Source: Paucibacter sp. KBW04
GTDB lineage: Bacteria > Pseudomonadota > Gammaproteobacteria > Burkholderiales > Burkholderiaceae_C
Assembly: GCF_003852425.1 (NCBI RefSeq)
Contig: NZ_QAJN01000018.1
Location: 1 to 47,331, forward strand
Direction of reading: 5' to 3'
DNA: 47,331 bases
Shown piece by piece: positions 1-47,331 of the stretch (position 1 is the first letter of the stretch; each line of letters begins with the position of its first letter). The translations under genes and the position numbers were made by a program. The notes below the pieces were generated by a model. It did not search any database and had not been told where the DNA came from. It saw only the letters and a list, made by a program, of their open reading frames with translations.

Positions 1-13
1 TCAAGACGGTTGC

Positions 14-979
14 TCAGTCCAGCCGCCCCAGCCTCACCATGGTGTTGCCCGGCTTGCCATGCTGGGTGCTGGGCATGACCAGCACGGCGTTGTCGTAACG
101 GGTCTTGAATACATGCTCGCCGTCTTGCGCGAAGGCGGTGCCGGCGGTGGGGATCACGTCCAGACCGCGCACCGGGAAGAGGAAGTGGAAGTCGCTGCTG
201 CGTGCCGTCACCGCCTCGTCCACCCGCACGATGTTTTGCTGGGCCGGCAGGGCCAGGCGCAAACGGTCTTGCGCCCAGGCCGTGTCCACCATGCCGGTGA
301 GCTTGAGAAAGCGCACCATGCCGTCGATGGCCACATCGGCCGCCGCCGCTTCCCAGTGCTGACCGCATTCGATCAAGAGCGCGTTCTTGTGGCTGCTCGG
401 GTCGCCAAAGCCGCCGCGATCGCGCATGCGCAGGCCGGAGGGATGGCCGGTGTCGATCAGCAAATCACCGGGCATGCCTAATTGGCGCGCAAAAGCTGCG
501 CCCTTGTCCAGCAGGCCGCAGACCATCAGCGGCCGGCAGGCGTCCTGCATGGAATGGATGTCGAACAGAAAATCCGCCGCGTCCACAAATGGCTGCAACT
601 GGCGCGCCCGACGCAGCTCCAGCGAATCGCCGGGGCCGAACAAGACCTCGTCGGCCCAGACGCGATTCAGGTCCTCGTCCACACAACGCGAGGCATTGGG
701 ATTGGCCGCGTCGAAGCGTGCATAAGCCTCCACATTGGCGAAGCTGAGAATCAGCTTGCCCATCAAGGGCTGAACGCTGCGGCCCATGCCTTGCTGGAGC
801 AACCAGTCCAGGGCAATGGCCCCGCAGAGCTCATTGCCGTGGGTGAGGGCCTGCACCATCACCGTCGGCCCGGGCAGCCCGGAGTCAAACACATGTACAA
901 AATCCACACCGCTATTGCTGTGGCGGTAGGGGCTGATATCGGGTGGGGTCAGGATGACCGGAGGAGAGGACATGGGCAT
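14..979 (-). CDS. Succinylglutamate desuccinylase/aspartoacylase family zinc hydrolase
   Basis: A 321-residue protein of the AstE/aspartoacylase branch of the M14-like zinc carboxypeptidase fold, which removes acyl groups from N-acylated amino acids or similar amides. Visible motifs are the zinc pair HGNE (His47, Glu50), DLNRVW (103-108), the third zinc ligand in DIHSMQD (His142), and the likely catalytic Glu204 in ECGQHW. Length fits the family. Two ATGs are possible (979 and 973) and neither has a clear Shine-Dalgarno. It has no arginine-catabolism neighbours, so it is probably not AstE itself. The substrate cannot be told from sequence. It is divergent from the GrpB-family gene. Confidence 0.85.
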   Translation of the reverse strand: MPMSSPPVILTPPDISPYRHSNSGVDFVHVFDSGLPGPTVMVQALTHGNELCGAIALDWLLQQGMGRSVQPLMGKLILSFANVEAYARFDAANPNASRCVDEDLNRVWADEVLFGPGDSLELRRARQLQPFVDAADFLFDIHSMQDACRPLMVCGLLDKGAAFARQLGMPGDLLIDTGHPSGLRMRDRGGFGDPSSHKNALLIECGQHWEAAAADVAIDGMVRFLKLTGMVDTAWAQDRLRLALPAQQNIVRVDEAVTARSSDFHFLFPVRGLDVIPTAGTAFAQDGEHVFKTRYDNAVLVMPSTQHGKPGNTMVRLGRLD

Positions 980-1112
980 GGGGGCAATATTAGGGCAGGG
1001 CCGAATCCTCGGCTTCGTTTCGTCGCTGATTTAGCCTAGGGGAATTTCAGCACATGCGGCAGCGGCAGGCGCGAGGCAAACTGTTGCGGGTGCACCTAAC
1101 TTGCTTCTAGCG

Positions 1113-1649
1113 ATGAACGACACCCAGTCCCTTCAACAGGCTATTCACGAAGTGATCGTCTTGGAGGCTCACGATCCCGCCTGGGCCCTTCGATTTGAGC
1201 AGGAGCGGCAAAGACTGTTGACGTTTGCGCCTGCGGCTTTCCTGGACATTCAGCATATTGGCAGCACGGCCGTGCCTGGCCTGTTGGCCAAGCCAGTTGT
1301 CGATGTCCTGGGTGGTGTGGCGTCGATGGAGGCGGCCGATACCTTGGTGGCAGCACTGCTCGACTTTGGCTACACCACATCGGCCGAGTTCAATGCAAGT
1401 CTGAGTGATAGGCGCTGGCTGATGCGCCATGCTCAGGGGCGGCGAACCCATCATCTGCACCTTGTCGTACTCGGCAGTTCCACTTGGTTGGAGCACTTGC
1501 GATTTCGTGACGTGCTACGCGCCGATACCGCACTGGCCGCTCAGTACTCGAAGCTCAAGCAAGTGCTGGTTCAGCAGCACGCCGAGGACCGCGAGGCCTA
1601 CACCGAGGCGAAGGCAGGCTTTGTCCGCGCCGCCCTCGCTGCAAATTGA
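1113..1649 (+). CDS. GrpB family protein (UPF0157)
   Basis: A 178-residue protein of the GrpB/UPF0157 family, which has a nucleotidyltransferase-like fold and no firmly established reaction. The diagnostic signature IGSTAVPGLLAKPVVD lies at about residues 49-64, followed by family-typical HHLHLV and FRDVLR segments. I chose the ATG at 1113 over the in-frame TTG at 1101 because the family usually begins about 20 residues before the first conserved strand. Length matches the family. It is a single gene between a divergent acylase and a convergent lipoprotein gene, so the context gives no functional hint. Confidence 0.85.
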   Translation: MNDTQSLQQAIHEVIVLEAHDPAWALRFEQERQRLLTFAPAAFLDIQHIGSTAVPGLLAKPVVDVLGGVASMEAADTLVAALLDFGYTTSAEFNASLSDRRWLMRHAQGRRTHHLHLVVLGSSTWLEHLRFRDVLRADTALAAQYSKLKQVLVQQHAEDREAYTEAKAGFVRAALAAN

Positions 1650-1655
1650 ACTCGT

Positions 1656-2528
1656 TTAGCAGCTCTTGCCTGAGGCCGCATTCTTGATTGCCTGCAGCAT
1701 GGCGGCCTGGCCTTGCGGGCGCCCGGCGATGCCGCCATGGCCGACCTCGGGCACCAGCACCAGGGTGGCGCATTGCTTGTGCTGCATGTGTTGAACAATG
1801 TCCTGGCTGAAGCGTGGCGGAGTGGTCTCGTCTTTTTCACCCGCCAAGAGCAGGGTGGGGCGCTGCAGGTCTTGCAAGGCTTTGCGATTGTCAAAGGCAC
1901 GCACGCTCTCGGCCAGGGTGACGGTGACAAAGGGGGTGGCGTACCAAGGCACGCGCTGGTCGGCCCATTCCTGGGCATTGGTCAGGCTGCCTTCCAGAAT
2001 CAGTGCCTGGGGTGGCAGATCCTGGCTCAGATGGCCGCTGACCAGGCTGCCCAGGGAGTAGCCCCAGTACACCAAGGGCAGGGCCTCGCCACCCAGGCGG
2101 CGCGCCTCGGCCACGATGCTGCTGGCGTCGCTGCGCAGCTGCGGCGTGCCGCCCTGGCCTTCGCTGAGGCCCGTGCCGCGGTAGTCCCAGAGCAGCAGAT
2201 TGGCGGGCAGGGCTTCGCTGGTTTTGAGTAAATACTTGATGGTCTTTTGAACCGTGTTGCCGGCACCCTGGAAGTAAACCAGGGTGACTTGCGCACCGGG
2301 CTTGCGGACGAAGACGCCGCTCAGCAGCGTGCCGTCCTCTGCCTTGACGCTGATCCGCTCCAACTGGGCGGCCGAGGCCTGGGCCTGCGCCTGGCCGAAC
2401 CAGTCGTCCTGCGGGGCCGCCTGGCCGCGGCGGAACATATCGCCGTCTTGCACATTGATGTGGGTGCAGGCGCTCAAGCTCAGGACGAGCAGGGTGGCAA
2501 GCAGGGCGCGCTGAGGAAGTTTTGTCAT
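1656..2528 (-). CDS. Alpha/beta hydrolase lipoprotein
   Basis: A 290-residue lipoprotein hydrolase. The N-terminus is a lipoprotein signal with lipobox LSAC and acylated Cys21, so the mature enzyme is probably membrane-anchored outside the cytoplasm. The alpha/beta-hydrolase core shows DYRGTGLSEG (115-124), nucleophile elbow GYSLG (Ser158), an acid in GEKDETTPP (Asp233) and a C-terminal histidine in EVGHGG (His264). That is a complete triad, and the layout resembles the BEM46/YfhR-like serine hydrolases. The substrate is unknown. It ends 7 bases after the convergent GrpB-family gene, with no obvious terminator between them. Confidence 0.85.
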   Translation of the reverse strand: MTKLPQRALLATLLVLSLSACTHINVQDGDMFRRGQAAPQDDWFGQAQAQASAAQLERISVKAEDGTLLSGVFVRKPGAQVTLVYFQGAGNTVQKTIKYLLKTSEALPANLLLWDYRGTGLSEGQGGTPQLRSDASSIVAEARRLGGEALPLVYWGYSLGSLVSGHLSQDLPPQALILEGSLTNAQEWADQRVPWYATPFVTVTLAESVRAFDNRKALQDLQRPTLLLAGEKDETTPPRFSQDIVQHMQHKQCATLVLVPEVGHGGIAGRPQGQAAMLQAIKNAASGKSC

Positions 2529-2625
2529 GGCAGGAAAACGGCGGTTACAAAATTCAGGGAGGCCAGTCTACGTGTTCGCCTTGCGCGCTCGCCACTGAAA
2601 TTTGGCATTCCTTCCCCAGCTTCCC

Positions 2626-3270
2626 CTAACTCGCCATACTGGCCCGCTCCGCCATCCGCGCCCGCCAGCGCAGCAGATGCGGGTGGTTTTCATCCGGCTT
2701 GAGCTTGACCACGCGGGCAAAGTCCACCGCCACCACGGCCGTGATGTCGGCGATGCTGAAATGCGCGCCGGCGATGTAGTCCTGCTCGGCCAGGCGTTCG
2801 TTCAGCAGCAGGAAGAATTGCTGGATCCGCGCCAAGCCTCGCTGGGCCAGTTCCGGGATTTGCGCATAGCCTACCGGGCCCGGCAGGGCGCGCCCGGCCA
2901 TGGCGGGCGCGCTATTGCGCAAGGCCTCGGCGACGGCCATCAGGCCTTCAAATTCCATGCGCCAGTTCCAGCTGGCGATCTCGGCTTTCTCTTGCGCTGT
3001 GCGACCCAGCAGGGGCGGCTCAGGAAAGCGCGCCTCCAGGTAGGCGGCGATGGCAGCGTTGTCGGTCAGCAGCAATTTTTCGTTAGGTTCGGCGATCAGC
3101 AAGGCCGGCACGGTGCATTGCGGGTTGATCTGGCGGTAGGCCTCGCCCAGTTGCTCGCCGCTGCGCAGATCGATCTGCACCGTGTTGTGCGCGACGCCTT
3201 TCTCGGCCAGCAGGATGCGGGCGCGGCGGGGGCTGGGCGCGGTGGCGCAGTCGTACAAGGTGATGCTCAT
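2626..3270 (-). CDS. Glutathione S-transferase family protein
   Basis: A 214-residue glutathione transferase. The N-terminal thioredoxin-like half carries ATAPSPRRARILLAEKG, VPALLIAEP and the glutathione-binding turn LTDNAAIAAYLEARFP. The all-helical C-terminal half ends with the usual IADITAVVAVDFA segment. The start codon overlaps the stop of the upstream YghU-type gene by 4 bases (ATGA), so the two are translationally coupled, with the crotonase gene first in the operon. The likely role is glutathione conjugation or thiol redox chemistry in the cytoplasm. The electrophile is unknown. Confidence 0.88.
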   Translation of the reverse strand: MSITLYDCATAPSPRRARILLAEKGVAHNTVQIDLRSGEQLGEAYRQINPQCTVPALLIAEPNEKLLLTDNAAIAAYLEARFPEPPLLGRTAQEKAEIASWNWRMEFEGLMAVAEALRNSAPAMAGRALPGPVGYAQIPELAQRGLARIQQFFLLLNERLAEQDYIAGAHFSIADITAVVAVDFARVVKLKPDENHPHLLRWRARMAERASMAS

Positions 3271-4124
3271 CGTTTGTCCTGCGTCTTGCTGTCGAAGTCG
3301 CTGGCCTCGTGGCGTTCATGCAGCTGGCTGGAAGGTTCGCCCCAGGCGCGGTTGACCTTGCGGCCGCGTTGCACGGCGGGGCGTTTTGCGATGGCGTCCG
3401 TCCAGCGCAGCACGTTCTTGTAATCCTGCACCTGCAAGAACTCACCGGCCTCGTAGAGCTGGCCCTTGACCAGGGCGCCGTACCAGGGCCAGACGGCCAT
3501 ATCGGCGATGCTGTAGTCCTCGCCCGCCAGGTATGTGTGCGCCGCCAAGTGGCGGTCCAGCACATCGAGCTGGCGTTTGACCTCCATGGCATAGCGGTCG
3601 ATCGCGTACTCGATCTTGTGCGGCGCATAGGCATAAAAATGGCCGAAGCCACCGCCCAGAAAGGGCGCGCTGCCCATCTGCCAGAACAACCAAGACAGGC
3701 ACTCGGCCCGCGCCGCGCCGCCAGTCGGCATGAAGGCGCCGCCGAACTTCTCTGACAGGTATTGCAGGATGGCACCGGACTCGAACACCCGCACCGGTGT
3801 AGGCCCGCTGCGGTCCAGCAGGGCAGGGATCTTGGAGTTGGGGTTGACGGCCACAAAGCCGCTGCCAAACTGATGGCCCTCGTTGATGCGGATCAGCCAG
3901 GCGTCGTATTCCGCGCCGCTGTGTCCCAGCTCCAGCAACTCCTCCAACATCACCGTCACCTTGACGCCGTTGGGCGTGGCCAGGGAGTAGAGCTGCAAAG
4001 GGTGGCGGCCCACCGGCAGTTCTTGCTCATGCGTGGCAGCCGCCACCGGGCGGTTGATATTGGCGAACTGGCCGCCGTTGGCCTTCTGCCAGGTCCAGAC
4101 CTTGGGGGGGATGTACTCGCTCAT
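3267..4124 (-). CDS. yghU: Glutathione-dependent disulfide-bond oxidoreductase, YghU type
   Basis: A 285-residue member of the YghU/YfcG nu-class glutathione transferases, which bind two glutathiones and reduce disulfides or organic hydroperoxides. Recognisable features are the long N-terminal extension beginning SEYIPPKVWTWQK, the thioredoxin-fold segment LYSLATPNGVKVTVMLEE, NPNSKIPALLD, the glutathione-binding FESGAILQYLSEK, and C-terminal YSIADMAVWPWYG. Length equals the family norm. The start overlaps the crotonase stop by 4 bases and the stop overlaps the next GST start by 4 bases, giving a tight three-gene operon. Confidence 0.92.
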   Translation of the reverse strand: MSEYIPPKVWTWQKANGGQFANINRPVAAATHEQELPVGRHPLQLYSLATPNGVKVTVMLEELLELGHSGAEYDAWLIRINEGHQFGSGFVAVNPNSKIPALLDRSGPTPVRVFESGAILQYLSEKFGGAFMPTGGAARAECLSWLFWQMGSAPFLGGGFGHFYAYAPHKIEYAIDRYAMEVKRQLDVLDRHLAAHTYLAGEDYSIADMAVWPWYGALVKGQLYEAGEFLQVQDYKNVLRWTDAIAKRPAVQRGRKVNRAWGEPSSQLHERHEASDFDSKTQDKR

Positions 4125-4978
4125 TCGGCCTTCTCCGTCGAATGCAGGGGGGCGAACTCGCCCGGTTTTTTGAGCTTCCAGGCCATGATGGCGCGGCCCA
4201 TTTCCTCAACATCAAAGATGGCGCTTTGCAGCAGCGTCATCTGCTGCAGCGAGGCGGCCACGCCGTGGTCGCGGGCGTGGTTCATGGCCAGCTTGCTGCC
4301 GGCCATGGCCAGGGGGGACTTGCCGGCGATTTGGCGGGCAACGCCCATGGCATGCTCTAGCAGGGCAGCCTGATCGGGCAGCACGGCATTGACCAGGCCG
4401 GCGCTCAAGGCCCGCTCGGCACTCAGGCGCTCGCCGGTGTAAGCCATCTCGCGGGCCAGGCCGGCGGGCATCAGATGCTGCAGGCGTTGCAGCACGCCGA
4501 GGTCGGCGGTCATGCCGATCTGAATTTCTTGCACGCTGAAGAAGGCATCGGCCGTGGCGAAGCGCATATCGCAGGCGGCCGCCAGGTCCAGCGCACCACC
4601 GATGCAGCCACCTTGCACGGCGCAGAGCACCGGGAAGCGGGCTTCATCGAGGGCGCTGAAGCAGTCCATCAGCTGGCGCAAGGTGCTTTGAAAAGCCAGG
4701 CGGGCGCGTGCCGTGCTCGTATCCAGCAAGGCGTCTTGCGAGGCGAACGTTTCCAGCGCCATGCCGGCGCTGAAATGCTTGCCGGTGGACGAGATCAGCA
4801 GCACGCGGGTGCGGCCAGCGGCGTCCAACTCCCGCACCGCATCGCGCAGGGCGGGGAAGAAGGCGGGGGCCATGGTGTTCATGCGCTCGGGGCGATTGAG
4901 CTGCAGATGGGCGATGCCCGCGTCTTGCGGGTCCACGCCCTCGCCTTCGCAAGTGTTGATGGTGAAAAATTCGTTCAT
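4121..4978 (-). CDS. Crotonase family enzyme, dienoyl-CoA isomerase-like
   Basis: A 285-residue crotonase-fold enzyme. The oxyanion-hole segments GKHFSAGMALE and GGCIGGALDLAAACD are present. Segment VQEIQIGMTADLGVLQRL has the Glu and Asp eight residues apart that, together with the Asp of ALDLA, match the three acidic catalytic residues of delta3,5-delta2,4-dienoyl-CoA isomerase (ECH1). I therefore favour that reaction, a step in breakdown of odd-position polyunsaturated acyl-CoA, over plain enoyl-CoA hydratase. It is first in an ATGA-overlapping operon with two glutathione transferases, an unusual pairing that could link unsaturated or peroxidised lipid turnover to thiol defence (inference). 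Confidence 0.85.
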   Translation of the reverse strand: MNEFFTINTCEGEGVDPQDAGIAHLQLNRPERMNTMAPAFFPALRDAVRELDAAGRTRVLLISSTGKHFSAGMALETFASQDALLDTSTARARLAFQSTLRQLMDCFSALDEARFPVLCAVQGGCIGGALDLAAACDMRFATADAFFSVQEIQIGMTADLGVLQRLQHLMPAGLAREMAYTGERLSAERALSAGLVNAVLPDQAALLEHAMGVARQIAGKSPLAMAGSKLAMNHARDHGVAASLQQMTLLQSAIFDVEEMGRAIMAWKLKKPGEFAPLHSTEKAE

Positions 4979-5132
4979 GGCCGGGTCTCCCTGGGAAGCT
5001 TGAATAGGGGAAAGCCTAGCTGCTTAGCAGGCGGATGCTGTCCGCCGTGTGACATCGGGGGTGAATTAGACCCAGCCATCCAGAGTCCCAATGCGCGGGC
5101 AAGCCCTGGGGCGGAGGGGGACGATGGCTGTC

Positions 5133-5138
5133 TACACT
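5133..5138 (+). promoter_or_regulatory. Candidate -10 box of a leaderless promoter
   Basis: TACACT lies 6 bases before the ATG at 5145. With normal spacing transcription would begin at or next to the start codon, giving a leaderless mRNA. No convincing -35 hexamer is visible 17 bases upstream, so support is the -10 box and the recurrence of the same spacing at other genes in the window. Confidence 0.4.
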
Positions 5139-5144
5139 GGGGCG

Positions 5145-6041
5145 ATGCGTACCTTGAAAACCGATGATGGTCTGCCCCTGCATTGGCGGCAATGGAGTCT
5201 GCCTGGCGAGATGGCTGGTGGAGCGCCCGCAAGAGGCACGGTCTTGATCGTCCACGGCCTGGGCGAGCATATCGGCCGCTATGAGCATGTGGCGGCTCAG
5301 CTCAATGGCTGGGGCTGGCATGTGGTGGGTTACGACCAGCGCGGCCACGGCGCCTCGGGTGGCAAGCGCGGCGATGTGCCCACGGCCGAGCGCCTGCTGC
5401 AAGACCTGGCCCTGGTGATCGACGAGCTGCGCGCCGACCCGGTGCTGGGCCGAGGGGCGCAGGTGCTGCTGGGCCATAGCATGGGCGGCTTGGTGGCCGC
5501 ACGCTTTGTGGCCGGCGGTTTGGCAGCCCAGCGCGAGGGCGGTGAGGGTGGCGGCGCGGGTGCCTTGCCGGCCTGGTTCCGCCCGGTCCACGCCCTGGTC
5601 TTGAGCAGCCCGGCCCTGGACCCCGGCATGTCGGCCTTTCAACGCCTGCAGCTCGCCCTGGGCGTCAGCCTGGCCCCGCATCTGGCGGTGGGCAATGGGC
5701 TCAAGACGGACTGGATTTCGCGCGACAAGGCCGTTGTGCAGGCCTATATCGCCGACCCCCTGGTCCATGACCGCATCACCCCCACCCTGGCCAAGATGAT
5801 TGTGGAGGGCGGCGAGCTGGTGCGGCGCCAGGCCCAGGACTGGGTCGTGCCCACCTTGCTGCTCTGGGCTGGCAGCGACCGCTGCGTGGCCCCCAGCGGC
5901 AGCGCCGAGTTTGCCGCCGCCGCGCCGACCCAGCTGCTGCGGTCGCATTGCTTTGAGCCCCTCTTCCACGAGATCTTCAATGAGCCGGAGCAGGCGCAGG
6001 TCTTCGCGGAGTTGCAAGGCTGGCTGGCTCAGAGGTTCTAA
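5145..6041 (+). CDS. Alpha/beta hydrolase, monoacylglycerol lipase-like
   Basis: A 298-residue serine hydrolase of the Hydrolase_4/serine aminopeptidase S33 group. Motifs in order are VHGLGEHIGRYEHVA (oxyanion region), GYDQRGHGASGG, nucleophile elbow GHSMGG, acid in WAGSDRCVAP and a late histidine in LFHEIFNEPE. This pattern is typical of monoacylglycerol and lysophospholipase-type enzymes. The frame is open upstream to an ATG at 5091, but the ATG at 5145 begins the conserved TDDGLPLHWRQW and is placed just after a -10-like box, so I chose it. It has no signal peptide. It is followed 60 bases later by the M20 peptidase and may share its transcript. Confidence 0.86.
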   Translation: MRTLKTDDGLPLHWRQWSLPGEMAGGAPARGTVLIVHGLGEHIGRYEHVAAQLNGWGWHVVGYDQRGHGASGGKRGDVPTAERLLQDLALVIDELRADPVLGRGAQVLLGHSMGGLVAARFVAGGLAAQREGGEGGGAGALPAWFRPVHALVLSSPALDPGMSAFQRLQLALGVSLAPHLAVGNGLKTDWISRDKAVVQAYIADPLVHDRITPTLAKMIVEGGELVRRQAQDWVVPTLLLWAGSDRCVAPSGSAEFAAAAPTQLLRSHCFEPLFHEIFNEPEQAQVFAELQGWLAQRF

Positions 6042-6064
6042 AATCAGCAGAGCGACCCTGACCA

Positions 6065-6099
6065 TGGGGTCCACTCTCTTGCCACAAGCCGGGACCCCA
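6065..6099 (+). promoter_or_regulatory. Hairpin abutting the M20 peptidase start codon
   Basis: TGGGGTCC (6065-6072) can pair with GGACCCCA (6092-6099) around a 19-base loop. The right arm ends two bases before the ATG at 6102 and occupies the place where a Shine-Dalgarno would lie; none is visible. In RNA this stem could limit initiation or form an attenuator between the two genes. The function is inferred from position only. Confidence 0.35.
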
Positions 6100-6101
6100 C
6101 C

Positions 6102-7577
6102 ATGAATGCTCGCGACCCCTCTTTGCCCCTGCCCGCCGATCAAGCCACCGCCCTGGGCGAATTCGCCTCCCGCGTGTGGGATGAAGAGATCGTGCCGGCC
6201 CTGACCCAGTACATCGCCATTCCGGCCAAGAGCCCCATGTTCGATGCCGACTGGGCCGCCAATGGCCATATCGAAAAAGTGCTGCGCGATGCCGCAAGCT
6301 GGGTCGAGAGCAAGAAGGTGCCGGGCCTGAAGCTGGAAGTGATTCGCCTCGAAGGCCGCACGCCGGTGATCTTCTTCGAGGTGCCGGGTACCAAGGTGGA
6401 CAGCACGGACACGGTGCTGCTTTACGGCCACCTGGACAAGCAGCCCGAGTTCAGCGGCTGGCGCAACGACTTGGGCCCCTGGACGCCCAAGTACGAGGAC
6501 GGCAAGCTCTACGGCCGTGGCGGCGCCGACGACGGTTACGCCGTCTACGCCTCGCTGACGGCCATCATGGCCCTGGACAAGCAAGGCATCCCACGCCCGC
6601 GTTGCGTGGGCCTGATCGAGACCTGCGAGGAAAGCGGCTCCTACGATCTGCCGGCTTATATCGAGGTGTTGAAGGAGCGCATGGGCCAGGTCTCCCTGGT
6701 CGTTTGCCTGGACTCCGGCGCGGGTGACTATGAACAGCTGTGGCTGACCACCAGCCTGCGCGGCATGGTCAGCGGCGTGCTGAAGGTGGAGGTGCTGACC
6801 GAGGGCATCCACTCCGGTGATGCCTCGGGCGTGGTGCCGTCCTCCTTCCGCATCCTGCGCCAGGTGCTGGACCGCCTGGAGGATTCCAAGACCGGCCGCC
6901 TGCTGCCCGAGAGCTTCCACTGCGACATCCCGCTCAACCGCATCGAACAAGCCAAGGCCACGGCCGCCATCCTCAAGGACGAGGTCTACAAACGCCTGCC
7001 CTGGGCCTGCGGTGCCGACGGCGGCCCGGTGCTGCCGATGACGGATCAGCCGGTGGACGTGCTGCTCAACCGCACCTGGCGCCCGACCCTGTCGGTGACC
7101 GGCGTGGACGGCTTCCCCGAGATGAAGAGCGCCGGCAATGTGCTGCGCCCGCACACCGCTTTCAAGCTCTCGCTGCGCCTGCCCCCGCTGATCGACGGCA
7201 ACGAGGCCGCGCTGCGCCTGAAGGCCTTGCTGGAAGACAACGCGCCTTACAACGCCAAGGTCACCTTTGTGCCGGACGGCCGCGCCGGAGCCTACGGCGC
7301 CACGGGCTGGAACACGCCCGATCTCTCGCCCTGGTTGAGCAGCGCGCTGAACGAGGCCAGCCTGGCGCATTTCGGCGCCCCGGTGGGCTATATCGGCCAA
7401 GGCGGCACCATCCCCTTGATGAGCATGCTGCAAAAAGGCTTCCCGGCCGCGCAGATGGTGGTCTGCGGCGTCTTGGGCCCCAAGAGCAATGCCCACGGCC
7501 CTAACGAGTTCTTGCATGTGCCCTATGGCAAGCGCCTGACGGCGGCGGTGGCGCAAATCATGGCGGCGCAGCCCTGA
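6102..7577 (+). CDS. M20 family metallopeptidase (dipeptidase-like)
   Basis: A 491-residue M20 zinc peptidase, close in style to carnosinase/cytosolic dipeptidase-type enzymes. The di-zinc site is visible: YGHLDKQP (His110, with Asp112 orienting it), GRGGADDG (bridging Asp143) and ETCEESGS (Glu176 general base, Glu177 ligand). A lid domain carries GIHSGDASG, and the C-terminal catalytic half ends with GQGGTIPLM and HGPNEFLHV (last histidine ligand). Length matches the family. It has no signal peptide, so it is probably cytoplasmic and cleaves dipeptides or N-acylated amino acids. A strong terminator follows. Confidence 0.9.
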   Translation: MNARDPSLPLPADQATALGEFASRVWDEEIVPALTQYIAIPAKSPMFDADWAANGHIEKVLRDAASWVESKKVPGLKLEVIRLEGRTPVIFFEVPGTKVDSTDTVLLYGHLDKQPEFSGWRNDLGPWTPKYEDGKLYGRGGADDGYAVYASLTAIMALDKQGIPRPRCVGLIETCEESGSYDLPAYIEVLKERMGQVSLVVCLDSGAGDYEQLWLTTSLRGMVSGVLKVEVLTEGIHSGDASGVVPSSFRILRQVLDRLEDSKTGRLLPESFHCDIPLNRIEQAKATAAILKDEVYKRLPWACGADGGPVLPMTDQPVDVLLNRTWRPTLSVTGVDGFPEMKSAGNVLRPHTAFKLSLRLPPLIDGNEAALRLKALLEDNAPYNAKVTFVPDGRAGAYGATGWNTPDLSPWLSSALNEASLAHFGAPVGYIGQGGTIPLMSMLQKGFPAAQMVVCGVLGPKSNAHGPNEFLHVPYGKRLTAAVAQIMAAQP

Positions 7578-7605
7578 GGCTCAGTCACGCTGACGTTTAG
7601 ACACA

Positions 7606-7633
7606 AAAAAGGCCTCGGTGACGAGGCCTTTTT
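7606..7633. terminator. Bidirectional intrinsic terminator
   Basis: A perfect stem of AAAAAGGCCTCG with its complement, GTGA loop, gives a G/C core flanked by A-run and T-run so that it reads as a Rho-independent terminator on both strands. It lies between the convergent M20 peptidase and amgK genes. Confidence 0.93.
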
Positions 7634-7653
7634 GCATGGCGCAGGCGCTGGGC

Positions 7654-8715
7654 TCAGCGCAGGGTGAAGGAGGTTTCCACCAGGCTGCCCTGCAGCTCCT
7701 GCAGCAAATGGGTCAGCGGCGAAAGCTGCACATAGCGGGTCGAGACCTTGATGGCGTAGGCGAACAGGCGCGGCAGGTCGCTGGCATGGTGCGGCTTGCC
7801 GTCGCGGTGTTTGAGGCGGCAGAAGATGCCCAGAATCTTCAAATGGCGCTGCAAGCCCGTCCACTCCAGCTGCTGCCAGAACTCGCCGAAGTCGGCATTG
7901 ATGGGCAGGCCTAGCTTGCGGGCTTGCTCCCAGTAGCGTATGGCCCAGTCCAGCTCCTGCTCTTCGTCCCAGGAGATGAAGGCGTCGCGCAGCAGGGAGG
8001 CGAAGTCGTAGCTGATGGGGCCTTTGACGGCGTCCTGGAAGTCCAGCACGCCGGGGTTGCCGTCCTCGGCGGGGCAGACCATCAGATTGCGCACCATGAA
8101 GTCGCGGTGCATGGGCACAAAGGGCTGGGCGGCGATATTGTCGGCCAGCACCTTGCAGCTGTGTGCCCACCATTTCAGCTGAGTCTCGTCCCATTCGCGG
8201 CCGTACTCGCGCTCCACACACCATTCCTTGAAGATGTGCAGCTCGCGCAGCACAAAGACTTGGTCGAACAAGGGCAGGCGCTCGGCATCGCCTTGGGACT
8301 GCCATTTCAACAAGGCCTGGGTGGCGTCGCGCATCAGGCGATTGGCCTCGGCCTTGTTGTCTTGCGCCTGGGTGTTCAGCAAAGCTTTCAGATAGGGCAG
8401 GGTGCCCAGATCGCTGAGCAGCAAAAAGCCCAGGCGCTCATCCGCCGCAAAAATCGTGGGGATGTGCAGGCCGCAGCCGCGCATATGTTCGGCGACCTGG
8501 ATGAAGGGCTGGACGTTATTGGTTTCGGGCGGGGCGTCCATCACGATGTAGGAGCCACCGCTGCCGTTGGCGATGCGCAGATAGCGCCGCGTGCTGGCAT
8601 CGGCCACCGCCTCGCACAGCGAGTCCGGCAGCAGATTGAAGGCTTGAATCAGGGGCTGGAGCCAGGCGTGGAAGTCTTGTTGGCGTTGTGGCTTGGGCCA
8701 GGCAATGGGATTCAT
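7654..8715 (-). CDS. amgK: N-acetylmuramate/N-acetylglucosamine kinase AmgK
   Basis: A 353-residue aminoglycoside-phosphotransferase-fold kinase that phosphorylates the anomeric position of MurNAc/GlcNAc in the cell-wall recycling route of proteobacteria, bypassing MurA-dependent synthesis. Visible elements are DASTRRYLRI and GGSYIVMDAPPE (nucleotide lobe), FLLLSDLGTLPYL, the catalytic loop MHRDFMVRNLMV and the metal-binding LDFQDAVKGPISYD. The start at 8715 (MNPIAWP) was preferred to an upstream in-frame ATG because it begins the conserved region. Divergent position next to lptD is the classical amgK location. Its usual partner murU is not downstream here; a terminator and a convergent gene are. 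Confidence 0.88.
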   Translation of the reverse strand: MNPIAWPKPQRQQDFHAWLQPLIQAFNLLPDSLCEAVADASTRRYLRIANGSGGSYIVMDAPPETNNVQPFIQVAEHMRGCGLHIPTIFAADERLGFLLLSDLGTLPYLKALLNTQAQDNKAEANRLMRDATQALLKWQSQGDAERLPLFDQVFVLRELHIFKEWCVEREYGREWDETQLKWWAHSCKVLADNIAAQPFVPMHRDFMVRNLMVCPAEDGNPGVLDFQDAVKGPISYDFASLLRDAFISWDEEQELDWAIRYWEQARKLGLPINADFGEFWQQLEWTGLQRHLKILGIFCRLKHRDGKPHHASDLPRLFAYAIKVSTRYVQLSPLTHLLQELQGSLVETSFTLR

Positions 8716-8922
8716 GCAGATACTTTGGTGAGATGACAGGCCTGTGCTCAGCGGTGGCGGGAGCCTCATGGATAATGGATTTTACAAACCGCGAGCCAGG
8801 TGCTCGGCGCAGAGGCCCCCGGGCCTTGTTGCCGAAGCCTTTGCGGTGCCCGCCAACACCGCTCTAAGAAGACGCCTGCCGACGCCGTGCCGCGCCCAAG
8901 CCCCACTCCCATCTCTGCCCGA

Positions 8923-11442
8923 TTGAATCGCCCGAAGCAAGGCAACCGCTTTGGCTGCGCCGCCCGGTGTGCCCTGCGCCTGAGCCGCGTCAGCCGTCTG
9001 CTGGCCGGCCTGGGCCTGGCCACGCCTGGCCTTTTGTGGGCCCAGGCGGCAGCGGTGGTGGTGCCTGCTGGCGCAGCTTCGGCCCCGGCCTTGGCCGCCA
9101 GCAAGGCCTCTGCACCGGCGCCCGCCGATGCCTTGCGTCTGCGCCCCAGCAGAAGTCTGGGGTCAGCCAAGTCCGAAGCCGATGACAAACCCGCCCTGGT
9201 GCTGAGCGCCAAGAAGCTGAGCACCCATATCGACCAAGAGTCGCGCGCCGAGGGCGATGTGGAGCTGCGCTATGGCGAACTGCTGGTGCGCGCACAAAAC
9301 CTCAATTACGAGCAGGTGGATGACCTGGCCCGGGCCAGCGGCGATGTGGAGGTGAGCAAGGGTGGCACCTTGTTCCGAGGCCCCGAGCTCAAGCTTTATG
9401 TCAGCCGTTTTGAGGGCGAGTTCCTCAACCCCAGCTACTTTTTCTCGCTGACCGGCGGCGGGGGTAGCGCCAAGCGCATGTCCTTCAGCGACGCCAAACA
9501 TATGCGGGCGGAAGAGGGGACTTACAGCAGCTGCCCCGTCGACGAGTCGGCGCCGCAGCCGGCCTGGCAGATCAAGGCCGACGAGCTGTCCATGAATTTC
9601 GAGGCCAATGAGGGTGTGGCCAAGGGCGCTGTGCTGCGTTTTTATGGTGTGCCCATCCTGGGGGCCCCGGCCCTGAGCTTCCCGCTGGGCGGGCAGCGCA
9701 AATCGGGCTGGTTGCCGCCCAATATCAATTTCGACAGCCGTAGCGGGCTTGAGTTTGGCGTGCCCTATTACTGGAATATCGCACCACAGCGCGACGCCAC
9801 CTTGACGCCCTTCTTGATGACGCGGCGCGGCCCTGGCCTGGACAGCGAGTTCCGTTATCTAGAGCCCGAGCACAGTGGCCAGATCAACTGGGCCTTGCTG
9901 CCCAATGACCGGGTCACCAAGACCGACCGCTGGGCGCTCAATCTGCAGCAAGACGGCCAGTTGCCGCTGGACTGGCGCTACCGCGTGCGGGCCGAGCGGG
10001 TCTCGGACGACGAGTACTGGAAAGACCTGCCCAAGCGCATGCAAAGCCTGACTCAGCGCCTGCTGCTCAGCGATGTGCAACTGGCGCGTGACCGCACGAC
10101 CCACTGGGGCGAGGCCCATGCCTACGCCCGGGTGCAGCGCTGGCAGGTTTTGCAAGGCAGCGAGGCTTCGGCCAATTTCGATGCGCCCTACCAGCGCTCG
10201 CCTCAGCTGGGTCTGCGCCTGAATACGGCGGCCGACGATGCGGTGCTGGACGGTTTTGTGCCCTGGGTGCGGCGCGCTCGCTTGGAAGGCGCCGTCGAGA
10301 TGGAATACAACCGTTTCGATCTGCCCCCCCTGGCGCAGCTGAGCCCCAATCAGCTCAAGTCCATGGCCGAGGGCACGCTCTACACCGGCCAACGCGCCCA
10401 TCTGCAAGCGCATCTGAGCACGCCCGTGGGCGGCGCGGCCTGGTGGTTGATCCCGCGCCTGGCGCTCAATGCGGCCCAGTACTCGCTGGATCAAACCATG
10501 GTGGACGGCCGCCGCTCGGTGAACCGCAGCATTCCCACCTTCAGCCTGGACCATGGCTGGGTGCTGGAGCGTGACACTACTTTGTTCGGTCGCAACACCT
10601 TGCAGACCCTGGAGCCGCGTCTGCTCTACGTCAACACGCCCTACCGTGACCAGAGCAGCCTGCCCAATTTCGATTCGGCTCCCAAGGATTTCAACTTTGA
10701 TTCCATCTACACCGAGAACCAGTTCTCGGGCGTGGACCGGGTCAATGACGCGAATCAGCTGACCCTGGGCCTGTCCAGCCGCTGGATCGATGCCGGCCAG
10801 GGCGAGGAAGTCTTGCGCCTGGGAGCGGTGCAGCGCTATCTCTTCCGCGATCAACGCATCACCCCGGATGGCACACCCGCCAATCAGCGCCTCTCGGACC
10901 TGCTGCTGCTGGCCTCGGCCCATATCAATTCGCAATGGTGGGCGGATGGTTCGGTGCAATTCAACCCCGAAGCCGGGCGCTCGGTGCGCACCGTGCTGCG
11001 TGCGCGCTATTCGCCCGGACCCTTCCGCACCATCAGCACGGCTTACCGGCTGGCGCGTGGGCAGAGCGAGCAGATCGAAATCGCCTGGCAATGGCCTTTG
11101 TGGGGCCAGGAAGGCAAGGCCGCCGCCCGCCGCAGCAATAGCAATAGCTGCACGGGCGCCTGGTACAGCGCTGGCCGCATTCAGTACAGCCTCAGTGACC
11201 GCCGTCTGACCGATTCGGTGATGGGTGTTGAGTACGATGCCGGCTGCTGGATTCTGCGCGTGGGTGCCGAGCGCCAGTCAACCGGCCAGGCCGAAGCGAA
11301 CACCCGTTTGATGCTGCAAATGGAGCTGGTGGGCCTGTCCCAGCTGGGCTCCAATGCGCTCAAAGTCTTGAGGGACAATATCCCTGGTTACCGACCGCTG
11401 AGCGCTGAGCGCTCGGCAAGCCTTGAAGCCCCCTATGACTGA
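8923..11442 (+). CDS. lptD: LPS-assembly protein LptD
   Basis: The outer-membrane beta-barrel that, with LptE, inserts lipopolysaccharide into the outer leaflet. From a TTG at 8923 it is 839 residues: a signal peptide (VSRLLAGLGLATPGLLWAQA), a periplasmic OstA/LptA-like beta-jellyroll with typical HIDQESRAEGDVELRYGELLVRA spacing split across residues about 95-125, then the LptD barrel domain to the C-terminus. Paired cysteines in YSSCPVDE and the C-terminal SNSCTGAW and GCWILRVG segments could form the inter-domain disulfides known for LptD. An ATG at 8800 is in frame but would place 40 odd residues before the signal. First gene of lptD-surA-rsmA. Confidence 0.92.
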   Translation: MNRPKQGNRFGCAARCALRLSRVSRLLAGLGLATPGLLWAQAAAVVVPAGAASAPALAASKASAPAPADALRLRPSRSLGSAKSEADDKPALVLSAKKLSTHIDQESRAEGDVELRYGELLVRAQNLNYEQVDDLARASGDVEVSKGGTLFRGPELKLYVSRFEGEFLNPSYFFSLTGGGGSAKRMSFSDAKHMRAEEGTYSSCPVDESAPQPAWQIKADELSMNFEANEGVAKGAVLRFYGVPILGAPALSFPLGGQRKSGWLPPNINFDSRSGLEFGVPYYWNIAPQRDATLTPFLMTRRGPGLDSEFRYLEPEHSGQINWALLPNDRVTKTDRWALNLQQDGQLPLDWRYRVRAERVSDDEYWKDLPKRMQSLTQRLLLSDVQLARDRTTHWGEAHAYARVQRWQVLQGSEASANFDAPYQRSPQLGLRLNTAADDAVLDGFVPWVRRARLEGAVEMEYNRFDLPPLAQLSPNQLKSMAEGTLYTGQRAHLQAHLSTPVGGAAWWLIPRLALNAAQYSLDQTMVDGRRSVNRSIPTFSLDHGWVLERDTTLFGRNTLQTLEPRLLYVNTPYRDQSSLPNFDSAPKDFNFDSIYTENQFSGVDRVNDANQLTLGLSSRWIDAGQGEEVLRLGAVQRYLFRDQRITPDGTPANQRLSDLLLLASAHINSQWWADGSVQFNPEAGRSVRTVLRARYSPGPFRTISTAYRLARGQSEQIEIAWQWPLWGQEGKAAARRSNSNSCTGAWYSAGRIQYSLSDRRLTDSVMGVEYDAGCWILRVGAERQSTGQAEANTRLMLQMELVGLSQLGSNALKVLRDNIPGYRPLSAERSASLEAPYD

Positions 11443-11443
11443 T

Positions 11444-12760
11444 ATGTCGATCCGATCCCTGACCCTTGTTGGCGCTGTGCTTGTGGCCGGGCTGTTCGCC
11501 GGCCCCGAGGCTCAGGCCCAGCGCCGTGCTGCCGACTTGCTGCCTGGCGACTACATCGCCGCCGTGGTGAATCAAGACGTGGTGGCGGCCAGCGAGGTCA
11601 TCCAACGCACCGAAAAGCTGCGTCGCGAAGCCGCGCAGCGGGGCGAGTCCACCGATACCCTGGTGCTGCGCAAGCAGGCCATGGAGGCGCTGATCGAGGA
11701 TCGGGTGCTGGTGACCTATGCCCGTGAGAGCGGCGCCAAGGTGGACGAGCCCGAGCTGGACCGGGTGGTCGGCAATGTGGCGGCGCAGAACAAGCTGACC
11801 ATGGATCAGCTCAAAGAGCGCCTCAAGCAAGAAGGCATCGACTACCGCAGCTTCCGCGAAAACATGCGCGACCAGCTGATGAGCGAGCGGGTGCGCGAGC
11901 GCGAGGTGCAGGGTCGCATCCGCATCACCGATGGCGATATCGACAAGTATTTGGACGAGCGCCGCAGCGTGCTGGGCAAATCCGACCAGGTCAATGTGGC
12001 GCAAATCCTGGTCAGCGTGCCCGAAGCTGCCGACGAGAATTTGGTGGCCGAGCGCCGTGCTCGCGCCGAAGCCGCCCTGGCCCGCGTGAAGGGTGGCGAG
12101 GACTTTGCCAAAGTGGCCCGCGAGTTCTCCGAAGATGCCAACAAGGACAAGGGCGGTGAGATTGGCCTGCGTCCGGTGGACCGCCTGCCCGATCTCTTCG
12201 TCGAGACCATCAAGGGCCTGAACAGCGGCGATCTGGCACCCAAGCTGCTGCGCTCCGGCGCCGGCTTCCATATCCTGAAAGTGGTGGAGCGCAAGACCGG
12301 CTCCCTGACCACCGTCGTGCAAACCCATGCCCGCCATGTGTTGCTGCGCCCCTCGGCTCAGCTGACGGCCGAAGTGGCGGCCCGCCGCCTGGCCGAGTTC
12401 AAGCGTGCCATCGAAACCGGCCGCACGACTTTTGAGCAGGTGGCGCGCGAAAACTCCGAGGACGGCAGCGCCCCCGAAGGCGGTGATCTGGGCTGGATGT
12501 CGCCCGGCGGCTTTGTGCCCGAGTTCGAGCAAGCCATGGATGCCCTGCCCCTGGGCGGCATCTCGGCCCCTGTGCCCTCACGCTTCGGCATGCACCTGAT
12601 TCAGGTGCTGGAGCGCCGCAATACCGAGATCGAGATGAAGCAGCTGCGCGATCAAGCCCGTGGCGCCTTGCGTGAACGCAAGTACGACGAGGCTTATCAG
12701 GAGTGGGTCAAGGACCTGCGCGCCCGTGCCTTCGTTGAGTTGCGTGAGTGGCAGGACTGA
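11444..12760 (+). CDS. surA: Periplasmic chaperone/peptidyl-prolyl isomerase SurA
   Basis: A 438-residue periplasmic chaperone that escorts outer-membrane proteins, including LptD, to the BAM machinery. It has a signal peptide ending near PEAQAQ, an N-terminal chaperone region ([16 protein letters not shown]), and two parvulin-type rotamase domains, the first with [12 protein letters not shown] and the second with [22 protein letters not shown] and [11 protein letters not shown]. ATGs at 11423 and 11435 overlap the lptD stop; the one at 11444 directly follows it and gives the best signal peptide. Any of the three implies translational coupling to lptD. Confidence 0.93.
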
Positions 12761-12764
12761 TCCC

Positions 12765-13541
12765 GTGGCTCAACATATTGCACGCAAGCGCTTCGGTCAG
12801 CACTTTTTGACCGACGTCCACATCATCGAGTCCATCTGCGACGCGATTGATCCCCAGGCCGGTGAGGCCCTGGTTGAAATCGGCCCGGGTTTGGGGGCCA
12901 TGACCTTCCCCTTGCTCAATCGCATTCCGGCCTTCTCCGTGGTGGAGTTGGACCGCGACCTGGCCGCCAAGCTGCGCAAGCGAGACGGCCTGGAGGTGAT
13001 CGAGAGCGATGTGCTGAAGGTGGACTTCGCCGCCCTGGCTGCCGCCAAGGGCCAGAAGCTGCGGGTGGTGGGCAATCTGCCCTACAACATCTCCACCCCC
13101 ATCCTCTTCCATCTCTTGGGCTTTGTGGACCAGGTGGTGGACCAGCACTTCATGCTGCAAAAAGAGGTGGTGGACCGCATGGCCGCCTCGCCTGGTTGCA
13201 AGGACTATGGCCGCCTGACGGTGATGTTGCAGTGGCGTTATGCCATCGAATCGGTGTTCGACGTGCCGCCCGAGGCCTTTGATCCGCCGCCGCGGGTGAT
13301 GTCGGCCATTGTGCGCATGCAGCCCTATGCCAAACCGCCCGAGCTGGACGTGAAGCTGCTGGGCGAGATGGTGGCGGCAGCCTTCTCCCAGCGTCGCAAG
13401 CTCTTGCGCCACAGCCTGGGTGTTTGGCTCACAGCCCATGGTTTTACCGGCCACTTCGATCTGCAGCGCCGTGCTGAGGAAGTGCCGGTGCATGAATATG
13501 TGGCACTGGCCCAGGCCCTCAGCAAGCAGGCCGCCGCCTGA
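12765..13541 (+). CDS. rsmA: 16S rRNA dimethyladenosine transferase RsmA (KsgA)
   Basis: A 258-residue SAM-dependent enzyme that dimethylates two adjacent adenosines in the 3' hairpin of 16S rRNA during 30S maturation. The N-terminal RKRFGQHFL signature, the SAM motif [33 protein letters not shown] and the catalytic [10 protein letters not shown] are all present. The start is a GTG at 12765, four bases after the surA stop; an in-frame ATG upstream lies inside surA and would add a non-homologous tail. Third gene of the lptD-surA-rsmA operon, a common proteobacterial order. Confidence 0.94.
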
Positions 13542-13572
13542 TCCCGGATTTGCTGCTTTCGAGCGGCCAATG

Positions 13573-13599
13573 AAAAAGGGACCCGAGGGTCCCTTTTTT
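13573..13599 (+). terminator. Intrinsic terminator after rsmA
   Basis: A GGGACC/GGTCCC stem with a CGAG loop, preceded by five A and followed by six T, 31 bases after the rsmA stop. It closes the lptD-surA-rsmA operon and would also work for transcripts coming from the opposite strand. Confidence 0.92.
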
Positions 13600-13621
13600 G
13601 CGAGCCTTGAATTCGATTCGA

Positions 13622-13750
13622 TCAGGCGGCGCTGAGCCACATGGCGGTGTCGAAAGCGCTGCTCATCATCGGCATATTCATTCCGAAATTGGCATTGGCT
13701 GCCGCTTTGGAATTCTTTGCAGCCGGTTTGGCCGGCACGGCGGGGGTCTC
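13622..13750 (-). pseudogene. Possible 3' remnant of an unknown gene
   Basis: On the minus strand, directly after the barstar gene, about 43 codons read EETPAVPAKPAAKNSKAAAN, continue through a Met-rich stretch (FGMNMPMM), and end DTAMWLSAA before a stop. The Ala/Pro/Lys stretch and short hydrophobic end look like the tail of a real protein. The open frame only extends upstream through a long hairpin and into the end of barstar, with no plausible start of its own. It may be the cut end of a gene displaced by the ribonuclease-barstar pocket. I do not recognise the family, and it could be chance. Confidence 0.25.
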
Positions 13751-13799
13751 TTCGGTAGCCCGCTCCCAAGAACCATTTTCTTGTGAGCGGGCTACTGAA
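13751..13799. repeat. Long imperfect inverted repeat at the barstar 3' end
   Basis: Two 22-base arms (13751-13772 and 13778-13799) pair at 20 of 22 positions around the 5-base loop CCATT. The core is GTAGCCCGCTC. The right arm contains the barstar stop codon. It has no T-run on either side, so it is not a standard terminator. It could stabilise the barstar mRNA end or mark a recombination junction. Confidence 0.75.
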
Positions 13800-14193
13800 A
13801 AGAATAGAAGCACCTGAACTGAACCTTGCGGTCGGCCCAGTAATCGGCCGCTTCCCGGAAGACGTCGAGCAATTGCTCGCGGGCCTCGCGATCAAACTTG
13901 GAGTTGTCGGGCAATTGCTCGAGGACGACAACAAAGCCGGGCTGGGCGCCGGACTTGTGAACCAGATCGGTCATGCAGTCGTGGAGCGCGTCCAGATTCT
14001 TGCCAAAATGAGCCGGGAACAGGAATGCCTGGGCAATCCCTTCCAGCACGTCCTGCTTGGACTGCGCCTCGGTCAAGTTGGCGTACAGAAAATGCTGGCC
14101 AGCATCCTGTGCGGCTTGCATCAAGTCCTCTACGCGATAGGCCCTTATGGCCTGCACGATATTGGGACGGACGGTCTGCAAAAGCATGGTCAC
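13792..14193 (-). CDS. Barstar family ribonuclease inhibitor
   Basis: A 133-residue cytoplasmic protein of the barstar family. The diagnostic stretch LFPAHFGKNLDALHDCMTDL (about residues 59-78) matches the barstar helix-loop that plugs the ribonuclease active site. Preceding AGQHFLYANLTEAQSKQDVL and following FVVVLEQLPD fit the remaining strands. It lies 56 bases downstream of a secreted guanyl-specific ribonuclease gene on the same strand, so it is almost certainly the immunity partner protecting the producer before export. Barstar is known to inhibit RNase Sa as well as barnase. It is longer than Bacillus barstar (about 90 residues), with extra residues mainly at the N-terminus. Confidence 0.9.
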   Translation of the reverse strand: MTMLLQTVRPNIVQAIRAYRVEDLMQAAQDAGQHFLYANLTEAQSKQDVLEGIAQAFLFPAHFGKNLDALHDCMTDLVHKSGAQPGFVVVLEQLPDNSKFDREAREQLLDVFREAADYWADRKVQFRCFYSFQ

Positions 14194-14249
14194 AATCCTC
14201 CTATATAGTCACAGAACTTTTTGATCTTCGAATATGGACTGCGTCTTCT

Positions 14250-14702
14250 TCAAGGTTGATTCGTTTGAATCTGCCTGAAGCTGGCGTAGTGGTCATCGGA
14301 GTAATAACAAACATCAGGACTTGTCGGGGCTTTCCCGCCGCAAACCAAGCGCTTTGCTCCGCGATTGCGGGCGCCGGGCGTGGGGACGGTGTACTCGTGG
14401 TAGTAGCCTCTGGTCTTGCGCGGCAAGATGCGTTCGCGGTTGCCGAAGACAACGCCATCTTTCTCGTAGGGGAAAGGCCCCCCAGCGAGAACGAGACGGT
14501 GCGTCTTTTGGGCTTCGCGAGGCAGTGCCGACAAGGCCACCGTTTCCAGCGTGACGACTTTTTCAATGCTCTCCCTGGCTTGCACTGCCGTGCCAAGCGT
14601 CGTTGCCGCCACGAAAACCGCGGCTAAAACGGACTGGCACTTCAGCTGACGCCAAGTGGGAAAAGACAAGGGCCACGACAGCGGCCCAGAGAGCAAAGAC
14701 AC
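14250..14702 (-). CDS. Secreted guanyl-specific ribonuclease, RNase Sa/N1 type
   Basis: A 150-residue ribonuclease. After an N-terminal hydrophobic export signal (SVLAAVFVAATTLGTAVQA) the mature part follows the RNase Sa pattern closely: LSALPREAQKT, GGPFPYEKDGVVFGNRE (guanine site), GYYHEYTVPTPGARNRGAKR and DDHYASF. Residues corresponding to catalytic Glu54, Arg69 and His85 of RNase Sa are Glu103, Arg118 and His138. Cys121 and Cys132 could pair. The start used is a GTG at 14702; the true start may be some codons later because the segment before the hydrophobic core is long. It is paired with the barstar gene. Likely role: extracellular RNA cleavage for nutrition or competition. Confidence 0.88.
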   Translation of the reverse strand: MSLLSGPLSWPLSFPTWRQLKCQSVLAAVFVAATTLGTAVQARESIEKVVTLETVALSALPREAQKTHRLVLAGGPFPYEKDGVVFGNRERILPRKTRGYYHEYTVPTPGARNRGAKRLVCGGKAPTSPDVCYYSDDHYASFRQIQTNQP

Positions 14703-14816
14703 GGGTTTACCCTGTTCCTGAAAGGTATATGGTAACGAAAGCGCTTGAAAACCTCAAGCGGCGCTCGTCCAATCCCCCGTGTTTCAGTGACATGTAAGTG
14801 TGCGCACACAAAGCCG

Positions 14817-14841
14817 CTATCGTCGATAGAATCGACGATAG
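14817..14841. promoter_or_regulatory. Perfect 11-bp palindrome upstream of the ribonuclease gene
   Basis: CTATCGTCGAT and its exact complement are separated by AGA. The site lies about 115 bases upstream of the ribonuclease start, in the 272-base gap after the malic enzyme gene. Arm length and near-zero spacer fit a dimeric repressor operator better than a terminator, as no T-run follows on either strand. The binding protein is unknown. Confidence 0.5.
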
Positions 14842-14857
14842 GTCGGCGCAATTATTT

Positions 14858-14875
14858 TTTGTGAGCCCTCACAAA
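14858..14875. promoter_or_regulatory. Second palindrome upstream of the ribonuclease gene
   Basis: TTTGTGAG and CTCACAAA are exact complements separated by CC, in the same AT-rich gap between the malic enzyme stop and the ribonuclease start. With the 14817-14841 palindrome it suggests a regulated promoter region or, less likely, an end signal for the malic enzyme transcript, since a clear T-run is lacking on the minus strand. Confidence 0.4.
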
Positions 14876-14974
14876 CTTTTGTAAAAACAATTTGTAAGCA
14901 AGGGCAATGCCCGCTTTAGCACCCAGGCCATGCCGGCAGGGCCGACCTGGTCTGGATGGCTGTGCTTGGCCGCT

Positions 14975-17296
14975 TCAGCCGCGCGCGGCGTTGGCGTCAG
15001 CGACGGTCAGGGCCGTCATATTGACGATGCGACGCACGGTGGCCGAGGGGGTCAGCACATGCACCGGCTTGGCCGCTCCCAGCAGCACCGGGCCGATGGC
15101 GATGCCGCCGCCGGCCGCCGTCTTCAGCAGGTTGTAGGAGATATTGGCTGCATCAATATTGGGCAGCACCAGCAGATTGGCTTCGCCACTCAAGGTGCAG
15201 CGCGGCATGGTGATGGCGCGGCTGACCGGGTCCAGCGCCGTGTCGCCATGCATCTCGCCGTCCACTTCCAGCCAGGGCGCTTGTTCGCGCAGCAGGGCCA
15301 GGGTCTGGCGCATCTTCAGCGCGCTGGGGTGGTCGCTGGTGCCGAAGTTGGAGTGCGAGAGCAGGGCGACCTTGGGCTGCACGCCGAAACGCATCATTTC
15401 CTCGGCCGCCATCACGGTGATCTCGGCCAGCTGTTCGGCGCTCGGGTCGTAGTTGACATGCGTGTCGACCAGGAAAACCTGGCGGCCCGGCAGCATCAGA
15501 CCGTTCATGCAGGCATAGACCGGCACGTCTTGCGGTGTGCTGGGGCTGCCGCCCAGGTGTTTGCCTATGACCTGATCGATGTAATGCAGATGGTTGGCCG
15601 TCGTGCCCCAGGTGCCGCAGAGCATGCCGTCGACCTCGCCCTTGTGCAGCAGCATGGCACCGATCAGGGTCAGGCGGCGGCGCATCTCGATCTTGGCCAC
15701 CTGCACCGTCACGCCCTTGCGCTCGGTCATCTGGTGGTAGGTCTGCCAGAAGTCGCGGTAGCGGTGGTCGTTCTCGACATTGACGACGTCGTAGTCGCGG
15801 CCCTCTTGCAGGCGCAGGCCAAAGCGCTCGCAGCGCTCGGCGATCACGGCCGGGCGGCCGATCAGGGTGGGGCGGGCCAGGCCCTCGTCCACCACCACTT
15901 GCACGGCGCGCAGGATGCGCTCCTCTTCGCCCTCGGCGTAAGCCACGCGCTTGTTCAGCGCCCGCTTGGCCACATTGAAGATGGGCTTCATGGTGGTGCC
16001 GGAGGCGTAGACAAAGCTTTGCAGCTTCTCGCGGTAGGCGTCCATGTCGGCGATGGGGCGCGAGGCCACACCCGATTCTTGCGCCGCCAGGGCCACGGCC
16101 GGCGCGATCTTCATCATCAGGCGCGGGTCAAAGGGCTTGGGGATCAGGTACTCGGGGCCGAAGCTCAGGTTGGCGCCGGCATAGGCCGCCGCCACGACTT
16201 CGCTTTGCTCGGCCTGGGCCAGCTCGGCAATCGCGCGCACGGCGGCGATTTCCATCTCGTCATTGATGGTGGTGGCGCCGCAGTCCAGGGCGCCGCGGAA
16301 GATGTAGGGGAAGCACAGGACGTTGTTGACCTGGTTGGGGTAGTCGGTGCGGCCGGTCGCCATGATGGCGTCGTCGCGCACCGCTTTCACTTCCTCGGGC
16401 AGGATTTCCGGGGTCGGATTGGCCAGGGCGAAGATCATGGGTTTGGCCGCCATCTTGGCCACCATCTCCGCCTTCAGCACGCCGCCGGCCGACAGGCCCA
16501 GGAACACGTCCGCGCCCTCGATCGCCTCGCTCAAGCTACGCTTGTCGGTCTTTTGCGCGAAGCCAGCCTTGTCCGGGTCCATCAACTCGACACGGCCTTC
16601 GTAGACCAGGCCGGCCAGATCGGTCACCCAGATGTTTTCGCGCGGCAGGCCCAGCTTGACCAGCAGGCCCAAGCAGGCCAGGGCCGCCGCACCGGCGCCC
16701 GAGGTCACCAGCTTGACCTGTTTGATGTCCTTGCCCAGCACCTTGAGGCCGTTTAGGAAGGCGGCGCCCACCACGATGGCCGTGCCGTGTTGGTCGTCGT
16801 GGAAGACCGGGATCTTCATGCGCTCGCGCAGCTTGCGCTCGACGTAGAAGCAGTCCGGCGCTTTGATGTCTTCCAAGTTGATGCCGCCGAAGGTGGGCTC
16901 CAGCGCAGCGATCACATCGACCAGCTTGTCGAGGTCGTTCTCCTGGATTTCCAGGTCAAAGACGTCGATGCCGGCGAACTTCTTGAACAGCACGCCCTTG
17001 CCTTCCATCACCGGCTTGGACGCCAGCGGGCCGATATTGCCCAGGCCCAGCACGGCGGTGCCGTTGGTGACCACGGCCACCAGATTGCCGCGCGAGGTGT
17101 AGCGGAAGGCATTGGCCGGATCGGCCACGATCTCTTCACACGCAAAGGCCACGCCCGGCGAGTAGGCCAGCGCAAGATCGCGCTGGTTGACCAACTGCTT
17201 GGTCGCCGCGATGGCGATCTTGCCCGGGGTCGGGAACTCGTGGTACTCCAAGGCGGCTTGACGCAGCTGGGCTTTCTTTTCTTCGGACTTGGACAT
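14975..17296 (-). CDS. maeB: NADP-dependent malic enzyme with phosphotransacetylase-like domain
   Basis: A 773-residue MaeB-type enzyme that oxidatively decarboxylates malate to pyruvate, producing NADPH. The N-terminal half is malic enzyme: [30 protein letters not shown], catalytic [11 protein letters not shown] and the nucleotide-binding [16 protein letters not shown]. The C-terminal ~330 residues resemble phosphotransacetylase ([31 protein letters not shown]), which in MaeB serves regulation, for example by acetyl-CoA, rather than catalysis. The frame stays open upstream to 17584, but [20 protein letters not shown] from 17296 is the family start. A TACAAT box lies 39 bases upstream at 17336-17341. 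Divergent from a histidine kinase gene. Confidence 0.94.
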
Positions 17297-17503
17297 AAAG
17301 ATTTCCGGTTTCTCTCGGCAGGGCAGAGCGGGGGGCGATTGTAGGAGGCAGGGCTGGCTCGGGCGCCACCATGAGTCGCTCATAAGTGTGCGACCAGGCA
17401 AGCGGCGGCGCCGTACGCGGTATTGCGCATGGGCACTTCGCCCAGGCAAAGGATACTGCGAGCCGACCTCGCTCCCAGGCTGGGAGTGCAGCGCTGTGCG
17501 AAT

Positions 17504-17539
17504 CGTCGTGCGGACCGTCGTTCGGCCCGTCGTCTGGCG
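17504..17539 (+). repeat. Three imperfect 12-bp tandem units in the maeB/kinase gap
   Basis: CGTCGTGCGGAC, CGTCGTTCGGCC and CGTCGTCTGGCG follow one another without spacing, ending 47 bases before the histidine kinase ATG. The 290-base gap between the divergent maeB and kinase genes otherwise contains only the maeB-side TACAAT box. The repeats could be protein-binding direct repeats or simple GC-rich slippage. Confidence 0.35.
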
Positions 17540-17586
17540 CGCTCGCTCAGCCCGGCTGCGCTGCCCTGACTTCAGACCACCCATCC

Positions 17587-19740
17587 ATGTTGCTACCGCC
17601 CGCTGTGCCCGCTAATTTGTTGCGCCCCTGGAGCTGGCGGCGGGCGCTGCTGTGGGGCGCCCTCACCGTGCTCTTGCTGGTGGCCCAAACCCTGTTGGTG
17701 GCGCTGACCCTGCGCTACGAGGCCGCGCGTGAGCAGGAAAAGGTCGATCAAGTCGCCGCCGAGGTGGCCGGCCGGCTCAAGCAAATCGCCGACCGTGATC
17801 TGCGAGGCTTGCAAGGCCTGCTCTGGAATGACCCCAGCGCCGATCCGGGCCCGCGTTGGGCGCAGGACTCGGCCGAGCTGCTGCGTCGCACCCGCCCGAT
17901 TCTGCGACTGGAGTACCGCAATGCGCAGCGCCTGATCACCCGCTCGACCGACTCGCCCTATGTCTCCCCGCTGTATCTGCAAGCCTCGCGGGAGGAGATG
18001 GAGATCGAAACCCAGCTGGCCTGTGCCGCCGCCCTGCGCCAGGGCGCCCAGCAGTTCTCGCGCAGCTATTTCATCGTGCTGGCCGGGGGGGAGGGCCTGG
18101 AGGTCTTTGACCTCTGCCTGCCCCAGCTTCGCAACGGCCAAGGCCCCAGCTTTGTGGTCGCCACCCTGAGCCTGCGCTATCTGCTGGAAGAAGCGGTGTC
18201 CGAGGAATTGGCGCGCGGTGCGGAGTTCAGCTTTGTGGAGAGCGATGGCACCCGTTTGGCGCGCGCAGGCCTGACGCGGGGCGCGGGCAACTACCTGGCC
18301 GAGCGCCTGGTGGATGTCAGCGGCTTGACCCTGCAGCTCAAGGTGGACAGCGCCGCCGGCCGCCCCCAGCTGATCCCCAATCTGACCACCGCCCTGGTGC
18401 TGGGCCTGTCGCTGGCGCTGTTCGTGCTTGTCTTTTTGCTGGCGCGTGACGGCCGCCGCCGTGCCTTTGCCGAGCATGCCCTGGCCGAAGCCCTGGCCTT
18501 CCGGCATGCGATGGAGAACTCTCTGGTCACCGGTCTGCGTGCCCGGGACATGGCCGGCAACATCACCTACGTCAACCCGGCCTTCTGTGCCATGGTGGGC
18601 TTCCGTGCCGAAGACCTGCTGGGTCAGGACAGCCCCCCTTACTGGCCGCCCGAGTTTGTCGAGGAATACCGCCACCGCCACAAGGATCGCAAGGCGCGCT
18701 GGAGCGCTGGCGAAGACCCACGCCAGGGCTTTGAGACCGTCTTCATGCGCCGCAACAGCGAGCGCTTTCCGGTGCTGATCTTCGAGGCGCCCTTGCTGGA
18801 CGCCCAGGGCCATCAGACCGGCTGGATGAGCGCCGTGCTCGACGTCAGCGACCAGCGCCGGGTAGAAGAGCTCTCGCGCCAGCAGCAAGATCGCCTGCAA
18901 GCCACGGCCCGCCTGGCCACCGTGGGTGAGATGGCCTCGCTTTTGAGCCATGAGCTGAATCAGCCCCTGGCGGCCATTGCCAGCTACTCCGCCGCCTCGC
19001 TCAATCTGCTGACGCTGGAAGCGCATGACGCGCAAACACCCGAGCTGGTGCGTCAGGCCGTCAGTCGTATTGCCGAGCAGGCCGAGCGCGCCGGGCGCGT
19101 CATCAAAAGCGTGCACGACTTTGTGCGCCGCCGCGACCAGTCGCGTGAAACCATAGGCGTGGACCAGCTCTTCGAGGCCGTGCTGCCCCTGGTGCGCTTG
19201 CAGGCGCGCAAGAGCGGGGCGCGCATCGAGGTCGATCTGCCGCGGCCCGCGCCGCGCGTGCGCTGCGACCGCACCATGGTCGAGCAGGTGCTGTTGAATC
19301 TGACCCGCAATGGCATCCAGGCCATGGACGGCGAGGGCCCCGAGGCCACGCCCCTGGCCCAGCGGGTGCTGGTGCTGCGCGCGCGTCAGACCGAGCCGGG
19401 CTGGGTCAGCATCGCCGTGCGCGACAACGGCCCCGGCATCTCGCCCGAGGTGGCGCGCCAGCTCTACACCCCCTTCTTCACCACCCGCGCCGAGGGCATG
19501 GGCCTTGGGCTCAGCCTGTGCCGCACGGTGATCGAGCAACATGGCGGAGCGTTGGATTTCGTCAACCGTGCCGATCAAAACGCCGGTGAGCCCAGTGGTC
19601 GAGGCACCGAATTCCGGTTTACGCTTGCAACGCCGCCCGGTTCAGGCAGCGCGCCCAAGCCGGATGGCGCCGAATCGGCCCGGCCGTCGTCCGAAAGTGA
19701 GTCCAGTGAACATGAGCATCAGCCCAAGCAGCGCCCGTAA
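17587..19740 (+). CDS. PAS-containing membrane sensor histidine kinase
   Basis: A 717-residue two-component kinase. A transmembrane helix at about residues 18-40 and another at about 252-275 bracket an extracytoplasmic sensor region. A PAS domain follows (ITYVNPAFCAMVGFRAEDLLG, then NSERFPVLIFEAPL). The kinase core has an H box in LLSHELNQPLAA (His455), N box LTRNGIQAM, G1 box DNGPGIS and G2 box MGLGLSLCR. The HELNQPLA form of the H box is typical of FixL/DctB-like kinases. The start at ATG 17587 was chosen because upstream in-frame sequence is GC-rich repeat. The partner response-regulator gene overlaps its 3' end by 29 bases. It is divergent from malic enzyme, hinting at a dicarboxylate or central-carbon signal (inference). 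Confidence 0.9.
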   Translation: MLLPPAVPANLLRPWSWRRALLWGALTVLLLVAQTLLVALTLRYEAAREQEKVDQVAAEVAGRLKQIADRDLRGLQGLLWNDPSADPGPRWAQDSAELLRRTRPILRLEYRNAQRLITRSTDSPYVSPLYLQASREEMEIETQLACAAALRQGAQQFSRSYFIVLAGGEGLEVFDLCLPQLRNGQGPSFVVATLSLRYLLEEAVSEELARGAEFSFVESDGTRLARAGLTRGAGNYLAERLVDVSGLTLQLKVDSAAGRPQLIPNLTTALVLGLSLALFVLVFLLARDGRRRAFAEHALAEALAFRHAMENSLVTGLRARDMAGNITYVNPAFCAMVGFRAEDLLGQDSPPYWPPEFVEEYRHRHKDRKARWSAGEDPRQGFETVFMRRNSERFPVLIFEAPLLDAQGHQTGWMSAVLDVSDQRRVEELSRQQQDRLQATARLATVGEMASLLSHELNQPLAAIASYSAASLNLLTLEAHDAQTPELVRQAVSRIAEQAERAGRVIKSVHDFVRRRDQSRETIGVDQLFEAVLPLVRLQARKSGARIEVDLPRPAPRVRCDRTMVEQVLLNLTRNGIQAMDGEGPEATPLAQRVLVLRARQTEPGWVSIAVRDNGPGISPEVARQLYTPFFTTRAEGMGLGLSLCRTVIEQHGGALDFVNRADQNAGEPSGRGTEFRFTLATPPGSGSAPKPDGAESARPSSESESSEHEHQPKQRP

Positions 19741-20368
19741 ATTGCCCATGGTCTATCTCGTCGATGACGAGGACGTGATCCGCGACTCCCTCTCCTGGCT
19801 GTTGCGTTCGCGCCGGCTTTTGTCCGAGGGCTTTGCCAGCGCCGAGGCCTTCGAGGCCATGCTGGATGCCCGCCCCGATCACGCCAAAGACTGGCCCGAC
19901 GCCCCCTCCTGCCTGCTGCTCGATGTGCGCATGCCCGGCATGAGCGGCCTGGCCTTGTTCGAGCGCTTGAGCAGCCGTGGCCTGGGTGCTGCGCTGCCGG
20001 TGATTTTTCTGACCGGCCATGGCGATGTGCCCACCGCCGTCTCGGCCGTCAAGCGCGGCGCCTTTGATTTCGTTGAAAAGCCCTTCTCCGACAACACCCT
20101 GGTCGACCGCATCGAAGAAGCCCTGGCCGCCAGCGAAAAAGCCATCGCTTCCCGCCAGCACAACGGCAAGCTGGCCCTGCGCCTGGCCGAGCTGACCGAG
20201 CGTGAGCGCGAGGTGATGGGCCTGGTCGTTCAAGCCCTGCCAAACAAATTGATCGCCGACCATCTGCACATCAGCGTGCGCACGGTGGAGGTGCACCGCG
20301 CGCGGGTGTTCGAGAAGATGAACGTCAAGTCGGCGGTGGAGCTCTCCAACCTGCTGAGAGAGGGCTGA
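19712..20368 (+). CDS. FixJ/NarL-type response regulator with LuxR HTH
   Basis: A 218-residue regulator. The receiver domain has the acidic pair VDDEDVIRDS, phospho-acceptor Asp71 in LLLDVRMPGMSG, FLTGHGDVPTAV and FVEKPF. The C-terminal LuxR-type HTH runs from LTEREREVMGLVV to the end. The start ATG at 19712 lies inside the kinase gene, overlapping it by 29 bases, which ties the two together as a phosphorelay pair. A 116-base segment of its HTH coding part recurs 1.3 kb downstream with three changes, beyond a convergent Kelch gene. The reading frame itself is complete. Confidence 0.93.
   Translation: MSISPSSARKLPMVYLVDDEDVIRDSLSWLLRSRRLLSEGFASAEAFEAMLDARPDHAKDWPDAPSCLLLDVRMPGMSGLALFERLSSRGLGAALPVIFLTGHGDVPTAVSAVKRGAFDFVEKPFSDNTLVDRIEEALAASEKAIASRQHNGKLALRLAELTEREREVMGLVVQALPNKLIADHLHISVRTVEVHRARVFEKMNVKSAVELSNLLREG
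20228..20343 (+). repeat. Direct repeat copy 1 (inside the response-regulator HTH)
   Basis: A 116-base segment encoding VQALPNKLIADHL onward through SAVEL. It is repeated in the same orientation at 21547-21662 with three mismatches by eye. Beyond this core both copies still encode LSNLLRE but with different codons. Confidence 0.9.
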
Positions 20369-20385
20369 ATCAGCCGTTCAGACTT

Positions 20386-21438
20386 TTAGGGTTGGCGTGC
20401 GGCGACCAAACTGAGGCGGTCCAGACGTGGGCTGGTCTGGTTGAGACCCGGCTGGCGTGCACCGCCGATGGCGTAGAGCTGGCCATCCAGGCTCAACACG
20501 CCCAGGCCGTGGCGGGGCTCGGGCATCTCGGTCAAGACTTGCCATCGACTCTCGTTCTGAGCGCGGCATTGCACCTGCGCCAACACGCCGCCGCCGTTTT
20601 CGGCGTATTCACCACCCACGCTGCAGAGCAGTGAATTGCTGCCCTTGCCGACCTGGCCCACGCCGTGTGCGGCTTGGGCAAACAGCAGTGGCGCCTCAGG
20701 CAGCCAGTGACCCGTGGCCGCGTCCAAGCGATGCACGCTGCGCAGATTGCTGCCCTTGTATTCGCGTCCACCGACCAGCCAGACCTGCCCGTCCAAGCTT
20801 AGCGCGGCTGCGCTGCTCTTGCGCGCAGGCCCCTCGGGCAGAACTCGCCATTCGTCTTGCTCCGGCAGATATGCCCAATGCCAGTTCACGTCTTGATGGT
20901 CACCCCATTGGGCGTTGGCCCTGCCGCGCGGGCTGCGGCCGCTGATGAGATGGATCTGGCCCTGCTGCACAAAGGCGGTGGACTCGGTGAGCGCCAGCGG
21001 CAAGTCGCCCATGCGCTGCCAGGTCCTGTGGCCATCCTCCAGGCGCAGCACATCGCGGCTTGCGCACCAATCGCCCCCCGCGCAGCGTGTAAAGCCGCCG
21101 ATCAGATACAGGCTGCTGCCCAGGCTGATCAGCTGCGCATGGTGCCGACCTTCGGGCAGCGAGGGCCCCAGGCTCCAGCGCCCTGTGTTGGGGTCGTAGA
21201 TTTGCAGCGCGTCGCTGAGGTGGCCTTGAGAGGCCGGCAACTCGCTGCTCAAGCCTCCTGCCACCACCAGGCGGCCGCCATGCACGGCGGGGTAGATTTC
21301 TTGCACGCCGATGGGCATGGGGGCCAGCGTCTCCCAGCGCAGGGCTGCCGCCTCTGGGGCCTGAGTCTGAGCCTGCGCTAGGCAGGCACTTGCCAGCGCA
21401 ATCCCGCTCAGCAGGATGCGAGTGATTTGTCGATTCAT
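20386..21438 (-). CDS. Exported Kelch-repeat beta-propeller protein
   Basis: A 350-residue protein with a signal peptide (LLSGIALASACLAQAQ) and about six Kelch-type blades, each marked by a hydrophobic strand ending in paired glycines: LVVAGG, LYLIGG, a weaker IHLISG, VWLVGG, LLCSVGG and LYAIGG. This gives a six-bladed propeller like those of NanM or galactose-oxidase-type proteins. I see no catalytic signature, so a carbohydrate- or protein-binding role is as likely as catalysis. A GGAGG precedes the ATG at normal spacing. The gene is flanked on both sides by the duplicated HTH coding segment, so it was probably inserted here. Confidence 0.85.
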   Translation of the reverse strand: MNRQITRILLSGIALASACLAQAQTQAPEAAALRWETLAPMPIGVQEIYPAVHGGRLVVAGGLSSELPASQGHLSDALQIYDPNTGRWSLGPSLPEGRHHAQLISLGSSLYLIGGFTRCAGGDWCASRDVLRLEDGHRTWQRMGDLPLALTESTAFVQQGQIHLISGRSPRGRANAQWGDHQDVNWHWAYLPEQDEWRVLPEGPARKSSAAALSLDGQVWLVGGREYKGSNLRSVHRLDAATGHWLPEAPLLFAQAAHGVGQVGKGSNSLLCSVGGEYAENGGGVLAQVQCRAQNESRWQVLTEMPEPRHGLGVLSLDGQLYAIGGARQPGLNQTSPRLDRLSLVAARQP

Positions 21439-21540
21439 TGCTGTTTTCCCCTCCTCCAGATGATCCGCTTGAATTTTGCGTTATTCGGTGGAAGCTGTCG
21501 TCTGGGCGCGCGGAACCGAGCTCAAGAAGGCGGCAGTAGG

Positions 21541-21687
21541 TGGGCTGTTCAGGCCCTGCCAAACAAATTGATCGTCGACCATCTGCACATCAGCGTGCGC
21601 ACGGTGGAGCTGCACCGCGCGCGGGTGTTCGAGAAGATGAACGTCAAGTCGGCGGTGGAGCTGAGCAATTTGCTCCGCGAGGCTTAG
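21541..21687 (+). pseudogene. Truncated copy of the response-regulator 3' end
   Basis: About 48 codons from WAVQALPNKLI to SNLLREA and a stop repeat the last 46 residues of the regulator that ends at 20368, with three amino-acid differences (A/V, V/L, G/A). There is no receiver domain and no own start; upstream is the Kelch gene's promoter side. The last 8 codons use different synonymous codons from the full copy, so both copies evolved as coding sequence before being brought together. The stop overlaps the convergent M16 peptidase stop. Confidence 0.88.
21547..21662 (+). repeat. Direct repeat copy 2 (orphan HTH segment)
   Basis: Same-orientation partner of 20228-20343, 113 of 116 positions identical by eye. 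The two copies bracket about 1.2 kb containing only the Kelch gene. Confidence 0.9.
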
Positions 21688-22994
21688 GCGTTAAGGAACA
21701 AGGCCTCGGCGCAGGCCTTTACCTTTTGCGGCACGCTGCCCGCCAGGGCGATGGCCGGGCGCTGCGAGGCCTGCAGCAATTGCTCAAACACGGCCTGCAC
21801 CTGCTTGGCGCTGACGGCTTGCAGCCGCGCCATCTGTTCCTGCGGCTCGCGCAGCTGGCCGAAGTTGAACAACTCCTGTGCCGCGCCCTCCATGCGGCGG
21901 GCCGGTTGCTCCAGCGCACGCAGGGCGCGCATCTGCAACTGCTTGCGGGCGCGGGCCAGGGCCACTTGGTCCAGCGGGCCCTGGGCCTGGCGCTGCAGCA
22001 GGGCGTGCACGGCTTGCAGGAACTCTTCGGCCTGGCCCGGCGCGGTGGCGCCTTCGATCAGGAACTGGCCGTAGAGCGGCAGGATGTCGGCCGAGCAGGC
22101 CACGTGATAGGCCAGGCCGCGGCGTTCGCGGATCTCGTCGAGCAGAGGCGAGCTCATGCCCTCGCCCAGCAGGGCGGCGGCCAGCACATGGGGTAAATGG
22201 CTGGCGTGGGCGTCGTCCAGGCAGGGCGCTTCAAAGCCCAGCAAGACCTGGCACTGGCCGCTGCCGGCCATGCGCCGGGTCTTCAGCCCGCCCTGCCAGC
22301 TGGGGGCGGTCAAGGCGTTCGGGCTGCCGCTGGGCATGGCGGCGAAAGCGCGCTCCACCAGGCGCGCGAAGGCATCGCCATCCACCGGCCCGGCCACCGT
22401 CACCACCACATTGCAGGCGGTGTACTGGCGGCGGGCATAGTCCAGCAAATCGTCGCGGCTGAAGCGCAGGATGTTGGTGCGGGTGCCGATGATGGGGCGG
22501 CCGGCCGCATGGCTTTGGCCATAGCAGGCGCGGTCCAGCAGTTGGAAGGCCGTGCTGGCCGGGTCGTCCTCGAACTCGGTGAATTCCTGCACGATCACGC
22601 CGCGTTCGCGCTCCAGCTCATCGGCCGGGAAGCTGCTGTTCAGCACGATATCGGCCAGCAAGTCCACAAAAGCCGGCAGATCGGCGGGCAGGCCTTCGAC
22701 GTGGAAGGCGGTGTGGTCCTTGTCCGTGTGGGCGTTGAGTTCGGCGCCCAGGCCTTCGGCATCCAGATTGATGCGCTGGCAGTCGCGGCTGGCCGTGCCT
22801 TTGAAGGCCATATGCTCCACCACATGGCTGATGCCATTCAGCCGCGCGCTTTCATGCAGGCTGCCGGTGCGGATGAAGACGCTGAGGCTCAGCGTTTCGC
22901 GCCAGGGCATGGGGATGGCGACGATGCGCAGGCCGTTGGACAGGGTGCTGAGGCGAGGGGCGGTGGCGGCGCTGAGGGCGCTGAGGGTGTTCAA
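21684..22994 (-). CDS. M16 family zinc metallopeptidase
   Basis: A 436-residue M16B-type (processing peptidase/PqqL-like) zinc protease. The inverted zinc motif HVVEH is at residues 57-61, and the distal Glu ligand lies in ERGVIVQEFTEFEDDP. The second, non-catalytic M16 half follows with the typical HLPHVLAAALLGEGMSSPL and RERRGLAYHV. Length fits a single-chain two-domain enzyme. No signal peptide is evident, so it probably degrades peptides in the cytoplasm. Its stop codon overlaps the stop of the orphan HTH fragment on the other strand. Confidence 0.92.
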   Translation of the reverse strand: MNTLSALSAATAPRLSTLSNGLRIVAIPMPWRETLSLSVFIRTGSLHESARLNGISHVVEHMAFKGTASRDCQRINLDAEGLGAELNAHTDKDHTAFHVEGLPADLPAFVDLLADIVLNSSFPADELERERGVIVQEFTEFEDDPASTAFQLLDRACYGQSHAAGRPIIGTRTNILRFSRDDLLDYARRQYTACNVVVTVAGPVDGDAFARLVERAFAAMPSGSPNALTAPSWQGGLKTRRMAGSGQCQVLLGFEAPCLDDAHASHLPHVLAAALLGEGMSSPLLDEIRERRGLAYHVACSADILPLYGQFLIEGATAPGQAEEFLQAVHALLQRQAQGPLDQVALARARKQLQMRALRALEQPARRMEGAAQELFNFGQLREPQEQMARLQAVSAKQVQAVFEQLLQASQRPAIALAGSVPQKVKACAEALFLNA

Positions 22995-23116
22995 GAGGCG
23001 CTGGCTTCGTCGGGTTGCTGGGAGCGCTAGTGTCGCGCAAAGCCTTTTTCCTCGGCTTTGTCGGGGCTGTGTGGTCTGCTGGCCGCATCCTGCCTGGGCT
23101 TGGCGCCGGTACTACT

Positions 23117-23122
23117 TACAAT
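23117..23122 (+). promoter_or_regulatory. Candidate -10 box of a leaderless promoter
   Basis: TACAAT ends 7 bases before the ATG of the propeller-GGDEF gene at 23130. With usual spacing the transcript would start at or within a base or two of the ATG. No strong -35 is seen. Confidence 0.45.
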
Positions 23123-23129
23123 TTAAAAC

Positions 23130-26100
23130 ATGCGAACTCCCTTTGGCAGCCTGCGTGGCCTGCACTGCTTGACCCTGCTGTTTGCCCTGGCCTTGCTGCT
23201 TGTTGTGGATGCTCAGGCGGGGGCGACCGAGGAGCCGCTGGAGGTGCAGTTCCGCAGCGTGGATGTGCCGCAGAGCACCGTGCCCACGCTGGCCCAGGAC
23301 CGCGCCGGTTTCATCTGGGTGGCCACCAGCAAGGGCTTGACCCGTTACGACGGCTACCGTCTGCGGCCCATCGAGCAGCTCGGCGCCAATGCCGCTCAAC
23401 GCAATCTCGGCTGGGTGCGCGCGCTCAGCCCCGCCCGCGACGGCCGCATGTGGATAGGCACGGAGTTCATGGGCTTGATGGTCTTTGACCCCGCCAAGGA
23501 CCGCATCGAAACCCTGGGCAGTGCGCGCGGTGCCGCCGGCCCGCATGCCTCGATCCGCGCCCTGGCCGAAGACCCGCAAGGCGGCGTCTGGGTTGGCACC
23601 TTGGGCCAGGGCTTAATGCGTTACTCCCCCGCCACGCGCAGCTTTGTGAGCCAAGACCTGCGCTGGAAGGGCGAGCCCGAGGCCCGCGTGTTGTCGCTCA
23701 AGGTCGCCCGCGACGGCAGTGTCTGGGCCGGCCATTGGCGTGGCCTGGCGCGCCTGCGGGACGGCGCGTGGGAGTCCCTGCCTCTGCCGGGCCTGACCCA
23801 AGGCGCGCCGGTGCTGGCGCTGGCCGAGGACCGCAGCGGCCGCATCTGGCTGGGCACGCAAAGCGGCCAGCTCGGCGTGGTGGAGCAGGGTCGGGTGCGC
23901 TGGGTGCAGGAGTTGCAGACGCCGGTGCAGGCGCTGGCGCTGGCCAGCGATGGGCGGCTCTGGGTGGGCTGCAAAGTCGGCCTGCTCTGGGTCGACCCCA
24001 GCAGCGGCGCGATTGAAGCCCGCTTGCGCCACGACCCCCGCCGCCTGAGCGGCCTGGCGGGCAATGACATCAGCGGCCTGCTGCGCGATGCCAGTGGTGC
24101 GATGTGGGTAACGGGTTATGGCCTGGGCCTGCAGCGCCACCAGACGCACCCGGCCTTGGCCGTGCGCGGGCCCGACTCCGACCCCGCCGCGCCTCTGGCC
24201 GATGCCGATGTGCGCGCCCTGCTGCGCCTGCGCAATGGCGAGGTGCTGGCGCCCACGCAGAACGGCCGCCTCGTGCGCCTGGACGGCCGCCCCGAGCGTG
24301 AGCTGGCCGTGCTGGGCCTGTGGCCGCGCGAGCGCAGCAGCGTGGTCGAGTCGCTGGCCGAGGCGCCTGACGGCAGCCTTTGGCTGGCCGCCGCCGGCCG
24401 TCTGGAGCACCGCGCCGCCCAGGGGCTGCTCTTGCGGGACTGGCCGCTGGACGGCGGGCGTGCTCAGCGCCTCTTGCTGCGTGCCAATGGCGAGGTTTTG
24501 CTGGGCATGCAGGAGGGGCTGTACCGCTTGCCCAGCCCCACGGCCCCGGCCTTGCAGCGGGTGGGCTTGGCGGGCGGTGCGCCGCTGCATGGAGGCATCT
24601 ATGCCTTGATCGAAGAGCCTGCTGCGTCTGCCTCGGCCACAGCGCGGCTCTGGGTCGGCGGCCAACAAGGCTTGTTCCGTGAAGGCCAGGGCCAGCAGGC
24701 GGCGCAGCTCGCGCCCGTGACGCAAGCGCCGGGCGAAACCCTGGCCAGCCCCGTCGTGATGGGTCTGCTCTTGGCGCGCGACGGTACGCTGTGGCTGGAT
24801 ACGCCGGTGGCCGGCCTGCACCGCTTGCGCGGCTGGGACGCGCAAGGCCGCGCCCGCTTTGATCGCATCGGCGAGCGCCTGGGCACTGAGGGCGTGTTCG
24901 GCGGCAATCTGCATGAGGACGCGCGCGGCCGCATCTGGAGCCAGCTCTACGTCTACGATGCCAAGACCGATCGTATCGACAGCTTCGGTCTCGCCGAGGG
25001 CGCGGCCTTCGGCAGCTTCTGGTTTTTTGCCAGCACCGACTTGCCCGGCGGCGGCTTTCTCTTTGGCGGCAGCCGTGGCCTGCTGCGCATCCAGCCCGAG
25101 TTGTACGAGCCCGCCGCGGGTGCGCTGCCCCTGGTCATCAGCGCTTTGCGCGTCAACGGCCAGCCCTATCAGCCCGAGCGTGGCAAGCTCATGTCCAAAC
25201 AAGACGGCGTGCTGGCAACTCTGAAGCTGCCGGCGGGCACTCGCAGCTTCAGCGTCGAGTTCGCCGGCCTGGACTACGCCGACCCCAGCCGCCTGCGCTA
25301 CCAGTACCGCCTGCTGGGTCTGGACAGCGACTGGACCAGCGTGGACCCCGGCGCGCGCAACCCCAGTTTTGGCCCGCTGCAGCCGGGGTCTTATGCGCTG
25401 CAAATGCGGGTTAGCGCCCACCCCACGCTGTGGGGCCCGACCCAGCTGGAACTGCCCATCGAGCTGCTGCCCGCCTGGTGGCAAACCCTGTGGGCCCGTC
25501 TGGCCGGCCTCGCACTGGCCCTCGTGGCGATCTGGGGCTTTGTGCGTTCACGCACCCGCGTGCTGCGCCGCCGCGAGGCCGAGCTGCAAGCCCTGGTGGA
25601 CGAGCGCACCGCCGAGCTGCGCGAAGCCAGCCTTACCGACACCCTGACCGGCCTGCGCAACCGCCGCTATCTGGAGCTGCGCCTGCAGGACGACCTGCCT
25701 CTGTGCCTGCGCCGTTTCGAGTTGGGCGGCGAGGGTGATGCGGGTAAGCCTGAAGTGCTGCCCGGCCCCGACAGCGATCTGGTGCTGATGCTCTTGGACC
25801 TGGACCACTTCAAGCGCGTCAACGACGAACATGGCCATGCCGCCGGCGACGCCGTGTTGGTGACCCTGGCCGAGCGCTTGCGCCATGTCTTCCGCGCCAC
25901 CGATTCGCTGGTGCGCTGGGGCGGTGAAGAGCTGCTGGTGCTGGTGCGCGAAACCCACCGCGAAGACGCCGCCGAGCTCGCCGCCCGCGCCTGCGCCGCC
26001 GTGCGCGAGCAGCCCTTTGACGTCGGCGAGGGCCGCAGCGTGGCCGTCACCGTCTCCATCGGCTTTGCCGCCTTCCCGCTCGACCCCCGCCATCCCCGCG

Positions 26101-26306
26101 CCTGGGACTGGCCCGCCACCCTGGGCCTGGCCGACTCCGCCCTTTACGCCGCCAAAGCGCGTGGCCGCGACGGCCATTTCGGCATCATCGAAGCCAAGGG
26201 CCTGAGACCGGCCGATGTGCCGCGTGACTTGGGCGATTGGGCAGGGGATGAGCGGCTGGTAGTGAGGGCAAGCCGGGTGCTTGCCGGGAGCGAAGCTTCG
26301 GTTTGA
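23130..26306 (+). CDS. Periplasmic propeller sensor diguanylate cyclase
   Basis: A 1058-residue membrane sensor that should make cyclic di-GMP. After a signal peptide or anchor (LTLLFALALLLVVDAQA) come many Reg_prop-type propeller repeats (DRAGFIWVATSKGLTRYDGY, DGRMWIGTEFMGL and others), a Y_Y_Y domain (LRYQYRLLGLDSDW), one transmembrane helix near residue 785, a short coiled coil, and a GGDEF domain starting at LTDTLTGLRNRRYLE. The active-site motif is GGEEL (931-935), a permitted variant. An RxxD inhibitory site (RATD, 922-925) sits exactly five residues before it, so product inhibition is expected. The propeller resembles polysaccharide-responsive hybrid sensors; the ligand is unknown. Confidence 0.92.
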   Translation: MRTPFGSLRGLHCLTLLFALALLLVVDAQAGATEEPLEVQFRSVDVPQSTVPTLAQDRAGFIWVATSKGLTRYDGYRLRPIEQLGANAAQRNLGWVRALSPARDGRMWIGTEFMGLMVFDPAKDRIETLGSARGAAGPHASIRALAEDPQGGVWVGTLGQGLMRYSPATRSFVSQDLRWKGEPEARVLSLKVARDGSVWAGHWRGLARLRDGAWESLPLPGLTQGAPVLALAEDRSGRIWLGTQSGQLGVVEQGRVRWVQELQTPVQALALASDGRLWVGCKVGLLWVDPSSGAIEARLRHDPRRLSGLAGNDISGLLRDASGAMWVTGYGLGLQRHQTHPALAVRGPDSDPAAPLADADVRALLRLRNGEVLAPTQNGRLVRLDGRPERELAVLGLWPRERSSVVESLAEAPDGSLWLAAAGRLEHRAAQGLLLRDWPLDGGRAQRLLLRANGEVLLGMQEGLYRLPSPTAPALQRVGLAGGAPLHGGIYALIEEPAASASATARLWVGGQQGLFREGQGQQAAQLAPVTQAPGETLASPVVMGLLLARDGTLWLDTPVAGLHRLRGWDAQGRARFDRIGERLGTEGVFGGNLHEDARGRIWSQLYVYDAKTDRIDSFGLAEGAAFGSFWFFASTDLPGGGFLFGGSRGLLRIQPELYEPAAGALPLVISALRVNGQPYQPERGKLMSKQDGVLATLKLPAGTRSFSVEFAGLDYADPSRLRYQYRLLGLDSDWTSVDPGARNPSFGPLQPGSYALQMRVSAHPTLWGPTQLELPIELLPAWWQTLWARLAGLALALVAIWGFVRSRTRVLRRREAELQALVDERTAELREASLTDTLTGLRNRRYLELRLQDDLPLCLRRFELGGEGDAGKPEVLPGPDSDLVLMLLDLDHFKRVNDEHGHAAGDAVLVTLAERLRHVFRATDSLVRWGGEELLVLVRETHREDAAELAARACAAVREQPFDVGEGRSVAVTVSIGFAAFPLDPRHPRAWDWPATLGLADSALYAAKARGRDGHFGIIEAKGLRPADVPRDLGDWAGDERLVVRASRVLAGSEASV

Positions 26307-26444
26307 GCGCCTGCTTGCAAGCGGCTTCCAGGGCGCGGTCTTCAGGCGGTGGCGAAAGCGGGCGTACCATGCGCCAGCCGCGTGGCAAGGCCACGCTCCT
26401 CATCATCGTAAGTCTCAGCGCATCGCCTGGAAAAACTCGAAATC

Positions 26445-26564
26445 ATGGAATGGATCCCTGTCTTCCTCTTGGTCTTCAAAGTTCTCGTGTTCGGCACGGG
26501 CATGTTCTTCGCCATCAAGTGGCATTACGACAAAGAGAAGAAGAACAAGGAGAAGAAGGGCTGA
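26445..26564 (+). CDS. Small membrane protein, 39 residues
   Basis: An ATG at 26445 opens a 39-codon frame: a hydrophobic segment (IPVFLLVFKVLVFGTGMFFAI) followed by a strongly charged Lys/Glu tail (KEKKNKEKKG). This is a classic single-pass small membrane protein with a positive cytoplasmic end. The tail is AAG-rich, unlike random GC-rich DNA. It is preceded by a 138-base gap after the GGDEF gene and ends 15 bases before the convergent truD stop. No good Shine-Dalgarno is seen. The function is unknown. Confidence 0.6.
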   Translation: MEWIPVFLLVFKVLVFGTGMFFAIKWHYDKEKKNKEKKG

Positions 26565-26579
26565 GCAGGGATTGCGCCG

Positions 26580-27599
26580 TTATTCGACGGGCGCGGCTTC
26601 GCTCTCGGCGAGCCGCTCAGGCTCCGAGGTCTGCAGGATTTCGCTCAGAACGGATGTGGCGTAATTCCCGGCCGGCAATGAAAAGCTGAGCAGCAGCTGA
26701 TCGGCTTGCGGCCATTCCCAGGCCATGTCCAGCGGGCTTGTTACCAGGGCGCGGCGCTCCTGATCCAGGCCGGCGTGTTCCATGCCGTCGCACAAGCTGG
26801 CGTTGCGTTCGGCCACGCCCATTTCCAGGGCCTGCGCTTCCTCGCTGCTGCTCACCCGGCCTCGGCCCCAGAGCGGCCCGGTGGGGCGGCCCGCCTCGTC
26901 CATCACATCACCGACCAGAGTCTTGCCCCAAAGCCCTTGCTGTATTCGCAGGGCCAGCACTTCATTGAAGACGAAGGAGCGCACCGCCGACAGGTAGATG
27001 CCTTTTTTCTTCGGGTTGCGCACGCGGATCTCGCGCGCCAGCATGGCCCGGCCTTGTTCGACGTTGCCGCCGTCATGGCCGAAGCGCTGGGCGCCGAAGT
27101 AGTTGGGTGCGCCTCGGGTTGCAACCGCTTTGAGATTGGCTTCGATTGCCGCGCGGTCGCCGCTCACATCCCGCAGCACGATGCGGAAGTGGTTGCCCTG
27201 CAGATCACCGCGGCGCAGCTTTTTCACGTGGCGGCTCTGGCTCAGCACCTTGAACTCCGGGTGCTGAAGCAGGGTCAGGTCGGGCGTTTCGCCCTTGGGT
27301 AGATAGATGCTGAACCACTGGCGGGTGATGGCGTAACGGTCTTTCAGGCCGGCATAGCCCACATCCCATTCCTTCACCCCGGCGGCCGCGGCCAGCTGCT
27401 CGGCGACGAAGGCGGTGTTGGCGCCATTCTTTTCAACTTCCAGCCAGAGGTGCTCGCCCGCGCCGGAGGGCTGCTGCAGCGGCAGCTCGGTCACGATGAA
27501 ATCTTCATTGAGAAATTTCAGCGTGGCGCTGGCGCCGCTGGCAGGGTAAGCCTTGGGCCACAGCGGCAGGGTCGTGTATTGCGATTGAGCGTCGGTCAT
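26580..27599 (-). CDS. truD: tRNA pseudouridine(13) synthase TruD
   Basis: A 339-residue pseudouridine synthase that isomerises U13 in certain tRNAs. TruD signatures are FLNEDFIVTELPL, HLWLEVEKNGANTAFVAEQLA, the catalytic GYAGLKDRYAITRQWFS (Asp87), NHFRIVLRDV and NYFGAQRFGHDGGNVEQG. The ATG at 27599 (MTDAQSQ) was chosen over an in-frame codon at 27620. Length equals the family norm. It is convergent with the small membrane protein gene. Confidence 0.94.
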   Translation of the reverse strand: MTDAQSQYTTLPLWPKAYPASGASATLKFLNEDFIVTELPLQQPSGAGEHLWLEVEKNGANTAFVAEQLAAAAGVKEWDVGYAGLKDRYAITRQWFSIYLPKGETPDLTLLQHPEFKVLSQSRHVKKLRRGDLQGNHFRIVLRDVSGDRAAIEANLKAVATRGAPNYFGAQRFGHDGGNVEQGRAMLAREIRVRNPKKKGIYLSAVRSFVFNEVLALRIQQGLWGKTLVGDVMDEAGRPTGPLWGRGRVSSSEEAQALEMGVAERNASLCDGMEHAGLDQERRALVTSPLDMAWEWPQADQLLLSFSLPAGNYATSVLSEILQTSEPERLAESEAAPVE

Positions 27600-27693
27600 G
27601 AGGGGGGCTGAGGGCAGCAAATGTAGGGAGGGACTGGCCTGCTTGGGGGAAGTCCAGACCGCGATTGTCCCCCCTGCCGGGCGACGTGCAGGC

Positions 27694-28023
27694 CTAAGTG
27701 CCTGCCCGCGTCTCGGCCAAGCCCCAGGCCAGCGCCAGCAAAGCCAGGACGCCGCTCGCCAACCACAGGGTGATTGCTGAGGGCGAGGGGGCTCCAGCCA
27801 GCCAGTCCGCCCAGCCCTTGCGCAACAAGGGGCTGTCGGCCAGAAGCATCCAGCAAGTTGCCATGCCGGCCAGCAGGCCCAAGCAAACCGGCCAGGCCGA
27901 TTGACGCCGCCGTGCAGGCAGCTGCTCCATCACCCGCGCGCAGAAGCCATCGTCGGCCACCGGCCCTTCAAATTGTTGCTGCAGCAGCCGCTCTATCGCG
28001 TCGTCATCCAGATCGTTCTTCAT
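27694..28023 (-). CDS. Small membrane protein, putative anti-sigma partner
   Basis: A 109-residue protein whose start overlaps the stop of the ECF sigma gene by 4 bases (ATGA). The N-terminal half is acidic and helical (DLDDDAIERLLQQQFEGPV), followed by two predicted membrane helices (WPVCLGLLAGMATCWMLL and ITLWLASGVLALLALAWGL). A soluble N-terminus plus membrane anchoring, translated right after a sigma factor, fits an anti-sigma factor, but I see no HxxxCxxC zinc motif. This is inference from context rather than family recognition. Confidence 0.6.
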   Translation of the reverse strand: MKNDLDDDAIERLLQQQFEGPVADDGFCARVMEQLPARRRQSAWPVCLGLLAGMATCWMLLADSPLLRKGWADWLAGAPSPSAITLWLASGVLALLALAWGLAETRAGT

Positions 28024-28595
28024 GGCTTTGTTTCCTCCGTGCCGACGGCTTCGCGCCAAGCCGCCAGCCATGTTTTCAACTTCGCTTTGCCACGCATCGC
28101 GTGGGTCTTGACTGTGCCCAGGGGCATGGTCAGCACCTCGGCGGCTTCCTCATGGCTCAGCCCGAGTTGCACGCAATGCAGCAGCACGGCCTGCTCCGGC
28201 GCGGACAAGCGTTGCACCGCGCGCTCCAGATCAAGCTTTAGCTCCAAGGGCTGGGCCGGTGCGGGCAGCTGCGCCTCGGCCTCGCCCTCCAGCGCCTCAT
28301 GCCTGACGGGGCCTCGGCGCGACTGCAAAAAGCAGGTGTAGGCGATGCGATACAGCCAGCTGGAAAAGCGCGCCTCGCCACGGAACTGCTCGAGCTTGCG
28401 CCAGGCCAGCAAAAAGGTTTCCTGCGCCAGATCATCGGCCGCGGCCGCATCGCCCTGCAGCAAACGACGCAGCTGGGCGCGCACCATGCCTTGATGCCTT
28501 CGCATCAATTGCTCAAAGGCCCGACGGTCGCCGTCCAGCAGCACACGGGCCACCAGCGCTTGATCGATGCGATCCTCGGCGGCGCCATCAGCCAC
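28020..28595 (-). CDS. ECF RNA polymerase sigma factor
   Basis: A 191-residue sigma-70 family factor with regions 2 and 4 only. Region 2 shows AFEQLMRRHQGMVRAQ, DDLAQETFLLAWRKLEQF and FSSWLYRIAYTC (core binding and -10 recognition). Region 4 has LSAPEQAVLLHCVQLGLSHE and MPLGTVKTHAMRGK, the -35 recognition helix-turn-helix. It overlaps the DUF6249 gene upstream by 8 bases and the putative anti-sigma gene downstream by 4, forming a three-gene regulatory operon. Its target promoters are unknown. Confidence 0.93.
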   Translation of the reverse strand: MADGAAEDRIDQALVARVLLDGDRRAFEQLMRRHQGMVRAQLRRLLQGDAAAADDLAQETFLLAWRKLEQFRGEARFSSWLYRIAYTCFLQSRRGPVRHEALEGEAEAQLPAPAQPLELKLDLERAVQRLSAPEQAVLLHCVQLGLSHEEAAEVLTMPLGTVKTHAMRGKAKLKTWLAAWREAVGTEETKP

Positions 28596-28956
28596 GCAGG
28601 CGCCCCCGCTCGTTCAGGTAGAAACTGCCGAGATAGCCCAGCCCCGTCATCAGCGGCAAGAGGCCGATGCCCCAGAGCCGCGCCAGGCTCTCGCCGCTGT
28701 CGAGTTGGCCGGGCAGGCTGAGAAACATGGCGATCAAGCCCAGGCCGCCGCCCACCAGCACCATGCCTCGCCGGCGTTCATCAAACACCGCTTGCGGCTC
28801 CAACAGCAGTTGTGGCGGCAGCTCCACGCCCTTGTCGGCCAGCTGCAAAAGGGTGCGGTAGCGGGCTTGCGTCTGCCGGTCGCGATAGCCCAGAACGAGC
28901 CAAACGATGAGCACGGGTGCCAGCATCAGAATGAGGGGGATGAAGATTTCTATCAT
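28588..28956 (-). CDS. DUF6249-type membrane protein
   Basis: A 122-residue protein with an N-terminal membrane helix (IFIPLILMLAPVLIVWLVL), a middle cytoplasmic segment (DRQTQARYRTLLQLADKG, PQLLLEP) and two more hydrophobic segments (GMVLVGGGLGLIAMFL and WGIGLLPLMTGLGYLGSFYL). This pattern matches DUF6249-like small membrane proteins often found with ECF sigma genes. Two ATGs are close together. The second, at 28956, has AGGAG seven bases upstream whereas the first, at 28962, is only one base from it, so I chose the second. Function unknown. Confidence 0.75.
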   Translation of the reverse strand: MIEIFIPLILMLAPVLIVWLVLGYRDRQTQARYRTLLQLADKGVELPPQLLLEPQAVFDERRRGMVLVGGGLGLIAMFLSLPGQLDSGESLARLWGIGLLPLMTGLGYLGSFYLNERGRLRG

Positions 28957-29023
28957 GGTCATGCTCCTGGCGATGGTTTGTTTTCTGAGGATGAGGTCGA
29001 GGACCTGAAGCTTGCGTGCGGCC

Positions 29024-30544
29024 TCATGGTTTGGCGGCGGCCGTGGCGGCCAGCAGATCGGCAATGCGCTCGACCAGCATCCAGTTTTGAGTCGGCCCCT
29101 GATTGCTGGTCAAGGCGACGGCCGCGCCGCTTTCCCAGACGATTTGCAGATTGGCGGTCGTGCCCTCGATGCCGCCCGAATGGCCACGGATATGCCGTCC
29201 CTGCGAGGGGCGGTCGGAGAAGCCAGCCGCGTAACGGCCAGGGCCAGCGGGAACTCCGTTCTCGAACATCTGGCTCAGTGTGGCTGGTTTCAGCAGACGG
29301 CCGTCCCGCAAGGCCTGGGCGAACTTCAGCAGATCTTCATTGCTGGAATAGCCACCGCCTGCCGGCCCGCCCTTGAGCCCCAGCTTGCGCCAAGCGGCCT
29401 TCCAGTCGCGCGAGAACAAGCCGTCTCGGTAGTAGCCAATGGCCAAGCTGGGCACCACCTCGTCCAAGGCGTCGAAGCCGCTGGCCCGCATATTCGCAGG
29501 CGCAAAAACATGGGCTTGCATGTAGTCGAAGAAGTTCTCTCCCGAGCTGTTTTCAATCACGCGGCCGAGCAGCATAAAGCCGGCATTGCTGTACGCCCAC
29601 TGCTGGCCGGGCTCACTCACCCGCGCTTGGCGCGCGATCAGGTCCAGGTAGTCCGCCGGGTTCAGAAAGCGCTCGCTGTGCGCAAAGTACTCCGGCACCA
29701 GGAAGTCGCCCAAACCCGCCGTGTGATGCAGCAATTGCCACAGGGTGATCTTCTTGGCGCTGGCTTGATCGGGATACTCGGGGACGTGTTGCGCCAAGCT
29801 GTCCTGCCAGCCCAGCTTGCCGGCCTCCACCAGCTGCGCGATGGCGACGGCGGTGAACATCTTGTTCATCGAGCCGATGTGAAAGCGCGTGAGCTTGCTG
29901 GTCGGCGTGCCGAAAGTGCGCTCGGCCGCACCCCGGCATTCGTGGAACGCGGCTTCGCCAGCCGCCTGCACGCTGACGCAGCCGGAGAAGTCTTCCGTCT
30001 GCACCAGCCGGTCCAGTGCTTTGCGAACCAAGTTCTTCAGCTGGGCCTGCGTGAGTGGCGCGGCGGGCCAGTCGGCGTAGAGACTGGGGTCGTCCATCGG
30101 GTGCAAGCCCGCCTCGCTGAATTGCTCGGCTTGCGCCGCATCGGCCGCCAAGACAAACAGGGCGTGGCGCCCGTCACGCCTGGCCTTGACCGCGACTTGC
30201 AATTGCTCAGGCTGGCGCGGATTGATGCGCGCGTCGATCACCTCCAGGCCGCCGCTGTCACGCGCCGCCGATTCGAGATCGGCGACGAAGGCGTCCCTGT
30301 CTTCCTGCGGGATGGCAGCCGACAGCCGGGCCTGCGCCCATTTCCGAATCTCCGGCGGTTTGTCAGTGCTGACATGCTGGATCAAGCTGCCAGCAAGCCG
30401 GCCCACCGGCGTTTCGGGCAAGGGCTTGCTCAGCGCTTGACTGGCTTTCGCAGACGGCATGGCACATGCCAAGGCCGCGCAAAGAATCATCGTGAGTGAC
30501 AGTGGCCGGACCGCAGTCCTGGCGAAGGGCTTGAAGGCAATCAT
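29024..30544 (-). CDS. Exported serine hydrolase of the class C beta-lactamase family
   Basis: A 506-residue protein with a signal peptide (LSLTMILCAALACAMPSAKA), an unrecognised N-terminal segment of about 150 residues, and a beta-lactamase/DD-peptidase-fold domain. Catalytic motifs are SMNK (Ser225, Lys228), YSN (Tyr318, Asn320) and HSGG near the C-terminus in place of KTG. This fits the family of penicillin-binding-protein-like esterases and peptidases, not a dedicated resistance enzyme; the HSGG motif is typical of non-lactamase members. It acts in the periplasm on an unknown ester or amide. It stands alone, divergent from a broken acetyltransferase. Confidence 0.88.
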   Translation of the reverse strand: MIAFKPFARTAVRPLSLTMILCAALACAMPSAKASQALSKPLPETPVGRLAGSLIQHVSTDKPPEIRKWAQARLSAAIPQEDRDAFVADLESAARDSGGLEVIDARINPRQPEQLQVAVKARRDGRHALFVLAADAAQAEQFSEAGLHPMDDPSLYADWPAAPLTQAQLKNLVRKALDRLVQTEDFSGCVSVQAAGEAAFHECRGAAERTFGTPTSKLTRFHIGSMNKMFTAVAIAQLVEAGKLGWQDSLAQHVPEYPDQASAKKITLWQLLHHTAGLGDFLVPEYFAHSERFLNPADYLDLIARQARVSEPGQQWAYSNAGFMLLGRVIENSSGENFFDYMQAHVFAPANMRASGFDALDEVVPSLAIGYYRDGLFSRDWKAAWRKLGLKGGPAGGGYSSNEDLLKFAQALRDGRLLKPATLSQMFENGVPAGPGRYAAGFSDRPSQGRHIRGHSGGIEGTTANLQIVWESGAAVALTSNQGPTQNWMLVERIADLLAATAAAKP

Positions 30545-30705
30545 GAGGAGTCAGGCTCTCGGGCATGACCGGCCGGAATGGCGGTCTCTGGCTCTTAGAT
30601 GCGGGTGCTGCTGCAAATGGATTCAGCACAGCCAGACTTTTTTGGTGAGTGTTGAGCGAGCAAGGCGATGAACGACAGTTTGCCGCGCCTCCACCTCCTG
30701 CTTGA

Positions 30706-31053
30706 ACAGCCGCCTTCGATGCTGAGGTCACCGCTGGGTTGGAGGCTAGCAATCTGGGCTACTCGGTCTTCAGGCGCTTCTGTGGCATGGCCTACGCCAG
30801 CGAAACTGCATGCGCGGCGAGCGAGCATTTGACGGCTTGCGGCGTCCACCGCCTGGTCGCCACCGTGGCCCTGGGCAACTAGGCCTCGGGCCGCGTGTTG
30901 CAAAACGATAGCTTCCAATTCACACGCATCCTGCCGGGCAACGATGTGATTCGGGGTGAGGCAATGGATGATGAGGAGTGGGTGAGGGAGGAGTGCGGAG
31001 CGGGCGCAGCGGCGCAAGTGCCGGCAGACGAAGATGGTCATGCCAGCGTTTGA
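30706..31053 (+). pseudogene. Broken GNAT N-acetyltransferase gene
   Basis: In one forward frame the sequence reads GYSVFRRFCGMAYASETACA, CGVHRLVATVALGN, a TAG stop at 30880-30882, then ASGRVLQNDSFQFTRILPGN and DDEEWVREE, ending at 31053. This is the C-terminal two thirds of a RimJ/RimL-like GNAT acetyltransferase: the Gxx(G)xA acetyl-CoA loop, the H-R-L-V strand, and the N-x-A-S-x-R-x-L helix. The stop falls exactly where an Asn-Ala pair is expected. The N-terminal part is missing or frameshifted, with another stop at 30703. It is clearly non-functional unless the stop is read through. Confidence 0.85.
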
Positions 31054-31066
31054 GTTGAAAGATCAG

Positions 31067-31097
31067 CCTATTCGACTCAGATTTTGAGTCGAATAGG
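31067..31097. repeat. Perfect 13-bp inverted repeat
   Basis: CCATT-free arms CCTATTCGACTCA and its exact complement are separated by GATTT. It lies 14 bases after the acetyltransferase remnant and about 300 bases beyond the end of the ABC-3C operon. No T-run follows on either strand, so a simple terminator is unlikely. A mobile-element end, a recombination site or a mRNA 3' stabiliser are possible. Confidence 0.8.
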
Positions 31098-31401
31098 GGG
31101 TAAATCTGCGCTCAAGGCTTTGGGGAGCGATATCGGGTCAATCTATTTCACGATGCCTAGCTTCCCTTTGGTTCAGCAGAAACACTTGGCATGAATCAAG
31201 GCGACTGGATGATGTCCCGCCAGTTGGTGTGAGCTCTTGAGCGAGGCGGCCCGATGAGGGTGGCCATCGTGAGTTCGGATAAGGTTGAGGTGCGACCCAC
31301 CAACCTGGATCCAAAGGAACGTCTGGATCGATGGGTGTCCCAGTCCGGCTTAGCTACTCAGATGCGGCAGCCAAATTTCGATCGGTATCCCGCTCTTGTT
31401 G
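31098..31401. other. Intergenic stretch without a recognised gene
   Basis: About 300 bases between the inverted repeat and the end of the ABC-3C ATPase gene. The composition is AT-richer than the surrounding chromosome. One short forward frame (31254-31421) is listed separately. I see no clear terminator, RNA gene or insertion-sequence end. Confidence 0.6.
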
Positions 31402-31421
31402 TCAAACTGCATCGGACCTAG
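31254..31421 (+). CDS. Short hypothetical ORF, possibly a gene fragment
   Basis: A 55-codon frame beginning MRVAIVSSDKVEVRPTN and ending VVKLHRT, running into the 3' end of the convergent ABC-3C ATPase gene by 20 bases. The residue mix (VEVRPTNLDPKERLDRWV) looks protein-like, so it may be a small gene or the remains of one. No Shine-Dalgarno or relatives are recognised. It could equally be chance. Confidence 0.25.
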   Translation: MRVAIVSSDKVEVRPTNLDPKERLDRWVSQSGLATQMRQPNFDRYPALVVKLHRT

Positions 31422-33042
31422 ACGCCGGTGGACGGCTCGGCCGCCAGTCCTTGACATAGAGTACAGCACGGTCGCTGAGCTGTATGACACTCTGTTCTTG
31501 CAACGTTTGAGCAGCTACTGGCCCATATTTCTGGATCTCGTCAAGCGCGATAAATGACTGCTTCTGGATCTTTGCGTACAGCCCGACGAGATGTGCGACG
31601 GAGTCGTTCGAAATATTCTTGAAGAGCACGGAATCGTGCGCAATAGCTGGAAGGCTGGTAGCCCGAAAGACCGCCATGTCGAAAAGTACGAGACCGAAGT
31701 ACGCCGTCCCTGTTCCGGTGTCCTCGAAGACCTCGAAGTTGTAGGTGGTGTCGGCGAGCGACAGGCGCGGGCTCTTGCGGTGCTCGCCGACTGCTTCGCT
31801 GACGATCTTGCGCATCCCTTCATTCACACTGGTCTCAATTTCATTGAGGATGCGTTGCTTCACTTTCGCGAGCGCTTCCCTCGCCTTGTTCAGCGCATCG
31901 ATATGTGCTTGCTCATGCTCGTAGCCATCTCTGTTGTTCCGTGCAGCCTGAAGTGACAAAGCGACCTTGTAGACGTGGTCAACCAGCGACTCAGGTTGTT
32001 CGACTGATCCCAATGCCGCAGCCATCTCCGCGTCGATGCCTGCAATGCCTAAGTCGATCAGGCTCAATTCCTCTGCCAATTGCTCTTTGGACAGTTTCAG
32101 CTGTTCCTTGAGGATGCGGGCGACGCCGTCATGAAACGCTTCAACTTCAACGAGTCTTTCGGTGTTGATCTCCGGGAAGAATCTCTGGAGGTCCAGGAAA
32201 TTTCCACCGTGGAGGGCTCGCTTTCCACCGAGGTTGCGGTCGACCCGCTGTAGGCGCCCGGCCACGATCATGCGGCGCTGAAGCAGATCATCTTTACGCT
32301 CTTTGAGTTCTAGGACTTCTTTATTAATTACCGCACTCAGACTTGTCGCGTAACTCGCCAAGTTCTGACGCACTTCTTCAAGATCGCGCTCAAGACCCGC
32401 GATCTGTACCTTCGCATTTGTGTACCCCGTCTTGGTGACCTTCGGAATAAGCTGCTTGCTTGCCGCGGCCCGAATAACCTTCAGCTCCGTATCGGCAGTT
32501 CGCGCTGCTTGGTCGCGCTCACGAATCGCTTCGAACTTGCCATAAGTTTTGACCAAGTTATCGATGCAATCCTTGTCCTTCTGTTTCGGGAACACATGCA
32601 GCGGCTCGTCGGGGATTAGGTTGGTCTTGCCCCACACGCGCAAATGAAGGCCGACAGCAGCGCGGAACGACTGACCGGGTTCAGCGAGGCCGTACGCGCT
32701 TTTCAAGAACGCGTTGAATTCATCCAGTTGTATTGCCGACTGCACTTTGTAGTCCGCATCGCAGACGTACAGGGTTTCTGGCGTGATCGTTTCGCGCCTG
32801 AAGCGGTGCAGTTCACCAGAAAATTCGAATGCAAAGTCATAGTGGTGGTGTCCCAGCTCAGCCACGATGTCCTTATTCCAATCCAGAAGCGTCGAGCCGC
32901 CGAACACGAAGTCCACCAGCATCAAAAGCGTGGATTTGCCAATGGAGTTGGTCGCGTTTTCGTCGCCCAGTACGACATTCAAGCCTGGATGAAACCTTAC
33001 AACGCGGTTGCAAAATTTCTCGCAGCGGATTTCACGCAGCAT
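31402..33042 (-). CDS. DUF2326-type P-loop ATPase of an ABC-3C system
   Basis: A 546-residue ATPase. The N-terminus reads as an SMC/RecN-like ATP-binding start with an extended Walker A, GDENATNSIGKST (Lys36), then a D-loop-like LLMLVDFVFGG. A long central coiled coil (about 180-400: ERDLEEVRQN, ELKERKDDLLQRR and repeats) leads to a C-terminal half with AHDSVLFKNISNDSVAHLV and the Walker B-like FIALDEIQKYG. This layout is that of DUF2326 proteins, the ABC ATPase component of predicted ABC-three-component systems. The ATG at 33042 lies within the middle-component gene and overlaps it by 11 bases; an in-frame GTG at 33063 is less likely. Confidence 0.88.
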   Translation of the reverse strand: MLREIRCEKFCNRVVRFHPGLNVVLGDENATNSIGKSTLLMLVDFVFGGSTLLDWNKDIVAELGHHHYDFAFEFSGELHRFRRETITPETLYVCDADYKVQSAIQLDEFNAFLKSAYGLAEPGQSFRAAVGLHLRVWGKTNLIPDEPLHVFPKQKDKDCIDNLVKTYGKFEAIRERDQAARTADTELKVIRAAASKQLIPKVTKTGYTNAKVQIAGLERDLEEVRQNLASYATSLSAVINKEVLELKERKDDLLQRRMIVAGRLQRVDRNLGGKRALHGGNFLDLQRFFPEINTERLVEVEAFHDGVARILKEQLKLSKEQLAEELSLIDLGIAGIDAEMAAALGSVEQPESLVDHVYKVALSLQAARNNRDGYEHEQAHIDALNKAREALAKVKQRILNEIETSVNEGMRKIVSEAVGEHRKSPRLSLADTTYNFEVFEDTGTGTAYFGLVLFDMAVFRATSLPAIAHDSVLFKNISNDSVAHLVGLYAKIQKQSFIALDEIQKYGPVAAQTLQEQSVIQLSDRAVLYVKDWRPSRPPASRSDAV

Positions 33043-33256
33043 ATACAACCTTCTCGGTACCAAAGTCGACGGTCAAACGGTCAAGCAGAAAAAGAACATC
33101 CAAAGCCAGCAAGAACTGGTCGATGCTCTCGAACTTGTCGCCCACCTGCTGGAACAGATCCGCCAGCCGGATCGATTCGGGCCCCACTTTCAGCACATGG
33201 GTCAGGTTCCCCAAGACGGAGGCGGATAGTGGTACAGCCTTGTTAGGGGTGATCAC
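33032..33256 (-). CDS. ABC-3C system middle component (MC6-like)
   Basis: A 74-residue protein with the pattern of ABC-3C middle component 6: an N-terminal ITPNKAVPLSASVLGNLTHV, central LADLFQQVGDKFESIDQFLLALDVLFLLDRL, and a short basic/acidic end. Such middle components are small winged-helix-like proteins thought to bridge ATPase and effector. The start is a GTG that overlaps the upstream nuclease stop by 4 bases (GTGA), and its end overlaps the ATPase start by 11, so all three are translationally coupled in equal order. Confidence 0.82.
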   Translation of the reverse strand: MITPNKAVPLSASVLGNLTHVLKVGPESIRLADLFQQVGDKFESIDQFLLALDVLFLLDRLTVDFGTEKVVYAA

Positions 33257-34017
33257 TCGAACACCTCGCAGTTCTGGATGAAGAAAGATGCTACGGCCTC
33301 AGCCGACTCAAGGGTTTGGGCCTTTGCCCGGACGCGAATCCAGGCGACCAGATTGGCGAACACCTGTGCCTGAGGCAGACTTTGACGCTTCTGCATCACA
33401 TAAAACGATTTCACCTGGACAAAGATCTGCTCGGAGCACCCAGGGTCGCTACGCTCAAGCTCCAAGAAGGCGGCCTGCACATGCCGGAAGTAGTCTTCGA
33501 CAGCATTACGAACCTTGCGCTTGGTGGGCGGCGGCATAGTCGCATCCAGTTTGTCATTGACTGCCTTTGGGGTGAATGACAACTCTGCACTCTCCGCACC
33601 CTCTACGGCAGCACTGTGCAAATGAGCAACGACCGCTGCAATCTGCTGCTCAAGGGGGTACTGCGAAGCCAGAGAACGTTGCCGCTCTTGCTGCAAAGCA
33701 TCGGACTTGATCTGATAAAGGTCGAGGTACTCTTGTGCGGTCCGGGGCTTGTCAAACTTCCCATGGCAGGCGTTGCAAAGGGGAATGATGTTGTCCGGGT
33801 CGTTTACATCAGCACAGAGCATTTGCAGGTTAGCTAACTCTATGAGTTCCTCCGGACGCGGGTTCAGAGGGTAGATGTGGGCCATCTCGTAGCCCTTGTA
33901 CTGCCGTTTCAGCTTTCGATAGAACAGTGGGTCGTCACATAGCGGGCAGCGGCTGCTGACCTGCGCAAGCAGAGCAGCGATCTCCGCGTCGTTGTATCCA
34001 CGTCTTGCGTTCGTCAC
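33253..34017 (-). CDS. HNH nuclease with C-terminal ABC-3C domain (effector)
   Basis: A 254-residue protein. The N-terminal third is an HNH endonuclease zinc finger: knuckles CPLC (24-27) and CNAC (81-84), AHIYPLNP (His47), DNIIPLC (Asn76) and the third histidine His85. After a linker with charged helices, the last ~100 residues (KRKVRNAVEDYFRHVQAAFLE ... ASFFIQNCEVFE; middle omitted) match the helical C-terminal domain that marks ABC-3C effectors. The GTG start at 34017 is preceded by a strong AAGGAGG at 6-7 bases. It is first in the operon with the middle component and ATPase. Expected role: nucleic-acid cleavage when triggered, probably phage or plasmid defence (family inference). Confidence 0.88.
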   Translation of the reverse strand: MTNARRGYNDAEIAALLAQVSSRCPLCDDPLFYRKLKRQYKGYEMAHIYPLNPRPEELIELANLQMLCADVNDPDNIIPLCNACHGKFDKPRTAQEYLDLYQIKSDALQQERQRSLASQYPLEQQIAAVVAHLHSAAVEGAESAELSFTPKAVNDKLDATMPPPTKRKVRNAVEDYFRHVQAAFLELERSDPGCSEQIFVQVKSFYVMQKRQSLPQAQVFANLVAWIRVRAKAQTLESAEAVASFFIQNCEVFE

Positions 34018-34074
34018 TAGGTCCCTCCTTCCGTCGGCGCTTGGCGCACAACGTTGACCGTTATTGATTTAATT

Positions 34075-34090
34075 TGGTCGCTCCCGACCA
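34075..34090. promoter_or_regulatory. Possible operator in the ABC-3C/thiL gap
   Basis: TGGTCG and CGACCA are exact complements separated by CTCC, in the AT-rich 267-base gap between the divergent HNH gene and thiL. AT-rich sequence suited to a -10 box (AATTAAAT on the minus strand) lies beside it, 58 bases from the HNH start. This is a candidate regulator site for the ABC-3C operon; the rest of the gap shows nothing clear apart from the thiL -10 box. Confidence 0.35.
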
Positions 34091-34272
34091 CTGCTTGTGA
34101 CGGCGATTTTGGCTGATACAAACGTAGTCCGACAGAATTCTCGTCAGGTTGCTGGATCAATGGCCAAACTGGTGGGATCGGTCTAATTCGCAACCAACAG
34201 AATGACCGGTACTCGCGGCGACGGGTAGTCGGGCGCAAGCGCTGAACGACTGTCCCCCACCTCCCTCCCTGA

Positions 34273-34278
34273 CACAAT
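34273..34278 (+). promoter_or_regulatory. Candidate -10 box of a leaderless thiL promoter
   Basis: CACAAT lies 6 bases before the thiL ATG at 34285, the same spacing as at three other genes in this window. The hexamer matches TATAAT at four positions. No clear -35 or Shine-Dalgarno is seen. Confidence 0.35.
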
Positions 34279-34284
34279 CCCCCC

Positions 34285-35256
34285 ATGGGCGAATTCGATC
34301 TGATTCAACGATTTTTCAAGGAGCACAGCCGGCCGTCGGCTGAGGCTGTGCCGGTAGGCATTGGCGATGACTGTGCGGTGATCAATCCGACGGCGGGCAT
34401 GCAGTGGCTGGTCTCCAGCGATATGTTGGTCGAGGGCCGGCATTTCTTGTCCACGGTGGCGCCTGAGCGTCTGGGGCATAAGGCGCTGGCGGTGAACCTG
34501 AGCGATCTGGCGGCTTGTGGCGCGAGGCCGCGGGCCTTCACGCTGGCGCTGAGTTTGCCGCGGGCCGACGAGCAATTCCTAGCGGGCTTTTCGCGCGGCT
34601 TGTTCGCGCTGGCGCAAGCCCATGGAATCGAACTGGTGGGCGGCGACACGACGGCCGGGCCGCTGAACATCTGCATCACGGTGATGGGCGAGGCGCCGCG
34701 TGGCCAGGCCTTGCTGCGCAGCGGCGCCAAGATTGGCGACGATGTTTATGTGAGCGGCACGACCTTGGGCGACGCGCGGCTGGCGCTGGAGGCCTTCCGT
34801 GGCACGGTCCGCTTGCCCGGTGAGGACTTTGACTTGGCGCGCCAGGCGATGGAGTGCCCGCAGCCGCGCGTGGCCCTGGGTCAGGCCTTGCGCGGCTTGG
34901 CGCACAGCGCCATCGATGTGTCGGACGGCCTGGTGGGCGACCTGGGCCACATCCTCAAGGCCTCGGGCGTGGGTGCCCGCCTGGAGGTGGATGCCTTGCC
35001 GCGCAGCGCCGTGTTGCGCCGCCAGCCCCTGGCCATGCAGCGCGAATGCGGCCTGGCCGGTGGTGATGATTACGAGCTGGTGTTCACCGCGCCCGCAGCC
35101 GCCGCTGCGCAACTGGCGGCCGCCGCTGCGGCCAGCGGCACGGCCATCACCCGCATCGGCTGCATCGAGGCCGAGCCCGGTCTGCGGTTGTTCGATGCCC
35201 AGGGCCGGGCGCTGGATTTGGGCCTGAGCAGTTTTGACCATTTCAAACAAGCATGA
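34285..35256 (+). CDS. thiL: Thiamine-monophosphate kinase ThiL
   Basis: A 323-residue kinase that phosphorylates thiamine monophosphate to the cofactor thiamine diphosphate. ThiL hallmarks are GEFDLIQRFF, GIGDDCAVI (metal/ATP), SSDMLVEGRHF, KALAVNLSDLAACGARP, ELVGGDTTAGP, AIDVSDGLVGDLGHIL and CGLAGGDDYELVFTAP. Length is normal. It starts the thiL-pgpA-pncC-ghrA series, with its stop overlapping the pgpA start by 4 bases. It borders the AT-richer ABC-3C region. Confidence 0.95.
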   Translation: MGEFDLIQRFFKEHSRPSAEAVPVGIGDDCAVINPTAGMQWLVSSDMLVEGRHFLSTVAPERLGHKALAVNLSDLAACGARPRAFTLALSLPRADEQFLAGFSRGLFALAQAHGIELVGGDTTAGPLNICITVMGEAPRGQALLRSGAKIGDDVYVSGTTLGDARLALEAFRGTVRLPGEDFDLARQAMECPQPRVALGQALRGLAHSAIDVSDGLVGDLGHILKASGVGARLEVDALPRSAVLRRQPLAMQRECGLAGGDDYELVFTAPAAAAAQLAAAAAASGTAITRIGCIEAEPGLRLFDAQGRALDLGLSSFDHFKQA

Positions 35257-35810
35257 GCATCGGCGTCGACGAATCCTTGGCCAGCGCGGCCGCACCCCGC
35301 CGCGCCACCGCAAGCTTCATGCTGGCTCACCCGGCGCGCTGGATCGCCCTGGGCTTTGGCAGCGGGCTCTCGCCTGTTGCGCCGGGCACGGTGGGCACTT
35401 TGTGGGCCTGGCTGGCCTTTCTGGTCATCAACCCCTGGCTGAACGACTGGCAATGGGCCGGCTTGCTGCTGGGCGGCACGGTGCTCGGCTGGTGGGCATG
35501 CACCATGACAGCGCGGGCCCTGGCAACACCTGACCCCGGCGCCATCGTCTGGGACGAGGTGCTGGCTTTTTGGCTGGTGCTCTGGCTGGTCATGCCCACG
35601 GGTTTTTTGGGCCAGGTGATCGCCTTTGCCTTGTTCCGCTACTTCGACGCGGCCAAGCCCGGCCCGGTGGGCTGGGCCGACCGGCTTTACAAAGGCGAGC
35701 GTGGCAAGCCGGTGACCTGGGCGCAGGGCTGGGGCATTTTGTTTGACGATTTCGTCGCGGCTGGATGTACGCTTCTGGTGATCGCGCTGTGGCGATTCCT
35801 ATTCTTCTGA
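35253..35810 (+). CDS. pgpA: Phosphatidylglycerophosphatase A
   Basis: A 185-residue membrane phosphatase that removes the phosphate from phosphatidylglycerophosphate to give phosphatidylglycerol. PgpA motifs are ALGFGSGLSPVAPGTVGTLWA, DPGAIVWDEVLAFWL and RYFDAAKPGPVGWADRL, with several membrane helices between. The ATG overlaps the thiL stop (ATGA), a pairing common in proteobacteria. Confidence 0.94.
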   Translation: MSIGVDESLASAAAPRRATASFMLAHPARWIALGFGSGLSPVAPGTVGTLWAWLAFLVINPWLNDWQWAGLLLGGTVLGWWACTMTARALATPDPGAIVWDEVLAFWLVLWLVMPTGFLGQVIAFALFRYFDAAKPGPVGWADRLYKGERGKPVTWAQGWGILFDDFVAAGCTLLVIALWRFLFF

Positions 35811-35829
35811 CTTCTGACAGGAGGCCCCC

Positions 35830-36330
35830 ATGCATTTCCCTGAAGAGCAAGAACTGATCGATCGCATTGCCGTGGCCCTGATGCAGCGGCGCGAGCGCCT
35901 AGGCACGGCGGAGTCCTGCACCGGCGGGCTGATCGCCGCAGCCTGCACCAGCTTGTCGGGCTCCAGCCAGTGGTTTGAGCGCGGCGTGGTCAGCTATAGC
36001 AATGAGTCCAAGACCGAGCTGCTGGGTGTGCCCGCGGCCTTGATCGGCCTGCATGGCTCGGTCAGCGGCGAGGTGGCCTTGCATATGGCGCGCGGCCTGC
36101 TGGCCCATGCGCCGGTGGACTGGGCGCTGGCGGTGACCGGCATCGCCGGCCCCACCGGCGGCAGCACCGACAAGCCCGTGGGCACCGTCTGGCTGGCCCT
36201 GGTGCACGGCTGCGCCGAGCCCAAGGTCTGGCAAGAGCTATTCACCGGTGACCGCCACGCCGTGCGCACGGCCACCTTGCGCGCCGGTCTGATGGCCTTG
36301 TGCGAGGCATTAGAAGATAAAGACCGATGA
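35830..36330 (+). CDS. pncC: Nicotinamide-nucleotide amidohydrolase PncC (CinA C-terminal domain family)
   Basis: A 166-residue stand-alone CinA C-terminal domain that deamidates nicotinamide mononucleotide to nicotinate mononucleotide in pyridine-nucleotide salvage. Motifs are AESCTGGLIAAACTS with the catalytic serine, SSQWFERGVVSYSNESKTELLG split over about 40-62, and TGIAGPTGGSTDKPVGTVW. AGGAGG lies 6 bases before the ATG. Its stop overlaps the next gene by 4 bases. Confidence 0.93.
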   Translation: MHFPEEQELIDRIAVALMQRRERLGTAESCTGGLIAAACTSLSGSSQWFERGVVSYSNESKTELLGVPAALIGLHGSVSGEVALHMARGLLAHAPVDWALAVTGIAGPTGGSTDKPVGTVWLALVHGCAEPKVWQELFTGDRHAVRTATLRAGLMALCEALEDKDR

Positions 36331-37268
36331 GTTTGCTGCTGCTGGGTCGCTGGTCTGATGCAGAGCGGGACCGCTGGCTGCAGCTGCTGCAAGCCGAACT
36401 GCCCGCCGAGCGTTTCTTGCTGGCCCCGCCCACCGACCCGGCCGAGGCCGCCGAGGTGGAGGCGGCCATCGTCGCCAACCCCGAACCCGGCAGCTTGATC
36501 GGCTTGCCGAACTTGCGGCTGATTCAGTCCGTCTGGGCTGGGGTGGACCGCCTGTTGCAAGACCCCACTTTGCCGCCCGAGGTGCCGCTCTCCCGCATGG
36601 TGGACCCGGCGATGAACGAGGCCATGGTGCACACGGCGCTGTGGGCCGTGCTGAGCCTGCACCGGCATTTCTTTGCCTTGGCCCGCCAGCAGCGCGAAGG
36701 CCTTTGGCAGCAGCCCGAGCAGCGCCGCGCGGCCGAGGTCAACGTGTTGGTGCTGGGGCTGGGCGAGTTAGGTGGGCGTGTGGCGCGGGCCTTGGCGGCG
36801 CAAGGCTATGCCGTCAGCGCCTGGAGCACCCGGCCTACCGAACAAGCTGGTTTGCGCTGCCTGGCCGGTGAGGCCGCTTTGCAAGCCGCCTTGGCCGAGG
36901 CCGATGTGGTCATCAATCTGCTGCCCCTGACCCCAGCCACCCAGCAGTTCTTCAGCGCGGCGCGCCTGGCCCAGATGCGGCGTGGCGCGGCCCTGGTGAA
37001 CCTGGCGCGCGGCGCCCATGTGGACGAGGCGGCCCTGCTGCAGGCCTTGGCCAGCGGCCAGCTGGGCCATGCCGTGCTGGATGTGTTCGCGCAGGAGCCG
37101 TTAGACCCCGGTCATGCCTTTTGGCAGCACCCGCAGGTGACGGTGCTGCCGCATTGCGCGGCGCAGACCGATGCGCGCAGCGCGGCGGCCGTGGTGTTGG
37201 CCAATCTGCGGGCTTTGCGCGAGGGGCGGCCGCTGGCTCACCAAGTGAGCCGACAGCGCGGCTACTGA
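36327..37268 (+). CDS. ghrA: Glyoxylate/hydroxypyruvate reductase A-like D-2-hydroxyacid dehydrogenase
   Basis: A 313-residue NAD(P)H-dependent 2-hydroxyacid dehydrogenase that reduces glyoxylate or hydroxypyruvate. Features are IQSVWAGVDRLL, LGLGELGGRVARALAAQGY (Rossmann dinucleotide site), INLLPLTPATQQFF, VNLARGAHVDEAALL, DVFAQEPLDPGHAFW and the catalytic HCAAQT. The short catalytic-domain N-terminus fits GhrA rather than GhrB. The ATG overlaps the pncC stop. Confidence 0.9.
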   Translation: MSLLLLGRWSDAERDRWLQLLQAELPAERFLLAPPTDPAEAAEVEAAIVANPEPGSLIGLPNLRLIQSVWAGVDRLLQDPTLPPEVPLSRMVDPAMNEAMVHTALWAVLSLHRHFFALARQQREGLWQQPEQRRAAEVNVLVLGLGELGGRVARALAAQGYAVSAWSTRPTEQAGLRCLAGEAALQAALAEADVVINLLPLTPATQQFFSAARLAQMRRGAALVNLARGAHVDEAALLQALASGQLGHAVLDVFAQEPLDPGHAFWQHPQVTVLPHCAAQTDARSAAAVVLANLRALREGRPLAHQVSRQRGY

Positions 37269-37278
37269 GGCCGCAGCC

Positions 37279-39738
37279 TCAGCTGAGGCCGCCCAACACG
37301 GTGTCGGCCGATTCGCTGCTCAGATCGGGGGCCTGCCAGCCGCGCAGCCAGTCCAGGAACTGGTTCTCGGGCATGGGCTTGGCGATGAAGTAACCCTGAC
37401 CTTCATCGCAGCCCAGGGCGGCCAGGATCTTCCAGGCCTTGGCGGTCTCCACGCCCTCGGCCACCACCGACAGGCCCAGGTTGTGGGCCAGCTCGATGGT
37501 GGAGTGCACGATCTTGGCGTCGCCCAGATCGTTTTCCATGGCCAGCACAAAGCTTTTGTCGATCTTGAGCTCGTCCACCGGCAAGGTCTTCAGATAGGCC
37601 AGCGAGGAGTAGCCGGTGCCGAAGTCATCGATGGACAGCTTGAAGCCCAGGGCGCTGAGCTGCTCCAGCGTGCTGAGCGCGCGCTGGGGGTCGTCCATGA
37701 TGGCGCTTTCGGTGATCTCCAGGCACAGGGCCTGGCTGCTGGCGCCCTGGGTGGCGAGCATGGACATGATCTTGCCCGGCAAGTCCTGATCCAGCAGATC
37801 GCGGGTGGAGAGGTTGACGCTGATGCGCAGATCCACGCCCTGCGCCCGCGCCTGCGACCAGGCGCGCAAGGAGGCGGCGATCACCCAGGTGGTGAGCTTG
37901 CGGATGAAGCCGCTTTGCTCGGCAAAGGGGATAAAGTGCAGAGGCGGCACCAGGCCGCGCTCGGGGTGCTGCCAGCGCACCAGGGCCTCGGCGCTGAGGA
38001 TGCGGCCCCGGGCCAGATCGACCTTGGGCTGCAGATACAGGCGCAGCTCACCGGCCTCGACCGCGTGGCGCAATTCGCCCAGCAAGGACAAAGACTCCTG
38101 GCTGCCCACATCCAGCTTGGCGCTGTAGACCATGCTGCCGCTCTGGCGTTTTTTGGCGTCGAACATGGCCAGGGTGGCGCGGGCCAACAGCAGCTTGGCC
38201 TCGCGCCCATGCTGGGGCGCCAGGGCGATGCCGATGCCGGCGCTCAGGTCCACCGTCTGATCCTGGATCTGCAGGGGGTTTTCAAAATCGCGCCGGATCG
38301 CATCGGCCAGAGCCAGGGCCGAGCTTTCATTGGCGCCGCGCAGCAGCAGGGCAAACTCATCGCCGCTGAGTCGGGCCAGGGCGTCTTCGGGGCCGGGTAG
38401 CAGGGCTTGCAGGCGCTTTGCCACCTTGCGCAAGAGCAGGTCGCCGAATTCATGGCCCTGCACATCGTTGACATGCTTGAAGCGGTCCAGACCCAGGGTC
38501 AGCACGGCTGCGGAGTTGGCGGCCCCGGCCCGCTCCAGGGCATTGCTCACCAGCAGGCCGAAGCCGGCGCGGTTGGGCAGCTCGGTCAGCTGGTCTTTGA
38601 AGGCCAGGTCGTTCAAGCTGGTGTCGCGCTGGTGTATGCCTTGGCGCATGGCTTCAAAGGCGCGGGCCAGATTGCTGACCTCCTCAGCGCCCTTGATCGG
38701 GGCCACCGGGGTGTCGTAGTCGCCACGGCCCAGGCGTTCCACCGAGTCGGCCAGCTTGGAGATGGGCTCGCTGATGCGGCGCGCCGTCAGCACGCTGCCC
38801 AGGGCAAAGGCGGCCACGCCCAGCAGGGTCAGCCAGGCCAGGGTTTGACGCAGCAGGCCGAAGGAGAGAAAGGCCTTGTCAAAAGAGCGCAGCAGCACCA
38901 CCACCAGCTCCTGCGAGCCCTCTTTCAGCAAGGGCAGGTAGAGGCCGCGCATCTCCTCGGCGCCGATCTGCAGGCCAAAGGGGCGGCTGTCGCCTTCGGG
39001 CTTGTCTTGCATTTGCTGGGCTACGGCGACGGTGTGCTGAATGTCCAGCACCGAGCCCAGGGGCTGCCAGGCCGCTTGGGCTTGGTCACGCCGCAGGATC
39101 ACGCCGTGCAGCTGGGACAGGTCTTGCAGCTCCCGCAGCGGCTCGTCCTGCAGGTCTACCGCCATCAGCAGCCAGCCGCCCAGGCCGGCCGCATGCACCG
39201 GCACGGCCACCAGCTGGTAGGCGCGGCCCTTGACCAGGGCCAGATTGGTTTGCCAGGCCGGGGCCTTGCCCTCGCTGGCCTGGGTCATGGCGGTCTGCAA
39301 GCGCGGCAGAAGGGCGGCAAAGTCCTGCGCCTCGGGGGCGGTGGCGGCGATCACCTGGGCATTGCTGTCCGCGTAGGCGATCAGGCCGGCCTTGAGCAGG
39401 GTGCGGTTCTTGGAGTCCAGCGCGCTGACCAGGGTCTCGGCGAATTCCTCGCGGCTCATGCTGCCGGCATCGGCCAGCACATCGCGGATGCCGTGGTTGT
39501 TCTCCAGCTGGCGCAGCAGGGCGGTGCGCTGTTGCGCGTCCTGCACCAGCAGATGTTCAAACATGCGCTGGCCGGTCTGCAACTCGGCTTGCACGGTCAG
39601 CTCGGTGCTGTTCTTGATGTTGGCGTCGGTGATGAACCAGCTGGCCAGTTGCACCACGGCCAGCAAGGCCAGAAAGGGCGCGACGATGCGGCCTTCCAGG
39701 CGCTTGAGGTTGAGAAAAGCCGGCAGGGCAAGTTTCAT
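37279..39738 (-). CDS. Membrane GGDEF-EAL protein, probable c-di-GMP phosphodiesterase
   Basis: An 819-residue protein: a transmembrane helix near residue 20, an extracytoplasmic double-Cache-like sensor (about 40-265), a second helix near 290, a HAMP domain (RRISEPISKLADSVERLG), a GGDEF domain and an EAL domain. The GGDEF motif is degraded to SGDEF (about 457-461), so cyclase activity is doubtful. The EAL domain is intact: EALVRW near 582, ITESAIM, and DDFGTGYSSLAYLK with the metal-binding aspartates. It should therefore break down c-di-GMP. Downstream on the same strand are none; the genes upstream encode a cupredoxin-like protein and a truncated globin, suggesting a redox or copper input. 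Confidence 0.9.
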   Translation of the reverse strand: MKLALPAFLNLKRLEGRIVAPFLALLAVVQLASWFITDANIKNSTELTVQAELQTGQRMFEHLLVQDAQQRTALLRQLENNHGIRDVLADAGSMSREEFAETLVSALDSKNRTLLKAGLIAYADSNAQVIAATAPEAQDFAALLPRLQTAMTQASEGKAPAWQTNLALVKGRAYQLVAVPVHAAGLGGWLLMAVDLQDEPLRELQDLSQLHGVILRRDQAQAAWQPLGSVLDIQHTVAVAQQMQDKPEGDSRPFGLQIGAEEMRGLYLPLLKEGSQELVVVLLRSFDKAFLSFGLLRQTLAWLTLLGVAAFALGSVLTARRISEPISKLADSVERLGRGDYDTPVAPIKGAEEVSNLARAFEAMRQGIHQRDTSLNDLAFKDQLTELPNRAGFGLLVSNALERAGAANSAAVLTLGLDRFKHVNDVQGHEFGDLLLRKVAKRLQALLPGPEDALARLSGDEFALLLRGANESSALALADAIRRDFENPLQIQDQTVDLSAGIGIALAPQHGREAKLLLARATLAMFDAKKRQSGSMVYSAKLDVGSQESLSLLGELRHAVEAGELRLYLQPKVDLARGRILSAEALVRWQHPERGLVPPLHFIPFAEQSGFIRKLTTWVIAASLRAWSQARAQGVDLRISVNLSTRDLLDQDLPGKIMSMLATQGASSQALCLEITESAIMDDPQRALSTLEQLSALGFKLSIDDFGTGYSSLAYLKTLPVDELKIDKSFVLAMENDLGDAKIVHSTIELAHNLGLSVVAEGVETAKAWKILAALGCDEGQGYFIAKPMPENQFLDWLRGWQAPDLSSESADTVLGGLS

Positions 39739-39774
39739 CGGACGGGGGGCGGGCTAGAGAGGCCAGGCGCGCGC

Positions 39775-40422
39775 TCAGCGCTCCAGGCTGAGGCTGAGTT
39801 CCAGCTGATTATTGCCCGTACCGCTCACGCTCAGCGCTTGCTCGCGCAGCAGCGGCTGTTTGAAACCGGGGTGCCAGTAACGCAGCATATGTTCGCCAGC
39901 GGGCAGGTCCAGCTTGAGCAGGCCGCTGGCATCGGTCTTGCCGAACAAGGGCGTGTCCACCACCACCACATGGGCGCTCATGCTGTCGTGGATATTGCAG
40001 CCCAGGGTGGCCACACCGGCCTTGTCGAACAGCACCGGCTCGGCGGGCGTGCCGGAGTAGAGCTTCATATCGAACTTCTTGGCCGCCGAGAAGGAGTAGA
40101 CATGGTGACGCACCGTGTCGAAGTTAGGGAAATTGACCGGCGTGCCGGTCTGCACCACCAGCACAAAGGGTTGGAACTGGCGGCGGCGCTGTTCGATCTG
40201 TGCCTGGGTCTTGCTGCCGGCGGGCAGGCGGCTGGGCTGACCCTTTAACTCGACGGCGATGACGGCATCGGCCAGGGGCTGGCCTTTGGCGTCGCGCACC
40301 TGCACGCTCCAGGGCAGGGCGTGGGCGCCGAGGCTGAGCAGGCCTAGCCATAGGCCGAGGCCCAGGCCCAAACCGGCGGGCCGCCAGCTTGGCCGGCGCT
40401 GATGGGGCGCTATTGCGTTCAT
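39775..40422 (-). CDS. Cupredoxin-like periplasmic protein ('methylamine utilization' family)
   Basis: A 215-residue exported protein. After the signal peptide (GLWLGLLSLGAHA) it has an Ig/carboxypeptidase-regulatory-like fold mixed with a cupredoxin signature: VNFPNFDTVRHHVYSFS (His106/His107) and GCNIHDSM (Cys142, His145, Met148). These residues could form a type-1 copper site. Proteins annotated 'methylamine utilization' with this pattern often sit beside GGDEF/EAL genes; no methylamine pathway is present here. Sixth base spacing to the EAL gene is short (36 bases), so they likely form an operon. Confidence 0.8.
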   Translation of the reverse strand: MNAIAPHQRRPSWRPAGLGLGLGLWLGLLSLGAHALPWSVQVRDAKGQPLADAVIAVELKGQPSRLPAGSKTQAQIEQRRRQFQPFVLVVQTGTPVNFPNFDTVRHHVYSFSAAKKFDMKLYSGTPAEPVLFDKAGVATLGCNIHDSMSAHVVVVDTPLFGKTDASGLLKLDLPAGEHMLRYWHPGFKQPLLREQALSVSGTGNNQLELSLSLER

Positions 40423-40458
40423 GGCCGACCTCTCTGGAGCAGGGTTGCGGGGGGCAAG

Positions 40459-40896
40459 TCAATGGTTGGCAACGATATCCCGCTTCATCGGCGCGAGCTG
40501 ACGCAAGAGTTCGTTTTTCGCGGAGGCCGTCACGCCGGCGGCGTCCAGTTCTTCGCGCAGCATGCTGACCAGGGCATCGAACTCGCTGGCCGTGATCTTG
40601 GCCTCGCGGTGTGAGCGCGCCATGGTCTCGCCTTCGTAGACGCAGGGCCCGCCGTTGAGGGCGCAAATCTGCTGGGCCAGGCTGGTCTTGATGGCGGCCA
40701 GTTTGATGCCCTCAAAGCTGCGACGGGTGCGTGCATCGCTGGCGCTGCGATCCAAGGTGCGCGAGACCACCTGGGCGATGCCGGCCTCGCCGCCCAGGCG
40801 CTGGTAGAGCGTGGGCTTGGCTGGGCTGGCGCAGGCGCCGAGCAGGAGCAGGCTGAGCATCCAGGCAAAGAGGTGGTGGCGGCGTTGAGAAGGCAT
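40459..40896 (-). CDS. Lipoprotein group I truncated hemoglobin
   Basis: A 145-residue truncated globin carried on a lipoprotein signal (lipobox LGAC, Cys22). Globin features are LYQRLGGEAGIAQVV, FEGIKL and the proximal heme histidine in MARSHREAKITASEFDALV (His96). The B9-B10 pair, usually Phe-Tyr, is Thr47-Leu48, so the distal tyrosine that stabilises bound oxygen is missing. Two extra cysteines (78 and 85) may form a disulfide, consistent with a periplasmic place. It lies first in the minus-strand cluster with the cupredoxin-like and EAL genes. Likely role: gas or redox sensing input rather than oxygen storage (inference). Confidence 0.85.
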   Translation of the reverse strand: MPSQRRHHLFAWMLSLLLLGACASPAKPTLYQRLGGEAGIAQVVSRTLDRSASDARTRRSFEGIKLAAIKTSLAQQICALNGGPCVYEGETMARSHREAKITASEFDALVSMLREELDAAGVTASAKNELLRQLAPMKRDIVANH

Positions 40897-41032
40897 GGCT
40901 TGAAGGGCTTGGCGGGCTTGGATCTAGGAGTTCTTGCTTCAGGCTCCCTGTGTTCAGCCGAAAACCAAACAGGCGAATCCCTCGCCTTGTTCTATCGACC
41001 TTTTTTGCCGTCGACTTGAGTCGCCTCACGCC

Positions 41033-41917
41033 ATGCTTGAACTCCCGTGCCCTAGGCCCCGATTCGGACGGATCGCCTTCACCGTTTCCTTGCTGCTGAG
41101 CTTGGGCGCTGGCCAGGCCTGGGCGGGCAACAAGCTGCTGGCCACCTCGGGTGTGAGCCAGGTCGAGGGCGCGGCCGGTGGCGGCCTGAGCCCCTGGGCC
41201 TTGATCGCCGGCGGCGGCAGCCGCGATGAGATCGGTGCCTCGGCCTTTGCCACCCGGGTGCAGACCCGGGGCGGCTATGTGCTGGAGGCCGGGGGTGTGG
41301 CCCTGGGCCTGTACGACAGCGTGGAGTTGTCGGCGGCGCGCTGGCGCTTTGGCTTGGCCGACACGGTGCCGGGCCAGAGCTTGGGCGTCGACGTATTCGG
41401 CCTGAAGTGGCGGGTCTTCGGTGATGCGGTGTTTGAGGCCGACAGCCCCTGGCCGCAGATCGCCCTGGGCCTGCAGCACAAGCGCAACAGCCGCATGCTG
41501 GTGCCCGAGCTGTTGGGCGCCAAGCGCGCCAGCGATACCGAGCCCTACCTCAGCTTCAGCAAGCTGTGGCTGGGTGCGGCGGGCGGCTTCAATCTGCTGG
41601 GCAATCTGACGTTGCGCGGCACGCGCGCCAATCAGATGGGCTTGCTGGGCTTTGGCGGCGACCGGGGCGACGCTTTGCGCGCCCAGGCCGAGGCCTCGCT
41701 GGTGCTGCTGCCGCGCGACAACCTTGCCCTGGGCCTGGAGTGGCGCGACAAGCCCAGCCTGCTCAGCGCCGCCCCCGAGACGCGCGCCTGGGACTTGTTC
41801 CTGAGCTGGTGGCCTTGCGCCAACATCAATCTGACCCTGGCCTTTTTGGACCTGGGTCAGATCGCCGACAAGAAGGCGCAGCGCGGCAGCTATCTCTCCT
41901 TGCAAGCGCAGTTCTGA
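41033..41917 (+). CDS. DUF3034 family outer-membrane protein
   Basis: A 294-residue exported protein. The signal peptide (FTVSLLLSLGAGQAWA) is followed by the DUF3034 start GNKLLATSGVSQVEGAAGG and LSPWALIAGGGSRDEIGASAF, and then alternating strands suited to a beta-barrel, ending in a terminal aromatic (LSLQAQF). The ATG at 41033 was chosen because upstream in-frame sequence is unlike the family. It is divergent from the truncated-globin gene, completing the cluster. Function unknown. Confidence 0.85.
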   Translation: MLELPCPRPRFGRIAFTVSLLLSLGAGQAWAGNKLLATSGVSQVEGAAGGGLSPWALIAGGGSRDEIGASAFATRVQTRGGYVLEAGGVALGLYDSVELSAARWRFGLADTVPGQSLGVDVFGLKWRVFGDAVFEADSPWPQIALGLQHKRNSRMLVPELLGAKRASDTEPYLSFSKLWLGAAGGFNLLGNLTLRGTRANQMGLLGFGGDRGDALRAQAEASLVLLPRDNLALGLEWRDKPSLLSAAPETRAWDLFLSWWPCANINLTLAFLDLGQIADKKAQRGSYLSLQAQF

Positions 41918-42046
41918 GAGTCATTTGGGCTGGGTTTGAAGCCGTCCAAGTAGCAAGTTATGCAGTTCGTCGCCTGCCGCTGGGCTGGCGGTCCAGGCCT
42001 GGCAAGAATTTGCCCAGGTCCTGCACTCTTTGAAACTTGGACGTTT

Positions 42047-42946
42047 ATGTCAACACTCGATTCACTCTCAATGCCTGCCCTGGCTCGGCGCGCCGCCTTC
42101 GGCATCGCCCTGGCCTTGGGCACCTGCTTCGGCCCCGCGGCTCATGCGGCCGAGAACAGCGCCGCCGCAGTAGCGCAAAAACCTGCCAAGCCGCAGCTGC
42201 TCTTGCTGGCCACCTATCACATGGCCAATCCGGGTCTGGATGTGGTCAAGCAGCAGGCCGATGACATCCTGAGCCCGCGCCGTCAACAGGAGCTGGAAGC
42301 TCTGGTTGCCGATTTGGCCGGTTTCAAACCCACGGTCGTGGCGGTGGAAGAACTGCCGCGCAACGAGGCCAAGCTCAAACAGCGCTACGCGGACTGGCGT
42401 GCGGGCAAGGCCCCACTCGGGCGCGGCGAGATCGAGCAGATCGGCTTTCGCCTGCTGCAAGGCATGGGCGGGCCGGACGAGTGGCAGATGCGGGCCATCA
42501 ACTGGAACGGCATGCCGCCCGGTGAGCTGAAGGCTTACAACTACGAAGAATGGGCCGAGGCGCGTGGGCAAACTGCGCGCTTGCAGGCCATACGGGCCCG
42601 CTCGCAAGCCGAGTCGGACGAGCGCTACCTGGTTCTGCATGCGCAAGGCTTGCGCGCCTTTTTGCAGTTGATCAACTCGGCGGAGTGCATGGCCGCCTCA
42701 CATGCGCGCTACTTTGAGTACGCCACCCTGGCCGACGATGAATGGGGCGCCGGCGCCAACTGGGTGGGGCACTGGATGACGCGCAATCTGCGCATGTTTG
42801 GCAAGCTGCGCGAGCTGGCTCAGCCTGGCGCGCGGGTCTTGCTGATCGTGGGCTCTGGCCATGCCAAGCTGTTAAGCGAGTACGCGCGTGAGTCTGGCGT
42901 GTTCGAGGTGGTGGACACCCAGGCTTGGTTGAAGGCCAAGCCCTGA
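42047..42946 (+). CDS. DUF5694 domain protein, TraB/GumN-like
   Basis: A 299-residue exported protein. After a signal peptide (AAFGIALALGTCFGPAAHA) comes the DUF5694 core: LLLLATYHMANPGLDVV, DILSPRRQQELEALV, PTVVAVEELPR, and a C-terminal RVLLIVGSGHAKLL. The histidine of TYHMANPG, the acidic pair EE and the later GSGHA recall the TraB/PrgY/GumN/Tiki fold, which includes metal-dependent proteases; enzymatic activity is unproven for this family. The ATG at 42047 precedes the signal peptide directly; frames further upstream lack homology style. Confidence 0.82.
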   Translation: MSTLDSLSMPALARRAAFGIALALGTCFGPAAHAAENSAAAVAQKPAKPQLLLLATYHMANPGLDVVKQQADDILSPRRQQELEALVADLAGFKPTVVAVEELPRNEAKLKQRYADWRAGKAPLGRGEIEQIGFRLLQGMGGPDEWQMRAINWNGMPPGELKAYNYEEWAEARGQTARLQAIRARSQAESDERYLVLHAQGLRAFLQLINSAECMAASHARYFEYATLADDEWGAGANWVGHWMTRNLRMFGKLRELAQPGARVLLIVGSGHAKLLSEYARESGVFEVVDTQAWLKAKP

Positions 42947-42956
42947 GCGGCTGCCC

Positions 42957-43003
42957 CTAGGAGTCTGCGCGGCAGAAGAAGTGTCGGCTGCGCAGACTCC
43001 TAG
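42957..43003. repeat. 14-bp inverted repeat between convergent stops
   Basis: CTAGGAGTCTGCGC (42957-42970) and its exact complement (42990-43003) flank a 19-base spacer. The right arm contains the holA stop codon; the left arm starts 11 bases after the DUF5694 stop. It can fold as a large hairpin on either transcript, but no T-run follows. It may act as a 3' end stabiliser or a factor-dependent stop. Confidence 0.75.
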
Positions 43004-44070
43004 CCTTGCAATGCGAGACGCGGCGCGCGCGGCGCCGTGGCCTCCACCAGCATCAGCGCCAGGCGGCGCAGGCCGGCCCAGGGCTCGCTGGGCCAGTCGG
43101 GGTGGCGCAGGCCTTTGACTAAGCCGTCGCAGACTTGCGCGGCCTGCACCAAACGGGTCAGGTCGGCGGCGTGCAGACCCGGCACGATGCGCTCAAACAA
43201 GCGCTCCTTGGGCCCCCAGACTCGTGCCTCGCGCAAGGCCATGGGCAGGGGCTTGCCGCCGTCCACCGCGTCGCGCACGCGCTTCAAGGCGCGGATGTCT
43301 TCGGCCAGCGCCCAGTGCACCAGCACGGCGGCTTCGCCCTCGGCCTCCAGGCCGTCCAGCATGCGCAGCACGCGGGCGACCTGGCCGCCGAGCACCGATT
43401 CACTCAGCTTGAACACGTCGTAACGGGCCACGTTCAGCACGGCGGCTTCGATCTGCTCCAAGCTCAGCTCGCCCTTGGGGTGCAGCAGGGCCAGCTTTTG
43501 CAATTCCTGGTGCGCGGCCAGCAGATTGCCTTCCACCCGGTCGGCAAAAAAGGCCAGGGTGCGTTGACCCTCTTCACCCTCGGGCACGCGTTGGCCTTGC
43601 GCCACCAGGCGTTGGGCGATCCACTGCGGCAGGGCGCGGCGTTCGACAGGATCGACCCGCACGCTGGCACCGGCGCCGTCCAGGGCCAGGAACCAGGCGC
43701 TGTTCAGCTGGGTCTTGTCCAGGCGCGGCAGGGTGACGAGGGTGACGACGTCTTCAGGCAAATGCTCGCAGTAACGCTGCAAGGCCTCGGAGCCGTCCTT
43801 GCCCGGCTTGCCGGAAGGGATGCGGATCTCGATGAACTGGCGCTCGGCAAACAAGCTCATGGCCTGAGCCGCGCCCAAGACCGGCGCCCAGTCGAAGTAG
43901 GCGCCCGCGACGGTGAAGACCTTGCGCTCGCCATAGCCCTGGGCGCGGGCCGCGGCGCGGATGGCGTCGGCCGCTTCCTGAGCCAGCAAGGCCTCGTCGC
44001 CGTACACGGTGTAGATGGGGCGCAGGGCTTTGGAAAGCTGCTGCGAAAGGGCGTCGGCGCGGATTTGCAT
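43000..44070 (-). CDS. holA: DNA polymerase III subunit delta
   Basis: A 356-residue clamp-loader subunit that opens the beta sliding clamp. Recognised by RPIYTVYGDEALLAQEAAD, YFDWAPVLGAAQAMSLFAER, the LVTLPRLDKTQLNSAWF strand, LLAAHQELQKLALL, and the C-terminal collar domain (YDVFKLSESVLGG onward). Length fits. It is last in the leuS-lptE-holA operon, starting 7 bases after the lptE stop. Confidence 0.94.
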   Translation of the reverse strand: MQIRADALSQQLSKALRPIYTVYGDEALLAQEAADAIRAAARAQGYGERKVFTVAGAYFDWAPVLGAAQAMSLFAERQFIEIRIPSGKPGKDGSEALQRYCEHLPEDVVTLVTLPRLDKTQLNSAWFLALDGAGASVRVDPVERRALPQWIAQRLVAQGQRVPEGEEGQRTLAFFADRVEGNLLAAHQELQKLALLHPKGELSLEQIEAAVLNVARYDVFKLSESVLGGQVARVLRMLDGLEAEGEAAVLVHWALAEDIRALKRVRDAVDGGKPLPMALREARVWGPKERLFERIVPGLHAADLTRLVQAAQVCDGLVKGLRHPDWPSEPWAGLRRLALMLVEATAPRAPRLALQG

Positions 44071-44077
44071 GGGGGAT

Positions 44078-44587
44078 TTAACTCGGCAAACGCACGGCCG
44101 CCAGGCGACGCAAAAGCTGATTCACCACGTCAGATTGCATGGCGCGGTAGAGCTGGGCTTCTTCCTGCTCCTTGGCCAGGGCGGCGCTTTCGGTGGTGTT
44201 CATGTCGCGCGACATGCGCAGCTGGGTATTGGGCAGCAAGACTTCGCCCGCTGGCGTGCGCAGCAAAAAGTCCAGCTTGACGCGCAACTGCCATTCGCGG
44301 ATTTGGCCGGCCGTGGTGGTGACGACCGAGGTCTTGTCGCGCTCGTCCAGCAGCGCCTCCAGCACCAGCTCGGCGCGATTGGGGTCTTCCACCAGCTTCA
44401 CAGGCGTGCGCGCCAGCTGGCGGCGCAGCTCCTGCGCCAGCGGCGAGCCCGGCGCGAAGCCGGTCAGCGCAATGCTCTGGAACAGCAGCTCCGGCTCGCG
44501 CCGCGGCTGGAAGCCGCAGGCGCTGAGGCTCAGGGCCGCTGCCAGCAGGGCGCTGGCGCGCAGGACTTGGCGTCGGTTCTGCTGCAT
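44078..44587 (-). CDS. lptE: LPS-assembly lipoprotein LptE
   Basis: A 169-residue outer-membrane lipoprotein that plugs LptD and helps deliver lipopolysaccharide. The lipobox LSAC places the acylated Cys24 immediately before GFQPR, the LptE hallmark. LVLEALLDERDKTSVV and EWQLRVKLDFLLRTP fit the family's strands. Its position between leuS and holA is the standard one. The partner LptD is encoded in the same window at 8923-11442. Confidence 0.92.
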   Translation of the reverse strand: MQQNRRQVLRASALLAAALSLSACGFQPRREPELLFQSIALTGFAPGSPLAQELRRQLARTPVKLVEDPNRAELVLEALLDERDKTSVVTTTAGQIREWQLRVKLDFLLRTPAGEVLLPNTQLRMSRDMNTTESAALAKEQEEAQLYRAMQSDVVNQLLRRLAAVRLPS

Positions 44588-44602
44588 CTGAGCCAGCCGC
44601 GC

Positions 44603-47242
44603 TTAGGCCACCACGTTGACGAGACGACCCGGCACCACGATGACCTTCTTCACCGGCCGGCCTTCGCAGAACTTGATGCAGTCTTCGTTGGCCAGGGCGG
44701 CCGCTTCGATAGCAGCCTTGTCCGCGCCGGCCGCGACCTTGATCGCGCCACGCAGCTTGCCATTGACCTGCAGCATCAGCTCGATCTCGTCCTGCACCAG
44801 GGCGGCTTCGTCCACGGTGGGCCAGGGGGCGTCGAGCAGGTCGCCGAACTGAGCTTCAAAGCCCAGGGCTTGCCACAGACCGTGGGTGATGTGCGGCGCC
44901 ACAGGGTAGAGGGCGCGCAGCAAAATGCCCGTGCCTTCACGCAGGGCGGCCGCATCACCAGCCTGCAGCTTGGCATCTTCCAGGGCGTTGAGCAGCTTCA
45001 TCACGCCCGAGACCACGGTGTTGTACTGCAGGCGCTGATAGTCGCTGCTGATCTGGCCCAAGAGCTTATGCACTTCGCGGCGCAGGTCTTGAGCGGCCGA
45101 GCTTTGACCCTCGAAACTGGTGCCCGCAGCTTGAATGCTGGACTGGTGCTTGAGGCCGAAAGCCCAGAGGCGACGCAGGTAACGGTAAGCGCCCTCGGCA
45201 CCGCTGTCCGACCAAGCCGCGCTTTGGTCCGGTGGGCCGGCGAACATGGTGAACAAGCGTGCCGTGTCGGCGCCGAACTTCTCGATGATGTCGCGCGGTT
45301 CGACCACATTGTTCTTGGACTTGGACATCTTCTCGATGCCTCCCAGGGACACGGGCAAGCCGTCGTCCTTGGCCGTGGCGCCGATGGGGTGGCCCTTGTC
45401 GTCGAACTGGACATTCACCTCGCTGGGGTAGAACCAGCGCTTCTTGCCCGAGGCTTCTTCGCGGTAGAAGGACTCGTTCAGCAGCATGCCTTGGGTGAAC
45501 AGCTTGGTGAAGGGCTCGTCGAACTTCACCAGGCCGATATCACGCATGGCCTTGGTCCAGAAACGCGCGTACAGCAGGTGCAGCACGGCGTGTTCGATAC
45601 CGCCGATGTACTGGTCCATGGGCGACCAGTAGTCGTTGCGGGCATCGACCATGCTGTCTGCCGCATCTGGGCAGGTGTAGCGCATGTAGTACCAAGCGCT
45701 GTCCACAAAGGTGTCCATGGTGTCCGTCTCACGCTGAGCGGGCTTGCCGCAGCTGGGGCAGGCCACATTCAGGAAGGACGAGCATTTCTTGAGAGGATTG
45801 CCGGAGCCATCGGGGATCAAGTCCTCGGGCAGCACCACGGGCAGGTCTTTCTCGGGCACGGGCACCGAGCCGCAGTCGGCGCAGTGAATGATGGGGATAG
45901 GCGTGCCCCAGTAGCGCTGGCGGCTGATGCCCCAGTCGCGCAGACGCCAGGTGGTTTTCTTCTCGCCCAGGCCCTTGGCACCAATCAGTTCGGCGACCTT
46001 GTTGACGGCTTCCTTGTGCGGCAGGCCATCCAACTCGCCCGAGTTGATGCAGACCGCGCGCTGCTTGTCGCCATACCAGTCGGCCCAGCCGTCCAGGCTG
46101 AAGGTTTCGCCTTCAGCCTTGATGACCTGCTTGATTTCAATGTCGTACTTCTTGGCAAAGGCGAAGTCGCGTTCGTCGTGCGCGGGCACGCCCATCACGG
46201 CGCCGTCGCCATAGCTCATCAAGACGTAGTTGCCGACCCAGACCTCGACTTGCACGCCGGTCAGCGGGTGGGTGACGAAGAGGCCGGTGCGCAGGCCCTT
46301 CTTCTCTTGCGTCGCGAGCTCGGCCTCGGTGGTGCCGCCGGCCTTGCATTCTTCGATAAAGGCCTGCAGAGCGGGGTTGCTGGCGGCTGCGTGCAGCGCC
46401 AGGGGGTGCTCAGGCGCCACAGCGCAGAAGGTCACGCCCATGACGGTGTCGGCGCGGGTGGTGAAAACGTAGAGCTTGCCGTCCTGAATCAAAGCACCGT
46501 CGGCGCCCTTGATCTCATGTGGGAAGGCGAAGCGCACGCCCTCGCTCTTGCCGATCCAATGTTCCTGCATCAGGCGCACGCGCTCGGGCCAGCCGCTCAG
46601 ATAGCCGGGAGCTTCGGGGTCGGCCACATTGGCCAACAATTCGTCAGCGTATTGGGTGATAGCGAAGTAGTAGCCGGGGATCTCACGCTTTTCCACCAGG
46701 GCGCCGGAGCGCCAGCCGCGGCCGTCCACCACTTGTTCATTGGCCAGCACGGTTTGGTCGATCGGGTCCCAGTTCACCACCTGAGTCTTTTTGTAGACCA
46801 CGCCCTTTTCCAGCATCTTCAGGAAGAACCACTGGTTCCACTTGTAATAGCTGGCGTCGCAGGTGGCGACTTCACGGGTCCAGTCAAATGCCAGGCCCAG
46901 GGGCTGCATCTGAGCCTTCATATCGGCGATGTTGTCGCGCGTCCATTGGGCGGGGGCAACGTTCTTGTCCATCGCCGCGTTCTCCGCCGGCAGACCAAAC
47001 GCGTCCCAGCCCATGGGCATCAAGACGTTGTAGCCCTTCATGCGCAGCTGGCGCGTGAGCATGTCGTTGATCGTGTAGTTGCGCACATGGCCCATATGCA
47101 GCTTGCCGCTGGGGTAGGGCAGCATGGAGCAGGCGTAGAACTTGGGTTTGTTCTGATCCTCGACCACGCGGTAAGCGTCGCGGGAATTCCAATACTGGCG
47201 CGCAGCGGCTTCGATCTCGTTCGGGGCGTACTTTTCGTTCAT
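44603..47242 (-). CDS. leuS: Leucyl-tRNA synthetase
   Basis: An 879-residue class I synthetase. The HIGH-type motif is HMGH (49-52) in [15 protein letters not shown], and KMSKS lies at 638-642. The zinc-binding CADCG and CPSCGKP, and the editing domain with its [11 protein letters not shown] threonine-rich core, are present, so mis-charged tRNA editing is expected. The ATG at 47242 ([11 protein letters not shown]) is the family start; a longer frame to 47275 crosses the promoter. It leads the leuS-lptE-holA operon. Confidence 0.96.
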
Positions 47243-47249
47243 GCGCCAA

Positions 47250-47255
47250 ATTGTA
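47250..47255 (-). promoter_or_regulatory. Candidate -10 box of a leaderless leuS promoter
   Basis: TACAAT on the minus strand lies 7 bases before the leuS ATG. An ACTTGA-like -35 is found 16 bases upstream, the best of the four such promoters in the window. Transcription would start at or next to the start codon. Confidence 0.45.
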
Positions 47256-47272
47256 GGGGCTGAGCCCGCACT

Positions 47273-47292
47273 CAAGTTCCGGAAGGAACTTG
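47273..47292. repeat. 8-bp inverted repeat upstream of leuS
   Basis: CAAGTTCC and GGAACTTG are exact complements around GGAA. The site overlaps the expected -35 position of the leuS promoter, so it could be an operator, or a hairpin at the end of whatever lies beyond the window edge. Confidence 0.4.
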
Positions 47293-47331
47293 TGGCTGGC
47301 GAAGGCCCAGACGCGATACAAGCGGCTGGGC

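Follow-up and report, generated by a model that had tools for sequence, protein, structure and literature searches.

A CTD11–MC7–DUF2326 operon of Paucibacter sp. KBW04, a predicted ABC-three-component module with an HNH nuclease effector

The definition of ABC-three-component (ABC-3C) systems is said to come from Krishnan and co-workers in 2020. Lamassu (DdmABC) consists of LmuA, LmuC and LmuB, that is, an effector, a small middle protein and an SMC/Rad50-like ATPase. The available text of a 2023 review names the HNH nuclease domain among Lamassu/ABC-3C effectors, treats C-terminal domains as possible docking stations and places a zinc hook in many, but not all, Lamassu members (PMC10586767). 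Excerpts of two further reviews suggest that DNA ends or hairpins are what Lamassu senses (PMC12904381) and report that its effector, once set free, forms a tetramer with active nuclease (PMC12409362). Other described relatives are the PADLOC candidate PDC-M68, the CBASS nuclease Cap5 (HNH-SAVED) and the Bacillus subtilis pair YydD-YydB, named in the title of PDB entry 9a6c; 10.15252/msb.202311544 makes no mention of YydD, YydB or YydC.

We analysed a window of 47,331 nucleotides of Paucibacter sp. KBW04 (contig NZ_QAJN01000018.1). The minus strand at 31402–34017 contained three open frames in the order effector, middle component and ATPase, and these were chained by an overlap of 4 bases (GTGA) between the nuclease and the middle component and of 11 bases between the middle component and the ATPase, in agreement with the first-pass annotation of this DNA. 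The operon was flanked by a beta-lactamase-family gene on one side and by AIRS-, PgpA- and CinA-domain genes on the other; we take the AIRS-family gene beside it to be thiL. The features of the region are as follows.

33253..34017, minus strand: HNH endonuclease effector, 254 aa (Pfam HNH_2, 5.3e-6; CTD11, 1.3e-24; conservation; structural model)
33032..33256, minus strand: middle component MC7, 74 aa, GTG start, in the place of Lamassu's LmuC (Pfam MC7, 5e-13)
31402..33042, minus strand: DUF2326 SMC/Rad50-like coiled-coil ATPase, 546 aa (Pfam DUF2326, 1.6e-17; structural model; folds; residue counts)
34018..34254, minus strand: leader between the operon and thiL (congener matches begin only at 34255–34276 in 16 of 17)
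31067..31097, minus strand: 13-pair stem-loop downstream of the operon, a weak, possible terminator
31207..31319, plus strand: remnant of an insertion sequence of the Mutator/IS256 type, one truncated end touching the downstream edge of the module, noted together with the ORF 31254–31421

The GTG start of the effector was preceded by a ribosome binding site, GGAAGGAGG. The ATG at 33042 was taken as the ATPase start; an upstream TTG would give 553 aa. No promoter-like site was found on the operon strand, the one consensus match lying on the opposite strand (shuffle mean 1.3), and terminator-like sites were not in excess in the region (1 found; shuffle mean 3.6). The window contained no tRNA or Rfam element at gathering thresholds.

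All three proteins passed the curated Pfam cut-offs. The effector matched HNH_2 at residues 41–91 (26.6 bits; cut-off 21) and CTD11 at residues 116–253 (87.8 bits; curated cut-off 27.7), indicating that the nuclease does carry the ABC-3C-type C-terminal domain proposed for it. For the small protein, the size of 74 residues and the placement in an ABC-3C middle-component family were upheld, but not the assignment to MC6, which scored 22.4 bits, under its cut-off of 27.2; MC7 passed instead (49.3 bits; cut-off 27). The coiled-coil ATPase matched DUF2326 (63.9 bits; cut-off 28.7) and contained the Walker A GDENATNSIGKST with Lys36, as had been read from the letters. The locus thus combines a CTD family, an MC family, a coiled-coil ABC ATPase with DUF2326 and the ABC-3C operon order effector–MC–ATPase, and this gene order recurs in distant genomes. 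The profile search that the annotation had suggested, in which the middle component and the C-terminal part of the nuclease both matched ABC-3C families, therefore supports its identification of the operon as an ABC-3C module. In NCBIfam, the nuclease had one match, which stayed below threshold, and the middle component and the ATPase had no family. The annotation had also called an HNH version poorly characterised. We found no functional test of the CTD11–MC7–DUF2326 type in the literature searched, but an HNH version is already listed: PADLOC has a similar architecture as candidate PDC-M68A/B, and the available text of PMC10586767 names the HNH domain. Publications or databases thus already contain the class, its component families and the idea of an HNH effector.

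Profile comparison placed the window operon close to PDC-M68. The effector matched 5–251 of the 253 positions of PDC-M68A (2.6e-11). The PDC-M68B model was matched over positions 1–525 and 1–531 of 581 by the ATPases of two relatives (L083 and L104), but over 78 of 581 positions only by the window ATPase (1.2e-9), which is weaker than the best LmuB model (7.3e-11). No PDC-M68 model in PADLOC matched the middle component. The operon shares with Lamassu the layout of an effector, a small middle protein and an SMC/Rad50-like ATPase; its LmuB match consisted of two stretches, the best at residues 11–166, and the LmuA and LmuC models gave no match at E ≤ 1 to the window effector or middle protein in PADLOC. 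Septu and retron I-A (PtuA-PtuB) were rejected, with PADLOC E values of 0.034 for PtuA and 0.03 for PtuB at best.

The HNH motif residues of the effector, Cys24, Cys27, His47, Asn76, Cys81, Cys84 and His85, were all present, and His47, Asn76 and His85 were retained in 39 of 39 short-form effectors, the window one counted. A structural model (pLDDT 87.3) had CBASS Cap5 as the nearest fold for the HNH domain, in agreement with the profile, suggesting that DNA is the substrate of the nuclease. His47 aligned with Cap5 His56, the residue named in the title of PDB entry 9nlg, a His56Ala mutant. The annotation had singled out His85, which is indeed the last histidine in the HNH motif; as the equivalent of Cap5 His56, however, His47 is the better first mutant. 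The SAVED domain of Cap5 is replaced by CTD11, and no SAVED family was found in the proteins of the window operon (Pfam, E ≤ 1); thus, cyclic-nucleotide sensing is not expected, and membership in CBASS was rejected. The CTD11 region had no match among the matches listed in the fold search, a tool that barely tested this part.

The Walker A lysine was invariant across the 45 ATPases aligned, the window one among them. The Walker-B-like motif, HDS, comprises Asp470 and Ser471. The residue following this Asp was never Glu in the aligned ATPases, which makes ATP turnover doubtful; the window ATPase has Ser at this place, whereas LmuB has Gln according to the available text of PMC10586767. A CxxC zinc hook was found in 0 of 45 ATPases, window included, so the zinc hook of Lamassu is missing in the window-type ATPase. 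The ATPase model (pLDDT 86.6) had YydD and Lamassu LmuB as its nearest folds, with LmuB folds ranking second and fifth by Z; the related structures on the LmuB side were 9uxh, 9hqu, 9hqx and 9nyg. The ATPase profile gave nothing below 0.01 against PDB sequences, and the placement is by fold comparison alone. CTD11 was found in 0 of 14 control genomes, suggesting that the partner of YydD is not of the window effector type. The middle component had no match at E ≤ 1 to solved structures.

Patterns from the Walker A region of the ATPase retrieved at least 83 relatives from viral contigs, and 80 were kept. The upstream genes could be read in 77 of these 80 (L165 and L201 start at the ATPase, and L147 was not parsed), and all 77 had an effector and a middle component. 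All 77 effectors matched CTD11 (E ≤ 0.01), but HNH_2 was found in only 10. Among the 67 others, 66 exceeded 285 aa and one (L170) had 144 aa. Effectors were sorted by aligned columns, as sorting by regular expressions had left 71 of 126 unplaced. The zinc cysteines were kept in 59–62 of the 66 long effectors per position; His47 was kept in six and His85 in five, the two never together. The three to four gapped rows per zinc position included effectors of 288–308 aa without an HNH stretch. Such CTD11 effectors were seen at L052:7494-8360 and L199:4934-5800 and in L140, L141 and L150; apart from CTD11, neither Pfam nor PADLOC gave the L052 effector an above-chance match in its front part. Sister-form effectors mostly had 370–480 aa (in part of L133–L206 and in L043–L055). 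BLAST sorted the N-terminal parts of the long effectors into two groups, with 39 and 26 members, and left one ungrouped. Three long effectors were scanned with PADLOC: an LmuA model matched the N-terminal part in L157 and L105, and nothing matched in L137. These counts come from chosen patterns and refer to the matches listed; they are not frequencies of either form on phages.

An ATPase tree was built by a quick method from 90 rows (49 long, 40 HNH and one other), omitting ATPases below 450 aa and rows more than 90% identical to a kept one. A branch with 97% SH-aLRT support had 38 of the 40 live-HNH systems, including the window, on one side, and all 49 long systems with the remaining two live-HNH rows on the other. 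Effector type changed three times on this tree, compared with 30.6 times in shuffles. As read from the alignments, the sister clade retained the zinc cysteines of the HNH domain but not its catalytic histidines, and acquired an additional domain at the N-terminus.

The window effector ends in the tail FFIQNCEVF (residues 245–253). In the effector alignment (A1), F245 to V252 were invariant in 44 of 44 sequences, an invariance that is partly a product of the search, as FFIQNCEV was one of the six peptide search patterns. Among the partners fetched via the ATPase patterns, 76 of 77, near-identical rows kept in, had the loose pattern [FY]F[IV]Q.CEV in their last 60 residues; the exception was L176, with FFVQNCSV. 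The tail, kept behind differing domains, is a candidate docking element.

We consider it probable (roughly 0.65) that the operon is a complete, constrained CTD11–MC7–DUF2326 ABC-3C module in which the ATPase senses and releases an HNH effector in a Lamassu-like manner. Composition, sensor fold and nuclease type make such a mode the most likely one, in which aberrant DNA would be sensed by the ATPase and the nuclease then set loose. The DUF2326 ATPase would act as a Rad50/SMC-like clamp on DNA, by analogy with Lamassu, and MC7 and CTD11 would dock the HNH nuclease and keep it inactive, possibly through the shared tail. Aberrant DNA (phage or plasmid ends, hairpins or replication intermediates) together with bound ATP would be the trigger. 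Recognition in the ATP-bound state would release or rearrange the nuclease, which could then oligomerise like Cap5 and LmuA and cut DNA, so that the invader would be removed or the cell killed (abortive infection). The analogy with Lamassu is drawn from fold and layout, with the LmuB match best at residues 11–166.

A more specific version is possible, though we hold it only tentatively. The tail, written as [FY]F[IV]Q.CE[VIL], may be a latch, and the ATPase without hook and without Glu a clamp gated by ATP binding and not by its hydrolysis, with the payload behind the latch swapped once or a few times. If this is true, the payload would be a live HNH in one clade and an N-terminal domain with a dead, zinc-only HNH remnant in the other, and the N-terminal payload of the sister clade would in part be of the LmuA kind.

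A restriction-like mode is less likely, in which the nuclease would be loaded on foreign DNA by the ATPase, as JetD is in Wadjet, and would attack the invader directly and on the spot, without cell death. The three proteins include no methyltransferase (Pfam), and the effector–MC–ATPase layout is that of Lamassu, for which effector release and tetramerisation are reported in the available text of PMC12409362.

Homologues were also found in three plasmid records and one phage record, and the RefSeq label on a plasmid homologue was 'ABC-three component system protein'. In a 43-kb plasmid of Shewanella putrefaciens (L104), the operon has a CHAT-domain gene on one side and regulators of the repressor/Cro type on the other, and replication protein P and integrases are encoded close by; this record looks like a phage-plasmid. 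Near one end of its genome, the sequenced Ruminococcus phage NatCom_28274 (L105:4395-7403) encodes a CTD11 effector of the long form together with a small frame and a DUF2326 ATPase. Around ten viral loci with a live HNH, 93 of the 99 neighbouring frames were scanned, and terminases, portals, integrases and repressors were among them. Up to three frames of 130–900 aa per side were selected as neighbours of the genomic loci, and 146 of the 210 selected (loci L002–L037, six near-duplicate loci skipped) were scanned with PADLOC. They matched 194 models at 1e-10, and among the best 25 of the 194, none was matched by more than two proteins; the 33 other genes of the window matched one. The presence of defence genes among the neighbours of some relatives is an indication only, the control being small and the sets differing in size and taxon. 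Carriage by plasmids, viral contigs and a sequenced phage would suit a module for addiction or stability of mobile elements, i.e. a toxin with a two-part restraint selected for persistence of the element. However, the window copy is chromosomal and alone, prophage carriage fits superinfection exclusion equally well, and defence genes lie beside some relatives; we regard such a module as improbable.

The thiL region was present in 17 of 17 congeners. In 16 of them, the match started at query base 238–259, just beyond the operon leader, so the operon is absent at the site; the contig of the 17th (G014) begins inside thiL. Genes upstream of thiL vary among the seven congeners examined, and in the nearest one (G009) the slot before thiL (L085:7968-9107) contains a different 379-aa frame with no Pfam match (E ≤ 0.001). 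Of 399 genomes of the family, 3 had an ATPase homologue, and of 369 genomes of the class, 3 had CTD11, the own genome counted in each; the four other genomes from these scans all carried the HNH–MC–ATPase set. An ATPase profile scan of the phylum gave 12 of 398 genomes, namely the own genome and 11 partial matches of 18–30 bits that were not counted as members. The GC content was 54.9% in the operon versus 65–68% on either side, and third-position GC was 65–69% in its genes versus 80–88% in eight other window genes. These results indicated that the operon is accessory and horizontally acquired, and the objection that it could belong to a core gene set was not borne out. That the operon encodes a Mre11-Rad50-like complex for housekeeping DNA repair is very improbable in view of the ATPase count in the family, the low GC and the absence from the site in 16 congeners, the 17th being cut by its contig.

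Nucleases 80–89% identical to that of the window were found in a Rhodocyclaceae MAG, a Rubrivivax MAG and Achromobacter, and the other two ATPases in the own family were only 32–33% identical to that of the window. DNA similarity to the three nearest homologous loci covered 31427–34118, 31437–34046 and 31436–34017, suggesting that the unit of transfer is essentially the three genes. Direct repeats flanking the island were limited to short two-copy matches. The insertion-sequence end at 31207–31319 was 93% identical over 113 bp to G000:C18:5203-5315, part of a longer copy on another contig; the matching stretch there coincides with the beginning of a 422-aa transposase frame (Pfam Transposase_mut, 9.1e-128). 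The stretch 30716–30988 was 79% identical to a stretch in G009 and reads like a decayed acetyltransferase gene. A peptide-pattern scan of genome contigs found at least 55 loci in several phyla. A homologue of the window ATPase lay downstream in 53 of the 55 (L036 and L051 end before it), and BLAST identified an adjoining middle component in 41, with candidate frames in ten more and none found in four. The 41 loci had the 4-base overlap in 14 cases and the 11-base overlap in 11, both lower bounds, as the first possible start was used. ATPase frames that were short or split away from a contig edge (L018, L019, L038, L042 and L052) are apparently broken copies. No DNA match to the operon of one relative (L030) was found in E. 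coli. All three genes are under purifying selection, with dN/dS of 0.06–0.11 in eight of nine comparisons, in which synonymous sites were near saturation, and saturated synonymous sites in the ninth.

The operon represents, in compact and intact form, a branch of SMC-like conflict systems that is already catalogued. The effector tail that it shares with relatives, the lack of a Glu in Walker B and the split between live and dead HNH domains lead to three testable predictions on how such systems may hold and release their effectors.
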